A DNA stretch of 64,000 bases, from the NCBI GenBank assembly GCA_015179125.1, contig WHVA01000059.1:267367-331366 (forward strand). The letters are read 5' to 3'. Origin of the DNA: Gautieria morchelliformis (lineage: Eukaryota > Basidiomycota > Agaricomycetes > Gomphales > Gomphaceae). A program made the translations under genes and the position numbers. Below the pieces are notes generated by a model that did not search any database, was not told the origin of the DNA, and saw nothing but the letters and a program-made list of their open reading frames with translations. Below, in pieces: positions 1 to 64,000 of the stretch. Position 1 is the stretch's first letter. The number at the start of each line of letters is the position of its first letter.

Positions 1-540
1 TGCCCGAGCCTCTTTGCAATCCATGCTCTCAAAGGTGGATGTTTATAATTGTCAGTTCTTTCTCACAGTCTGCAGCTCCCCAGGAAAGGGTGTATACCCT
101 ATTGTCTAAACATCAATAGTTATATATCTTTGTACTGTACATGCATATTAATTTAAAACATATCTTCTAATCAGATCTATCAACCATATATAATAATGGT
201 ACAGTTATTGTCCATGCTTGCTTCTACATTCTGTCATTGTACATCTAACAAGCTTCATATATACTTTGAACATATACTCATATGGTCCATACTTGCCTCT
301 ACATTCTATCATCATACATGTAGCAAACTCCATATATACTTTTAACATATAGTCATCCAAATCCTATCTGAAATTGCTCTGTTATCTCAATACACACCAT
401 GCTACAAACATATTTTTAAAATATCAGAACATTCAAAAGATTTTAGGATATCCACAATATACAAATTGCTCAAAATGATGGACTATGAATTTGGTTAGGG
501 TTGATATTTTAAAATATGTCTAATATATACTAGAAGAATG
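1..540. other. AT-rich stretch without a recognisable gene
   Basis: This stretch is AT-rich with short redundant words (catatatactttgaacatat and similar, twice near 245-345). I see no open frame with family motifs, no RNA gene and no clear repeat boundary. It may be decayed repeat sequence. Confidence 0.5.
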
Positions 541-587
541 TACATTATTGTCAATCTAAACATCTGTCAGGGGAACACCAATCACAC

Positions 588-705
588 ACTGTGCATTATC
601 GCATGCTTTATCACATGCTTTATCACATGCATTATAGCATGCTTTATCGCGCGCATTATCGCACTGTGCATTATTGCACGCTGCATTATCACAGCATGTT
701 GTTGG
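588..705. repeat. Imperfect short tandem repeat (about 12-bp unit)
   Basis: Imperfect head-to-tail copies of a roughly 12-bp word (gcwttatcrcat type, e.g. gctttatcacat) run from about 596 to 700. The apparent short proteins here are simple-sequence artefacts on both strands. Confidence 0.7.
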
Positions 706-861
706 TGGCCCCTGAGCTTCTCCTAGCCTTTGGCATCCTTCTGTCTTGTGTTCCATGTATTTCCCTTCCTGTTCCAGTCCCTTCCGACATCATTCCTTCC
801 TTATCTGTCCAGCCCGTGATTGCTTATGTAACTCGGGCATTTGGTGATCGGGCTAGCATGC

Positions 862-1038
862 CTAAGTTTGCTTATAGTTGTAGTTAGGTGGCGAAGGGGT
901 TCCTTAGAGTTTTCTCTTTGGATCCCCCTTTGCCAGGTATGTCTATGTCCTGTATATAGTTCTCTATCTTACTTTGGATCCCCCTTCGCCAGTTCGCCGC
1001 TTGAGTGTAGAGCGTCTGCCTAGGTTGCCCTTATAACA
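862..1038 (+). repeat. 3' part of a diverged Gyp-B-like LTR
   Basis: The segment from the first tttggatccccc to ttgcccttataaca parallels the reverse complement of the LTR at 21376-21869. It shares the TTTTCTCTTYGGAT block, a second ACTTTGGATYYCCC block and the GTTGCCCTTA(TA)ACA terminus. It ends right where a gypsy pol fragment begins, so it is read as a 5'-truncated LTR of a related family in + orientation. Its left limit is uncertain. Confidence 0.5.
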
Positions 1039-1290
1039 TCCTCTGAAGGCGTAACTGCAGTTGGGGCCCAAGTGGAAATGCTGCAGGACATCTGGAGGCA
1101 GTTCCAGCATGGAGAGAAGGAGGAGTCCATGGTAAAGGCAGTGGAAGAGCTGCAGAAGGGTCACTTGAGGTTGATACAGGCAGCAGAGTGGTAGGAACAC
1201 AATGGCTTGCTCCACTTTCAGGGCAGGGTCCACATTGTGGATGGAGCAGACCTCCACCACCGCAACTGTCATCGCCAGTGGGGGCAAGGA
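1039..1290 (+). pseudogene. Gypsy pol fragment (RNase H/integrase linker, Gyp-B type)
   Basis: The + strand translation contains EMLQDIWRQFQHGEKEESMV, then KAVEELQKGH, then LLHFQGRVHIVDGADLHHR. It matches almost word for word the linker read on the minus strand at about 23700-23960 in Gyp-B (EMLRDIRRQYRNGEKEESVV). This is the segment between RNase H and the integrase zinc domain. An internal stop (EW*EHNG) and loss of frame mark it as a relic. It ends near 1290, where similarity stops. Confidence 0.75.
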
Positions 1291-2330
1291 CACCGATGGT
1301 GCTGGTGGGATGACCATGTGTTTGGCCCTCTCCTGCTCACCTGTGATGTACTCAGCCTGGGGCACTGCGAGCGCCTGCACCAGTGCTGGGTTGTTGACTG
1401 GATGGCTTGGTGACGCATTTGCGTACATCACCGATGGGGTCATAGGTCACAAGCACGTTGTGACCTCAGGCATGTCTCTTCTTGGAGATGTGCTGGGTGT
1501 GACTCAGATAATAATTCTTCAGATCCAAGTTGTCTGAGTAGAAGCCATTGGGAATGTCATCAACCAATGCTGGCGGCTTGCTTGGGCCTGTGAAGGATGG
1601 GCTAGGGGGCTAGCCATCCAGGCTATCAAGCCCGGCGTTGGCTTGGAGGTGGTGGCATCTGGGGCAGAGATCTGGGCCACCAGCCCTGGTGCTGCACCTG
1701 ATGGCAATGGGGCTGTCGTGCAGGATGATGGGCCCACTATGGGTTGCAGAGCCAACTCTGTTCGTGCTCACTTTGAGGTTGCAATTTTGTGTTGCAGGGC
1801 CTGGAGCTGTTTCCCCAGGTCCTGCAATTGGGCATGCTCAACATCAAGCATGCTGTCAAGGGTCCTGATGTCGTCCTTCAGGACTGCTATCTCATGCTTC
1901 AGGTCATGGCAGGCAGCCTGAGCATCTCTCGCTGCATGATGTTTGACTTTGTACCTTTATGTAGGCCCTGAATGTGGAGCAGTCATTGCATCCTTCAGGA
2001 TGGATGATGGCCAGGCCATTCATCCATCCAATGACTTTCCAGTGCTCCTCTGTGGTTGTAGACACTGATGATAACAGCAGCCCCTTGTCTGGGGACCATC
2101 AATTGTGTTGTGGATGTCAAGTGATCAATGTCCATGCCATCTTTGGGCTGCATCACCTTTGTCGAAGATGATGGGGTGATGGTGGTAGCTTTGAAGAAGT
2201 TATGCACCTCGGAAATATCTGAGGTGAAAATTTAACTGCACAGCAGTTGGTACAGCCTGGCGTGTCATGTGTGACTTACATTACCTGATGACTTTTGGGC
2301 AGGTTGTGTGGCTTCATCACTCCCCGAAGC
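1291..2330. other. Unassigned, possibly decayed retroelement sequence
   Basis: Only short open frames exist, the longest on the minus strand at 964-1443, 1519-1755 and 1995-2207. The translations are rich in P, T, S and H without motifs I recognise. The position between two gypsy fragments suggests gag-like or LTR remains, but nothing seen here proves it. Confidence 0.3.
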
Positions 2331-3700
2331 TCTAGGTAGTGATCTTGAGCCTCTAAGTTCTTGCACGCTGACATGGGTTCCCGTGTCACATTCCCTAGGG
2401 TCTATTGGACCTGGAATTCCAGGTCCTTTGAATTTATCCACCTGTGGGATAATAATTCATTGATGAGCCATTCTTCCTTGTTGTTTGAGCCAAATCCATA
2501 GAAATCTTTGGCCTCATGATGAGGAAAAAGGTCATCATTGTTGGCCTCATACTGTCATATGAGGCTGGTGTGGAAGACTGGCATGACGTGTCGGTTCTTC
2601 AGGTTGTCCGGTAACTCAAGAGTTACCATTGAGGCCTCATTATGGGCCTTGAGCATGCAATACCGACCAATGTATGTGGCACCAGTTTTCTGGCCCTTCC
2701 TTTAGGTAGGGTCAGGTTCTGTGTTGACAAGTATATGTGATTGCTGACCGCATACATGTCGCTATCCAGGCATTTCTTGTTTGCCTTGAAATGCCTGTGT
2801 CACATGATGCTCTAAGATAGCATCATGTGCCGTCATCAGCTTCCAGCAAGCCTGTTGTGCAAATTGGGAGACTCCCTTGAACGGAGTGTCTGTTGCCATT
2901 GGCAGGTAGATCTGTGGCATATAGCTGTGGTTCAGCTCAAAGGGCGTGAACCCTGTGGTAGTGCTGACATTGCTATTAAGAGCAACCTCAACTATTGGGC
3001 ACTTGTGTGCCCAGTCCTTTTGGTCGTCAGAGATGACCAACCGTAGGATCTGTCCTATTGAGTGGTTGGCCTGCTCGGTCGTCCCATCTGTCTGTGGATG
3101 GAATGCAGTGGACATGAGGAGCTTAGTCCCCATGAGTTGCTGAAGTTCACACCAGAGGATTGATGTGAACTTCAAGTCTCAATCTGAGACTATAGAGTAT
3201 GACAACTTCTTTGAGGAATAGCCAAGCTATTCCTTTGGCTGTCACCCTCGTTGTTGTCTGGATGAGGTGGACATGTGATGTCAGATGGTCTATGATTACC
3301 ATCAGGTAATCATAGTCATTTGACTTGGGCAGTGGGCCCATAAAGTCGATTCCAATCGACTGCCATGGCCTGTCCAGGATGGGCAGGCTGTGCAGCATGC
3401 CTTTGGGCTGCTGGGTGCCAGTTTTGTTCATCTGGAACCTTGCGCATGAGATGCAGACCATCTCAATGTCAGGGTCCATGCCACCAGTAGGACCTTCAAC
3501 TGTAATTTGAAGTTTTCATATGGCCGTTGTGGCCAACTGCAGGGTGGGCATGATCAATTATGATTTGACCATCCTCCTTCCCCCTTGGAAAATGTTCTGG
3601 AAGCGGTTGGTCGTGTGGCGATCAACCGCAGGATAGTTCAAAAACGTGTAAAGATGTCAACCTTAAGACCTTGTATCACAAGGGCAGACAGAACTTGACC
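2330..3700 (-). pseudogene. Gypsy integrase fragment (Gyp-D family)
   Basis: Read on the minus strand, this holds an integrase zinc region (HAHPAVGHNGHMKT, then a WW block and CISCARFQ). The catalytic core starts at about 3420 with IGIDFMGPLPKSNDYDYLMV, and its second half lies at 2762-3175 (FHPQTDGTTEQANHSIGQIL, ending in the NHSYMP region). Stops and at least one frameshift near 3160-3180 separate the pieces. The rest of pol is absent. The sequence differs clearly from Gyp-A and Gyp-B, so it is a separate family relic. Its left end before 2762 is weakly supported. Confidence 0.75.
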
Positions 3701-3760
3701 AATGAGTGGTATTCTGGATGCTATGTAGTGACAGGTAAAAGTAAGATGTGATGGGGACTG
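3625..3760. repeat. Dispersed repeat shared with about 12940-13060
   Basis: Words such as gttcaaaaa(c/a)gtgtaaa, cacaagggc, gaacttgaccaa and ggatgctatgtagt recur in the same order near 12945-13050. This suggests that both places hold remnants of one element. The limits are approximate. Confidence 0.5.
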
Positions 3761-3849
3761 CTGGCCGGTTCCCACGCATGAACTGTACAGTGGGTCCCTA
3801 AGGGGCCCACTGGGATTATGTAATAACTATTGTACATAGGTTATTTACA

Positions 3850-4177
3850 GATGCGCTCACTAGACATTGGCACGTCTACCCAAAAGAGGGAAGTAGCGAC
3901 TATGCCAGCATCAATCTGCATAATTTCCATCTGGTATTCTTGACCAAGCAGCTGGCATCGTCCCTGCATGCAAACAGCATTGCAATCCCTGCTACCCCAC
4001 ACCTCTATCATCATGGACACTGAGTCTCTCCATTCCGACATCTGTTCCACACTCCATTCTGACCCCATATCTGCAACCCACCTCAATCACCCAACTAGTC
4101 CTGGATGGTCCCTCAATTCTGATGGATTCCTCCATTACAAGTCCCAAATCTACATTCTGGATATCAATGATCTTTGA
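3850..4177 (+). pseudogene. Gyp-A pol fragment (RNase H end to integrase zinc region)
   Basis: The + strand matches Gyp-A1 at 17405-17725 closely: the RRWDVYPKEGSSDYA-like block, QLASSL, MDTESLHSDI, PTSPGW and DGFL(R/H)YKS. Similarity stops abruptly at about 4177, after the codons for DINDL, where sequence of another gypsy family starts. The absence of the rest of the element and the C/T differences mark an old fragment. Confidence 0.85.
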
Positions 4178-5275
4178 CTCTGCATGGAAGACACTGGAGT
4201 CGGTGGCTTGGAACTATTGGTGGCCGCAGATGTCCTGCTACATTGGACAGTATGTGAAGATGTGTGACCTTTGCCTCCAGACCAAAGCACAGTGGCATCT
4301 GCCCATCGGACAGCTGGTTCTGCTCTCCATTCTGGAGTCCTGCTGGGACACCATCAGTGTTGACTTCATTGTCAAACTCCCAGAGTCTCACAGCTATGAT
4401 GCAATCATGAACATCATAGACTCAGTAAGCAAGGTGTCCCACTTTATTCTGACACACACAATGATCATGGCCCTTGGAGTTGCCTGCCTGTTCCTGGTGC
4501 ATGTCTGGAAGCTGCATGGGTTCCTGAGGCAAGTTGTTTCCAACCAAGGTTCACAGTTCATTGCGGAACTGATGTGGGAGCTCTACCACCTGCTTGGAAT
4601 AAAGCTGGAAGCCACCACAGCATACCATCTGCAGAGTGGTGGACAGACAGAATGGGTCAACCAGGAGCTAGAGCAGTATCTCCAGCTCTTTGTCAATGAG
4701 AGGCAGGATGACTGGGATGAGTTACTTCCACTGGCAGAATTCTAGTACAACAACCATGTGCATTCCACCACACAGACAACTCCCTTCATTCTTGACTCTG
4801 GACGACACTTGCGGATGGGCTTTGAGCTGCACCAGGTGCATTCCCAGCTTGAGACAGTCAACAAGTTCTGAGACCAACCGCATGGACTCGACCCTCTCAG
4901 AAGGCAAATCCACCCTTGTGAAGGCCAAGGATGACATGGCAAGGTACTACAACCAATGCCAAGTTCTGGCCCTGGAGTACAAAGTCAGAGACAAGGTATA
5001 TTTGGATGCAAGGGGTATCCACACCCCACACCCCTTTCAGAAGCTTGCCCACTGCTACCTTGGGCCCTTCACAGTGATGCAGAGGGTCAGACAGAATGCA
5101 TACTGTCTCTGACTTCCGATGTCTATGTCCTGCCTCCACCCCATCTTGAATCTAGTGAATTCGCTCCCAGTGCCAGAGGAGCCAACTCCAGGTCAGAAGG
5201 CTCATCCACCGCCCCTGCAGGAAATCATAGATGGGGAAGAGCATTATGTGGTGGAACAGATCCTGGACAGTGTCA
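4178..5275 (+). pseudogene. Gyp-B integrase fragment fused to the Gyp-A fragment
   Basis: From about 4180 the translation follows Gyp-B: WPQMSCYIGQ, CDLCLQTKAQ (zinc CxxC), ISVDFIVKLPESHSYDAIMN, and the core D in VVSNQGSQF, where the family shows FSDRGPQF. The catalytic E region is QSGGQTEWVNQELEQYL. After a stop (AEF*YNN) it continues through the GPY-like region to DGEEHYVVEQILDS, the entry to the chromodomain, and ends near 5275. The reading frame changes at the 4177 junction. The catalytic D to N change and the stops show it is dead. Confidence 0.85.
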
Positions 5276-5336
5276 TGACCTGTCTATTTCTCTTACCCCA
5301 CTGTCTCTATGCTCCCTCTCGTCACTCCCTAGCATC

Positions 5337-6424
5337 TTCGCCAGAGTTCCGCGTGTGGTGCGATCTCTTTGAAGGTAACGAACTGGTGCCGGTCTGGTGA
5401 CATGTGCCCTGACGCTCCTGAGTCGTAGACGTCGACCTCGCGGCCCGTTATCGGACTCGTTCCTAGTGCGAGTGTGGTCCCAGAGAACGTCGTCGTGAAG
5501 GCGAATTCCTCGCCTCCCGTCGCGTGTTCGCCGAGTCGGTGCCTTTCTTGTCAGTGTCACCCTCTTTTTTATCCTTCTTCTTGGCCTTAGAACGACAATC
5601 TGCCTTCTTATGCCCCTTTTTACCACAGTTCCAACATTCTAAGTCAGTCCTAGCACTGCTGGAGGTTCCGCTGCGTGGCTGTGGTTTTCCGCGGCCCTTC
5701 ACTGCTACCAGTGCGTTCTCGCTGGCCTTGAGCTGACGTTCTTCGATGGTAAGTCGTTCAAACTCGTCAATCAGCATTTCCACCACCTGATCGGGTTCCA
5801 ATTTAGCCTTCGCGTGCGTTGCAGACATCATGATGGCGTTTATCAGTGGGCGATAGGACTTCGGGAGCGAACCGAGGATGATGGTCACTAGATCGTCGTC
5901 GGTGAGTGCCGCGTTCATGCTTGCCAGTTGTTCATGCATTTTCATGAGCGACTCTAGGTGAGTGCGGACATTCGAGTCGTCCTCACATTTCATTTCGTAC
6001 ATGCGTTGGCGCATGTCGACCTTGACAGTGAGGGCCTTCGCCTCGTGCTTCGCGCACACGGTGTCCCAGACCTCCTTCGCGGTGTCCAGGTTCCGTACCT
6101 CTATGAGGACGCTATCGGGAACCATGGTGAAGATCTGCGCCTTGATAGTTGACTCGTGCTGGTGATAGTCGTCCCAGCATTTTTCCAGCTCTTCTAATTC
6201 CTCCTCCTCCTTCTCCGTCAAGGTGTGGCCAGTTGGGTACGTGGGGAGCGTCGGGGGGATCCTAGCGGTCCCCTCTAGGTGCCGTCTGGCACCTCGAGTT
6301 GTCGCTAGCGTAGCTAGCGTCTGATTTTTCCACGTTACCCAATTCGTGCCGTCCCGAGCCAGCTTTGGGATGGCGAACGACTTCGAGGTGGAGGATGGCA
6401 TGGTGGGCTCTGCGGGGCCCATAA
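5337..6424 (-). pseudogene. Copia-3 gag-protease fragment
   Basis: An open frame at 6422-5463 (319 codons) encodes a copia-type Gag. It has an N-terminal LARDGTNWVTWKNQ (DUF4219-like), a UBN2-like helical region, MRQRMYEMKCEDD, and a CCHC knuckle CWNCGKKGHKKADC near residue 260. After a frameshift at about 5500 the minus strand continues into the aspartic protease with VDVYDSGASGHMSPDRHQF. It breaks off near 5337, where it abuts the gypsy fragment. Integrase, RT and 3' LTR are missing. The start codon sits inside the primer site at 6415-6424. Confidence 0.85.
6415..6424 (-). promoter_or_regulatory. Copia-3 primer-binding site overlapping the gag ATG
   Basis: On the minus strand the bases read TTATGGGCCC. 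This is complementary to the anticodon arm GGGC(C/U)CAUAA of initiator tRNA-Met, the half-tRNA primer type known for copia and Ty5. The ATG of gag is bases 3-5 of the site. Confidence 0.65.
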
Positions 6425-6427
6425 CCT

Positions 6428-6650
6428 GTGGAGGTTATGCGCAGTAGTCTAGATATAGAAGCTCAGTGAACGAGGTAGTTCACTGAGTATGTATTAGTAC
6501 TCTACCTAGATATAGAAGCTATCGATGTCTAGATATAAAGCCACTCACTCTGTTGATAGCTTCTATATCTAGGTAGAGTACTAATACATACTCAGTGAAC
6601 TACCTCGTTCACTGAGCTTCTATATCTAGACTACTGCGCATAACCTCCAC
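6428..6650. repeat. Perfect 96-bp inverted repeat with 31-bp loop
   Basis: The arms 6428-6523 and 6555-6650 are exact reverse complements over 96 bp, separated by 31 bp (6524-6554). Each arm has a nested palindrome (ctcagtgaac ... gttcactgag, left copy 6462-6487). The left arm is the end of the Copia-3 LTR/leader, directly upstream of its primer site. The right arm is an inverted copy of it. Confidence 0.95.
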
Positions 6651-7295
6651 AAGAGGGATGTAGATGCTATTGAAAACCATCTGCATAACGGCAGGACACA
6701 ATTTGATCACCCCACTTGCAGTTTGTTGCCGGCCGCGGTGTGGTAGTGTGCAAGGAGGGAAGGTTGTTGAAATCGATGGTTTGTGATTTTGCATGAAGCA
6801 TATTTGTGATCGCAGCCAGCTCAGCAGCCGGCTCAGCAACAGCAGCTTCGTGAAAGTATTTAAAGTCTTCCCGAGTGGTCACAACACGAACGCATCAACG
6901 CTCGTTGCGTCGTCATTCCAGTGTCGCTGATAAACATGTTACTAAGGCTCGCTATAGTAATGTTACAATCCGGCACCTTTCACCTCTCCCCAGGTCTGAC
7001 GACGCAATGTCGCCGCTCATCCATGCCAGGCTCCACACGCCACTGCGCGATAGCGTCCGACACAAGACCGTCGGATATCTTCCCATCCTCATAGCGTGAG
7101 GTCGTCGTCGTGTAATATTGGGTTAGGTGGTCCATGGACCGGTCCGGCCGGGTTGCTCTCCTTTCCCTGATTCTCCGGTCATGCGACAGGCATGCCGCAT
7201 TCAATCTGTCTGACAGGCCTCATGTCGTTTTTCGTTACTGTATGTAAGGGTCAGATCTCCATCGATTCCAGCCTGTTTTGCAGATAGTTCTCTCA
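6651..7295. other. Intergenic region upstream of the DUF2235 gene
   Basis: There is no convincing gene. A 71-codon minus-strand frame at 6667-6882 (starting MTTREDFKYFHEAAVAEP) has gene-like composition and could be the 5' exon of a broken gene cut by the inverted repeat, but I recognise no family. The interval also has to hold the promoter of the downstream + strand gene. I could not single out a TATA box. Confidence 0.4.
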
Positions 7296-7301
7296 ATGCT
7301 C

Positions 7302-10300
7302 ATGCCAGACAATAAACCTGACGCTGCAGAGCATGCAGATACCCAGAGCAGGTCGAGAGCTGCAGATCTCAACTCGATGTGAAATGACCTACTCTCCTAA
7401 CTGAGTTACATACCGACGAACTGAGCTTATCGGTTTGCTGTAGGCTTTTTTGTAGTAACTGCAATTCTGGTCGGACAAAGAGCAGGAATCTCGTCGTCTG
7501 CATTGATGGCACGTCCAATCAGTTTGGACCAAAGGTGCATCCTTCATATGGGACTACTACGATTGTGTCCGTGTGCTGAATCCTCTCTGTAGAATACGAA
7601 TGTAGTCGAGCTATACAATCACCTTGAGAACAGCGCAGACCAGTTTACGTACTACAACAGCGGGATTGGAACCTTTGCGAATGTATCAGACAGCTGGTTG
7701 GACTCGGTAAACCGTCAAGTTTACAGCATCTTCGATCTAGCCTTTGCCAGGCGTGTATTATTCTTACCCGTCGATTCTCCATCACCTTTGTCTAACAATA
7801 CCTGAGGGCATCAGGAGCTTCGACAAGAACATTAGGCGAGCATATCGCTGGCTTACGAGCTGCTATGAAGATGGTGACCGTATCTTCTTATTCGGTGCGC
7901 CAACCTTGCCCTTGTCATTATTTAGTACTCAGATGCATCGGCCCTAGGATTTTCCCGCGGTGCTTGGCAAGTTCGTACACTCGCTGGCATGCTTCACAGG
8001 GTAAGTATTTTCCTGGGGAACAGCTCCAGGGTGAATGCTTTCTCTCTCGAGACAGGTCGGGCTACTTCACAAAGGCAACGAAGACCAAATCCCCTTGTAC
8101 GTTTATGTATTCGTCTCCGTATCTGCTCAAGCAGACTCGTGTACGCAGTGCATATGCACATTACAAAAACACTGAAAAGGATCGGGCGGAGAAGTTTAAG
8201 AAAGCCTTTTCACGCACTGTCCGAGTGCATTTTGTTGGTGTTTGGTGTGTATAGACACCCCCAACGCCTCCAGCAACTTGAACGCTTTGCTTAGGGATAC
8301 CGTTTCGTCGGTAGGTATCAGGAGAAGCAAGAACTTCCCAGGCACAGACACCACCGAGCACATCTGCGTATTCCGACACGCGCTCGCACTTGACGAGCGC
8401 CGTGTTAAGTTCCTTCCAGAATATGTAAGGGGTGGTGAAGGTCCTCAGGATCCTGAACAGATCAATATTCCTAATATATCAATACCTCCCGTCAAAGAGG
8501 TGTGGTTCGCAGGAAGCCACTCGGATATGTGAGCGGACGAATGCTTTTTCTTATGTTATTCTCACGCTTTAATAGCGGTGGTGGTAGGGTAATCAACGAG
8601 AACCTTGATGGCGGATCCCCTCCTCTACGATGGATGATATACGTCACCGTTGATGAAAATTGGATGTGGAATCCATGGGAGAAGAGCTCGCCGTCAGGAA
8701 ATAAGCAGTGGCGGAATTTAAGCCATCGCCGCTTGCGTGGCGTTGGCGTTGGATAAACTACCTGCCAATAAAGCGATTGACTTACCACGGCGGCGGGCAT
8801 CTGACGCGCAGGTGTGCAACATTCTCTTCTAGGATTGCATACTGCGTGACAAGCAACATTATTTCAAGGCCACTCATGTGGCGTGATAGCCGCATCATTA
8901 TGCCGTATCAAAAAGTACACTATTCGACCGCCTTCTTGGATCCTACCAAATACATCCCTAACGCCACTCCGCCGCCCCATGCGCATTGGAATGAACTCGT
9001 CGGTATTACACGTGAACATAGAGACGATGTATCTTGGAAAATCAGACACGATGACTTGTGGGAAGTTGATGTGTTCGATAATTCTATGGGCAGAGACGTG
9101 GTGGAAAAGCTTCAGGGAGCAGGAACTGAGGATACGGAGTTTACATTACATCGCCTGAAATTGATGACCGGATCAAGTATCACATTTCATATCTGAGCTC
9201 GATTAACTCTGATACTCTTTGAAATCTTTGCAGAAGAAGGCTGTCAGGCGCTAATCGGTACAGCCGGGGAACGGCTTACAGCCCTTATTAATTTATTACA
9301 CGACAAGAAGGCTGACACACAGGTTCGAATCGGCGTGGCGAGTGCTTTGGCGACAATGGTGGAAAGGGAGGGTGAGTCCTTAGCAGCTAATCTGACGAAG
9401 ACAAGCCTTGACTATTTGTAGTCGTTAAACCTTCCGAAGTGCGTCACGATGAAATTTTATTCCCTGTTTTCGCATCAAACGAGACACCGGGACGGCTCCG
9501 GATTGGTATTGGCAAACTTCTCGGCTTGTATGGAGGCGATCCTATACGTGGCATTTATATTAGTGCCATTAAGGATCTGCTTTCTTCTGAGCATACAGCA
9601 GAGGCTTTAGTGACGCTTCGTGGACTTGCACTCAGGGGTGAGTATCTCTTTTGCTTGGCATTACAAAGGCTGATGTTGGGTGTTGGGCATAGACTTCACC
9701 GACAGCAGCAATGACCCGCTTCCTTCTGTGAGGGTGTTCCGTGTATTCGACGACACTACTGTGTCCATGTTCATTAACATGCTTGACGACCCATTGAATC
9801 TGAAAGTAGCGCTGAAATTATTGTGGGTACTCGAAGATCTCGCTCCGATCGGTACGTAGTCAGTGCGTATCAGGTCTGATTACTTATACCCCAATAGGGC
9901 AAGCTCGTAGTCTCTTCTCCAAAGACATCAAATGCTGTCTCATAAAGAAAGTTTTACATCAGCAGCATGATGCTATGGGTGCGGTAGTCAGCTTCGTAGA
10001 ATCGTAGCAAGCGATTAATGACGCCAACATCACAGAGGGCGCACCTTCCCCGCACTTTGCGAGCGGTATCAAGCAAAACATTCCTTCGGCAAGTGCCATT
10101 TGCAAGGCAAATGTACAACTCCCAGATAATGCGGCAAATTGTTATTCTATGTCCGTCTCGGCAATGCATACTCTGTCCCAGCTAATGGCGGATGGTCAGT
10201 GAACATCGAAGAGAAATATGCATGCTCATATACGCGTAGGGAAGTCACGGGGTACGACAATAGAGCTGATCCTTGAACACATCCCTCAGACGATCGCACT

Positions 10301-12610
10301 GCCCAACATTCCGGCCCTAATGCTAATGATCAACCTTTCTCAATACGGTGAGACCAAAGTTAGTCCATATACCTACTGATATGCATGCATGACGGAAGAC
10401 GGGGAGGATATATGGCTGAACATGCAAAGCGTATTTTTTTTGCGCCAAGTGCTTACCCATGGCCAAGATGACGCTAAGCGTGTGTGTCTGTCTTTGCTCA
10501 GACTCCTTGATGGGATGGTCCGTACTTCTACCGCGTCATAGACTTATCGACTAACAGATAGCAAGCCCTCCAAGCTGCGGAAGCCACTGGCAAAAGTGCT
10601 TTGTCAAAGACCCGCAGGTGCATTTACCAATGGAGAAATTACCCACTTCCGCGAGAGGGTATTCGACCACGACACCATTTCCATTATCTGTCGCCTGCTT
10701 CGTACTGGCAGCAGCGACATCAAGAAGAATATTCTACAATGTATTGGTAGTTTCACGTCAACTGACTTCCGCGACAGGGTATTAAAGTCAGACATCATCG
10801 TCGTGACTCGTAGACTTCTAGGCGGTACTAGAGACGTTAAGTATCCGGCGATTAGACTCTTCTCGTCTAGAGGCGGTTAGTCGCGGGGGTGGTCAAAGAA
10901 GGCCATTCTGATGCAATTGCAGGCACCCCTAGGAGCCAGTCTTATACTCCTGAAGCGACCACTCTTGTGGAGAGCATGCTTCGTGACGACAAGGGTGGCG
11001 CGTGGTTCGCCACAGAATGTCTTTCCGGACTGACAAAGAGCGGTGAGTAGTTTCATGTCATCATATTCACAACCTTTCACACTTCATCGTGCTGTAGGTG
11101 ACACAGAGGGATCTAGAGTGAGGGTAATCATCTCCGCACTGCAACCGCTTCTTCGAACCGGCAATAATGAGGCAAAGATGTTAGCTCTGAAGGTCATTCT
11201 TGGTCTTGCACAAATTGGCGGTCAGATGACCTAATTTCTATCGATTACCCTGTTAATTCTTCAATAGGTGACGGCTGTGATGTTACGGAATTGTCTCAAC
11301 CTATAATCAACATATTCCAAGAGATTTTACGCCATGGCAGTAAGATTGACAAGTATATTAGTATAAGAGCCTTCTGTTATCACACAAGTGGTTAGTGCAT
11401 ACTGCTCGTAACGAAATACATGCTGATGGGAATGCAGGCACCTTCCGCAGCATGAGCTATATTCCAGAAGTGACCACGATTCTGCAAGAGATGCTCCTTG
11501 ACGACAAGGGTGATGCGAGAGAGATCGTTGCCAGATTGTTCTCCGAGCTATGGGCAAGTGGTGCGGCGTTTCGTTCAAGTGTAGGGAAGGATATTCACGT
11601 CATCCTAGGGCTTCATGGCGAAGTATTTACTGCGGAGACATTGTCTGTATTTAACCGTCTTCTTCGAACTGACAATGAGGAGGGAAGGATGTTTGCTTTC
11701 AAGCTCATATTTGATCTTGCACAGCAGGGCGGTGAGATTCTTCTTTCTACCGACTGCCTCCGTTCATGCATTCTCGTGTAGATGACGACGATAATGATAC
11801 TACTAAGTTCTCACAACCTGTGATTGAGCTATTCCATGATCTGTTACGAAGCAGCAGTAGAAGTAGCAAGTATGCTGCTATCAGGGCCTTCTGTTATCAC
11901 ACGAATGGTTAGAGAATCTTGTGCAGCGAACCCGTGCTGATGAAAATTCAGGCGACTTCCGTAGCATGATATTCATTCCAGAAGTGACCACAATCTTGCA
12001 GGATATGCTCCGTGATGACAAGGGCGATTCTAGGGAGGTTGCTTGCCAATTGCTTTCCGAGCTGTCAAACAGTGGTTCGTCATATTATTTATTATGACCT
12101 TTTTTGCTTTTTTTTTATATCCAAGTTTTCGTCTTTTGGGGTCATACCCTATGTAAGACGGTGGTTACATTTTCTATCCTGTGTCCTTTCTTCCTCGCCT
12201 TTCGCTATTATGATCTTGCTCCCTACACTCACTGTGTCTTAGATTTCCCCCGTGAGACGGTGATCACGCCAGAGACCATCACCGCGTTGGGTTTAATACT
12301 TCACAGTCCCCCTGGTGACCATCGTTGTCAACTGGCTCTTAACCTGATCGGGGAACTGTGGCTCATGGGTGAGAGCGTCCGATTTTTAACAGTATCTATA
12401 CCAATGGACAAGCATGCAGAGGATGTCCACAACGTCGTCTGTACTTCCCAAACCATATCAGATTTGCGAGCTGTCAGGAGCTCCTACGACATGCCTGAAC
12501 TACTTGTCAACTATCTATCTCTACTATCCCTCAGGCCCAGTGACAACCAAGGAGTCACAGCGGTTGAGATGGGCGAAACAACGTCTGAACATACTGGATC
12601 ACAGAAGTGA
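7302..12610 (+). CDS. DUF2235 (Tle1-like) hydrolase domain fused to ARM/HEAT-like repeats, ~26 exons, one in-frame TAG
   Basis: The N-terminal half matches DUF2235, the alpha/beta-hydrolase family that includes T6SS Tle1 phospholipases. RNLVVCIDGTSNQFG is followed by NTNVVELYNHL, the nucleophile motif GFSRGAWQVRTLAGM across the 7894/7948 junction, VRVHFVGVWDTVSSVG (acid), FRHALALDERRVKFLPEYV and WFAGSHSDIGGG (His). Exons read: 7302-7378, 7456-7534, 7593-7750, 7815-7894, 7948-8000, 8056-8096, 8149-8244, 8295-8528, 8576-8642, 8723-8811, 8869-9176. From 9234 on, about 15 exons each encode a ~40-residue ARM/HEAT-like repeat ending in G with a phase-1 intron: 9234-9371, 9422-9637, 9693-9851, 9898-10194, 10240-10347, 10399-~10525, ~10557-10875, 10923-11042, 11098-11220, 11268-11390, 11438-11731, 11782-11907, 11952-12074, 12243-12610. 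An in-frame TAG at 10005-10007 sits in an otherwise open exon, so this allele may be truncated or a pseudogene. The intron 7751-7814 appears to be GC-AG. The joins at 8643-8722 and 10525-10557 are uncertain. The start could be 7296. Confidence 0.85.
10005..10007 (+). other. In-frame TAG inside the ARM-repeat region
   Basis: The exon at 9898-10194 reads on frame through VVSFVES, then TAG, then continues open to its donor at 10195. Neither nearby AG (ttcgtag or atcgtag) removes the stop while keeping the downstream frame. It is either a genuine nonsense allele, a sequence error or an edited/read-through codon. Confidence 0.75.
12075..12242 (+). other. Long (168 nt) intron of the DUF2235-ARM gene with a dispersed-repeat segment
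   Basis: This intron is about three times as long as its neighbours (44-64 nt). Its middle (ttatatccaag ... ccctatgtaagac) resembles 13055-13100 (ttatatccaaa ... ccctatgtaagat), the sequence just outside Gyp-A1. A small repeat insertion into the intron would explain both facts. Confidence 0.5.
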
Positions 12611-13095
12611 TATCACTTGTATCAGTTCACATAGGTTCAAGGGGGTTGAAAAATTTAATACATGTTGTCACTGGTTCAGGAAAGACACACTGGCTGGTTG
12701 GAAGTTGAAAAGAACACTTCAAACACTTCAAATCTTAACACATTGGTGCATAATCTTTTCTGTTAATCATGCTGGGCACCAATCCAAGCAGAGTCTGTGC
12801 CACCCAATACTGCCAATACTATGAACTCTGTGCTCAAATTAAAAGTTGATAAGTAGAGATAATTCCAATGCCCTGAGTGAAACAAAGAATCAGTTTTAGG
12901 GGAAGGGACCACTTCAGTTGTTTGATAACAAACAACAGCAGGAAGTTCAAAAAAGTGTAAATGATCTTATGTAATGTGTGTTGTCACAAGGGCCAGCTGA
13001 ACTTGACCAAGTAATGATATTCAGTATGCTTTGTAGTTTATTTATTTATTTATTTTATATCCAAATTACCATCTTGTGTGGCACAGCCCTATGTA
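12611..13095. other. Intergenic, with dispersed-repeat remnants
   Basis: No gene is seen. Segments near 12940-13060 resemble 3625-3760, and 13055-13100 resembles part of the intron at 12075-12242. The last five bases before Gyp-A1 (13096-13100, agatg) are its target-site duplication. Confidence 0.5.
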
Positions 13096-13100
13096 AGATG

Positions 13101-13908
13101 TGTTACGACTGTTCCGATCAACCATCTCCGCCACCTCCGCACATCCTCCGCACATCCTCCACGCCACCTCCGACTCTATTCCGACATCCGCGACATCCGC
13201 AATATCCGCAACCCTCCTCCCTTGTCCTTTCAGTACCCCTGACCACCTCCAGATACCGGCCCCCGTACTCGACCCTGAGCACAGCAAGATACCATTTCCG
13301 TAATTCCGTTTCTTCCGATGCCTATTGTACTTACCCGCCTTGTTCTTTCGACTCTATTACTCGGACCCACCGGACCCACCTCACCGTTCATCAAGACCAC
13401 ATATCCGGTCACCCTTGTAGTTCGTTGTCAGATATGCTTTCCCGACCCCTTGTTCTTTGCCATTGTTCTACCTTACCCTGAACCCCCCTTGTAGTCCCAT
13501 TGTTCCCAATAGTTAGTTCCCACACATTGTCTTCTCGACTTCCGCTTCCTCCGGAATTTGCTTAGTACCATACCATTACTTGTTGTTCTGCGCTTTGTAT
13601 AAAAACGCCCTCATGTATGTCTGTTATTCTGCAATCAGATAATCACCTTCGATACTTGATTTCCTTCACTCCATCTCCTGTTCTTAGCACAGTGAGTCTA
13701 GCAAGATCTCAGTCTCTCTCCACCTTCCGTCTTCCGTCTTCCGCCTCAGTTTCCGACTCAAGTTCCGACCAAACCTTTGCCTCAGTACTTTCCGACTTCT
13801 GACTCAATTCCGAAATACTTAGGATGATAGTTCATCGGGGGCGCAACCTATAAGTTGAAGCCGCCGTCCTTTCCAGTTCCGACTTAGCGGAAATCTCGAT
13901 ACGTAACA
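13101..13908 (+). repeat. Gyp-A1 5' LTR
   Basis: It starts TGTTACGACTGTTCC and ends CTCGATACGTAACA, and is nearly identical to 20459-21265. A TATA box (TATAAAAA) lies at 13598-13605. The predicted RNA start is about 35 nt downstream at 13633. Confidence 0.97.
13598..13643 (+). promoter_or_regulatory. Gyp-A LTR core promoter and predicted RNA 5' end
   Basis: TATAAAAA (13598-13605) is followed at normal TATA spacing by AATCAGATAAT (13633-13643). This 11-mer is the mirror partner of the primer site after the LTR, which independently suggests that it is the 5' end of the RNA. The same pair is present in Gyp-A2 and Gyp-A3. Confidence 0.65.
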
Positions 13909-13921
13909 GTTTTATCTGATT
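13909..13921 (+). promoter_or_regulatory. Gyp-A1 primer-binding site, self-priming type
   Basis: Directly after the LTR no TGG (tRNA 3'-end complement) is found. Instead TTTATCTGATT (13911-13921) is complementary at 10 of 11 bases to AATCAGATAAT at 13633-13643. In Gyp-A2 and Gyp-A3 the match is 11 of 11. Confidence 0.65.
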
Positions 13922-13941
13922 CCCACCCGATAACTATCACT

Positions 13942-15159
13942 ATTCCTCCTCGTACCACAGCTACTTCAGCTCGAGCAGGAGCTGTCGAAGCTCTCTCTTA
14001 TTTTGGCAGTCTTAGATCCGCAGCACCAAGGCACGCGGAACCCTCCAGCAGCTCTCGTGCCGACGATGAGCTCTCCGATGCTTTTCCGCAACGTTTCGAA
14101 GAAGTTCCCGATGCTAATCCCGACAACAATCCCGACTACGACGGGAATTCGACGAGTGGCAGCGGCGAACAAACAGCAGCATCATTCCGACGCCCAGCAC
14201 CACCTCCACCAGGACCACCTCCAGGCGGCCCACCCGGCGGTCCCCCAGGCAGTCCTCCATCTCCAATTCCACCTCAGATTCCCGCCAACCCAGTTCCGCC
14301 CGCGCCAGTTCCGGATCTTGCACAAGCCATCGCCATGCTAGCCGGACAACTTCAGCGCCCGGCCCAAGCACCACCACGCCCCAAGACAAAGGTCCGTGAA
14401 CCAGATCAGTTCGACAGTTCCGACCCCAAGAAGCTCCAGCCATTTCTGGTCCAGCTTCAACTCAACTTCCGTGATCGTCCCAACGCCTTTCCCGACGACG
14501 AACGAAAGGTCCATTACGCCCTTTCCTATCTCCGAGGCACGGCTCTCGACTACTTCGAACCCGCCCTCATGGATCCGTTCGCTCTTGTCGACTGGGCCGA
14601 CGATTACCACAATTTCATTTCCGAACTCCGCAGCAACTTCGGACCATTTGATATGGAAGCTGATGCGGAAAATGAACTCGATAAGCTTGGTATGAAAGAC
14701 ACTCATAAGATAGCTAAATATATCGTCACGTTCCAGCAGCTCGCTCCTCGAGTCCAATGGGGAGAAGCCGCACTCCGATGCCAGTTTTACATGGGCTTGC
14801 CATCCCGGATCAAGGATGAAATTGCCTGCGTCGGAAAACCCGCCACCCTTACCGACCTCCGCAACCTCGCCCAATCCATCGATTCGCGCTACTGGGAAAG
14901 ACACTCCGAGATCGCTCGCGAAACTTCCACCCAGAGCAAGAACGACAAGTCTTCCGACAAGAAGTCTGATAAAGACAAGAAGAAGACTAATTCCGGAAAC
15001 AACAATCCGGAAACAACAACAACAACAGTTCCGGATCCAACTCCAGCAACGGAACAACAACAACACACCCCTCGCAATAACCAGGCCTCTGGTTCCAACA
15101 CCAATGCCCGGAAGAGCACTCCGGACCTTTCCGAACACTTGGGAAGGATGGAAAACTAA
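13942..15159 (+). pseudogene. Gyp-A1 gag
   Basis: The frame opens with IPPRTTATSARAGAVEALSY, where Gyp-A2 and Gyp-A3 have MPP(R/C)TTATSARAG; ATG is ATT here. It has a proline-rich segment (about residues 75-125), then a retrotransposon gag capsid region: PFLVQLQLNFRDRP, KVHYALSYLRGTALDYFEP, DWADDYHNFISELRSNFG and RVQWGEAALRCQFYMGLPSR. A charged, N/T/Q-rich tail follows. The frame is lost at about 15130-15175, just before the zinc knuckle. Confidence 0.85.
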
Positions 15160-15175
15160 CCCCTGTAGAACGCCA

Positions 15176-16136
15176 GCATCGCATGGACAACAACCTTTGC
15201 CTTTTCTGCGGCAAAGGCGGCCACGTCGCTTGCGACTGCACTCGCGCTTCCGCCTCCGCTGCTAAGGCCAAGGGCCGCGCAGCAAAGACGGAAGAGAAAT
15301 CCGAAGCGGTTCCCGCTGGGATTCAAAAAAATAGTCAGCAGTCCTCTGGCCTTCGCACGAGCTGAGGGCTGTGTTGACCCCATTCGTGCGACAAACGAGG
15401 TTAAACTCAACGCATCCGCTCTTTCGTCCTCCGACTCCCTATCTGTTCCGCTCACTTCCGAACCATTTCCGCACCCCCGTTTACCGCATTGATCGACTCC
15501 GGTTCGACTCATTGTTCCTCGATTCCGACTTTGTTTTGAAACATAAACTTCCGACCGCAACATTCCGACAATTCCACTCCGCCTTTTCGACGGGTCTTCC
15601 AACACGGAATTTCCCAAGTTGTGGATCTGTCTATCCGTTTCGCTACTGGGGACAACCATGAAGTTACGTTTTACGTTACTCCGCTAGATGCTAGCTGCTC
15701 CGTTGTACTAGGACACAATTGGCTCACCCGATATAATCCGTCGATTAACTGGGCATTGGGTCAAATACAGTTCCGTACCCCAGATCAACTTCCGTCTATT
15801 CCGACGTCGTCCGCAAAGATGGCCCAGGCCTCTTCTGCAACTCCGCTCATGGATTCAGTTCCGCACTCCGGTCCCGCTTTAGCACCTCCGTCCCTCGAAG
15901 CTCCTCGAATTGCGCTCGTTTCCGCCACTGCTTTCCGCGTATTGCAACGGCAAGAAGACACAACCGTTTTCCAGCTTCACCTCTCCGATTTGGCTTCAGT
16001 CAAGGCTTGTTCCGCCTCGACTTCCGCTCCGGTAGACATGAGCTCAGTTCCGGAAGAATATCGTGACTTCCCGGACGTGTTCAACAAGGCCAAAGCCGAT
16101 AAACCTGCTGAACATCGACCTTACGATTTAAGATAG
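15176..16136 (+). pseudogene. Gyp-A1 zinc knuckle, protease and RT N-terminus
   Basis: CLFCGKGGHVACDC (about 15197-15238) is the Gag CCHC knuckle. The retropepsin follows around 15480-15530 (TALIDSGSTHCFLDSDFVLK region, broken by small indels), then VVDLSIRFATGDNHEV and SVVLGHNWLTRYNPSINW. The linker IALVSATAFRVLQ leads to PEEYRDFPDVFNKAKADK, the usual entry to RT. Frameshifts near 15365-15400 and 15550-15620 and a TAG at 16134-16136 break the frame. Confidence 0.8.
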
Positions 16137-17427
16137 ATTTGGAAGAAGGAGCATCTCCGCCCCTTGGACCGATCTACTCTCTTTCGCAAAGTGAACTCCT
16201 AACTCTCCGCGAGTTCGTCGATGAACATCTCAACATGGGCTTTATCCGCCCTTCGCTGTCTCCGCACGGCGCTCCGGTCCTTTTCGTAAAGAAGAAGGAT
16301 GGATCTCTCCGCCTCTGTGTCGATTTCCGCGGACTCAATGCCCTCACTAAAAAGGACAAATATCCGCTTCCGCGCATTTCCGACTTACTCGACACCCCCC
16401 GCAGGGCGAAGATCTACACCAAAATTGACCTCCGGCACGCTTATCACCTTGTCCGCATCCGGGAAGGTGACGAGTGGAAAACCACTTTCCGCACCCGCTA
16501 TGGTGCTTTTGAGTGGGTTGTCATGCCTTTTGGTCTAACCAATGCTCCCGCCTCCTTTCAGCGATTCATGAACGACGTATTTTCCGACCTCCTCAACGTA
16601 TGCGTTCTAGTCTACATTGACGACATCCTCATCTATTCCAACAACCGGAAAAACATCGGGAACATGTCCGCCAAGTACTCCGCCGTCTACGCAAACATCA
16701 TCTCTACGCAAAAGCAGAGAAATGCGAATGGCATCGTGACATGGTCGAATACCTCGGCTACATCCTCTCTCCAACAGGTATTACCATGGCAGAGGACAAA
16801 GTCAAGGCAATTCAAGAATGGCCGGAACCCCAACGTGTTAAGGATGTGCAGTCTTTCCTTGGCTTTGCCAACTTTTACCGGCGTTTCATTTATAATTTTT
16901 CCGACATTACTGTTCCGCTCACACATCTCACCAGGAAAGGTGCCCCATGGAATTTCACTCTGGAATGCCGTTCCGCATTTGAAGCTCTCAAATCGGCCTT
17001 CACCACGGCTCCTATACTCGGTTTCTGGATTCCTGATGCCCAACTTGTACTCGAAACCGACGCTTCCGACTACGCGCTAGCTGCCATTCTTTCAATCATT
17101 TCCCCCGGCGACGGAGAAATTCATCCGATCGCTTTTCATTCCCGCACCTTTTCTGCCCCGGAACTCAACTACGACATCCACGATAAGGAACTACTTGTGA
17201 TTTTCAAAGCCTTCAAAATCTGGAGACACTACCTCGAAGGTCCAACTTATCCGATCGACGTTGTAACGGATCATAAGAACCTTGAGTATTTCGCGACTAC
17301 TAAGATTTTGACTCGCCATCAAGTCCGCTGGTCTGAATACCTCTCACAGTTCAACATGGTGATCCATTTCCGCCCCGTAAAACTCGGAGCAAAACCCGGC
17401 ACACTCACCAGACGTTGGGACGTCTAG
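16137..17427 (+). pseudogene. Gyp-A1 reverse transcriptase and RNase H
   Basis: The RT fingers/palm are clear: [35 protein letters not shown] (catalytic D), [18 protein letters not shown] and [12 protein letters not shown] (YIDD). A frameshift after the palm (about 16650-16740) precedes [33 protein letters not shown] and RNase H ([45 protein letters not shown]). The catalytic residues are still present. Only indels and one stop separate it from a working frame. Confidence 0.92.
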
Positions 17428-19032
17428 CCAAAAGAGGGAAGTAGCGACTATGCCAACGTTAATCCGCACAATTTCTGCCCAGTATTCTCCACTGAGCAAC
17501 TGGCATCGTCCCTGCGTGCCACAGCATTGCAGTTTCCGCTACTCCGCGCCTCAATTATGATGGACACCGAGTCTCTCCATTCCGACATCCGTTCCGCACT
17601 CCGTTCTGACCCCATCTCCGCAACCCACCTTGATGACCCCACCAGTCCTGGATGGTCCCTCGATTCCGACGGATTTCTCCGGTACAAGTCCCGGATTTAC
17701 ATTCCGGATACCAACGATCTACGACTTCGCGTACTCCAGCAAAGCCACGATCACCCGCTCTCAGGACACCAAGGCCAGAACAAAACCCTCGACATAATCC
17801 GACGTACCTATACTTGGCCTCTCCTCCGCACGATGGTCCAAGACTACTGCAAGTCATGCACCACCTGTATGTGAGCCAAGCCTCAACGTCACAAACCCTA
17901 CGGCCTCCTGAAGCAACTTCCGATCCCGGAACAACCGTGGAATTTGATATCCATGGATTTCATTGAGAAACTTCCTAAGTCATCCGGCTATGATACCATT
18001 CTAGTTATCGTTGACCGCCTTACAAAGCAGTCCATCTTTATTCCGACCTACGACACCATAACTTCCGCCCAGCTCGCACTGCTCTTCGTGCTCCACGTCT
18101 TTTCCAAGCACGGAATCCCCTCCCATGTCACTTCCGACCGTGGATCAGAATTTGTGTCCTCCTTTTTCCGCACACTCGGCAAGGCTCTCGACATGAAGCT
18201 CCACTTTACTTCCGGTTATCATCCCGAAGGAGACGGACAAACGGAACGTACTAATCAGACCCTTGAGCAGTATCTCCGCGTCTATTGCAACTACCAACAC
18301 AGCAATTGGTCCGACCTTCTCCCACTCGCGGAATTTGCTTACAACAATGTGCCTTCCGCTACCACCGGAATTTCACCCTTTTACGCCAACAAGGGCTACC
18401 ACCCGAATCTCGCCATCCACCCTGAATGCGACCTCGCCTCTGCAAGAGCCCGAGATTTCGTTGTGGAACTTGACGACCTTCATCGGCACCTCCGAGAGAA
18501 CATTATCGCTGCACAGAAGAGATACCAAACTTCCGCCGATCGGAAACGACTTCCGCAACCGGCATTCGAGATTGGCGACAAAGTCTTTGTCAAAGCTGAA
18601 AACTTCCGCACTACTCGCCCCTCGAAGAAGCTCTCCGAGAAATACCTTGGACCTTACGAGATCATCGCTAAGGCCGGCAGTCGTTCTTTCACCCTCAGAC
18701 TTCCTGACAATATGCGCGCAGTACATCCGGTATTCCATGTCTCCATGCTTGAGCCCGCAGTTCCGAATACAATTCCGAATCGAGAACAACCTCCGCCTCC
18801 GCCAGTCGTCATTGACGGAGAACCGGAATATGAGATCTTGGAAATTCTCAGCTCCAAGCTAGACAGACGATACCGATGCCAACTCCAGTACCTAGTCAAG
18901 TGGGCAGGCTATGAAAACACCGACGAAGAGACTTCCTGGATTTCCGCCACGGAACTAGACCACGCCTCCGAACTCGTCTCTGATTTCCACAAGGCATACC
19001 CTGCCAAGCCTGGACCCCTTCTCACGCATTAA
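17428..19032 (+). pseudogene. Gyp-A1 integrase with C-terminal chromodomain
   Basis: The zinc domain (HDHPLSGHQGQNKTLDIIRR ... CKSCTTC) ends in a TGA at 17872-17874. The core continues at 17944: SMDFIEKLPKSSGYDTILVI (D), VTSDRGSEFVSSFF (D), HPEGDGQTERTNQTLEQYLR (E). The GPY-type region (SEKYLGPYEIIAKAGSRSF, HPVFHVSMLEP) is followed by a chromodomain, EYEILEILSSKLDRRYR then YLVKWAGYENTDEETSW, ending at 19032. The chromodomain should direct integration to marked chromatin. The 17944-19032 part is open for 362 codons. Confidence 0.93.
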
Positions 19033-19161
19033 GTTGTCCCTAACATTTCCGCCATCCTATTCCGTTTTCACTCTTTCAGTCACAAGTCAAACCCGATTAA
19101 TTTTTTCCACTACACTAATTCTGACGTTCCAAGAAATCTATTCTACATGTCATTCCAACCC

Positions 19162-20336
19162 CTAGTCATCCTCCATCGTGTCCTCACCAAAGCCCGCCCA
19201 GTCTTCCACCTCCAGATCCTCCACGTTTCCATTCCGCCTATACTCCTCCGCAAACCTCTGCACAGCTTGAACCTCGCCCTCAGATACTTCCCCCTCCACT
19301 TCCGAGTCCTCCCTCTCCTGCATCCACCTCAGTTCCAGGACGATCCGGTCGAGGTAGTCCTCGTATGCACCAAGCCGATCCGCGACTGCCAGGTAGAAGT
19401 GGTGTTGCATCTGCAACACCTGCTCCCCCTGTTGAAGCAGTCCCCGGAGCGACCTGGCGATATCCGCAAACGGATCCGCCACCTGCTCCCCCCGCGTCGT
19501 CCCACTTCCGCTCGCCTCCGGCCCATCTTGGACTCCCCTCGCCTTGGCAGCCCTGGACAAGGGCTTCCGCGCGCCCTGAGTAGGCTTTTCCGAGCCTACT
19601 TCCGATCCTCCGGTTTTCCTCTGCTTGGCCGTCACCCGGGCCTTAAACCCGTCGACCACACAAGCCCGCTTCGCGTCCTTGCAGCGATTGCAGGCCGTGG
19701 CCTTTCCTGCCAAGTCCCACACGCACGGAAGGCCTTTCTCAAGACAGGCATCACAGCTAAGCTGCGATGTGCCGTCTTCTTCTGGAGCCGTCCTCTTGGC
19801 CCTCTCCTTCCGGTGCTGTTTCTCCTCCTGCGCCACCCGCCATTCCGCCGTCGCCTTCCCTTTGCCCTTGTTCGTTGGCCTCGGGTTTTCTTCCGGCGCC
19901 GTTTCTGACAGAGGCCCACTCCGCTCGGACTCCTGGTCCGTGTCCGCAGCCTTTTCTTGTTCCGATGGTCAACCCCATACCGTCAAAAACAAGAAACACT
20001 TACTTTCTGCGACTCGCAATTCTCCTCCGCCTTCTCCGCGTTGGCCTTTTCCGCAGCCGCTTGCTCCTCCGCAAGTTTCTCCGCAGCTTCTTCGGCCTCC
20101 CTCTCCTCGTGTTCACGCTCGATGCGCTCAAGCTCGCGCTCGCGTTCCAGCCGATCGCATTCCTCCTGGTCCCTGCGCTCCTTTTCCCTGCACACCTCCT
20201 CCAGTCGTTCCTTCTCTTTTTGAGCCGCCTCTTCGGCCTCGCGCTTTTCTGCGAGCTCCTTCTCGGCGAGAACGTTAGCAAAGTGCTCTTTCATCTGAGC
20301 GCTGGTCATTTTCGAGAAATCAGGAAGAGAGCTCAT
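19162..20336 (-). CDS. Antisense two-exon gene in Gyp-A1: coiled-coil, Zn2Cys6-type cluster, acidic tail (~373 aa)
   Basis: Exon 1 is 20336-20004, intron 20003-19951 (GTAAGT ... TTGAC ... AAAAG), exon 2 19950-19162; the join is in phase. The protein starts MSSLPDFSKMTSAQMKEHFA and has a long E/K/R-rich coiled coil (about residues 25-105). A cluster follows at residues 177-208: CDACLEKGLPCVW ... CNRCKDAKRAC. The spacing CX2CX6CX10CX2CX6C fits the fungal Zn2Cys6 binuclear cluster. Then come DIARSLRG and a C-terminal acidic stretch. The gene lies antisense between pol and the 3' LTR and starts 122 bp from that LTR, so LTR-proximal sequence may drive it. Gyp-A3 has a diverged copy with the same order and Cys spacing. 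Function is unknown; DNA binding is inferred from the cluster only. Confidence 0.75.
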
Positions 20337-20404
20337 GATGGATCAGAAATCGACACGATGTTTTCTCCCGCCTTTCTTTCGAACTCCGACGCGTTTTGTT
20401 CTCA

Positions 20405-20416
20405 GGTCACGTGACC
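20405..20416. promoter_or_regulatory. 12-bp palindrome with CACGTG core upstream of the antisense gene
   Basis: GGTCACGTGACC is a perfect palindrome containing an E-box (CACGTG, bHLH/Cbf1-type). It lies 69 bp upstream of the antisense start codon. Gyp-A3 keeps TCACGTGA at 56537-56544 in the same place, although the flanks differ. A regulatory role is inferred. Confidence 0.5.
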
Positions 20417-20445
20417 CGATCTGTGGTCTCGCAGGGCTCGACCTT

Positions 20446-20458
20446 GAAAGGGAGATAC
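20446..20458 (+). other. Gyp-A1 polypurine tract
   Basis: The purine-rich run gaaagggagata immediately precedes the 3' LTR and is kept in Gyp-A3 (gaagggagata before 56590). This is the expected plus-strand primer position. Confidence 0.7.
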
Positions 20459-21265
20459 TGTTACGACTGTTCTGATCAACCATCTCCGCCACCTCCGCAC
20501 ATCCTCCGCACATCCTCCGCGCCACCTCCGACTCTATTCCGACATCCGCGACATCCGCAATATCCGCAACCCTCCTCCCTTGTCCTTTCAGTACCCCTGA
20601 CCACCTCCAGATACCGGCCCCCGTACTCGACCCTGAGCACAGCAAGATACCATTTCCGTAATTCCGTTTCTTCTGATGCCTATTGTACTTACCCGCCTTG
20701 TTCTTTCGACTCTATTACTCGGACCCACCGGACCCACCTCACCGTTCATCAAGACCACATATCCGGTCACCCTTGTAGTTCGTTGTCAGATATGCTTTCC
20801 CGACCCCTTGTTCTTTGCCATTGTTCTACCTTACCCTGAACCCCCTTGTAGTCCCATTGTTCCCAATAGTTAGTTCCCACACATTGTCTTCTTGACTTCC
20901 GCTTCCTCCAGAATTTGCTTAGTACCATACCATTACTTGTTGTTCTGCGCTTTGTATAAAAACCCCCTCATCTATGTCTGTTATTCTGAAATCAGATAAT
21001 CACCTTCGATACTTGATTTCCTTCGCTCCATCTCCTGTTCTTAGCACAGCGAGTCTAGCAAGATCTCAGTCTCTCTCCGCCTTCCATCTTCTGTCTTCCG
21101 CCTCAGTTTCCGACCCAAGTTCCAACCAAGCCTTTGCCTCAGTACTTTCCGACTTCCGACTCAATTCCGAAATACTTAGGACGATAGTTCATTGGGGGCG
21201 CAACCTATAAGTTGAAGCCGCCGTCCTTTCCAGTTCCGACTTAGCGGAAATCTCGATACGTAACA
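20459..21265 (+). repeat. Gyp-A1 3' LTR
   Basis: This 807-bp copy matches the 5' LTR with scattered substitutions (for example ccgatc to ctgatc). It is followed by TSD agatg at 21266-21270. Confidence 0.97.
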
Positions 21266-21270
21266 AGATG

Positions 21271-21375
21271 CATGTACATTCTCTTGTCTATGTTTGTTCT
21301 ATTGAGCCTCTCTTTCTCTGTCTCTGCTTGTGTGTGGGCAGGGCTGTCCATAGGCTGTCCATAAGTCCATGTTTG
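21271..21375. other. Short spacer between Gyp-A1 and Gyp-B
   Basis: About 105 bp of T-rich sequence including a doubled ggctgtccata. No feature is recognised. Confidence 0.5.
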
Positions 21376-21869
21376 TGTAAGGGCAACCCTAGCTGGCTGT
21401 GGAGATCACACTACCACACAGCTGACAAGGGGAAATCCAAAGTATACATATAAATGAACAGAATACACAGGAGAGGGGATTCTCACCTGACGGGGGGAAA
21501 TCCGAAGAGAAAAGTCTAAGGATTCCCAATGTCAGTGAGCCCATATTATATCATCCTAGTCCGCAGCCAGGGACAACACTCGCCACTCGCCACTCACCAT
21601 CAACCCTGCATCCCCCTGACCTCCCTGACCCTTGATAGACCCTTGATGCCATATACTACGTGAGTCACTTGACTTCTGACACTGTTCCAAGAGCAGAAGT
21701 CGGAAGGTGGAGTGGATGGCAAAGTGAACAGAACTGGTGGAAGTTCCCCCAGAAGTGGAACCATATCTGAAGGCAGAGTCAGAAATTGAAGCAGAACTGG
21801 AAGTGGAGTCAGAAATGGAGTTGGAACTTGGTGTGGTCTTGGAACTGGAAAACAGGGTGTCCCCTGACA
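21376..21869 (-). repeat. Gyp-B 3' LTR (494 bp)
   Basis: Read on the minus strand it begins TGTCAGGGGACACC and ends GTTGCCCTTACA. It is preceded on that strand by a polypurine run (gagggggg, about 21876-21884). A second copy at 40881-41370 with an exact TSD confirms both ends. Confidence 0.92.
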
Positions 21870-22587
21870 TCACCCCCCTCTAGTGTGCTGCGTCCTTGAA
21901 GCACAGGATATGAGGGATTGAAAGGCTAGCAAACAGATTTGATGAGGGGCACCAGGGTGTGTCCTGTAGAACTCTCGGAGTTTGTCCGGAGCAGAGACAT
22001 CTTGCTCCGGGACCCATGAATTTTCCTCATACCCATATCCTTCCCATTTCACGAGGAATTGGAGTCGTCCTCGCACAAACTGGCTATCCAGGATCTGTTC
22101 CACTACATAATGCTCTTCCCCATCTACAATTTCCAGTGGAGGTGGCGGATGAGCCCTCCAGCCCGGAATTGGATCCTCCGGCGCCGGGAGCAACTTCATT
22201 ACATTGAAAACAGGGTGGAGGTGGGACATGGAGTTCAGAAGTTGGAGGCAGTACATATTTCATCCGACCCTCCGCATCACTGTGAAAGGCCTGAGGTAGC
22301 ACTGGGCAAGCTTCTGTGAAGGGCCTGTGGTGCGGATGTCACTTGTGTCCAACTATACCTTGTCTCCGACTTGTACTCCGGGGTGGGAACCTGGTGTTGG
22401 TGGTAGTACCTTGCCATGTCATCTTGGCCTTTGCAAGGGCAGACTTGGCTTCTGAAAGGGTTGAGTCCATGCGGTCTCAGAACTCGTTGACTGTCTCCAG
22501 TCGGGACTCTGGCTGGCGTGGCTCAAAGCCCATCCGTGGGTGTTGCCCGGAGTTGAGCATGAAGGGAGTCTGCTGTGTGGCGGAATG
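21870..22587 (-). pseudogene. Gyp-B integrase C-terminus and chromodomain
   Basis: The 22256-21870 frame reads SHLHPVFNVMKLLPAPEDP, then DGEEHYVVEQILDSQFVRGR, then LQFLVKWEGYGYEENSWVPE. This is a chromodomain with the aromatic/W positions typical of chromovirus integrases. Upstream (22300-22587) is the GPY-like region in broken frames. At 22588 a solo copia LTR interrupts it. Confidence 0.88.
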
Positions 22588-23084
22588 TGTTGGGTGCATT
22601 AATGCTCCTGCACCAAAATCAAGCATAATATATCCAATTTGTTGTGTGCTTTCTCAATTTCTTCTCATATTGTTCTTGTATCATGCATCCATTTCTCTGG
22701 TTATTTTCGAAATTTTCCACTCACTCCCTATCTCCCCATTTCATCTTGTTATTCCTACTTTCACAAGCGGCTGCACCCAGCGGAGTCTGAAATGACTTCG
22801 ACGCGCGAGCTCTTGGGCGCTAAAGGGCCGGGTAGTAGTACATGCGCAGTGAAACAATTTCCCCCTCTCTCAGTGACAACTAAATTCACTGAGAGAGGCA
22901 AGTAAATTAGTCTAGCATTCTTTCGATTTATTAACCTAGAAATCCTCTGTAGTGAATTGTTTTCTAGGTAGTGTATAATATATTTACAGTGACAACTAAA
23001 TTCACTGAGAGAGTGAATTGTTTTCTAGTCTATTCTTTTGAGCAACAAGTCCATACCTACTGCCTATAATTCCTGTCCTCTACA
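22588..23084 (+). repeat. Solo Copia-1-family LTR (497 bp), TSD gaatg
   Basis: It starts TGTTGGGTGCATT, ends CCTGTCCTCTACA, and is flanked by gaatg at 22583-22587 and 23085-23089. It is nearly identical to the Copia-1 LTRs. The single LTR with an intact TSD indicates LTR-LTR recombination after a full insertion. The internal intron-like block is at 22898-22952. Confidence 0.96.
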
Positions 23085-24047
23085 GAATGTACATGGTTGT
23101 TGTATTGGAATTCCGCCAGTGGAAGTAGCTCATCCCAGTCATCCTGCCTCTCGTTGGCGAAGAGGCGGAGATATTGCTCTAGCTCCTGATTGACCCATTC
23201 CATCTGTCTATCACCCTGCGGATGGTATGCTGTGGTGGCAGCCAGCTTTATTCCGAGCAGGTGGTAGAGCTCCCATGTCAGTTCCACGATGAACTGTGGA
23301 CCTCGGTCAGAAAAAAACTGCTTTGGGAGCCCATGCAACTTCCAGACATGTGCCAGGAACAGGCAGGCTGCTCCGAGGGCCGTGATCATCGTGTGCATTG
23401 GAATGAAGTGGGACACCTTGCTTACCCAGTCCACGACATTCATGATTGTGTTGTAGCCATGAGACTCCGGGGGTTCAACAATGAAGTCAACACTGATGGT
23501 GCCCCAGCAGGATTCTGGAATTGGGAGTGGAACAAGCTCTCCGATGGGCGGATGTGCTGTGCTTTGGTCTGGAGGCAAAGGTCGCACGTCTTCACGTGCT
23601 GTCCAATGTAGCAGGACATCTGAGGCCACCCATCGTTCTGAACCACTAACTCCAGTGTCTTCCACTTGCCAGCATGCCCTGCAACCTGGGTGTCATGGTG
23701 TTGGGACACAATGCAGCGGCGGAGGTCTGCCCCATCTGGAACATAGACCTTGCCCCTGAACTGGAGCAGGCCATCATGTTCCGACCACTCCACTGCCCAC
23801 ACTGACCATGAGTGTCCTTTCCACAGCTCCTCCACCGCCTTCACCACCGATTCCTCCTTCTCTCCATTCCGGTACTGCCTCCGGATGTCTCGGAGCATTT
23901 CCACTTCCACCCAAACTGTGGTCACTCCTTTGAGGGTGTGGATTGCAACGAGGCTTGGGTGGAGCAATGTTATGTCGGCATTGTCTCCACTTCCACTTCC
24001 ATGATCCACGCGGCGGGATAGGGCATCGGGCTTACCCATGGTGTGGC
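23085..24047 (-). pseudogene. Gyp-B RNase H end, integrase zinc domain and core
   Basis: From 24039 down: MGKPDALSRRVDHGSG, the linker EMLRDIRRQYRNGEKEESVV, the zinc domain (HHDTQVAGHAGKWKT ... CDLCLQTKAQ), ISVDFIVEPPESHGYNTIMN (D), FFSDRGPQFIVELTWELY (D) and HPQGDRQMEWVNQELEQYLR (E). A frameshift near 23500-23560 separates the zinc domain from the core. The core otherwise keeps its D, D and E residues. Confidence 0.9.
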
Positions 24048-24544
24048 TGTTGGGTGCATTGATGCTCCTGCACCAAAATCAAGCATAATATATCCAATTT
24101 GTTGTGTGCTTTCTCAATTTCTTCTCATGTTGTTCTTGTATCATGCATTCATTTCTCTGGTTATTTTCGAAATTTTCCACTCACTCCCTATCTCTCCATT
24201 TCATCTTGTTATTCCTACTTTCACAAGCGGCTGCACCCAGCGGAGTCTGAAATGACTTCGACGCGCGAGCTCTTGGGCGCTAAAGGGCCGGGTAGTAGTA
24301 CATGTGCAGTGAAACAGTTTCCCCCTCTCTCAGTGACAACTAAATTCACTGAGAGAGGCAAGTAAATTAGTCTAGCATTCTTTCGATTTATTAACCTAGA
24401 AATCCTCTGTAGTGAATTGTTTTCTAGGTAGTGTATAATATATTTATAGTGACAACTAAATTCACTGAGAGAGTGAATTGTTTTCTAGTCTATTCTTTTG
24501 AGCAAGAAGTCCATTCCTACTGCCTATAATTCCTGTCCTCTACA
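24048..24544 (+). repeat. Copia-1 5' LTR
   Basis: Ends are TGTTGGGTGC and CCTCTACA. It contains two copies of a 26-nt hairpin-forming exon, 24332-24357 and 24448-24473. The first is followed by a 55-nt intron-like block; the second is joined directly to the 15-nt downstream exon. Confidence 0.97.
24332..24488 (+). ncRNA. Copia-1 leader: intron-bearing copy followed by intron-less copy
   Basis: Copy 1: 24332-24357 (hairpin exon, cagtga/tcactg stem), 24358-24412 (GCAAGT ... ttattaacct ... CTGTAG, 55 nt), 24413-24427 (tgaattgttttctag). Copy 2: 24448-24473 and 24474-24488 are the same two exons with the 55 nt missing. The junction is ambiguous by two bases, but one of the three alignments gives a GC-AG intron with a canonical AAGT donor continuation and TTAAC branch. 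The 3' LTR (intron 29118-29172) and the solo LTR repeat the arrangement. Confidence 0.75.
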
Positions 24545-24547
24545 GGG

Positions 24548-24557
24548 TTATGGGCCC
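24548..24557 (+). promoter_or_regulatory. Copia-1 primer-binding site overlapping the gag-pol ATG
   Basis: TTATGGGCCC begins 3 nt after the LTR and fits the anticodon arm of initiator tRNA-Met (half-tRNA primer), with at most one G-U pair. The gag-pol start codon is at 24550-24552, inside the site. Confidence 0.7.
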
Positions 24558-27500
24558 CGGACACACTTCTGAGAAGCTATTGGGTGTTGAGAAGCTTGCT
24601 ACTGATGGAAGTAATTGGCCATTGTGGCGAGCCACTCTCATCAGCTATTTCGAGTCCAAAAATCTACTCAAGCATGTAGAAGGGAGAGTCACTCGACCTC
24701 CTGATCCTCCAGTTATGCCCCCAGGCCATATTCTTACAGAAGCTGAGGAAACTCAAATGGATAAGGCTGAGGAGAAGCTGGAGAGATACCTTGCTAGAGA
24801 AGGACAAGCCAAGACCCAAATCATCGTCTCAGTGTCAGAGTCATTAGCCCTGATGCTACAGAAGCAGAAGACAGCAAAAGAGACTTGGGATGCACTGGTC
24901 AATGAGATGACCAAAAAGCCCAAGATGGTCCTCACCAGCCTGCAGAGACAACTCCGCAGTATGAGATGTCCTGAGGATGGAGACTTGAGAGATCATTTGG
25001 ACAAGGCCCAAGACCTATATGCTCGTCTTAATGAGATGGGAGCCAGAGTTTCCGAAGAAGAATTTATGGACATCATTCTTGCGTCACTTCCACCATCCTA
25101 TGAGGCAGTCATGAACGCCCTTACCACTTCGCTTGAAGAATGCGGGATGCCATTGGTCCCTGATAATATTATTAGGGTACTAAAGGCTCAGTATGACAGG
25201 AAGAAAACACTCCCGCAAGAAGAGCAGGTGTTTATTGGTTCATCTATTAAGAAGGACCAGAAGGGGCAGAAGGCGCATGTATGCACCAACTGCAAAAAGC
25301 CTGGACATTCCATCGAAAATTGCTGGGCTAAAGGAGGTGGTAAAGAAGGTCAAGGACCACGTCAGAAGAAAAAAGCCAAAGGCAAGAAGAAGAAGAAGGG
25401 TAAAGCAAAAGCGAATGTTGCCGAAGAAGAGTCCTCTTCTGAGGAAAGTGGTGATGGGCATCTTGCCTTCACCAATTTTGACGAGTGCTCTAATTTCAAT
25501 TTGAGCACATCCTCAGGAGTTATAGTTATACTCGACACCGGAACGACATCGCATATGACTCCTCATAAAAATTTATTGAGGAACTACTGTCAATTCTCAC
25601 AGCCGAGGACTATCCGAGCAGCCAACAAAGGCACTTTTGATGCCTTCGGTTCAGGACTGCTTGTATTATCCAACAAGGTTGGAGATAAAACAGTAGAAGT
25701 CACGTTGCAAGATACATATTATGCTCCAAAAATTGCTGCCACCCTCGTCTCGATCGGTCGGTGCGATGATGCTGGCTACGACATTCGACTCGGTGGCCAG
25801 AAATGCACAATATCTAACGCTACTGGAAAGGTATTGATGCAAGCACCGAAGGTCAATGGTTTATATCGACTAGACCTCCAGTCACCAAGTGCTCAAGCCC
25901 ATATGTGTTTGTCTGCCATGGAAATTCATCAAAAAATGGGGCATATCTCACAGAAGTCCCTACAACATCTATTAAATCATGGCATGATATTGGGCATTGA
26001 ACTGAGCTCCACAGGCGATAGAATTGTCTGCGATGCGTGTATTCAGGCCAAGATTGCACGCAAACCTCTTCCTCGAGAACCCAGAGACCGAACGTCAAAA
26101 TTCGGTGACAGAATTTATTCTGATGTCTGGGGACCTGCAAGACACCTCACAATCGATAAGAAGTCATATTATGTCTCCTTTATCGATGACTACTCAAGAG
26201 AATCGGTGATTTATCTCATGGCGAACAAATCAGAAGCATTCTCAAAGTACAAGCTCTATGAGGCTTTAATGCTTCGACAGAGAAATGTGCACATCAAGGC
26301 AGTTGTTTCTGATCGAGGGGGCGAGTATACGAGCTCTGAATTCGAACAGCATCTAGCCAAACAGGGCACGGAGCATCAGTTGACGGTACACGACACACCA
26401 GAGTCTAATGGTGTTGCCGAACGTCTGAACCAAACTCTCACTGAGAGAACTCGTGCCATGCTGTTAGAATCAAGCCTTCCTAAGATATTATGGGGCTATG
26501 CGATACAGCATGCCAATTATCTTAGGAATAGGACGCATACAAGAGCTCTACCGGATAAAACGCCCTACGAGATGATTCACCATGAAAAACCGAATCTCAA
26601 AGACATTCACGCGTGGGGAACTGAAATCTATGTTAAAGTCACTCAGGGAGATAAATTGGCAGCTCGTGCCAAGAGAGCTCGGTGGATAGGAATTTCTGCG
26701 CAGAGCCATGGTCATTATGTTTATTGGCCTGACTCGCACAAAGTTTCTGTCGAGCGGAACGTTGTGTTTGATTCAGAGATGAAGAAGGGAAAGGTCCCAA
26801 TCATTTCTATTGAGGAATCCAAGCTACCTACGTCTAGAGAAGAGAAGAAGGCCATTCCGGCATCAGTGTCTGTGCCCGGTCGCTTAGTCAGCGAAGAGGC
26901 AAAGATCGAAGAAATTGATGAAAATGCACCAGAGGAATATCTTGAAAAGCTGCAACCTATTCAGGGAGTTGATGACAGACCTAGAGAAGCTGAACCGATA
27001 AGGAGAAGCGAAAGGATCCGTCAACAACAAGTGCAGCCGGCCCCATCAGGTCCCGTAACAAGATCTCAAACCCAGAGACAAGCTGGCGCACATATGACTA
27101 CGCTAGCTTACGAGGACGTTGAGGACCATAAAGAAGTTTTATTCGACCAAGAATTATCCTCCGAGATTGATGGCATCAGTAGCTATGAGTGTGCCATCAG
27201 TGCGTTTCTAACCGACGGTCAAAACAATAACAAGGCGCCGGATTTGAGTCAAATTGAACCTAGCAATGCAGACGAAGCTCTGAATAATCCTATATGGAAG
27301 AAATCAATGGACAAAGAGTATGAGGCCCTAATCGACAAGGGAGTGTGGGAACGAGCCAAACCACCTCCTGGAGCCAATATTGTCGGTAATAAATGGGTCT
27401 ACCTTTGGAAGCGTAACCCAGAAGGGAAACCAATAATGCCTAAATCGAGAATGGTCGCCCAAGGCTTCACACAGAAGTTTGGAGTCGACTATGATGAGAC

Positions 27501-28794
27501 ATACTCACCTGTTGCTCGGTTATCCTCCCTATGGATCATATGCGCCATTGCTGCTAGGAATGACTGGCCTATCCATCAAATGGACGTGGACTATGCATAC
27601 CTCAATGCTACACTGCCTGAACCTATTTACATGAAGCAGCCGTATGGATATGAGTCTGGAGACAAAGACGAAGTGCTACTTTTGAAGAAAGCACTCTATG
27701 GCCTCAAACAATCTGGAAGGGAATGGTACAAACATCTAAGTGGTGAATTCCATAAATTAGGATTCACCACGTCAGCCACAGATGGGGCTGTATTTTATAG
27801 ACGTGGCGGAAAGGGGCATGTGATCATTGCAACAGCTGTGGATGATCTCACCATCACAGCTGAGAATCAGTCAATCCTGGACGAAGTCAAACGAGATCTT
27901 GCTCAGGTCTTCAGTATGAAAGATCTAGGCGAGATCCATTGGCTATTGAATCTCAAAATCGAAAGAGACTGGCAGAAGAAAACTATTGCAATTTCACAAC
28001 CTGCATACATCGAGAAGATCATCAAAAAATTCAATCTCGAAGATGCAAAGACTTATGCTACGCCCCTTGATCCAGCTGTTAAATTATCAAAAGACCAGTG
28101 TCCTTCTACAGAGAGAGGCAAGAAAGCCATGTCGAAGTTTCCGTACAGGCAAGCTATAGGATCACTGATGTGGGCAGCTGTAGCCACTCGACCTGACATT
28201 GCATTTGCGGTGTCATTGCTTTCGCAATTCCTCGAAAATCCAGGTGGCACACATTGGAATGCAGTCAAACGTGTCTTCAAATATTTGAAAGGCACGAAGC
28301 ATTACAAGCTCACACTTGGAAGAAATCGAGACGGCTTGATGGGGTATTCAGATGCGGATTGGGGTTCACAGAGTCATAGGCGTTCGTATTCGGCATACTT
28401 ATTTCAGATTGATGGAGGCACTGTTTCATGGAGTTGCCAGAAACAGTCGATAGTAGCCCTCTCATCAACTGAAGCCGAATTCGTTGCCCTGACCCATGCG
28501 GGCAAAGAGGCTCTCTGGATGCGCCATTTTATTTCTGAAATATTCCAACCACTGAACAGACCCATCAAAATTTATTCAGACAATCAATCAGCCATTGCCA
28601 TCACGTATGGCACTCAACAACACACGAGAACCAAACATTTCGACATCAGATTATATTTCCTTCGAGATATAATCAAAAATCAACAAGCCAAGCTCGTTTA
28701 TTTGCCAACCGAACAAATGTTGGCAGATATCCTCACCAAAGGACTTCCTAGTCCTAGAGTGAAGATCCTCAACGAACAAATCGGAATATATTAA
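24550..28794 (+). CDS. Copia-1 Gag-Pol polyprotein (1414 aa)
   Basis: A single frame starts at the ATG within the primer site and ends 13 bp before the 3' LTR. Domains: Gag with DUF4219/UBN2-like N-terminus (DGSNWPLWRATLISYFESK); knuckle CTNCKKPGHSIENC from residue 245; aspartic protease LDTGTTSHM at residue 329; GAG-pre-integrase zinc region from H460 (HQKMGH ... CDACIQAK); integrase core with D525 (YSDVWG), D588 (SDRGGEY) and E624 (NGVAERLNQ); RT with D1012 (MDVDYAYLNA) and the AVDDL form of the YVDD box at 1098; RNase H (GYSDADWGSQ, SSTEAEFVAL, KIYSDNQSAIAI, TKHFDIRLYFLRD, ADILTKGL). Basic runs after the knuckle are probably Gag nucleic-acid binding. No stop, frameshift or lost catalytic residue is seen. 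Confidence 0.97.
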   Translation: MGPGHTSEKLLGVEKLATDGSNWPLWRATLISYFESKNLLKHVEGRVTRPPDPPVMPPGHILTEAEETQMDKAEEKLERYLAREGQAKTQIIVSVSESLALMLQKQKTAKETWDALVNEMTKKPKMVLTSLQRQLRSMRCPEDGDLRDHLDKAQDLYARLNEMGARVSEEEFMDIILASLPPSYEAVMNALTTSLEECGMPLVPDNIIRVLKAQYDRKKTLPQEEQVFIGSSIKKDQKGQKAHVCTNCKKPGHSIENCWAKGGGKEGQGPRQKKKAKGKKKKKGKAKANVAEEESSSEESGDGHLAFTNFDECSNFNLSTSSGVIVILDTGTTSHMTPHKNLLRNYCQFSQPRTIRAANKGTFDAFGSGLLVLSNKVGDKTVEVTLQDTYYAPKIAATLVSIGRCDDAGYDIRLGGQKCTISNATGKVLMQAPKVNGLYRLDLQSPSAQAHMCLSAMEIHQKMGHISQKSLQHLLNHGMILGIELSSTGDRIVCDACIQAKIARKPLPREPRDRTSKFGDRIYSDVWGPARHLTIDKKSYYVSFIDDYSRESVIYLMANKSEAFSKYKLYEALMLRQRNVHIKAVVSDRGGEYTSSEFEQHLAKQGTEHQLTVHDTPESNGVAERLNQTLTERTRAMLLESSLPKILWGYAIQHANYLRNRTHTRALPDKTPYEMIHHEKPNLKDIHAWGTEIYVKVTQGDKLAARAKRARWIGISAQSHGHYVYWPDSHKVSVERNVVFDSEMKKGKVPIISIEESKLPTSREEKKAIPASVSVPGRLVSEEAKIEEIDENAPEEYLEKLQPIQGVDDRPREAEPIRRSERIRQQQVQPAPSGPVTRSQTQRQAGAHMTTLAYEDVEDHKEVLFDQELSSEIDGISSYECAISAFLTDGQNNNKAPDLSQIEPSNADEALNNPIWKKSMDKEYEALIDKGVWERAKPPPGANIVGNKWVYLWKRNPEGKPIMPKSRMVAQGFTQKFGVDYDETYSPVARLSSLWIICAIAARNDWPIHQMDVDYAYLNATLPEPIYMKQPYGYESGDKDEVLLLKKALYGLKQSGREWYKHLSGEFHKLGFTTSATDGAVFYRRGGKGHVIIATAVDDLTITAENQSILDEVKRDLAQVFSMKDLGEIHWLLNLKIERDWQKKTIAISQPAYIEKIIKKFNLEDAKTYATPLDPAVKLSKDQCPSTERGKKAMSKFPYRQAIGSLMWAAVATRPDIAFAVSLLSQFLENPGGTHWNAVKRVFKYLKGTKHYKLTLGRNRDGLMGYSDADWGSQSHRRSYSAYLFQIDGGTVSWSCQKQSIVALSSTEAEFVALTHAGKEALWMRHFISEIFQPLNRPIKIYSDNQSAIAITYGTQQHTRTKHFDIRLYFLRDIIKNQQAKLVYLPTEQMLADILTKGLPSPRVKILNEQIGIY

Positions 28795-28807
28795 GCTTGA
28801 GGGGGCG
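28795..28807 (+). other. Copia-1 polypurine tract
   Basis: Between the gag-pol stop and the 3' LTR lies gcttgagggggcg. Its purine run next to TGTTGG is the expected plus-strand primer. Confidence 0.75.
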
Positions 28808-29304
28808 TGTTGGGTGCATTGATGCTCCTGCACCAAAATCAAGCATAATATATCCAATTTGTTGTGTGCTTTCTCAATTTCTTCTCATGTTGTTCTTGTA
28901 TCATGCATTCATTTCTCTGGTTATTTTCGAAATTTTCCACTCACTCCCTATCTCTCCATTTCATCTTGTTATTCCTACTTTCACAAGCGGCTGCACCCAG
29001 CGGAGTCTGAAATGACTTCGACGCGCGAGCTCTTGGGCGCTAAAGGGCCGGGTGGTAGTACATGCGCAGTGAAACAGTTTCCCCCTCTCTCAGTGACAAC
29101 TAAATTCACTGAGAGAGGCAAGTAAATTAGTCTAGCATTCTTTCGATTTATTAACCTAGAAATCCTCTGTAGTGAATTGTTTTCTAGGTAGTGTATAATA
29201 TATTTATAGTGACAACTAAATTCACTGAGGGAGTGAATTGTTTTCTAGTCTATTCTTTTGAGCAAGAAGTCCATTCCTACTGCCTATAATTCCTGTCCTC
29301 TACA
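28808..29304 (+). repeat. Copia-1 3' LTR
   Basis: This 497-bp copy differs from the 5' LTR at about three sites (gggtggtagtacatgc versus gggtagtagtacatgt, and gagggag versus gagagag). TSD gtggc follows at 29305-29309. Confidence 0.97.
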
Positions 29305-30777
29305 GTGGCCGGGGCAGTGGTGGAGGGTGAAGTCGAACCAAGATAGGTGTAGGGACCACCGTGCTTGTTGTCAGTTCAATTTCTTGGATGTGCAGAAGTA
29401 CTCGAGGTTCTTGTGGTCTGTCCAGATCTTGAATGGGCATAGAGCACCCTTGAGGAAGTGTCGCCACTCCTCCAGCGCTCAGATGATCGCCAGCATCTCC
29501 TTGTCATGGATCTTGTAGTTCCGCTCCACTGGACTAAGGCTTTTGGAGAAGAAGGCAATTGGGTTCCATTTTCCACCATCCTCCAATGACTGCTGTGACA
29601 AGACCGCTCCTGTGGCTGCATTGGAAGAATCCGCTTCAACTCAATAAGGGTGAGAGTTGTTGGGAAAAGATCAGGACTGGGGCAGAAGTGATCAGCTCCT
29701 TGAGTTTGTCAAAGGAGGCCTGTTCCAGTTCCCCCCACCGCCATCCAATGTCCTTCTTGGTGAGGTCAAAGAGGGCACAGGCATGGCAGGAGGAGTCCTT
29801 GATAAACCGCTGGTAGAAATTGACGAACCCGACAAAGGACTGGACTTCTTTCTTGTTCTGCAGTGTAGGCCATTCTGACACACCAGAAACCTTGACTGGG
29901 TCCATCTCCACCATTCCTTCTGACACAATCACCCCAAGATACTCTATCTGCATCCGCTCAAATTCACACTTCTCCGGCTTGAGACACAGGTTGTACTCCC
30001 GGAGCCATTCTAGCACTCTCTGCACAATCTCCCAATGTTCTGTCACTGTCTTTGTGAAGATGAGGATGTCATCAAGGTAGACACAGGCAACCCCTTCCGC
30101 TATCATGTCCCAGATGATGCCATTCATCATTGTCTGGAATGTGGCAGGACTGTTGGTGAGGCCAAAGAACACTCATTACCTGTGGCTCGAAGAGTCCTCG
30201 GTTGGTGTGGAATGCGGCCTTCCACTTGTCTCCCTCGCTGATCTGAACATTGTTGAAACCCCAGCGGACATCCAGCTTAGTGAAGTACCTTGCACCACAG
30301 AGTTTTGATCAGTTTGGAAATGAGTGGAATGGGGTACCGATTCTTGATCGTGATTGCATTCAAGGTCTGGTAATCCTGCACGAGTCTGAGCGAGCCATCC
30401 TTCTTCTTGATGAAGAACACTGGAGATGCCATGGGTAACTTGGAGGGCCAGATCCTCCTGGTATGGAGGTTCTCTGCAAGGAATGCATCGATTTCTACCT
30501 GCTCCTGGGGCAACAGCAGGTAGACCTTATAGTTGGTGAGCTTTGACCCAGGCTCCAACTCGATGGTGTGGTCCCACAGCTTCCATGGAGGCAGGGTATC
30601 AAACGGCTCCTTGGCAAAGACATCCTCGAACTCCCGCAGGTACTCCGGAATCTTCACCTCCACTTTATCATGTTTCCTGGAGGCTTCTGCGAGGCGTTGT
30701 GAAATGTTTCCAGTGGCATGGAGTTGTGCTGCTTCCAGCGGAAGGTTTATGTACAGCAAGCATTCCCCTTCCACCAA
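29305..30777 (-). pseudogene. Gyp-B reverse transcriptase and RNase H (5' part)
   Basis: On the minus strand: [20 protein letters not shown] (RT fingers), then a frame break near 30180-30280, then [20 protein letters not shown], the catalytic [28 protein letters not shown] and SFVGFVNFYQRFIKD. RNase H follows in another frame ([47 protein letters not shown]). The YLDD box is intact. Frameshifts at about 30175 and 29640 make it non-functional. Confidence 0.92.
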
Positions 30778-31110
30778 AGTGTCTTCCAGGCTGAGTCGGA
30801 ATTGGGAGTGGGAGCTGGTTCAAATTCCGCTTCCGAATCTTCTTCCACAAGCAATGGGTGAGGGCCAGAACGACATGTCAGTATGAGCCGTTTGGTCTTC
30901 CGCTGCTCCTGATGCTCCTTCCACACTTCCGACCTGCACATATGACACTTGGTCAGGCATCGACTCATCAGCACCTTCCGAGTCTGCTAGTTGATCTCTG
31001 AGTTGTGCAACCAGGTAAACCCGAGGATGATGTCTTGCCTCCCCAGGCTGGTGACTGCAAAGGAAGTGCGTTCCGTGTGTCCATCATAGCGAGAATTGTG
31101 TCTACTATTT

Positions 31111-31512
31111 CTATGATGGACCCTGCCTTCCATCCACATTGAACACCGGGATTGCACATTGCAACTTCCGTGTGGTCAGTCGGTTCTGTTCAACATACTC
31201 CCTGTCCATAAACTGACCAGTGGCCCCGCAGTCAACAAGTGCGCGTCCAGATTTGACTTCCTCCGTGTCCATTGTCTGGATCTCCACCTTAATGACCAGT
31301 GACTTGGGGCCAGGGGTGGTAGCAACAACATAGCACTTCCGGAGGCATCTCTCCCAAGGGCGGATGTAGGTGGACAGTGTCACAACCAGATGCTCCTCAC
31401 TCAGGACATGGAACCCTTGGGCGAGGTTCTGCCTGAGGTTCAACCCAAGGCTCTCCTGTGCCTTAGCAATGTTGAGTACATCCACATGGAGAGACTGTGG
31501 GTGGAAGGGCCC
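31111..31512 (-). pseudogene. Gyp-B protease (gag C-terminus missing)
   Basis: The minus-strand frame contains SLVIKVEIQTMDTEEVKSGR followed by ALVDCGATGQFMDREYVEQN, a retropepsin with D-C-G-A in place of D-S-G-A. Upstream it starts in the middle of the gag-pol linker (HVDVLNIAKAQESLGL). The element is cut at about 31512, so gag and the 5' LTR are gone. Confidence 0.82.
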
Positions 31513-32390
31513 CAAGGAAAAATTGTAAGTTTGCCCTCAGATTGTCATTTAAACCTCGTTAACATCATACACTACAAGTGCATGGAGTGTGCCTATCATC
31601 CAAAGGATGGCACCCTCTTTGGCTTCAAGGTGGATGACAGCAGACCTTGTGAGGCATGCCAAGGTTCCTTGTGAGACTTGCCTGAAGCGCAAGTACACCT
31701 GCCTGCACACCATGGTTGACAACTATGTCTAAATATCCTTATTTACCTGCATTGCCCTTTTTTATTTTTTATTTTATTATATATTTATAATTCTGTTTAT
31801 GATACTGCTACCTTGGGGCAAGGCCCAATATAAGCAGTCTCTACCCGGAACATGGAATAGAGTAATCAAGGTATCCTTACATGTTGGGGTATCGTAGTTA
31901 CCAAAGTAAGCCAGAGTATGCTGGTGCCAACTGTATGGGATCCTGCTTTGCCGGTCAAATAGGAGAACTTCCATGTATTTTCGATATAGTGACCTGAAAA
32001 TATAGCATACAGGTATTGCTATCATTGGGGATGAACTATTTAAACTTCCTCTAATTTCATACCATTTTTTCTCCATTTTTAATGAAGTCTTTGGCTCAAA
32101 ACACTTCTATTCTGTTGCAGCAGAGTTATGAATCTACATGTATCCACAACTCTGCTTATTCAAACTCCGACGCGCGCGAACCCGAACTCGAGCCTGTGGA
32201 CACTTACACACCCACAAACTCTGGCCAACCTACCGGTTCAGACTCAGCACTCTGGAAATAGCAATTTATTCCCAAGCCTCCACAACACAGTTTGTGCAAT
32301 ACAAACTCAGCCCAACCTATGCTACTATAGCAACAAGGTTATGCTAGGCTGTGCTGTGCCATGACTACACTCCTAAATAGAATTAGGGTC
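31513..32390. other. Unassigned spacer with a small Cys-rich frame
   Basis: At about 31550-31730 the + strand encodes CMECAYHPKDGTLFGF ... CEACQGS and, in the next frame, CETCLKRKYTC, which recalls CxxC zinc clusters but is broken by a stop. The rest is AT-rich (31755-31800 is nearly pure A/T). Tandem words such as cccaacc and cccaaactctgg follow near 32160-32330. No gene is supported. Confidence 0.35.
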
Positions 32391-32391
32391 A

Positions 32392-32757
32392 TGACTCACT
32401 GCCAAGCTGGAGTATTATTGGTCCAAAGTCTTGTGACTTGGGAAATGACTCCTGCATGACTCAGAGCCTGGCTCGGCATGTGACTCATGCTCAGACTCTG
32501 GCATATCATTGGCTGAGAGGCCTCTTACCAATTAAAGGCTATGTTCAGCTAATCCTCTTTAAGAATAAGGGTGTATCTTATTCTTAGACGTGACTTCTGC
32601 CTGACTCACTACCCTTTTTCTCTCTGACTCACTACCCCATTTCTGTGTGACTCAGTGCATGACTCACACCCTATTCGTGGACTGTGATTGGCCAACACAT
32701 GCTCTGACTCACTACCCTTTTTCTCAATGACTCACTACCCTATTTCTTCGTGACTCA
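32392..32757 (+). promoter_or_regulatory. Cluster of ten TGACTCA sites (Gcn4/AP-1 type), partly in 23-bp tandem units
   Basis: TGACTCA occurs, always in this orientation, at 32392, 32457, 32481, 32602, 32625, 32648, 32660, 32705, 32728 and 32751. Four intervals (32602-32625-32648 and 32705-32728-32751) are exactly 23 bp, because the unit tgactcactacccYttttct is tandemly repeated. A TATA box follows at 32788. TGACTCA is the core site of Gcn4/CPC1-type bZIP factors. A starvation-responsive enhancer is inferred; the transcript it would drive is not identified. Confidence 0.6.
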
Positions 32758-32787
32758 TTCTAGTCTATTAATAGATAGTAGATACAA

Positions 32788-32795
32788 TATAAAAA
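32788..32795 (+). promoter_or_regulatory. TATA box downstream of the TGACTCA cluster
   Basis: TATAAAAA lies 31 bp after the last TGACTCA. The downstream 370 bp before the SINE have no long open frame, and the layout resembles an LTR U3/R region, but no partner LTR was found. Confidence 0.5.
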
Positions 32796-32799
32796 GAGG

Positions 32800-33157
32800 C
32801 CTTACTGCCCACCTTTCATCAGCCAATACATCATCATCTACTATCTATGTACCTCGTGTGACTTGCCAAGCTTGCACAGCTTACTAAGCTGCTAACCCCA
32901 GCTAGGGCTATTACACTTACTTAGTGTATTAATTCTCAGTTAAGTAGTTGCGTTTCTACTTAGCCACCCGGACTAATACTCCAGGTGAAATTCTGCAGAG
33001 TGAGTCTGACAATTGATTTCCTTGTCAATTAGCTCTCCAATACCCGAGACAAACTGATCAGTGACTTTCCTGTTCAGTGACTTTCACAAGTCACTTCTTA
33101 AACCCTAGTCGCTCATTTATTGCAGTGCATTGACGTTAATCGGGTCAGTCCACTTAC
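32800..33157. other. Non-coding stretch downstream of the TATA box
   Basis: No open frame or motif is recognised. Short direct words (cagtgactttc twice near 33059-33085, tcaattag/tcaattg) suggest LTR-like or untranslated sequence. The last bases form the left half of the SINE target duplication. Confidence 0.4.
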
Positions 33158-33170
33158 AAACTCTCCTGTG
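33158..33170. repeat. SINE target-site duplication, left copy
   Basis: aaactctcctgtg is identical to 33847-33859 on the other side of the SINE. Confidence 0.92.
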
Positions 33171-33846
33171 GGGCCGCGGTAGCTTAGTGGTAAGCCCACC
33201 CCGGGGGTTGAGTGTATCAGCTAAGGCTGAGCGTTCAATCCTGGCCCCTCCAGAGATAACCAACATCTGATTGCCGGCCCCAAATATGAATGGTGGTATA
33301 CTCAACTATCCCTTCCAATTCAGAACCGACCCTTTAGGAACATGATGACACCTACTCCAATTATCTAATCCATCCAACCAACGCATTGGAGTACCGGGTA
33401 CCTGTACTATCATGATTTGTCACACCGACAGCCGGAGGCTGGGCCAAAACATCGGCAGTAGACTGCAGCTGCTGCCACTCGTTGGGGTGCGGGAAAGGTG
33501 TCAAGGTGGTGTCGCAGCTGAGGGGTACAAACTGAAGTACACATGGGTATTACATGCCCAAATAAGCCGTGGAAGGTTGATTACTATGCGGTTTATGGGT
33601 TGGACTGTTTGGCTTTAAAGGGGTGCTGAGGGGAGTAATGGCATTTCGGAGGCATGATCATCCACACTCTGCTTACGATACAGCGTCTAATTTCTCAAGG
33701 GGTGGTAGTCCAGATTAGGACCCCCCTGCCTTCAGGCTCATGATAGGATTCTTGACCATGGACACTCGATAGTTACACGATTTGTATTATCCTACATGAG
33801 GATGCGCCTCAATGGATAAAAATGGATAATAAAAAATAAAAAATAA
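33171..33846 (+). mobile_element. tRNA-headed SINE, 676 bp, 13-bp TSD, A-rich tail
   Basis: The 5' end has a perfect pol III A box (TAGCTTAGTGG, 33180-33190) and a B box-like GCGTTCAATCC (33231-33241), with complementary ends (ggggcc ... ggcccc) like a tRNA acceptor stem. About 580 bp of non-coding body follow. The 3' end is an A-rich tail of ataaaaa units. Flanking 33158-33170 and 33847-33859 are the identical 13-mer aaactctcctgtg, the mark of LINE-type target-primed insertion. The long body probably includes a LINE-derived tail; its partner is unknown. Confidence 0.9.
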
Positions 33847-33859
33847 AAACTCTCCTGTG
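33847..33859. repeat. SINE target-site duplication, right copy
   Basis: aaactctcctgtg, directly after the A-rich tail; the exact 3' limit of the tail is ambiguous by the shared A run. Confidence 0.92.
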
Positions 33860-33944
33860 AAGCCATTCCTATCTTTTTGGAATACTTGGACCCCGATAGT
33901 CGTCCTCAAACCTACAGTAGTTTGTTATTCATTACGACAGTAGT

Positions 33945-34032
33945 GTTTAATATTCTTGCAGTTTCGTATACGACACGTTCTGATAGACCAAAGTGTTAGC
34001 TCTGACACCAAAGTCTTGAAGGGTTCCAAAAC
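33945..34032. repeat. Dispersed ~88-bp repeat, copy 1 (primer-site-like motifs)
   Basis: The segment from gtttaatattct to gggttccaaaaca is almost the same at 49456-49543. Its middle (about 72 bp) is identical. Read on the minus strand it contains TGGTGTCAGAGC and TGGTCTATCAGAACG, both with the TGG start and form of tRNA-complementary primer sites. It could be the LTR/leader junction of an otherwise lost copia element. Confidence 0.7.
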
Positions 34033-34114
34033 ACCAACATAGGATACTTCATGTTTGTTTACAATGCCTAATGGCCTTAGATACATATCGGTACCAATCA
34101 GTTTCAGCGTGCAG

Positions 34115-34177
34115 TGATTTGTTAACGTTCTGTTGTCTTATCCTTAAAGTGGTTGTCTGTTCTTGGTCATCACTCAT
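34115..34177 (-). pseudogene. LINE ORF2 start (first ~20 codons only)
   Basis: An ATG at 34177-34175 overlaps the ORF1 stop as ATGA. It begins MSDDQEQTTTLRIRQQNVNK, matching the LRIxQQNxNKS opening of Tad-like ORF2 (endonuclease-RT protein). Similarity ends near 34115, so endonuclease and RT are deleted. Confidence 0.65.
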
Positions 34178-35939
34178 CCCATCGTGGGTCTGTAGCCGTC
34201 GGTCCTCGATTCTGATCTGTCTCCGTCTGTGTTAGCCCTGAAATGTTTGTTTATGGTGGTCTGCCGGGATCCCGGCCTGTTGGTGGCCCTCGATGTGCTT
34301 CTCTCTGGCTGTCTCCTCCTCTGCCACCCGTTGTCCATTTGGCCAATCTGTGGGTTTGTCGATGTCCGCCTCTGTGAGGTTTGTGGGATCAGCGCCTGGT
34401 GCTGCTGCTGTCCTCTGCCCTGTGGCTCTTGTGTTGCTTGCTGCCGCCCCCGTGTCGTCTCTGCTTGGGGCCTGCGCCCGCCCCCTGCGCTCGCCAGTCG
34501 CTGTCCTTCCCCTTTGTCTACCTGGGCATCTTGCTGTTCCCAGGTCCATGGGTTCTCGTCCGGGAAGTACTTGTATGTACTTTCCGGGTCCGCCTGGTCT
34601 ATCCTTTCACTCACTGCGATGAACTTCGGGCAGGTTCTGTCCCACGACGCGTGTCCCATCTCGTTGCAGCTTATGCACCTGTACCTGTCCAGGTCGGTTT
34701 CTTTGCAGGCCGCTGTCCTGTGTTCCTTTCCGCATGTCCCACAAGTCTCTTTTTCATCGCATGTCGCTGCTAGGTGCCTGGCGTATTTCTGGAACTTCAG
34801 TCAACGCCGGGGCTCCCTTCACATTCTCCTAGCCCACGTTCTTTCCCCGCTATGACCAGCCCATCTCTGATCGCTATATTTGCTGCCTCGGTGGTGCTGA
34901 AGCAGGATATGATGTGTGCCATCCTCTGTCCCAGGCTGCACCTCCGTACTGGCTTGATCCATCTTGTTGACAGCAGTGTGCCGTCTGGCAAACCGGAGTT
35001 GTGTTCAATTCTCGCACTCTCTGCCAAGGCATCCGGGGAGTGGCTGACTGGGACGTATTCCACTATTACTGAGACTGATCGCTCCTTGACTATCGCGGAC
35101 GCGCTGAATTTTTGCAGGAAGTCTTCCTTGTGGGTCTGGATGGAGCCCGCTGCTGCCTGCGTTTCCAGGTCGGAAATGATCCCGCCATTTGCCAGCTTTT
35201 TGACCCCTATGAACTTAGGGTCCTCTCCCTCTTCTAATGTGTCCATGTGCTCTACCGCCTCGTTAGCCTTGGCGACGAGCTCTTGCTTGGTCAGCTCTCT
35301 GAACAGGTTGACCTCTGTGTCGGGGTCTTTGTCGATAAGGATCTGTCAGCTTCATGCTTTGGCTCTGGCTAGAGTGTTTGGGTGCAGGAGTGGGACCATG
35401 CCTTTCAGTGCTGCGGCATATGTCCACTCTGAGGCCGTTCCCGCTGCCCTGTTGCCCCTCGTGCTGTTCTCGAGGGCATCCGCCGCCTGGTCGGTAGCCT
35501 TAATCATGTCGTAGGCTGCCTCCCTGAGCGCTTCCGCTTTCCTCATGACCGGCTCCAGCCTTTTCTCTACGTACTTCATCACTTGCTCCCTGAGGCTCTT
35601 CGCTGACGCATCCACCATCAGGATCGCCACTGCTCTTGCTTCTTCTTTCAGTGCTTTGTGCGTGGTGCTTTGGGCCATGCACAGGAGCACATAGCTTAGG
35701 CCTTCCTGCGATATTGGGTCCTCCTTCGCCACGTATTGGTTTCTGTCTAAGTAGTTTCTTGCCTGTTCCCTGCTTCGCACCGTGGATCCTGTGCTGTCTA
35801 TCAGTTCACCTCTTGTCCTCGGCTGCTCACCTTGCTGTGCCGTCCCTGCCCTTGTTCTCCCCAGGTGCGTGGCCCCTGGGGGCTGACCCTCCGCACTCGA
35901 CGGTGTGGTCATTTTTCTTGCCTCGTGTCTGCGAAGCAC
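34174..35939 (-). pseudogene. Tad-like LINE ORF1 (Gag-like, CCHC knuckles)
   Basis: The start MLRRHEARKMTTPSSAEGQP at 35939 runs through a helical region (EEARAVAILMVDASAKSLRE). Two TGA codons (35352-35354 and 35346-35348) split off QILIDKDPDTEVNLFRELTK, KLANGGIISDLETQAAAGSI and SVSVIVEYVPVSHSP, an RRM-like segment usual for this family. After a frameshift at about 34800 the knuckles follow (CGTCGKEHRTAACKETD, CISCNEMGHASWDRTC). A P/Q/R-rich tail ends with TGA at 34174. It is an RNA-binding ORF1 protein of a fungal Tad-clade LINE. Both stops fit CGA to TGA changes. Confidence 0.85.
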
Positions 35940-36550
35940 CCAATCCGTGTTTAACGTGGCTGTGTGCTATGCTATCTATGGACAGGTTGTGATAGAGTGT
36001 AGTTAAGAGAATTTTTTGGTATTTGGTGGTGACGGTAGGCGTGAGAAAGTTCACCACTAGTTCCAGTAATACACGATTCACCGGGCCTGGGGCCGCCCGG
36101 GGCCGCTGACTTTCAGCAGTCCACGCTGGCAATTAGCATTTGCAGCACTCGCACCCACTTGCACCCACCCTTGATCGGGACCGCACGGTGCTGCGCGTTG
36201 TCACACAACGTGTGGCACCGTGGTTCAACACGTCCCATCGGACGTCGCTCGCACCCAGCGCCAAGTGGCGGCCCTTGGTGCACCGTCGACTTCCACGAGG
36301 AACCTTGTCACCACTTGCTCCCACTCTCAGGTGAGCGCTGTTATCTAACATTCAGCGCTGAGACTCACCAGCTGTCGGCCCCGCCGTACACTCGCGTGTC
36401 CATCTGCGCCCCACCCTGTTTCGTCCACACCCAGCCCCCAATTGTGGCACTAGTGCTCTATCCCGTGGCGTCTGATTGTAAGCATGACGCTGCCCTCACC
36501 AACACTGGCAATGCTAGCAAAACATCTCAAGTGAAAGAGAATCGCAGACT
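35940..36550. other. LINE 5' region and unassigned GC-rich sequence
   Basis: 35940-36130 is probably LINE 5' UTR. 36130-36550 is rich in CAC/GTG words (gcacccacttgcaccc, cacacaacgtgtggcac) and has short open frames on both strands without known motifs. No gene is supported. Confidence 0.4.
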
Positions 36551-37027
36551 GTAGGATGTCGAGCGTCTTGTAGCTCAGCATGACCTGGGAAGGTGGAACA
36601 ATTGGTCTGTGCTCGACCCCCTTTCGATTTGAGACACGCATATGTGTATGCGTGCATGTACAGTAATGTAACCTTCCCAGTGACTATTTGCTGCCACTGG
36701 GAAGTAAGTCGTTAACCTGTATACTATAGTTCACCGCTAACTAACTTGTAGTTAACAACTGTCTTTAGGTAGCTTATAATAGTGACTATTTGCTGCCACT
36801 GGGAAGTAAGTCGTTAACCTGTATACTATAGTTCACCGCTAACTAACTTGTAGTTAACAACTGTCTTTAGGTAGCTTATAATAGTGACTATTTGCTGCCA
36901 CTGGGAAGTAAGTCGTTAACCTGTATACTATAGTTCACCGCTAACTAACTTGTAGTTAACAACTGTCTTTAGGTAGCTTATAATAGTGACTATTTGCTGC
37001 CACTGGGAATTAACAACTGTCTTTAGG
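36551..37027 (+). repeat. Copia-2 5' LTR and leader with 3.5 tandem units
   Basis: The left end is inferred from TGTAGGATGTC at 36551. The stretch catgtacagtaatgtaacc before the array parallels catgcgcagtgaaacaat before the array of Copia-1, which places both arrays at the same point of the LTR. The right limit is the primer site at 37028. A partner 3' LTR is not in the window because the element is truncated. Confidence 0.6.
36679..37027 (+). ncRNA. Three identical 102-bp units with a 48-nt intron, then one unit lacking exactly the intron
   Basis: Units start at 36679, 36781 and 36883 (period 102) and are identical by eye. Each has a hairpin exon (ttcccagtg ... cactgggaa), then GTAAGT ... 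gctaactaac ... TTGTAG (48 nt; first copy 36704-36751), then ttaacaactgtctttagg. The fourth unit (36985-37027) has the hairpin exon joined directly to ttaacaactgtctttagg. The junction is unambiguous and falls exactly at the GT and AG. It then runs straight into the primer site. Confidence 0.85.
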
Positions 37028-37037
37028 TTATGGGCCC
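37028..37037 (+). promoter_or_regulatory. Copia-2 primer-binding site overlapping the gag ATG
   Basis: TTATGGGCCC, as in Copia-1 and Copia-3, with an ATG at 37030. In this copy the frame from that ATG hits a TGA after seven codons. Confidence 0.7.
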
Positions 37038-39876
37038 TGGCCCTACCTTCTGAATGCAAAAATCCACTGTAACAATGCCAGCTACACCTCTTGATAAAAT
37101 GAACAATTACCAGTCAAGTACTGGTACTGCCTACTCTGTGTTCCCAAAGTTGCACCATGATAATTACTTTTCATGGAGTGCAAGTATGGAGTCGATGTTG
37201 CGATCCCTCAACCAGTGGGAGGTTGTGATGGGAAGAGTCCCCAGTCCGATACGTGCTGATTCGAAGGCTCCTACGGATGAGGAGCTAGAGCTAGAAGAAG
37301 CTTGGACGCTCCGGATGGAGTGTGCGTACACATAAATTGATCTGCGTCTTGAAGAACAGCAACAGACGGTGACTCGTGATAATCACGACCCATGCTTGGC
37401 CTGGAACACACTGCATACGGTGTATGGCAATTGTTTAGCAAATACGAGAGCATCGCTGCTTGGAGAAATCACTCACATTCATTATGACGGTTCCGGTATC
37501 ATGGAGCATAAAGCCAGGATGGACTCATTACGTTTGAGGCTCGTAGAAGCTGGCCATCCTGTTCCAGAGCCGCTCTATCTTAGCTTCTTTGTCAACACAC
37601 TCCTAGAGGAGTTTGACACAGTTACCAATACCATCGACTGGGATCATGACACGGTGGCGGAATTGGTCAGCAATCTGCGTCAGGTGGAGATAAGGAAAGG
37701 TTTGCGCACCAGGGCAGAGGGCTCAGCCTTTGCTGTAGCAAAGAAGAAGCAGCAAAAGCCCGGAACGACCTCAACTTCGACCTCGCAGAGGGCCATGCAG
37801 AGCACCCCACAGAGCGCGCGAGGGGGAGCAAGCCGAAGAAGTCTTCGGGATGCTCTGGCAAATGCTATAATTGCGGAGGTCAAGGCCATTTTGCAAAGGA
37901 TTGCCCCTCTCCGAAGAAGAAGAGGGACAGCGGTTCACAACAAGATACAAAAAAGGACTCACCGACTGGCCATCAGGATAAGACCAAAGGGAGCCCTTCT
38001 ACGTCACGTGGATTATTCTCAGCCATTGAGACATCGATGTTCTTGGGCGATAGTCCTGTTACATGGCGCTGCTTTATTGATACAGCGGCATCAGGGAACT
38101 TTACGCCAAAAATAGAGGACTTACACAATTTCATCCCATTCACGAGTCCTAGGTCCTTCACTGCCGCAAATGGTGCGGAGGTGCAATCGAAGGGTAATGG
38201 TACTGCAAAAATCAGAGTGAACAATCATGGAGAACAGAGGACCGTTGAAATCCCACATGTCCAGTGGGTGCCAAGCATTTATACGCACCTATTCTCTCCT
38301 GGACAGCTTATAAAAGACGGGTTCAAAGTAAACCTCCACAGAGATGGCTGTACCATCAAAGACTCGGTGAATAGATTAGTAGCCGAAGTATGCAAAAGAG
38401 GAAACACTTACCCTGCGGATTTCTCGATCATGCAGCCGCGTAACCCATGCCCGATTGTTCACTCGATCGTAGAACCTACTGCAGAAGAGTTGAACAATAG
38501 ACTCAATGAAGCAGTAATGGCACTTACAGTGAAGGAGGAGAATGATGCTATGTGTTGGCATCAGAGGCTCGGACATCTGAACATCACGGACATGTGCAAT
38601 TTGGCAGCGAAACATGCCACAGGCATGCAAATCATAGAAGATCAGATCATTAGTGCCGATTGTTTGGCGTGCATACATGGTAAACAGCATAAGACGCCAT
38701 TTAAAACAGGGAGAACCAGAGCGACTCACGCAGGTGAATTGATCCATATGGACTTGGCCGGTCCCATGGAGACTACCGGCTTTGATGGGAAAAAATATTT
38801 CCTGATCATCGTGGATGATTATACACGAGTGGTTTGGGTGGAATCACTTACCCTCAAATTGGAGGTCGTTTCCAAGGTATGGGAGTTGATCCAGGTATTT
38901 GAAACTGGTTATGAAGCCAAGGTCTGAGGCATTATGGCCGACAATGGAACCAATTTCGTTAATAATGAGATGAACTGGTATTTACAGGAAAAAGGAATCA
39001 CCTTGTATACTTCAGTCCCTTACACGCACAAACAAAATGGTGTTGCTGAAAGAGCGATCTGCATGATTACTGAGGGGGCGCGAGTCATGTTGTATGCATC
39101 CAAACTGCCAAAGAACTTGTGGTCAATGGCAGTGAAGACCATGGTGTACCTTTGCGATAGATCGCCGGCACAAGCTAATGGGGGAATTACACCGATTGAG
39201 CGCATTATGGGTGAGAAGCCAAATTTAGCTCACCTGAGAGTTTTTGATTCCCCAGTCAGTGTTGCAATCCCTAAGGAAAAGAGAAAGAAATGGGACGTAT
39301 GGTCACGTATGGCGTACATGGTGGGGTATGAACCATATTCCACTGGATACTTAGTCTGGTATCCGGGTACGCGCCATATAGATAAGGCGAGGGATGTCAT
39401 CTTTCATGAAGACACAGTAACCCCCGCAATGCCTACAGTATACGGCAACAATGATATGCATCGCAATGTTAGCGAGTCAGCAACTATGAAACCGACGTCG
39501 TACGTACCTCAAAAATCCTCAGCAGCACCTCAAGCTCCAACTGTACCCCCATGACTTTTTATATGCATCCCAGCATTCCCTACACGTGTCGAATATGGCC
39601 CTGAGGATCAGGGCCATGCCACAATTGAAGAAGTCTCCCTGGATCAGCCTGAACAAGATTGGTCAAAATTAGTTTCAGATGTACCTAATTTTCCTCAGGG
39701 AACAACACGTTCAGGCAAAGCACGAGGAGCGATACAAGCCTTACTAGCGACCAATGAGCAATTTAAAGACTCTGTAATAATGTCAGCTAATATCGCAGGA
39801 GAGCCAACGAACATAAACTATGCAGTGACCTTACCTGGTGAAGAAGGTGAAGCATGGGAGCGAGCACGAAAAACTT
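37030..39876 (+). pseudogene. Copia-2 gag-pol, truncated before RT
   Basis: Gag: FPKLHHDNYFSWSASMESML (DUF4219-like) and a UBN2-like region (SLLGEITHIHYDGSGIMEHK). After a frameshift at about 37790-37860 comes the knuckle CYNCGGQGHFAKDC. Protease: FIDTAASGNFTP, with D-T-A-A in place of DSGA. GAG-pre-integrase: HQRLGHLNITDMC ... CLACIHGKQH. Integrase: HMDLAGPMETTGFDGKKYFL (D), then TGA at 38925-38927, MADNGTNFVNNEMNWYLQEK (D), HKQNGVAERAICMI (E). The linker ends in YAVTLPGEEGEAWERARK near 39876, just before RT would begin. Stops at 37049-37051, 37333-37335 and 38925-38927 plus the truncation make it dead. Confidence 0.9.
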
Positions 39877-40604
39877 TTTGAGCCAGGGCTTTTTGGGGCC
39901 GTCGGTCTTGGGGTGTTTAGGTGCTTGTGCCTCTGAGATTTCAGCGTCCAAACTTGGGCGCTTTCTACCTTTTGAGGTGTGCATCTATCCCCTTTTTATC
40001 AGTTCCATTTCTCTTTGTGGTGTTGGGGAACACTCATGTCTAGTTTGTCCATATTTTCTGATCTCTTCTTCTGTTATCTTTGAATGTCTTTGTGCGAACA
40101 CTTAAAGAATAACAGGCCCCCCCGGCTAGTGAAGAAATCTGTTTATTTCATCTCATGTCTATTATTTACAGTATTCTTTTCTTAGGTTGTTTCTTGCCGT
40201 GACCAAGTCCCTCACTCAAAATGTCTGATCTTGCCGGCACCAACAACGCGCGTTTCTTGACTGGTTAGGTCAGTTGTGTTTTTCTTTTAGTTTCCGCTCT
40301 TGGTTCTGCTGGGGTAGTACGGTGTGTCGCCACTTTGACCCCTCAGCGCCTACCAGCCGAGGCCTTGCATTTATGGTGACTTCTACGGGCTCTTTATACT
40401 GTCCCTGCGAAGTCTCGTTCTGAAGGTCACCCGAAAACTGGCCACACAATGTTGGCACAGTTTGGGCTTCCCCTACCCGGTGGGCTAACTTCATGGTCCC
40501 TGTGGGTGTCTTTTCAAGTGTTTTTCGCAGGTTGGCCACCGTGGAAGCTATCCGCAGTGTTCACTCTCGGGCCACGTTGAGGCCCTGTGAGGAGGCAAGG
40601 CACT
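39877..40604. other. Unassigned junction region between Copia-2 and Gyp-A2
   Basis: A 90-codon minus-strand frame (40270-40539, starting MANLRKTLEKTPTGTMKLAH) and a shorter one (39787-39984, MHTSKGRKRPSLDAEIS) have protein-like composition but no motif I recognise. Both sides are broken retroelements, so this is probably part of a third, unidentified element. Confidence 0.35.
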
Positions 40605-40880
40605 GTCTTGGCCCCACCCCCGCCGAGAGAGGTGGCCGGTTTTCCGATGTGGGTGATTTCATCCTTGATCCGGGATGGCAAGCCCATGTAGAACTGATGT
40701 CAGAGTGCGGCTTCTCCCCATTGGACTCGAGGAGCGAGCTGCTGGGGCAAGAAGTATTATAACTTCTTTTTTCGTTACTCACATCAGCTTCTATATCAAT
40801 GGTCCGAAGTTGCTGCGGAGTTCAGAAACGAAATTGTGATAATCATCAGCCCAGTCGACGACAGCATAAGGATCCATGAG

Positions 40881-41370
40881 TGTAAGGGCAATCCTAGCTG
40901 GCTGTGGAGATCACACTACCACACAACTGACAAGGGGAAATCCAAAGTATGTATAAATGAACAGAGTAGACAAAAGAGGGGATTCTCACCTGACAAGGGA
41001 AATCCAAAGAGAAAAGTCTGAGGACCCCCCAATGTCAGCGAGCCCGTATTATACTACGCTCTGCAGTCAGGGACAACACTGGGCACTTGCCATCAACCCT
41101 GCACCCCCCTGACCTCCCTGACCCTTGATCAACCCTTGATGCCACCTATTATGCGAGTTGCTTGATTTCCGACACTGTTCCGAGAGCGGAAGTCGGAAAT
41201 TGGAGTGGAACTGGCAAAGCGAACAGAACTGGTGGAGGTTCTCCCAGAAGCAGAATCATTTCCGAAAGCGGAGTCAGAGATGGAATAGGAACTGGAAGCG
41301 GAGTCGGAAATGGAGTCGGAACTGGGTGTGGTGTCAGAACTGGAAATGGGAAACAGGGTGTCCCCTGACA
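40881..41370 (-). repeat. Solo Gyp-B LTR (490 bp), TSD atgag
   Basis: The termini TGTCAGGGGACACC and TTGCCCTTACA (minus strand) match 21376-21869. Flanks 40876-40880 and 41371-41375 are both atgag, which proves the LTR ends and the insertion into gag of Gyp-A2. Confidence 0.95.
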
Positions 41371-42006
41371 ATGAGGGCAGGTTCGAAATAGTTGAGAGCT
41401 GTGCCTCGGAGATAGGAAAGGGTGTAGTTGACCTTTCATCCATCGTCGGGAAAGGTGTCGGAACGATCGCGGAAGTTGAGTTGAAGCTGGACCAAAAAGG
41501 CTGGAGCTCCTTGGGGTTGGAACTGTTGAACTGATCCAGTTCGTGAACTTTCGTCTTGGGGTGTGGAGCTTGGGCCGGATGTTGGAGTTGGCCGGCCAGC
41601 ATGGCGATAGCCTGTGCAACATCCGGAACTGGTGCGGGTGGAACTGGGTTGGCAGGAATCGGAGGTGGAGGACCGCCAAGGGGGCCGCCATGAGGGCTGC
41701 CTGGAGGGCTGCTGGGAGGAGGTCCTGGTGGAGGTGGTGGAGGTGGTGCTGGGCGTCGGGATGATGCTACTGTCTGTTCGCCGTGCTGCTCGACGAGTTT
41801 CCATCGTAGTCGGGATTGTCATCGGGATTTGCGTCGGGAACTTCTTCAATGCGTTGTTGCGGAAGATCGTCAGAGAGCTCATTGTTGGCTCGAGAGCTGC
41901 TGGAAGGTTCCACGCGTCTTGGTGCTGCAGATCTGAGGTTGCCAAAATAAGAGAGAGCTTCGACAGCTCCTGCGCGAGCTGAAGTAGCTGTGGTACGAGG
42001 AGGCAT
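41371..42006 (-). pseudogene. Gyp-A2 gag, N-terminal half
   Basis: It keeps the ATG that Gyp-A1 lost. It reads MPPRTTATSARAGAVEALSY, FGNLRSAAPRRVEPSSSSRA, DANPDDNPDYDGNSSSS, then a P-rich segment and ARTKVHELDQF in shifted frames. It is broken by frameshifts at about 41760 and 41480 and by the nested LTR at 41370. Confidence 0.85.
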
Positions 42007-42026
42007 AGTGATAGTTATTGGGTGGG

Positions 42027-42037
42027 AATCAGATAAT
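42027..42037 (-). promoter_or_regulatory. Gyp-A2 self-priming primer site
   Basis: On the minus strand ATTATCTGATT, exactly complementary (11 of 11) to AATCAGATAAT of the same LTR (42304-42294 on the minus strand), 35 nt after a TATA box (tataaaagc). Confidence 0.65.
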
Positions 42038-42039
42038 AC

Positions 42040-42691
42040 TGTTACATATCGAGATTTCCACAAGTCGGAACTGAAAAGGACAACGGCTGCAACTTATATG
42101 TTGCGCCCCTAATAAACTATCCTCCTAAGTATTTCGGAACGCAGGTTGGAAGTCGGAAAGTACTGATCTAAAGGTAAGTCGGAACTTGAGTCGGAACTGA
42201 GTTGGAAGGCGGAAGGCGGAGAGACGGAGGTCTTGCTAGACTCGCTGTGCTAAGAACAGGAGGTAGAGCAAAGGAAATCAAGTATCAAAGGTGATTATCT
42301 GATTGCAGAATAACAGACATACATGAGAGGCTTTTATACAAAGAGCTGAGACAACATGTAATGAGGTAGTACTAAGCAAATTCCAGGGGGAGTGGAAGTC
42401 GGGTAGACATATGTGGGAACTAACTAATTGGGAACAAGGGGACTACAAGTGGGGTTCGGGGTAAGGTAAAACAATGGCAAAAGAACAAGGGGTCAGAAAA
42501 CATATCTGACAACGAACTACAAGGAGGACCGGATATATGGTCTTGCTGTACGGTGAAGTGGGTCCGGTGGGTCCATGTAATAGAGTCGAAAGAACAAGGG
42601 AGTATAACAAGGGGCGGAATATCGGAACTATCAGAGGGTTGGAATGTGTGCGGAACTGAGGGTCAGAAATGGGAATTGCACGGTCGTAACA
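42040..42691 (-). repeat. Gyp-A2 5' LTR (652 bp)
   Basis: Read on the minus strand it starts TGTTACGACCGTG and ends CTCGATATGTAACA. It is shorter than the Gyp-A1 LTR because the first part of U3 differs, like the LTRs at 56590-57283 and 60134-60786. Confidence 0.92.
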
Positions 42692-43098
42692 TTTACACAG
42701 ATTACCCTACACCTCTCACACCTTTACAAGCTCAGTCTTCACCACGACCTTCACTGCACAAGGCTTCAGGAATTTGCTGTGTTCACCTATCTGTGATTCG
42801 CTGACATGTCAATGAGGGTTTGCTCTGGAAAACTCATGTGGCCTCTCTGCATCGTGTCCACAATCTGCCATGCTCAAACCGGCTGAGATCAAGCTTTGTG
42901 GACCCCTTTGCAATGACAGCCGTGTTTGCCGGCCACCACAAACCTACTTGGGACCAGGGTGGTATCCAGAATAAAAGTTCTGAGGGCGAGTTTAGTAACC
43001 AGCCATTTTCTACCCGTGAGTCATTTCGAAAACCGGGCACTGTAACTGTGCAAAGGGTATTAGCAGATTTCGCCATGTTCCGACAAATCAAGGTACAG
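42692..43098. other. Spacer between Gyp-A2 and the NWD gene
   Basis: About 400 bp with no recognised gene. It should contain the 3' end of the minus-strand NWD transcript. I see no clear polyadenylation signal. Confidence 0.5.
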
Positions 43099-46000
43099 CT
43101 ACTGACTAGGTTCTTGACCTGCGAACGGTGCTGAAATGTACTCGACAGTGCCTGCATTCCACACACGGATTGTGTTGTCATAAGACCCGGAGACGATGCG
43201 CTTGCCATCCTGCGAGAATGCCACCGACGAGACGATGTCGGTGTGGCCTTCGAGTGGTGCTGAAGTGGCCTCCCCGGTGTCTGCGTTCCACACACGGATC
43301 GTCTTGTCAAAAGACCCGGAGACGATGCGCTTGCCGTCCTGCGAGAATGCCACCGATGTGACGCAGTTGATGTGGCCTTTGAATGGTGCTGAAATGACCT
43401 CCCCGGTGTCTGAATTCCACACACGGATCGTCTTGTCTAAAGACCCGGAGACGATGAGCTTGCCGTCCGGCGAGAATGCCACCGACGAGACGATGTCGGT
43501 GTGGCCTTCGAGTGGTGCTGAAGTGGCCTCCCCGGTGTCTGCATTCCACACACGGATCGTCTTGTCCCAAGACCCGGAGACGATGCGCTTGCCGTCCGGC
43601 GACAATACCACTGACGTGACCGTGTCGGTGTAGCCTTCGAGTGGTACTGAAGCGGCCTCCCCGGTGTCTGCATTCCACACACGGATCGTGTTGTCTAAAG
43701 ACCCAGAGACGATCCGCTTGCCGTCCTGCGAGAATGCCACCGACGAGACGGTCCAGGAATGACCTACCAGAACGGTTTGAATAGGTAGCCACGTCGTCGC
43801 TTTCCCGGTCTCGATGCGGAGTAGTCGTGGAAATCGTGGGAGGTAAGTCTCAGATACTTTCGACCTTTCAGGTGCAAACGGGAGTGCCGACAAATAGAGA
43901 TGGGGAGCACTCTGAGAGATTACGCTCCCAAACGCAGCTGCAAAATTGCGGGCATCTGTCACGCATGCTGTAGTATAATTATCCTGGGGTTCATTAGACT
44001 CACGTCAGAACTCGTCTATCAAAGCCATGGCACTTGGGCGTGGCGCTTACCTGGCTCCATACAACTACTGATGAGAGGGCCGCCGATACGATGGATACCT
44101 TCTTGAGCAAACTCAAAACTTCTAGCCAGTAGAGTAGCTTAGTCTCGAAGAACGCCTTGACTTTTGCACCTATATCAGGAATAAATGTCGTGACGGAAAT
44201 GTGGTCCGCCCAGAAACGACAAGAGTAGGAAAGTTGTGATGATATGTACTTCTTGATCCGTTCCGGCAAGTCGACAACATCATTGTTGCGTAGATGCGAA
44301 GTTTCAAGCTGACAGATGTTAAAGCAAAGTTCCTCCATCATCACGCGCAAGGAAGAGCACGCAAGGCTATCATGGTGTAAAGATGGATCGATGTAGTATG
44401 GTCCACTCCGATTGCGATCTGTCAAGAAGTCACGAAAAGATGTGTGCAGCAGAGTGATTGGGTCACATTCTTGAGTAGGAAGCCTCAACAGAGCGCCCAT
44501 GGGTCCAACGATATGATGAACCTTGGTACCCGACTCGTTAGGACTGCACAACCTCTGGAGGGCAGACATCGAGAGCGGTTCTCTGGCCATCAGCAGGCAT
44601 CCCATCACCGAGTGAAAGCGACGCTGGAAATCGTAATCATCCGTCAAGTCATCGTCATCCCCGAATATCTGCTTGAGAATGCCGAGGTATAGCCGATCCA
44701 ATCCACGGAGGTTCTTGACCAAGAGTTTCTGCAGTTGCTGAACAGGATCCCGACCACCCTTCCCATCTCCTTTGACAAAACGACAAGCCGTAGAGGCCCA
44801 TTGAAAGTGACCTTCAGATTTCTCAACTAATAATCGACACCAGCCATTATTGGGCCATTTGTGCTCGAGGGCCGTAACGTGACCTAGCTGGACTTTCACA
44901 AAGCGAGAGACGTCATCGGCAGGGTTGGGGTCAATATCCTTTATGGACCTGGACAGCACATGCTTCTTCCCAAGAAGAGCATCCTGGATGTCTTGTTCGG
45001 CCCGCGAGGTGATAAGGAGACGGAGATTAGAGGGCAGTTTTGCTGCTTCATCGCCAAGGACAGACAAGAGACCCTCGCGAGATTCCTCGTCTCCGCTCTC
45101 ATCCAATGCATCAATAACTATCACCGTCGGTCCAACGGCGGTTAGGCCCTGAGCGGGACCTAGAATGAACTTCTCGAACTGCACACTAGGCACGAATGTG
45201 GTCCGAAGTTCTCGTTGCTCCCGAACCATATTCAATAACGATGACTTGCGTTCTGGATCTAGATCAGCCAGGCCGCGAGCAATTGTGCTGAAAACATTTT
45301 TGGGGGAGCGTTCTACCTGATGAGCGCGGTCAAAACAGTACGACGATCCGAGACGTTTGAGCCTGTCAAATCGTCGAGCGACCTCGTGAGCAATCGCAGA
45401 TTTGCCGGCACCCGCGACATCGTACAAGAAAAATATCCGGGGGGTGTCGTCGCTATCCTGGTTGACCCACTCGCAGATCTCACCAACAACTTTCTCGCGA
45501 GTACCCGGCAGACAGCCTTTTTTAGGATCGCAACCAGCTCCCACTGCATAGGGCATGTCATTAAGCTGAACTTCCCCGGCTGGTTGCAAGGTGTATTAGC
45601 CTCAGGAAAGGCCCCAATTCAGAAACTCACAGAGATCGCCGATGACACCCAGAACACGTAGGACGGTGATTTCAGTATGAATAACCGCATGTCCCTGTAG
45701 CGCCAACCTGAGTTTGTTGAACGTGTCCTGGTATTGTTTGACCTTGCTGTCGACATCCGACACTAGATTCCTCGCGGTTCTTTTCCCTGAATAAAGATCA
45801 TAAGCCATGGCCACCTGACACAAAGGGTCCAAAATACAAAAGTTCTTGTTTTTGGCATAGTCACGGATAAAGTAACTACACTCTATTGTCTGATTCGTCA
45901 AGGGTATGATAATTGGCTTTTGCGATTCGACGTTCTTCAACGGCTCTGCGAAGTGGACGAAGGCATAGGCGTCTCCGATGGTTTTTGCCAACTCATTGAT

Positions 46001-47122
46001 GCTATCGTCCCGGTCCTTCTGAGCAATGATCATCTGGCCAGACGTCAGCTATGCTACTCAGCTGGTGCATGAGATAGATCTACCTTTTGCACACTAGACA
46101 GGATGGACCATGCCATTTTCGCATAAGGATGCAGCTAGAATCAAGCAAACCGTGTACATGAGATGACCTGGGAGACCAACGGCATTTGAACCATACCTCG
46201 GAGATCCCATCCACGATCTCGGTAAACAGCTTGATCTTGTCCAGGAGTGGATCCCAAGCCGCCATTGTCGGGATGACAGTATTATTGGTGGTGGAAATGA
46301 TGCCGTCAACCACATTCCCTGCATCAATAACTCGGGGCGGCGCGGGGTTCATATTTTCGACCACTTTCGTTTCGCTGACTGCTTCGTTCAAATGGCCTTC
46401 CAACGCCTCGTCGGACGTCCCGAAAGACGTGATGGTAAACTCTAGGTCAGTCTGAACATCATGCATGTTCCCTGCCTCATCGCATTTACGCAGTTTGCGA
46501 GGAACGGCCGCTGTGTTCGATGATTACGTGTGCACTCAGCCGTTGAGCGAGAAGGACTGACCGCCAGCTGCTCCTTCTGCAAGCAGCAACTGGATCCTTT
46601 CCTTCGCACCGCCAATGTACTCATCACTACCAATTGTATGATGCCTGTAGACTTCGATTCCTAATATGGAACCGGCATGCAAGTCGTTGCTGGACATGTA
46701 TTTAAGATCGTGTGAGGATAATAACACTGGAATTAACGAACAAATAGAACGACTCATTCCACGAGGTAACATTGCCTCTCGCGGTTACAGCAGTCTTCTT
46801 GACATCCTCATCGACAAAGAGTTTCACGTAGTATTTGCCAGGACGGTTTCCGAACAGTCCGATATTGGGATGGTGATTGCATTTCAAGTCTGTGATCGAC
46901 CGTCAAGAGTCAGTATACGATGGACAGGGCAAACGAAAGACTCCTCCCTGCAACTTTGACCCCGCTTATTGCTTCAGGAATACTTCGCGGAGAGTCAAGG
47001 AATGATTGGTTTACTAGAGAAGTTATCGTGGACGGCACTGCGCCCTCATTGTTCATCTTGTTCATCTTATTCATCTTTCGCAGTGTGGTGGTGGGTAAGT
47101 CACGTACGACAAAGGCGCCCAT
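43099..47122 (-). CDS. NWD protein: C2 domain, NACHT P-loop NTPase and five WD40 repeats
   Basis: This is a STAND/NLR-type gene as common in agaricomycetes. N-terminus about 47122-46880 (boundary uncertain). C2-like domain 46880-46550 (NRPGKYYVKLFVDED, VTSWNESFY, then after an intron of about 54 nt GSILGIEVYRHHTIG and IQLLLAEGAAGG). Exon 46197-~46460 (TDLEFTITSFGTSDEALEGH ... DPLLDKIKLFTEIVDGISE), intron 46135-46196, exon 46084-46134 (HPYAKMAWSILSSVQK), intron 46034-46083, exon 45631-46033, intron 45580-45630, exon 44051-45579 with NACHT: Walker A DVAGAGKSAIAHEV, Walker B TVIVIDALDE, SNLRLLITSRAE. Intron 43984-44050, exon 43099-43983 with ISQSAPHLYLSALPFAPE and five 43-residue WD40 repeats. 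All these introns are 50-67 nt and in phase. It is expected to work in non-self recognition or programmed cell death. The join from the C2 exon to 46460 is unresolved because GGC TGA follows the C2 region. Confidence 0.88.
43110..43760 (-). repeat. Five tandem WD40 repeats, 129-bp period
   Basis: Repeats share the core VxSVAFSxDGKxIVSGS(x)D, (K/N)TIRVWNADTGE and differ mainly at the two or three residues after GH (SW, TD, TD, IN, TD) and in the linker. High DNA identity, especially of repeats 3 and 5, suggests ongoing unequal crossover or conversion. Five repeats are fewer than the seven of a closed propeller. Confidence 0.9.
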
Positions 47123-49450
47123 GGCACTGCCGTATTTCGGCCCTGTCAGGAATACTTACATGAAGACGTCCTTTCTTCATCGTCCTCCCGGAATGCGGCG
47201 GTGCCTCAACTCTGTCAAGGCATGACGCCGTCACCGCCAATCTTATCTAAGTATCATTATGCCTCTTATTAGAATCTTCTCACGTCCACTCTATACAGAG
47301 CACGCACTCTCACGCCTTTGGTGTCTGATCCTCAATGACCGAGCGAACATTTCGGGGGCTGGTTAAAGATGCATTGAAGACACAGGAGAGGTCGGTTGGA
47401 GGCTATGACTATGCATTGCTGTGCCTTCCCACTCTTCCTAGCACCTCAAGGCGCCACCTTTCTTTGCTCTAGACGACGGGCTGCCCTTAGTACTTTCAAT
47501 GCTCTCGCTATGCTTGCTTGTAAGTTTATCGAGAGCCGACCAGGGTCAGATATAACATTGTCAATGTTGCAGGTCTTATCACACCACCCATCACCTTCGC
47601 AAGTCCTCTAAGTCATCATTGATAGGGGGGGTGGGTGCCACCGCCTGTATAGATTATATTGGTGCATCTAACGCAACTACAGGGATTCTCAGGCTGGATG
47701 TCCTGCCTAAACTCTTTGATCGTTATTATCTTGGGACTGGTCTAATATCAGGTAAGACTAGTCTGGTTTGGTGTCTGTATTGCCGCTTAACATTCAGTAG
47801 TTGTTAGCACTAGTTTCTCGACACTGTCTACTGCAAGATCTGTGCTTCTACTATCTCTTAATAGCATTATAGCGTCCTAACGTTTCGTCACCATGCAGAT
47901 CTTGACGCTATGTGTAGCGATGGCACATGCTCGTCCACTACGTTGTCCGACGGCACCGTCGTTCGTCACGCAGGCCCTGAAGCCTATGGCAAACTTCTCG
48001 GTAAGATATGCTCTGGCACTCCCAACCAACTAATCAGCTGATCCTTCTACGACAGGTACCGCTCCTGTCTGTTCCTTCCTAGAAATTTTTTAATCCTTTG
48101 TCTATCACAAGACTGTTCCCGCCAATGATCACAAGTAGAATATAATACCTTCTATCCACCAAATAACAATATTACTTATGGGGCTTATACGTTACAGGTT
48201 TGGCGACCCTTCTGATCGGCAGCTCTCTACTCGGTGCCTCGGGTGCACTTAACTGGGGCGCTAGAGCAAATGGTTTCCAATTGTGCCCACCAGTGGACTA
48301 TTTCCCACTACGGTTGTACCGCGGCCGCTGCCATGGGGCTCTCCTGAATTTATCGGCATCTGATTCTTATCGTTCATCAGCATAGTTCTCACGGAGTTGT
48401 TTGGGTCTCCCTTCCTGAAAAATATCAGTACTCCTGTCGGCTGGACTGCCGGGTGTATTGTTTCGGGTGCAACTGGCTACAGCGATGGGTCTAGCATTAG
48501 GGCTACGCCTGCGATTACCTTCCTGTGGTACGCCGCGTCTAATTACTATAAAGTCTGGATCTGCGAAGCCACCTTACGAAAACGACAAGGGTCCACACAT
48601 TTAATATTAGAGTCTATGCTCCTGCCGTTCTCCCAAGTCAGTGGTACGCTCTTTTTTGCTGACATCTTACTTACTCTCCAGTTTCTGCTGGACGGCGCTT
48701 GCTGTATACCGTAAGTAACCTAGCGGGGTTAACGCTAGTGCACCAATCAATAAAACCACTACCAGTGGCCATTGCACTTGAGGCAATGAGCGACGTTACT
48801 GTAACAACAGAATTATCCCACGTGAATGTTCGTGGCTTGGAATTCGATTCGATAATTCAAGGCCGCATAATTATGTTTGACATGTTTGCTGTCAGATGCT
48901 GGAGAAACACCTTATAGAGCAATGGTCTGGGCGTCTTCTTCTCTGCCTTATTCACAGTCACCCCGTTATCCGTCTTTGCTTAGGTACTGAGCCCTGACAC
49001 AACGCCATCCATGGATTAATCATTGACCGACTTCACGCCATTAGAATAATGGTGTCATTACAATTACCCGATGCGCAAACATCACAGCGGGACGCTGGTG
49101 TTGGTTTTCTCTTAAGACTTTTCGGCACCCTTGGAAAGCTTTCGGGAGTATTCCTTGCCAGTGAGTGTTAATCTTGTAGGGTTGCTCTCACCATTTGACA
49201 TCCTCCATTTCCTAATCCAGTCCTCGGAGGCGTCACGGCCTTTCAGTTCACCTCTGTTGCTGTACACATTTCATGCTTTCAAAAATTTTAGTCTTGACAA
49301 ACTCTACGGGTATCCAGCGTCCGTGTGTTAGCATTGTTCAGTGCTGCTAAGAAAACATATTGCCTTCCATCCGTATTAACTTGGACTAGTTTTTACGCGG
49401 ATTGCAACCAAGGTACAAATATTAAATTATTTCCGGAGTTGTGCTGCAGC
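47123..49450. other. Low-coding region with intron-like signals, no assignable gene
   Basis: There are good splice-like pairs on the + strand (gtaagttt ... ttgcag at about 47520-47572; gtaagact from 47752; gtaagata from 48001), and short open pieces between them such as SNATTGILRLDVLPKLFDR near 47670 and GLATLLIGSSLLGASGALNW near 48200. The pieces do not assemble into a product I recognise. It may be a decayed intron-rich gene. Confidence 0.35.
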
Positions 49451-49455
49451 ATTGT

Positions 49456-49543
49456 TTAATATTCTTTGAGTTTCGTATACGACACGTTCTGATAGACCAA
49501 AGTGTTAGCTCTGACACCAAAGTCTTGAAGGGTTCCAAAACAG
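49456..49543. repeat. Dispersed ~88-bp repeat, copy 2
   Basis: It matches 33945-34032. The right edges of both copies end at ttccaaaaca, after which unrelated sequence follows (LINE region there, Gyp-A3 LTR here). Confidence 0.7.
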
Positions 49544-49544
49544 C

Positions 49545-50000
49545 ACCCCCCTTGTCACCCCATTGTTCCGCATTAGTTACTTTCCCCGTATGTCTATCCG
49601 ATTCCCCCACTCTCCGGAACTTGCTTAGTATCATAGCATTACCTGTTGTTTCTGCTCTTGTATAAAACCCCCTCATGTATGTCTCCATTTCTGCAATCAG
49701 ATAATCGACTTCAATACATGATTCCCTTCGCACTGTCTCCTGTTCTTAGCACAGCGAGTTTTGCTAGTCTTGTCTCCCTCCGCTCTCAATCCCCTGTCCT
49801 CCGCCTCTTCCGCGTCCTCCAACCTTTGTTCTCCGACCCTCGCCCCTCGACCCTCAGTACTCTGTTCCACCTTCCACCTTTTCTGATATCTGCAAGTCAA
49901 TTCTGAAATACTTAGGACGGTAGTTCATCAGGGGCGCAACACATAAGTTGAAGCCATTGTCCTTTCCAGTTCCAACCTCCGGGAATTCCAATACCTAACA
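49545..50000 (+). repeat. Gyp-A3 5' LTR, 5'-truncated
   Basis: It starts within the cccccttgt(ag)tccc block that lies about 390 bp into the Gyp-A1 LTR and ends ATACCTAACA. It retains TATAAAA (about 49662) and AATCAGATAAT at 49695-49705. Confidence 0.88.
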
Positions 50001-50002
50001 GT

Positions 50003-50013
50003 ATTATCTGATT
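50003..50013 (+). promoter_or_regulatory. Gyp-A3 self-priming primer site
   Basis: ATTATCTGATT, exact complement of AATCAGATAAT at 49695-49705 in its own LTR. Flanking bases do not pair, so the match is 11 nt. Confidence 0.65.
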
Positions 50014-50033
50014 CCCACCTGATAACTACCGCT

Positions 50034-51320
50034 ATGCCTCCTTGTACCACAGCTACTTCAGCTCGAGCAGGAGCTGTCGAAGCTCTCTCTTATTTTGGCA
50101 GTCTTAGATCCGCAGCACCAAGGCACACGGAACCCTCCGGCAGCTCTCGTGCCGACGATGAGCTCTCCGATGCTATTCCGCAACGCTTTGAAGAAGTTCC
50201 CGACGCTAATCCCAACAACAATCCCGACTATGATGGAAACTCGACGAGTAGCAGCGGCGAACAAACAGCAGCGTCATTCCGACACCCAGCTCCACCACCA
50301 CCACCTCCACCAGGACCACCTCCAGGCGGTCCTCCACCTCCAATCCCACCTCAGCTTCCCACCAACCCAGTTCCGCCCATGCCAGTTCCAGATCTTGCAC
50401 AAGCTATCGCAATGTTAGCCGGACAACTTCAGCGCCCGGCTCAAGCCCCACCACGCCCCAAAACTAAGGTCCGTGAGCCGGATCAATTGACGGTTCCGAC
50501 CCCAAGAAGCTCCAGCCTTTTTTGGTCCAGCTTCAACTCAACTTCCGCGATCGTCCTGACACCTTTCCTAACGACGAACGAAAGGTCAACTACGCCCTTT
50601 CCTATCTCCGAGGCATGGCTCTCGACTATTTCGAACCCGCCCTCATGGACCCGTTCGCCCTCGTCGATTGGGCTGACGATTACCACAACTTCGTTTCTGA
50701 ACTCCGCAGCAACTTTGGACCATTTGATATGGAAGCCGATGCGGAAAATGAACTCGATAAGCTTCGAATGAAAGACACTCATAAGATAGCTAAATATATC
50801 GTCACATTCCAGCAGCTCGCTCCTCGAGTCCAATGGGGAGAAGCCGCACTCCGACACCAGTTTTACATGGGCTCCATCCTGGATCAAGGATGAAATCGCC
50901 CGCGTCGGAAAGCCCGCCACCCTTACGACCTCCGCAACCTTGCCCAATCCATCGATTCGGCTACTGGGAAAGACATTCCAAGATCGCTCCGAAACTTCCG
51001 CCCAGAGCAAGAACGACAAGTCTTCCAACAAGAAGTCTGAAAAGACAAGAAGAAGACTAATTCCAGAAACAAGAACTCCGGAAACAACAACAACAACAGT
51101 TCCGGCTCCAACTCCGGCAACCGGAACAACAACTCCACCCCTCGCAACAACCAGGCCTCTGGTTCCAACACCAACGCCCGGAAAGCACTCCAGACCTTTC
51201 CGAAAAACTTGGGAAGGATGGCAAGCTAACCCCTGCAGAACCCAGCGTCACATGGACAACAACCTTTGCCTTTTCTGCGGCAAAGGCGGTCACGTCGCTC
51301 GCGACTGCACCCGAGCTTCC
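50034..51320 (+). pseudogene. Gyp-A3 gag and zinc knuckle
   Basis: ATG at 50034 (MPPCTTATSARAGAVEALSY). A frameshift at about 50485 switches to the frame with VQLQLNFRDRP, YALSYLRGMALDYFEP and DWADDYHNFVSELRSNFG. Further small indels from 50870 break the C-terminal part. The knuckle CLFCGKGGHVARDC is intact at about 51265-51306. Confidence 0.87.
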
Positions 51321-52190
51321 GCTTCCACTGTAAGGCCAAGGGCCGCCAGTGAAGCCGGAAGAGAAATCCGAAGGACTCCCGCTACGGATGCAAAAAAATA
51401 GTCAGCAGTCCTCCGGCCTCCCACGAGCTGAGGGCTGTGTTGACCCCATTCGTGCGACAAAGAGGTTAAACTCAACGCATCCCTCTTTCGTCCTCCGACT
51501 CCCTCTCGTTCCACTGACTTCGACACATTTCCGCACCCCCGTTCACAGCATTGATCGACTCTGGTTCAACTCATTGCTTCCTCGATTCCGACTTTGTTTT
51601 GAAACATAAACTTCCAACCCGCAACATTCTGACAATTCCGCTCCGCCTTTTCGACGGGTCATCCAACACGGCAATTTCCCAAGTCGTGGACCTGTCTATC
51701 CGTTTCGCTACTGGGGACAACCATGAAGTTACATTTTACGTTACTCTGCTAGATGCTAGCTGTTCCATTGTACTAGGACACAATTGGCTCACCCGATATA
51801 ATCCGTCGATTAACTGGGCATTGGGTCAGATACAGTTCCGTACCCCGGATCAACTTCCGTCTATTCCGACGTCGTCCGCAAAGATGGCTCAGGCCTCTTC
51901 TGCAACTCCGCTTGTGGATTCAGTTCCACACTCCGGTCCCGCTTTAGCACCTCCGTCCCTCGAAGCTCCTCGAATTGCGCTCGTTTCCGCCACCGCTTTC
52001 CACGTATTGCAACGGCAAGAAGACACGACCGTTTTTCAGCTTCACCTATCCGATTCGGCTTCAGTCAAGGCTCGTTCCGCCTCACTTCCGCTCCGGTCGA
52101 CATGAGCTCAGTTCCGGAAGAATATCATGACTTCCCGGACGTGTTCAATAAGGCCAAAGCCGATAAACCCGCTGAACATCAACCTTATGA
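51321..52190 (+). pseudogene. Gyp-A3 protease and linker
   Basis: IDSGSTHCFLDSDFVLKHKL carries the protease Asp. Then VVDLSIRFATGDNHEVTF, SIVLGHNWLTRYNPSINW and IALVSATAFHVLQRQEDTTV. It is open for 184 codons (51551-52105), then shifted by an indel. The Gyp-A1 equivalent is broken at this protease, so the two copies decayed independently. Confidence 0.88.
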
Positions 52191-53480
52191 TTGAAGATAG
52201 ATTTGGAAGAAGGAGCATCTCCGCCCCTTGGACCGATCTACTCCCTTTCGCAAAGTGAACTCCAGACTCTCCGAGAGTTCGTCGATGAACATCTCAACAT
52301 GGGCTTCATCCGCCCTTCGCTGTCTCCGCACGGCGCTCCGGTCCTTTTCGTCAAGAAGAAGGATGGATCTCTCCGCCTCTGCGTCAATTTCCGCGGACTC
52401 AACGCCCTCACTAAGAAGGACAAATATCCGCTTCCGCGCATTTCCGATCTACTCGACACTCCCCGCAGGGCGAAGATCTACACCAAAATTGACCTCCGAC
52501 ACGCTTATCACCTTGTCCGCATCCGCGAAGGTGATGAGTGGAAAACCACCTTCCGCACCCGCTACGGTGCTTTTGAGTGGGTTGTCATGCCTTTTGGTCT
52601 AACCAATGCTCCCGCCGCTTTTCAGCGATTCATGAACGACGTATTTTCCGACCTTCTCGACGTATGCGTCCTAGTCTACATTGACGACATCCTCATCTAT
52701 TCCGACTCACCGGAAGAACATCGGGAACATGTCCGCAAGTACTCCGCCGTCTCCGCAAACATCATCTCTACGCAAAAGCAGAGAAATGCGAATGGCACGC
52801 GACACGGTCGAATACCTCGGCTACATCCTCTCTCCTACGGTCTTACCATGGCAGAGGACAAGGTCAAGGCAATTCAAGAATGGCCGGAACCCCGACGTGT
52901 TAAGGATGTCAGTCTTTCCTTGGCTTCGCCAACTTTTACCGGCGTTTCATTTATAACTTTTCCGACATTACTGTTCCGCTCACGCGTCTCACCAGGAAGG
53001 GTGCCCCATGGAATTTACTCCGGAATGCCGTTCCGCATTTGAAGCCCTCAAACGGCCTTCACTACGGCTCCATACTCGGTTTCTGGATTCCTGATGCCCA
53101 ACTTGTACTCGAAACCGACGCTTCCGACTACGCGCTAGCCGCCATTCTTTCCATCATTTCCCCCGACGACGGAGAAATTCATCCGATCGCCTTTCATTCC
53201 CGCACCTTTTCCGCCCCGGAACTCAACTACGACGTCCACGATAAGGAACTACTTGCGATTTTCGAAGCCTTCAAAATCTGGAGACACTACCTCGAAGGTC
53301 CAACTTATCCGATCGACGTTGTAACGGATCATAAGAACCTTGAGTATTTTGCGACTACTAAGATTTTGACTCGCCGTCAAGTCCGCTGGTCTGAATATCT
53401 CTCACAGTTCAACATGGTGATCCGCTTCCGCCCGGAAAGCTCGGAGCAAAACCCGACGCACTCACTAGACGTTGGGACGT
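52191..53480 (+). pseudogene. Gyp-A3 reverse transcriptase and RNase H
   Basis: [55 protein letters not shown] and [18 protein letters not shown] keep the RT active site. The frame is lost after about 52740, with missing bases compared with Gyp-A1 at several points to 53070. RNase H resumes at about 53085 ([33 protein letters not shown]). Confidence 0.9.
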
Positions 53481-55076
53481 CTACCCAAAAGAGGGAAGTA
53501 GCGACTATGCCAGCGTTAATCCGCACAATTTCCGCCCAGTATTCTCCACTGAGCAACTGGCATCGTCCCTGCGTGCCACAGCATTGCAGTTTCCACTACT
53601 CCGCGCCTCAATTATTATGGACACCGAGTCTCTCCATTCCGACATCCGTTCCGCACTCCGTTCCGACCCCATCTCCGCAGCCCACCTCGATGACCCCACC
53701 AGTCCTGGATGGTCCCTCGATTCCGACGGATTTCTCCGGTACAAGTCCCGGATTTACGTTCCGGATACCAACGATCTACGACTTCGCGTACTCCAGCAAA
53801 GCCACGATCATCCGCTCTCAGGACACCAAGGCCAGAACAAAACCCTCGACATAATCCGACGTACCTATACTTGGCCTCTCCTCCCACGATGGTCCAAGAC
53901 TACTGCAAGTCATGCACCACTGTATGCGAGCCAAGCCTCAACGTCACAAACCCTACGGCCTCCTGAAGCAACTTCCGATCCGGAACAACCGTGGAATTCG
54001 ATATCCATGGATTTCATTGAGAAACTTCCTAAGTCATCCGGCTATGATACCATTCTAGTGATCGTTGACCGCCTCACAAAGCAGTCCATCTTTATTCCGA
54101 CCTATGACACCATCACTTCCGCCCAACTCGCACAACTCTTCGTGCTCCACGTCTTTTCCAAGCACGGAATCCTTCCCATGTACTTCCGACCGTGGATCAG
54201 AATTCGTGTCTCCTTTTCCGCACACTCGGCAAGGCTCTCGACATGAAGCTCCACTTCACTTCCGGTTATCATCCCAAAGGCGACGGACAAACAGAACGTA
54301 CTAATCAGACCCTTGAGCAGTATCTCCGCGTCTATTGCAACTACAACATAGCAATTGGTCCGACCTTCTTCCGCTGCGGAATTTGCTTACAACAATGCAC
54401 CTTCCGCCACCACCGGAATTTCACCTTTTACGCCAACAAGGGCTACCACCCGAATCTCGCCATCCACCCTGAACGCGACCTCGCCTCTGCAAGAGCCCGA
54501 GATTTCGTTGTGGAACTCGACGACCTTCACCAACACCTCCGAGAGAACATCTCTGCTGCCCAGAAGAGATACCAAAATTCCGCCGATCGGAAACGGCTTC
54601 CGCAACCGGCATTCGAGATAGGCGACAAAGTCTTTGTCAAAGCTGAAAACTTCCGCACCACTCGCCCCTCGAAGAACTCTCTGAGAAATACCTTGGTCCT
54701 TACGAGATCATCGCTAAGGCTGGCAGTCGTTCTTTCACTCTCAGACTCCTGACAATATGCGCACAGTACACCCGTATTCCATGTCTCCATGCTTGAGCCC
54801 GCAGTTCCGAATACAATTCCGAATCGAAGACAACCTCCGCCTCCGCCAGTCGTCATCGATGGAGAACCGCAATATGAGCTCTCGGAAATTCTCAACTCCA
54901 AGCTCGACAGACGATACCGCTGCCAACTCCAGTACCTAGTCAAGTGGGCATGCTATGAAAACACCGACGAAGAGACCTCGTGGATTTCCGCCATGGAACT
55001 AGACCACGCCTCTGACCTCGTCTCTGATTTCCACAAGTCTTATCCTGATAAGCCTGGCCCCATTTCCGCGCCCTAG
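53481..55076 (+). pseudogene. Gyp-A3 integrase and chromodomain
   Basis: The zinc region (HDHPLSGHQGQNKTLDIIRR), core D (SMDFIEKLPKSSGYDTIL), core E (KGDGQTERTNQTLEQYLR), GPY-like region and chromodomain (YLVKWACYENTDEETSW, G to C in the usual WAGYE) are all present but spread over frames by indels near 53880, 54170, 54340 and 54675. Confidence 0.9.
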
Positions 55077-55203
55077 TCATTTCCGAATTCCACTTCCGAT
55101 ATCCTCATTTATTCTTACAGTTCTGGCCACACCACAATTCCAATTAATTCCGTTATGATATTTCCGACACTTCAAGAAATTATGTTACAAGTCACTTAGA
55201 CCC

Positions 55204-56478
55204 CTACTCCTCCCTCATCGTTTCTGCTTCATCCCCGTTCTCCGCTTCCGCATCCTCTTCTGCATTCCCTATCTCCACACTGACCAACTCGGTCCCCGCC
55301 CTCGTATCCGCCACCTGACTCGGACCCGCTTCCGCCCCATTCTCCTCCTGCATCCGCAAGTCCATTCTTTCCCGAACCATGTCGTTCCACCACCGGTACT
55401 CCCGTTTGAATTGTTCTAAGACCGCCGACATGACGGTCATTTGATTTTGGAAGGACAACAACTGTTGTTGTTGAACTTCCGCCATCTCCTCAAGAGTGTT
55501 CCGGATCCCACGCTGGGATCTCCGGATACCCCCTCAATGACCTGGCGATGTCAAACAACAGCGACACCATGGAGAAGCGGTTGAGCACCGCTGACTCCGA
55601 GGTTCCGGTCACAGGAAATCCCTCCGGCTTCTTTCCGCTCGGCCCCGGTTTCGACTTGGGGGTTTCGGGCCCCTCAGTCTCGACCCTGCGCCTTTTCCGC
55701 TCCACCCTCGCGGCACACCCATCCACCACGCAACGTCGCTTCTTGTCCCGGCACCGCTCGCAGGCCGTCTCCCGCGGATTTTCCAACCACACACACTCCA
55801 GGCCCTTGACCTCGCATGTGTCGCAAGGAGCCTTCTCCTCCTCGCCGTCCCTGGTTTTCCTTTTCCGGGTCACGGGATTCCCCGGCCCCAACTCCCGCAA
55901 AACTCCCGCAACTCCAGTATCCGGGCCATTTTCTCCTTCCGAGCCTGCTGAAACTTGTCCGCCCTCCGTTTCCGCTCCGCAATGACGTTCGGCATGGGAG
56001 CACCTTCCTTCTGCTTCCCCTTGCTCTCTGGAGGCGGTGTGGTTTCCGCACTGCTCTCCGCTTCCGACTCCCCCTCGGATTCTACAACCCTCTGGCAGTT
56101 TTTTCCGTGAGCTCCGGAACACCCCACACGACATTTCCGACTCACCCAGGATTTCCCTGCTTTTTCCGCCGCGGCCTTGTCTTCCGCAGCTTTTTTCGCC
56201 GCGTCCCGTTTCCGCTGCTCCTCACGGAGGTGCGACTCCTCCTCGCGGCGTTTACGGTCACGCTCCTCCTTCTCCTTCCGCTCCTGTTCCTTCTGCTCCT
56301 GTTCCCTGCGCTCTTTCTCCTTGCGCTCCTCCTCCAGACGCTCCCTCTCTTTCCGTGCAGCTTCCTCGGCCTCGCGCTTTTCAGCCAGTTCCATCTGCGC
56401 AAGCATGTCAGCAAAGTGCTGCTTCATCTCGGCACTGGTCATTTTGGAGAAGTCTACTGGAGTGCTCATGATGGACAA
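55204..56478 (-). pseudogene. Antisense Zn2Cys6-type gene of Gyp-A3
   Basis: The 5' frame 56478-55870 reads VDFSKMTSAEMKQHFADMLA, then a coiled coil rich in E/K/R. The frame is lost near 55890-55910, at a tandem duplicate of about 10 bp (aactcccgca). The next frame has CDTCEVKGLECVW ... CERCRDKKRRC with exactly the Cys spacing of the Gyp-A1 protein, then DIARSLRG. The last part (55485-55204) ends in an acidic tail. Domain order and motifs are conserved although flanking residues diverged, which argues for past selection on this antisense gene. The region between coiled coil and cluster is longer than in Gyp-A1. Confidence 0.75.
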
Positions 56479-56536
56479 AGATGGAGACGCGTTGTTTCCC
56501 GCCTATCTTTCGAACTCCGACGCGTTTGTTCACAGG

Positions 56537-56544
56537 TCACGTGA
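56537..56544. promoter_or_regulatory. Conserved CACGTG site upstream of the Gyp-A3 antisense gene
   Basis: TCACGTGA, same position relative to the antisense ATG and the 3' LTR as in Gyp-A1 (20407-20414). Confidence 0.5.
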
Positions 56545-56589
56545 TCCGACTTGTGGTCTCGCAGGGGCTCGACCTTAGAAGGGAGATAC

Positions 56590-57283
56590 TGTTACGACCG
56601 TTCATTTCCGACTTCCGACCCTCAGTTCCGCAACACCTTCTGCCCCTCCGATATTTCTGCAACACCTTCCGCCCCTCCGACATTTCCGACATTCCACCCC
56701 TTGTACATTTCCCTTGTTCTTTCGACTCTATTACTCGGACCCACCGGACCCACCTCACCGTTCATCAAGACCATATATCCGGTCACCCTTGTAGTTCCTT
56801 GTCAGATATGTTTTCCCGACCCCTTGTTCTGTGCCATTGTTCTACCTTACCCTGAACCCCCCTTGTAGTCCCATTGTTCCCGAATAGTTAGTTCCCACGC
56901 ATTGTCTACTCGACTTCCGCTTCCCCCGGAATTTGCTTAGTACCATATCATTACCTGTTGTCTCAGCTCTTTGTATAAAAGCCTGTCATATATGTCTCTT
57001 ATTCTGCAATCAGATAATCACCTTCGATACTTGATTTCCTTCACTCCATCTCCTGTTCTTAGTACAGCGAGTCTAGCAAGATCTCAGTCTCTCTCTCCAC
57101 CTTCCGTCTTCCGCCTTCCACCTTAGTTCCGACTGAAGTTCCGACCAACCTTTGGTTCAGTACTTTCCGACTTCCGACTCAGTTCCGAAATACTTAGGAC
57201 GATAGTTCATTGGGGGCGCAACCCATAAGTTGAAGCCGCTGTCCTTTCCAGTTCCGACTTAGCGGAAATCTTGATATGTAACA
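56590..57283 (+). repeat. Gyp-A3 3' LTR (694 bp)
   Basis: It starts TGTTACGACCGTTC after the purine run gaagggagata and ends GATATGTAACA. The U3 start differs from Gyp-A1, and the central and 3' parts match it, including the TATA and AATCAGATAAT blocks. Confidence 0.95.
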
Positions 57284-57804
57284 CTGATGGGTAGGAAGCG
57301 AAGAGGACCGAAGGGTTTGTGATGAATGGATTTAGCATGGCGACATTTGGAACAGGAACTGATGTAGTTGGTGACAAAGGTGGACATGTTTGGCCAATGA
57401 TACTGTCTCTGAATGTTCGTCATCATCTTGCTGATCCCTGGGTGGCCTGCTAACTGATGATCATGCAGTGAGCGAAGGATGTCCAAGCAAATATCATTAT
57501 GATCGGGGACATATGTTCGCTGCTTGTACAACAGTGTTTTGTCATCCTCTCCAAGTGACCAGGGGTCTGGCTTCGCGCTTGGAAGGGTGACCACCATCGA
57601 CTGAGACTGAAGACGGGTGATGTGGGCTGAGGACAAGGGATCGGTCAACTGGCCCTGTTGGATTGATGTCAACAGGGATGCAGAGTCAAGGATGATGGTG
57701 CAAATGAGTTGCCTGGTCTTAAACATCGACTGGAAGTTGTGAGGATTCGCCAATGCATAAGCACCATCCCCCCCTTTAGGGTACACGTCGCCCCAATGGG
57801 TCAA
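57284..57804 (-). pseudogene. Gyp-C integrase zinc domain
   Basis: MTHWGDVYPKGGDGAYA leads to LYKQRTYVPDHNDICLDILR and the HHCC zinc motif HDHQLAGHPGISKM ... CSKCRHAKSIHH. It is cut at FLPIS by the Gyp-A3 LTR end. Confidence 0.88.
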
Positions 57805-57911
57805 TGCATCAGGCTTTGTGCCAAGTTGCCCGGCTCAGTAGCGAATGATGTAGTTGAAACCTGACAGGTGTTCGGGCCATCGAACCTGACGTCGGGTCAG
57901 CTGCTTTGTTG

Positions 57912-59240
57912 TCACGAGTACTCAAGGTTCTTGTGGTCGGAGAGGACAAGGATGACATGGGATGCCCGTTCGAGGTAGTTTCGCCATTGCTTGAAGGCGC
58001 AGAAGATAGCAAGGAGCTCTTCATCATAGATCTCGTGGTTCATCTCGGCTGGTGCCATCCCTCGCGAATAGAAGGCGATTGGATGGATATCGCCATCAGA
58101 GGGGGTGATCTGGGAGATGATGGCAGCGATGGCATAGTCAGAGGTGTCCGCTTTGATGACAATGGGGTTACTCGGGTCGAAGTGGATGAGGACTGGGGCT
58201 TTTGAGAATGCAGCTTTGAGTGCTTTGAAGGCCTCCTGCTGCTTCGCTTCCCAGGCGAATGGAGTATCCTTTCTGATCAAGTGAGTGAGTGGCAGGACAA
58301 TGTCTGAGAATGAAATGATGAATCTTCTGTAGAAGTTCGCGAAGCCCAGGAACGATTGGACTTCGTGAATGTTCATCGGTACAGGCCACTTTGTGATGGC
58401 AGCTGTCTTTTCGATGTCCATGGAGACCCCAGCAGGAGAGATGATGAATCTGAGGACTTCGACCCAGTCCGAATGGAAGAGACACTTCTCTGGCTTTATG
58501 AAGAGGTTGTGCTTCCGAAGATGGGCGACGCCCATTCGGACATGCTCTAAGTGATCCTTCCTGTTCTTTGAGAAGATCAGGATGTCGTTGAGGTAGACTA
58601 CAACGAAGACGTCAGCCATGTCTTGGAAGATGTCATTCATGAAGTGCTGGAAAGTAGCTGGGGCATTCGTCAACCTGAACGGCATGACGAGATATTTGAA
58701 GGACCCATATCGAGTTTGGAAGGCTGTCTTCCACTCTTGGCAAGAGGCAATCCGAACATTGTTGAACCCGGCGCGAAGGTCGAATTTGGTATAGATGTTC
58801 ACGCTTTTGAGTTGGTCAATAAGGCTCGGAATCAGTGGGATAGGGTACTTGTTCTTTCGCGTGATACGATTCAACCCTCAGTAGTCCACACACATTCGCA
58901 GTGTACCATCCTTCTTCTTCGCGAACACAACTGGGGCACCACCGGGTGATTGGGATGAGCAGATGAATCCCTTGCCAAGCATGTCTTCGAGATATTCGCG
59001 GAGAGCCCCTAATTCGCTGTTCGAGAGTGGGTATATGGGACCATGAGGTGGTGTGCCATCATTTTCGATCTCGATGGTGTGGTCATAAGGGTGATGTGGG
59101 GGCAAGGCTTTGGCTTTAGCATGCGAGAATATATCGAAGAAGTCATGGTACTCCTCTGGGACCACAGTTCTAAACATCTCTAACTCGTCCTTCGGTAGGG
59201 GGTTTTCGTGAAGGAGTGTAGTCATAGCTGGTGCATTCAT
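57912..59240 (-). pseudogene. Gyp-C reverse transcriptase and RNase H, YLND active site
   Basis: Starts at 59240 (TVVPEEYHDFFDIFSHAKAK, GGAPVVFAKKKDGTLRMCVD). A TGA at 58878 interrupts VDY*GLNRIT; CGA would fit the family. The rest is open: [66 protein letters not shown], then RNase H (KADTSDYAIAAIISQITPSD, YDEELLAIFCAFKQWRNYLE). The YxDD box reads YLND, a substitution of a catalytic Asp. Confidence 0.92.
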
Positions 59241-60133
59241 TGCCTACAGCACGAAGCGAAGTGGGTTCAGGGATGCTAGGGTGCATGTTTAATATGAAGG
59301 TTTCTTCTTCGCCGAGTTTCATGATTAGCTCGAAGGCAGCCGCACTGATTAGGCTTATATGTGGTGTTGTCCTTCTTGTCGGAGGCAGATCGGGAGTCGA
59401 AGAATGGAATGGAAGGTGGTCATCGATCAGCGATTCTGTACATGGTGTACAGGGGCGAGAATGGCTTGGAACGGGCTCTGTTTTTGGTCGAATAGGTTTG
59501 GTTTCAATTATGCTTTCTTTCGTGGCTGGAAATGGACGGATGAAAGTATTAGGAAGCGATACGGAGGACTCAGAGGAGTGATTCTCGATCGGCGTGGTTG
59601 AGAGAAGTAATGGTTTGCCATCCACGTCGAACGTCTGTTCGTAACCAGAAGGATTCAGAATAGGAGCGGGCGATGAAGTGACATCCGGTGGAAGGACCGG
59701 GATGTAGATACTAGTCTCACTTTCAGCAACGCCTCTTCGCAGGACATTTCGCTACTTGTGACAAAGTTACACCCTTCGGCCGTGATCGTTCTCAGGCTCC
59801 TGTGGCTTCGCTCTATGAGACCTACTATCGATTGGGGCTCTCTCTCAATCACCTTCCCTTCCGGCACCAATTCCATGCTCCCACATATGACGGTTGCCAT
59901 GGCCTGTAGAATGATTTCCCCTCCGGCTATCTTCGACAGTATTCCAGAACTCCACACTGCATCGATGACTTCACCACCATCAGTTCCTGGTTCACACTCG
60001 TCCCTGCCATCCTTGGGTTACGTCCCGAACACGGCGATTGGACAGGATGAGAGGAAAAAGAGCTATCAATGAAATTGGAAGTAGCACCAGAATCGATGAG
60101 AGTAGGGATGGAGTTAGAGAGACTGGGGAGGTG
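59170..60133 (-). pseudogene. Gyp-C protease and protease-RT linker
   Basis: PSLSNSIPTLIDSGATSNFI (about 60065-60125) is a retropepsin with LIDSGAT. The linker at 59625-59170 includes ISLISAAAFELIMKLGEEET, the counterpart of IALVSATAFRVLQ in Gyp-A. Frameshifts lie between 59625 and 59930. Confidence 0.8.
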
Positions 60134-60786
60134 TGTTACGTATCGAGATTTCCACCAAGTCGGAACTGGAAAGGACAGTGGCTTCAACTTATAAGTTGCA
60201 CCCCCAATGAACTATCGTCCTAAATATTTTGGAATGCGGATCAGAAGTTAGAAAATACTGAACTAAAGGTAAGTTGGAACTTGGGTCGGAACTGAGTTGG
60301 AAGGCGGAAGGCGGAGAGACAGAGGTCTGGCTAGACTCGCTGTGCTAAGAACAGGAGATGGAGCAAAGGAAATCAAGTATCAAAGGCAATTATCTGATTG
60401 CAGAATAACAGACATACATGAGAGGCTTTTATACAAAGAGCTGAGACAACATGTAATGAGATAGTACTAAGCAAATTCCGGGGGGAGCGGAAGTCGGGTA
60501 GACATACGTGGGAACTAACTAATTGGGAACAAGGGGACTACAAGGGGGGTTCAGGGTAAGGTAAAACAATGGCAAAAGAACAAGGGGTCAGAAAACATAT
60601 CTGACAACGAACTACAAGGATGACCGGATATATGATCTTGATGAACGATGAAGCGGGTCCAGTGGGTCCGAGTAATAGAGTCGAAAGAACAAGGGAGTAG
60701 AACAAGGGGCATAATATCGGGACTACCGGGAGGGCGGAATGTGTGCGGAACTGAGGGTCGGAAATCAGAAATGCATGGTCGTAACA
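60134..60786 (-). repeat. Solo Gyp-A LTR (653 bp), TSD aggtg
   Basis: Plus strand reads tgttacgtatcgag ... ggtcgtaaca, the reverse of a Gyp-A LTR, flanked by aggtg at 60129-60133 and 60787-60791. It is very similar to the Gyp-A2 LTR and is inserted in the Gyp-C protease. Confidence 0.96.
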
Positions 60787-61311
60787 AGGTGTACATGGAT
60801 GATGACCGATGAATTGGAGTGCTATCGTCTTGAGCCTTCTCCTGTAGATTCCTATCTTCGACCAGAAGAAGACTTAGGCATCACTGGTGAGTTCTCATAC
60901 TTCATCTTCATTACCTTAGCCTTCGAACTATTTTCTGTGCTGTTGGCAAAGGGCTCCGAAGGAGCACCTTCGCCAGTGAAGGGATTGTTGCTACTTAGAC
61001 AACCCTTCCGTGACACCTTGCATGTTACATCGTCAAGTGCCATGGGCTATTTCGCTACGACTGTAGATAGGGCAAGCTCTGTTTGGGCCGCCCTCTTATC
61101 TTGTGAACATTTATTGGTTCACCCTCTTCGCTGAACGGCATACTTATTTGCCCAAGTTATTTGGGCATTCACTGTGTTCACTAATACACAATATTAACGC
61201 CTAAAAACCAATCTTGACGGCACCATAGGCTTGTCAGCAGGGTCAGTGGCCACATCCACCCGTCAACTAATTCCCTGACTACTGGTTCAAAAATGGCTGT
61301 GTCCTCAGCTG
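60787..61311 (-). pseudogene. Gyp-C gag/protease remnant and spacer
   Basis: The minus strand continues Gyp-C beyond the solo LTR with a short frame (SSSMYT side at 60800) and an S/N/K-rich frame at 61043-60852 (GCLSSNNPFTGEGAPSEPFA). The assignment to gag is by position only. From about 61140 to 61311 nothing is recognised. Confidence 0.45.
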
Positions 61312-62150
61312 TCAGTGACCTTCTAGAATAGGTGGGAAACTGACCAGGTTCGCTAGCCTTATGTGCTTCTCGAGGGGTGTTTCACTGCCTGCCATGGCCC
61401 AGTGATGCCTGCCTTGAGCTAGGTGGGGAGCGAGGGGCATTGTGTTTGCCCACCTTAGCTTGCATGTGCTCTTGGTTTTTCTTCTTGTTATTGGCATCAT
61501 GCTCATCTCATCCTCTGTTCTGACCATAGCCGCACCTAGAGTACCCCCTGCTGCAATACTGTGCATCAAGCCATTCCTCTTTAATTATCTTGTGGGTTTC
61601 TTCTATGGCACTCTTGTAAGACTCCCTGCCACCTCGCTGCAAGTGATCATAGAGGCCAATCATGGTGTACCTCTCCATGAGGTAGTCGGTTCTGTAGGGT
61701 TGCTTGCCAGGTGGTTGAGGCACATCATAAGAGGCATCCTTGTGGGATGGTGTGTGCAGGGTAGTGGTGGCTGTGGTCCACAGGGATGGTGTTGTGCTGC
61801 CCAAGGGTGTGTGTGGGAGGTGGGGTGCCATAGTATCCTGCCGGCATCACCCCAGATGGTGCAGTATATTGCTGATTCTCCAGAGAGGTGGCAACTGATG
61901 GTGAAATCACAGAGAACTGCAACATGGACTCCAATCCACTGAATGTGGCCAATACTTCAGACAGGCTGTCATCAGTGTTGCAATATGCCTTATTAGCCAC
62001 ATGGAAGCTCTGACCACCTAGCCATGTGTCATACCCAGTCAGGGCCAGGCCAGGGTCGGGCCCCCCTGCATACTTGTGCAGCATAGATTGGTTGTGCCAA
62101 TCCTGGAGTGTGGCATGCATGTCATTGTGTGCCTCTGGATTTGTCGTCAT
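61312..62150 (-). pseudogene. Broken gene of unknown family
   Basis: Three overlapping minus-strand frames appear to be one protein with two frameshifts. 62150-61725 starts MTTNPEAHNDMHATLQDWHN and is rich in H, P, T and G. 61831-61508 contains GKQPYRTDYLMERYTMIGLY and SYKSAIEETHKIIKEEWLDA, which look helical. 61569-61312 contains KLRWANTMPLAPHLAQGRHH and ends near 61312. I do not recognise the family. It may be a captured host gene or part of an unlisted repeat. Confidence 0.45.
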
Positions 62151-62387
62151 GTAGGGGCAAGCGAGCGAGATCTCAAGTAGGTGGAAGGGTATGCAACAGG
62201 TGAGCAGTTTTTATAGGATTGGGGATCAAGACTTGTAACACCATCATGTGGGTTTCAATCTGCATGTCCAATCCCAGCTCGCCCCACGCATTGTGGACAG
62301 GAACCATCTGCAGTCTGCATGTACAGTTGATGTACACCATCCTGCCATGCCATGTATGTACATATGGTGCATAGGAACCACAACGAA
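62151..62387. other. Spacer before the solo LTR
   Basis: No gene. Palindrome-rich words (catgtacagttgatgtac, gccatgccatgtatgtacat) occur, and similar words recur at 63110-63260 on the other side of the LTR. Confidence 0.4.
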
Positions 62388-63108
62388 TATTACGACCATG
62401 CCACCCAACCATCTCCACCACCTCTGCAACACCTCCGCGCCACCTCCGACTCTATTCCACAACCTCCGCATCCCACAACCTCAACCCCTTGCTCTCCAAC
62501 ACCCCTGATCAACTCTATTCATCGGCCCCTGTGCTAACCCTTAGCACAGCAACATGCCATTTCCAGTTCATCAGGACTTCTGTTTGTTCCACTGTCCATT
62601 AGACTTATGTTCCTTTGTTATTTTGCCCATTGTTCTTGACTCTACCCTGCACCCCCTTGTAGTCCCCTTGTTCTGTATTAGTTACGCACCCCATATGTCT
62701 ATCCAACTTCCGCTCCCTCTGGAATTTGCTTTAGTACTACCCTATTACTTGTTGTCTCAGCTCTGTGTATAAAACCCCCTCATGTATGCCCTCTGTTCTG
62801 CAATCAGATAATTGACTTTGATACATGAATCCCTTCACATTGTCTCCTGTTCTTAGTACAGCAAGTCTTGCAGGTACTCTCTCTCTGCCTTTAATACTCT
62901 GTCTTCCACCTCTTCCAACCTCCATTCTCCAATCTCCAGTTCTCAACACCCAGCCAAGATCAACTTCAAATCTCTCGACCTCCGCCTCATCCGATCTCCG
63001 GAATTCAAGTCCGAAATACCTAGGATGATAGTTCATCAGGGGCACAACACATAAGTTGAAGCCACTGTCCTTTCTAGATCCATTCTCCAGGATTTTCAAT
63101 ACGTAACA
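62388..63108 (+). repeat. Diverged solo Gyp-A-type LTR (721 bp), imperfect TSD
   Basis: It starts tattacgacc (TG to TA at the end) and ends AATACGTAACA. It contains TATAAAA (about 62768), aatcagataat (62801-62811) and the cttagtacagc and ggatgatagttcatcaggggc blocks of the family. Flanks are acgaa (62383-62387) and ccgaa (63109-63113), four of five identical, consistent with an old insertion. Confidence 0.85.
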
Positions 63109-63506
63109 CCGAACTGCACCCAGGGACAGTGGACAGGACCGTGGCCCATGAATGCATGTACGGCTCCCATGCCACAATCTGTTAGTCTGTGTATGGTGCA
63201 GAGCAGCCATCCGCGGCTCCACATATGCACAGGAACTGTCATACCATGGTGCACTGGAACCATACACCACTGTAAGGACATGGCCTTTGGCGAGTTACTT
63301 ACTGGTACAACCTTTTTCCGAGCCCCAGCTTGTGATACTTGTGCCCAAGTACTGTGATTCTAAGCCCAAGCCCAAGCTCATACCCAAGCTTGATCCCATG
63401 CCCAAGTCCCCTTAGTTACCTATCCCATTCAATCATGCATCATTAGTATATTGACCTTGCCCTGATTCCCCTGTATATGCTCGCCCCTGACCATTACTCT
63501 TGCCCA
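63109..63506. other. Spacer with repetitive words
   Basis: A short run of cccaagc repeats (cccaagcccaagctcatacccaagc, about 63366-63408) is the only structure seen. No gene. Confidence 0.4.
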
Positions 63507-63514
63507 TATATAAA
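63507..63514 (+). promoter_or_regulatory. TATA box of an LTR-like promoter
   Basis: TATATAAA followed by ccccttgtatgcacccctactcttcag resembles the TATA-to-RNA-start region of the gypsy LTRs nearby (TATAAAAccccctcatgtatg). It may belong to another LTR family. Confidence 0.4.
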
Positions 63515-63558
63515 CCCCTTGTATGCACCCCTACTCTTCAGTCTGTCAGACCCTCTAA

Positions 63559-63969
63559 GTGAAGTCCGGGAGACTGGTGACCGGTTTTTGCGGTGGGTCC
63601 TTTGTTGCACCATCAACGTCAGCGTCTTTGACAGTGTCTGAGGCGGCAAACCCGGGATTTTACCATTTAGGCTGCAAGTATCTATCACAAGCAGCGGACA
63701 GCAGCAAGGGAACATTTCCGCGTGATCATGTTAGCACCCGTGAGAATATGAGGACAGAGGATCACTGTACCTCGGTCTTTCACAGTAAGTCACTACAAGC
63801 TTCTGATATCAACAACAGCCATGGTGCGCCCAGGGGCTCAGTAGCACCTGGAAGTGCCACACTCAGTGCTACAGTGAAGGTGGCACAGACTCTCCAAGCC
63901 AAAAGAATAAGATACTCGATTGTCGATGGTGCATATCGTCGTATTCATGAGCCATGGACTTTACCATGA
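63559..63969 (+). other. Open frame of 136 codons, unknown
   Basis: It begins MKSGRLVTGFCGGSFVAPST and stops at 63967-63969. It has no recognised motif. Its position just after an LTR-like TATA suggests LTR/leader sequence rather than a gene, so coding status is doubtful. Confidence 0.25.
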
Positions 63970-64000
63970 AGATATTGACAAGAGGAGAGTGTTAAGAGTA

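Follow-up and report, generated by a model that had tools for sequence, protein, structure and literature searches.

Copia LTRs with an apparent intron beside its own spliced copy in four retrotransposon families of Gautieria morchelliformis

With regard to the systems described so far, spliceosomal introns occur in the RNAs of LTR retrotransposons such as copia, BARE1, Ogre, EVADE and Cer1, where they serve subgenomic or protein-coding RNAs, and the parts of these sources that treat them mention neither introns inside the LTR nor spliced LTR copies (PMC3735527, PMC12786077). According to the portion devoted to BARE, retrotransposons have to exclude spliced RNA from packaging and reverse transcription (PMC3735527), and a 1985 experiment, outlined in a section of another source, followed Ty with an artificial intron and its precise loss via an RNA intermediate (PMC12786077). 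In foamy viruses, according to part of a further source, the major splice donor lies in R and its structure differs between the two LTR contexts (PMC3694450). A leader intron of an LTR element should vanish after one round of reverse transcription. The elements reported here resemble the first group in having, as predicted, a spliceosomal intron in the RNA of an LTR element, and differ in that the intron and its spliced copy lie inside the LTR. They are also like the marked Ty in the precise absence of an intron that points to an RNA intermediate, the difference being that the Ty intron was artificial and its loss permanent (in the account given in PMC12786077), whereas here a natural intron is kept beside its spliced copy.

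The window, by which we mean the whole analysed stretch of 64,000 nucleotides (G000:C659:267367-331366), belongs to an assembly of 122 Mb in 1113 contigs, fungal in its intron size and gene content, and contains a truncated Ty1/copia retrotransposon, recognised by its Pfam domains, with a 5' LTR at 36550-37025. Judged by its proteins, this element is an ordinary Copia, as the Pfam scan returned four Copia-type domains (PF14223, PF22936, PF13976 and PF25597), among which gag_2 (PF14223) scored 23 bits, under its curated cut-off of 27 bits. It is like the Ty1/copia elements with an internal half-tRNA primer site in its copia Pfam domains and in the LTR pairs with 5-bp duplications found in its relatives, and we take the sequence at 37026-37037 to resemble the half-tRNA primer site of copia; unlike them, its LTR holds an intron unit together with the spliced copy of that unit. 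No 3' LTR of this kind lies in the window, since a motif search there found the exon-1 motif nowhere outside the 5' LTR. In what follows, F1 is the family of the window element, F2, F3 and F4 are three further Copia families, I denotes an intron unit and S a spliced unit. The features are listed below.

36550-37025, plus strand: 5' LTR of the Ty1/copia element, with U3 at 36550-36678; its start TGTAGG and end TCTTTA match copies with 5-bp target duplications.
36673-36678, plus strand: U3 arm CTTCCC, complementary to the end of exon 1 and forming the outer part of the stem CTTCCCAGTG/CACTGGGAAG, from the sequence and the stem lengths.
36679-36703, plus strand: exon 1 (a) of unit 1, the A at 36679 being the presumed transcription start, placed at the left edge of between-unit similarity in four families.
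36704-36751, plus strand: putative intron of unit 1, 48 nt, GTAAGT...GCTAAC...TTGTAG, found by pattern search; its signals are retained across 35 distinct F1 introns.
36752-36768, plus strand: exon 2 (b) of unit 1, with the end TTTAG; the right edge is AG in F3 and F4.
36769-36780, plus strand: spacer s, GTAGCTTATAAT, where a second intron may have its 5' splice site; in four families b is followed by GTA, some copies being without it.
36781-36882, plus strand: unit 2, an identical intron unit with its intron at 36806-36853 (Tandem Repeats Finder, pattern search).
36883-36984, plus strand: unit 3, an identical intron unit with its intron at 36908-36955 (Tandem Repeats Finder, pattern search).
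36985-37025, plus strand: spliced unit, a (36985-37009) joined straight to b (37010-37025).
37026-37037, plus strand: presumed primer site GGTTATGGGCCC, common to other Copia families of this genome.
37369-39551, plus strand: Copia coding remnants in broken frames (gag_2, Pol_BBD, gag_pre-integrase and SH3-like), by Pfam.

Elsewhere in the window, three 300-nt stretches (22588-22887, 24048-24347 and 28808-29107) are 98-99% alike, and the latter two flank an open frame of 1414 amino acids (ORF 24550-28794); this pair is possibly like LTRs around an intact element, with 22588-22887 as a possible solo LTR. A perfect 97-bp inverted repeat (6427-6523 and 6555-6651) encloses a 31-bp loop. On the minus strand at 43099-45586, WD40 repeats encoded as 129-bp tandem DNA units (4.8 copies, 87% match) stand beside an NPHP3_N/AAA ATPase frame, an arrangement resembling an NLR-type gene of fungi whose repeats are kept alike.

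A sequence-only reading of this stretch had described three identical 102-bp units, each with a 48-nt segment running GTAAGT...CTAAC...TTGTAG, and this is confirmed by the sequence and by Tandem Repeats Finder, which reported a tandem array at 36679-37013 (period 102, 3.3 copies, 99% match). The pattern GTAAGT-N{22,34}-CTAAC-N{2,10}-TAG matched three times in the window against 0.02 expected from shuffles, and a 24-nt exon-1 motif matched there four times at up to three mismatches against 0 expected. The fourth unit, 36985-37025, indeed lacks exactly those 48 nt, its junction GGGAA/TTAAC can be slid in neither direction and permits the single alignment that had been claimed, and it directly adjoins the presumed primer site. 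The segment has GT-AG ends, a branch-site sequence and a length of fungal type, as judged against the usual length range of fungal introns, and among 35 distinct F1 introns, 47-53 nt long, GTRAGT, CTAAC and TTGTAG are kept with few exceptions. These observations support its identity as a spliceosomal intron, with splicing as the probable process. Of the proposal that the leader RNA is spliced and reverse-transcribed, the conserved intron signals and the resemblance of the last unit to a product of reverse transcription stand; the splicing itself we infer.

The LTR can be written as U3 - a - intron - b - s - a - b, and we lean towards the reading that the second a-b preserves the spliced leader in DNA form and is renewed through strong-stop cDNA. 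In such a model, transcription would start at the A of the first a and the leader would become a-b followed by the primer site: intron 1 would be spliced out, and s-a-b, a segment of 51-60 bases in the four families, would be removed either as a second intron with GT-AG ends or by a template jump between the identical a-b repeats. At the 3' end of the genomic RNA, the strong-stop cDNA of the spliced leader would then anneal to the second a, which presupposes an RNA end beyond that a, and extension into U3 would rebuild the whole LTR. Because the annealing would lie downstream of the intron, the intron would survive despite leader splicing and the spliced unit would be rewritten. A leader spliced at intron 1, and possibly at the second intron too, would yield strong-stop cDNA that looks like the spliced unit with its tail. 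The candidate second intron shows AG/GTA at the unit end in most copies; its 5' sites (GTAG.., GTAC..) are weak and lost in some copies, and this weakness disfavours the model.

Throughout the assembly, the exact exon-1 14-mer, which misses decayed F1 copies, was found at 140 places, followed by G or A (the intron side) in 70 and by C or T (the spliced side) in 70, counts that are no proof alone, as reversed-pattern controls were high in two runs (113+107 and 112+104, apparently another repeat) and low in a third (1+3), and the copies themselves were read. DNA similarity searches scored at most 40 places each, the best 40 of 108 candidates in one search and the best 40 of 93 in that for F3. 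A single odd or misassembled window copy was rejected as an explanation after many family copies had been read elsewhere in the assembly. With unit chains classed by fuzzy patterns (of the first units damaged in the intron or exon 2, L007, L027, L049 and L087, three were assigned by hand, whereas L027 stayed classed as a single spliced unit), and with both ends of one element and duplicated segments counted separately, the 86 F1 LTRs with readable U3 comprised 53 I-S, 17 S-only, 12 I-only, one I-I-S (L002), one I-I-I-S (the window) and two broken off after I. I-S is the usual LTR of F1, and the 3+1 arrangement of the window is an expanded variant, with 2+1 in one other copy.

Whether the last unit is always without the 48 nt had been proposed as a check, and this was observed: the spliced form was assigned by fuzzy pattern in all 57 chains ending in a second unit (57/57), which favours the model, as do the conserved intron signals. 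No second units with other deletions occurred among the rows listed, and the damaged introns of L049, L087 and L068 are imprecise and located in first units. The strong-stop transfer put forward in the sequence-only reading survives as the likely joining step, and its misaligned form fits only the additional intron units in the window copy and in L002: strong-stop cDNA of an unspliced leader on the second a would add an intron unit, giving the 2+1 copy and the 3+1 of the window. What falls is the notion of chance stacking in one element, as I-S is the usual LTR of the family (53/86) and three other families show the plan as well. Taken by itself, the window copy could also be read as ordinary deletion of the 48-nt segment from the last unit, or its insertion in the others, the segment then being no intron; this we hold to be very improbable, given the same exact difference in dozens of copies of four families of different sequence and the three pattern matches against the near-zero shuffle expectation, and given that imprecise deletions look different and occur in first units. 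Ordinary deletion as the source of the spliced unit was rejected after the copies had been read.

Among relatives with matching 5-bp target duplications, I-S stands at both ends on C275, C654, C331, C773, C904, C387 and C729 (0 to 7 LTR mismatches) and S-only at both ends on C215 (1 mismatch) and C304 (2), whereas the ends are unequal inside one duplication on C635 (5' S, 3' I-S) and C704 (5' I, 3' I-S). No match was found at C1 (I-S/I-S), C197 (I/I) and C557 (I-S/I), and C564 has only 4 bases. Since solo LTRs and elements with 5-bp target duplications carry the units, these are part of the LTR itself. C215 and C304 indicate that S-only LTRs are formed during complete rounds of transposition or persist through them, which favours the model; C635 and C704 indicate that I-only and S-only LTRs can arise by slippage and hence provide no separate proof of splicing. 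According to the model, annealing to the first a would lose the intron and leave an S-only LTR, slippage between repeats being possible as well, and an I-only LTR would come from a leader spliced solely at the second intron or from slippage between b copies, as C704 suggests. On the U3 tree (86 rows, 115 columns, 43 of 62 inner branches open), at least five changes to S-only and at least four to I-only fall on starred branches alone, and the LTR classes are hardly clustered (22 changes against a shuffled mean of 24.1, as low in 40/200), so that both forms arose repeatedly; two sets of LTRs have identical U3 in more than one class. The F1 classification of unit chains contained no S-S, I-I or I-S-S chains, which disfavours the model, since simple versions of it could give rise to them; the absence of S-S would mean that the second unit is lost whenever intron 1 is removed, by splicing or template jumping.

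Several individual loci are of separate interest. L012 (G000:C157:124500-129400) has three composite LTRs head to tail, 1123 bases apart, with outer flanks sharing GAAAG, and forms a tandem short element, probably non-autonomous, within one target duplication, and at L069 (G000:C384:79343-80791) two F1 LTRs are head-on inverted, one being cut within the spacer. The 5' LTR of L019 (G000:C716) and the 3' LTR of L033 (G000:C171) have the flank AAGAC and a rare intron variant in common across contigs, which may reflect either rearrangement or an assembly break. L058 (G000:C280:41533-42746) is a composite that has no spacer: at a TGTCTTT common to both, b of unit 1 passes directly into the spliced unit's exon 1, either through independent joining or through later deletion. 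No relative was found in viral contigs; the protein search matched 22 proteins, none of them on a contig longer than 5,289 bases.

The two units of one LTR have a joint history. In 30 distinct composites, the exons of I and S within the same LTR are on average 1.63 edits apart, compared with 5.69 to the S units of other LTRs (0/10000 permutations, a test that ignores the relatedness of copies), and in 23 distinct exon types the values are 1.83 against 5.96, with 1.09 against 3.33 for exon 1 alone and 0.74 against 2.63 for exon 2 alone. This own-LTR match favours the model. Yet in just 15 of the 23 types (12 for exon 1, 21 for exon 2) is no other S unit nearer than the LTR's own, so I and S match by lineage and not always by single copy, which disfavours it. 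Lineage-specific exon changes occur in both units, so that after the lineages had diverged the S unit was renewed from the I unit, or both were exchanged. Directly behind the intron, the first four bases form three lineage types and are the same in both units in 29 of 30 composites, a further point for the model, and homologous crossing-over cannot easily carry bases at the intron edge. Variant b ends occur in both own units of L148 (F3) and L137 (F4). The idea that s was freshly copied from each lineage's own U3 was unsupported when judged by eye.

These data also bear on the explanation that splicing and reverse transcription produced the spliced unit once or a few times long ago and that I-S has since been inherited as mere sequence, while template switching or gene conversion, during which the intron loops out, maintains the likeness of the units. 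The spacer s looks related across lineages, hence an old layout, slippage between repeats is seen at C635 and C704, the 2+1 and 3+1 copies could be unequal exchange or misaligned transfer, and S-S chains are missing from the F1 classes, all of which fit an old origin. Such an origin nevertheless has to face the agreement of the intron-edge bases, where crossing-over has no homology on one side, the absence from the F1 classes of the I-S-S and I-I intermediates expected for an exchange of b, and the persistence of the plan in four sequence-diverged families, and we consider it rather unlikely.

The 19-base primer-site pattern occurs at 285 places in the assembly at up to three mismatches, and from 20 loci fetched among 100 listed of these places, three more Copia families with the same LTR plan were found, F2, F3 and F4, whose LTRs have no evident sequence likeness to F1; their plan favours strong-stop renewal. 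F2 includes composites at L119, L101 and L149 and intron-only LTRs at L106, L107 and L108, F3 includes composites at L115, L147 and L148 and a spliced-only LTR at L116, and F4 has 14 places that we read as composites, the site being damaged in two of them, and a single spliced-only LTR, at C389. The best 40 of 93 F3 candidates match a composite query over at least 218 of 241 bases, in a list that favours composites and is not a base-by-base reading. On C2, the 5' LTR is S-only (L116), with a composite match 4.3 kb further on the same strand. The plan was not apparent, by eye, in three further groups judged from two copies each (L109/L110, L111/L112 and L113/L114).

In all four families, the spliced unit starts with AGYG and the intron is precisely missing. 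Agreement between units at the base before the A of AG(T/C)G is 0.34 in F1 (n=32), 0.50 in F2 (n=2), 0.33 in F3 (n=3) and 0.40 in F4 (n=10), F2 resting on two copies and F3 on three, and from that A onward it is mostly 0.7-1.0 across the next ten bases; the patterns require the AGYG start and the b end, so identity within the unit is partly by construction and the drop outside is not. At the far edge, identity drops from 1.00 to 0.00 directly past AG in F3 and F4, where unit 1 continues with GT (GC in one F4 copy) and unit 2 with the U5 tail; for F1 and F2 this edge lies at the LTR end and is less sharply readable. The sharp edges at AG(T/C)G in four families and at AG in F3 and F4 favour the model, and the fact that the left-edge pattern itself requires the A disfavours it. 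A full TATATA lies at -32 of the presumed start in F3, the second a having 5 of 6 matching bases at -36 to -38; this is consistent with a start at the first A in F3 and likewise favours the model. In F1, F2 and F4, the best TATA-like match before the first a is 4 or 5 of 6 and the second a is as good in several copies, and this equality outside F3 counts against the model.

It also lends something to the proposal that transcription starts at the second a, so that the intron unit would be part of U3, never present in the 5' leader and without a role in replication. Stable inheritance of I-S and the absence of S-S would then be explained without present-day splicing. This proposal, however, gives no reason for the conserved intron signals, leaves the renewal of the spliced unit and the added intron units of L001 and L002 unexplained, and is disfavoured by the TATATA of F3; we regard it as improbable.

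Turning to U3, its end is complementary to the end of exon 1 in all four families, with a stem in unit 1 of mostly 10-13 pairs (range 5-13; 25 of 32 listed in F1) and of 4-8 pairs in the S unit. In folding predictions, the 5' splice site becomes less accessible with the native U3 in 5/5 copies of F2, 3/3 of F3 and 12/13 of F4. For F1, hiding of the site by U3 failed the folding test, being seen in 17/50 copies, with the mean accessibility rising from 0.35 to 0.39, and this result disfavours the model. A hairpin hiding the 5' splice site in F2-F4 is thus a possible extra of the model. The arrangement recalls foamy viruses, as far as these are covered in the part of PMC3694450 drawn upon, in that a 5' splice site lies just past the start within the LTR and U3, present at the 3' end only, can alter its structure (PMC3694450); by folding prediction, the likeness holds for F2-F4 and is unsupported for F1, the family of the window element. 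The differences are that the same part describes no spliced R copy in foamy virus LTRs (PMC3694450) and that in the present elements the acceptor lies inside the LTR.

Beyond the renewal of the second a-b, a stronger reading can be entertained, tentatively and with less conviction: splicing may be obligate in replication, each new LTR would receive fresh cDNA of a doubly spliced leader as its R, the intron would be kept by downstream annealing, and in F2-F4 the hairpin would hide the splice site of the 3' LTR only. The sequence-only reading knew of no LTR family described in such a way, and our full-text search of the open-access literature, with subscription papers mostly outside it, likewise found no description of an LTR with an intron and its own spliced copy. 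Relative to the open-access literature searched, the LTR plan and the replication step that it would imply are new. The LTRs of F1-F4 appear to reverse the rule stated for BARE, in that the intron is kept side by side with the spliced copy. If the model is true, they would document in nature a reverse transcription coupled to splicing, with strong-stop transfer readable base by base, and would offer a further way for two identical LTRs to act differently at the two ends of an RNA. If splicing is indeed obligate, this would be a replication scheme of LTR elements undescribed in the open-access literature searched and common to at least four Copia families of one genome.
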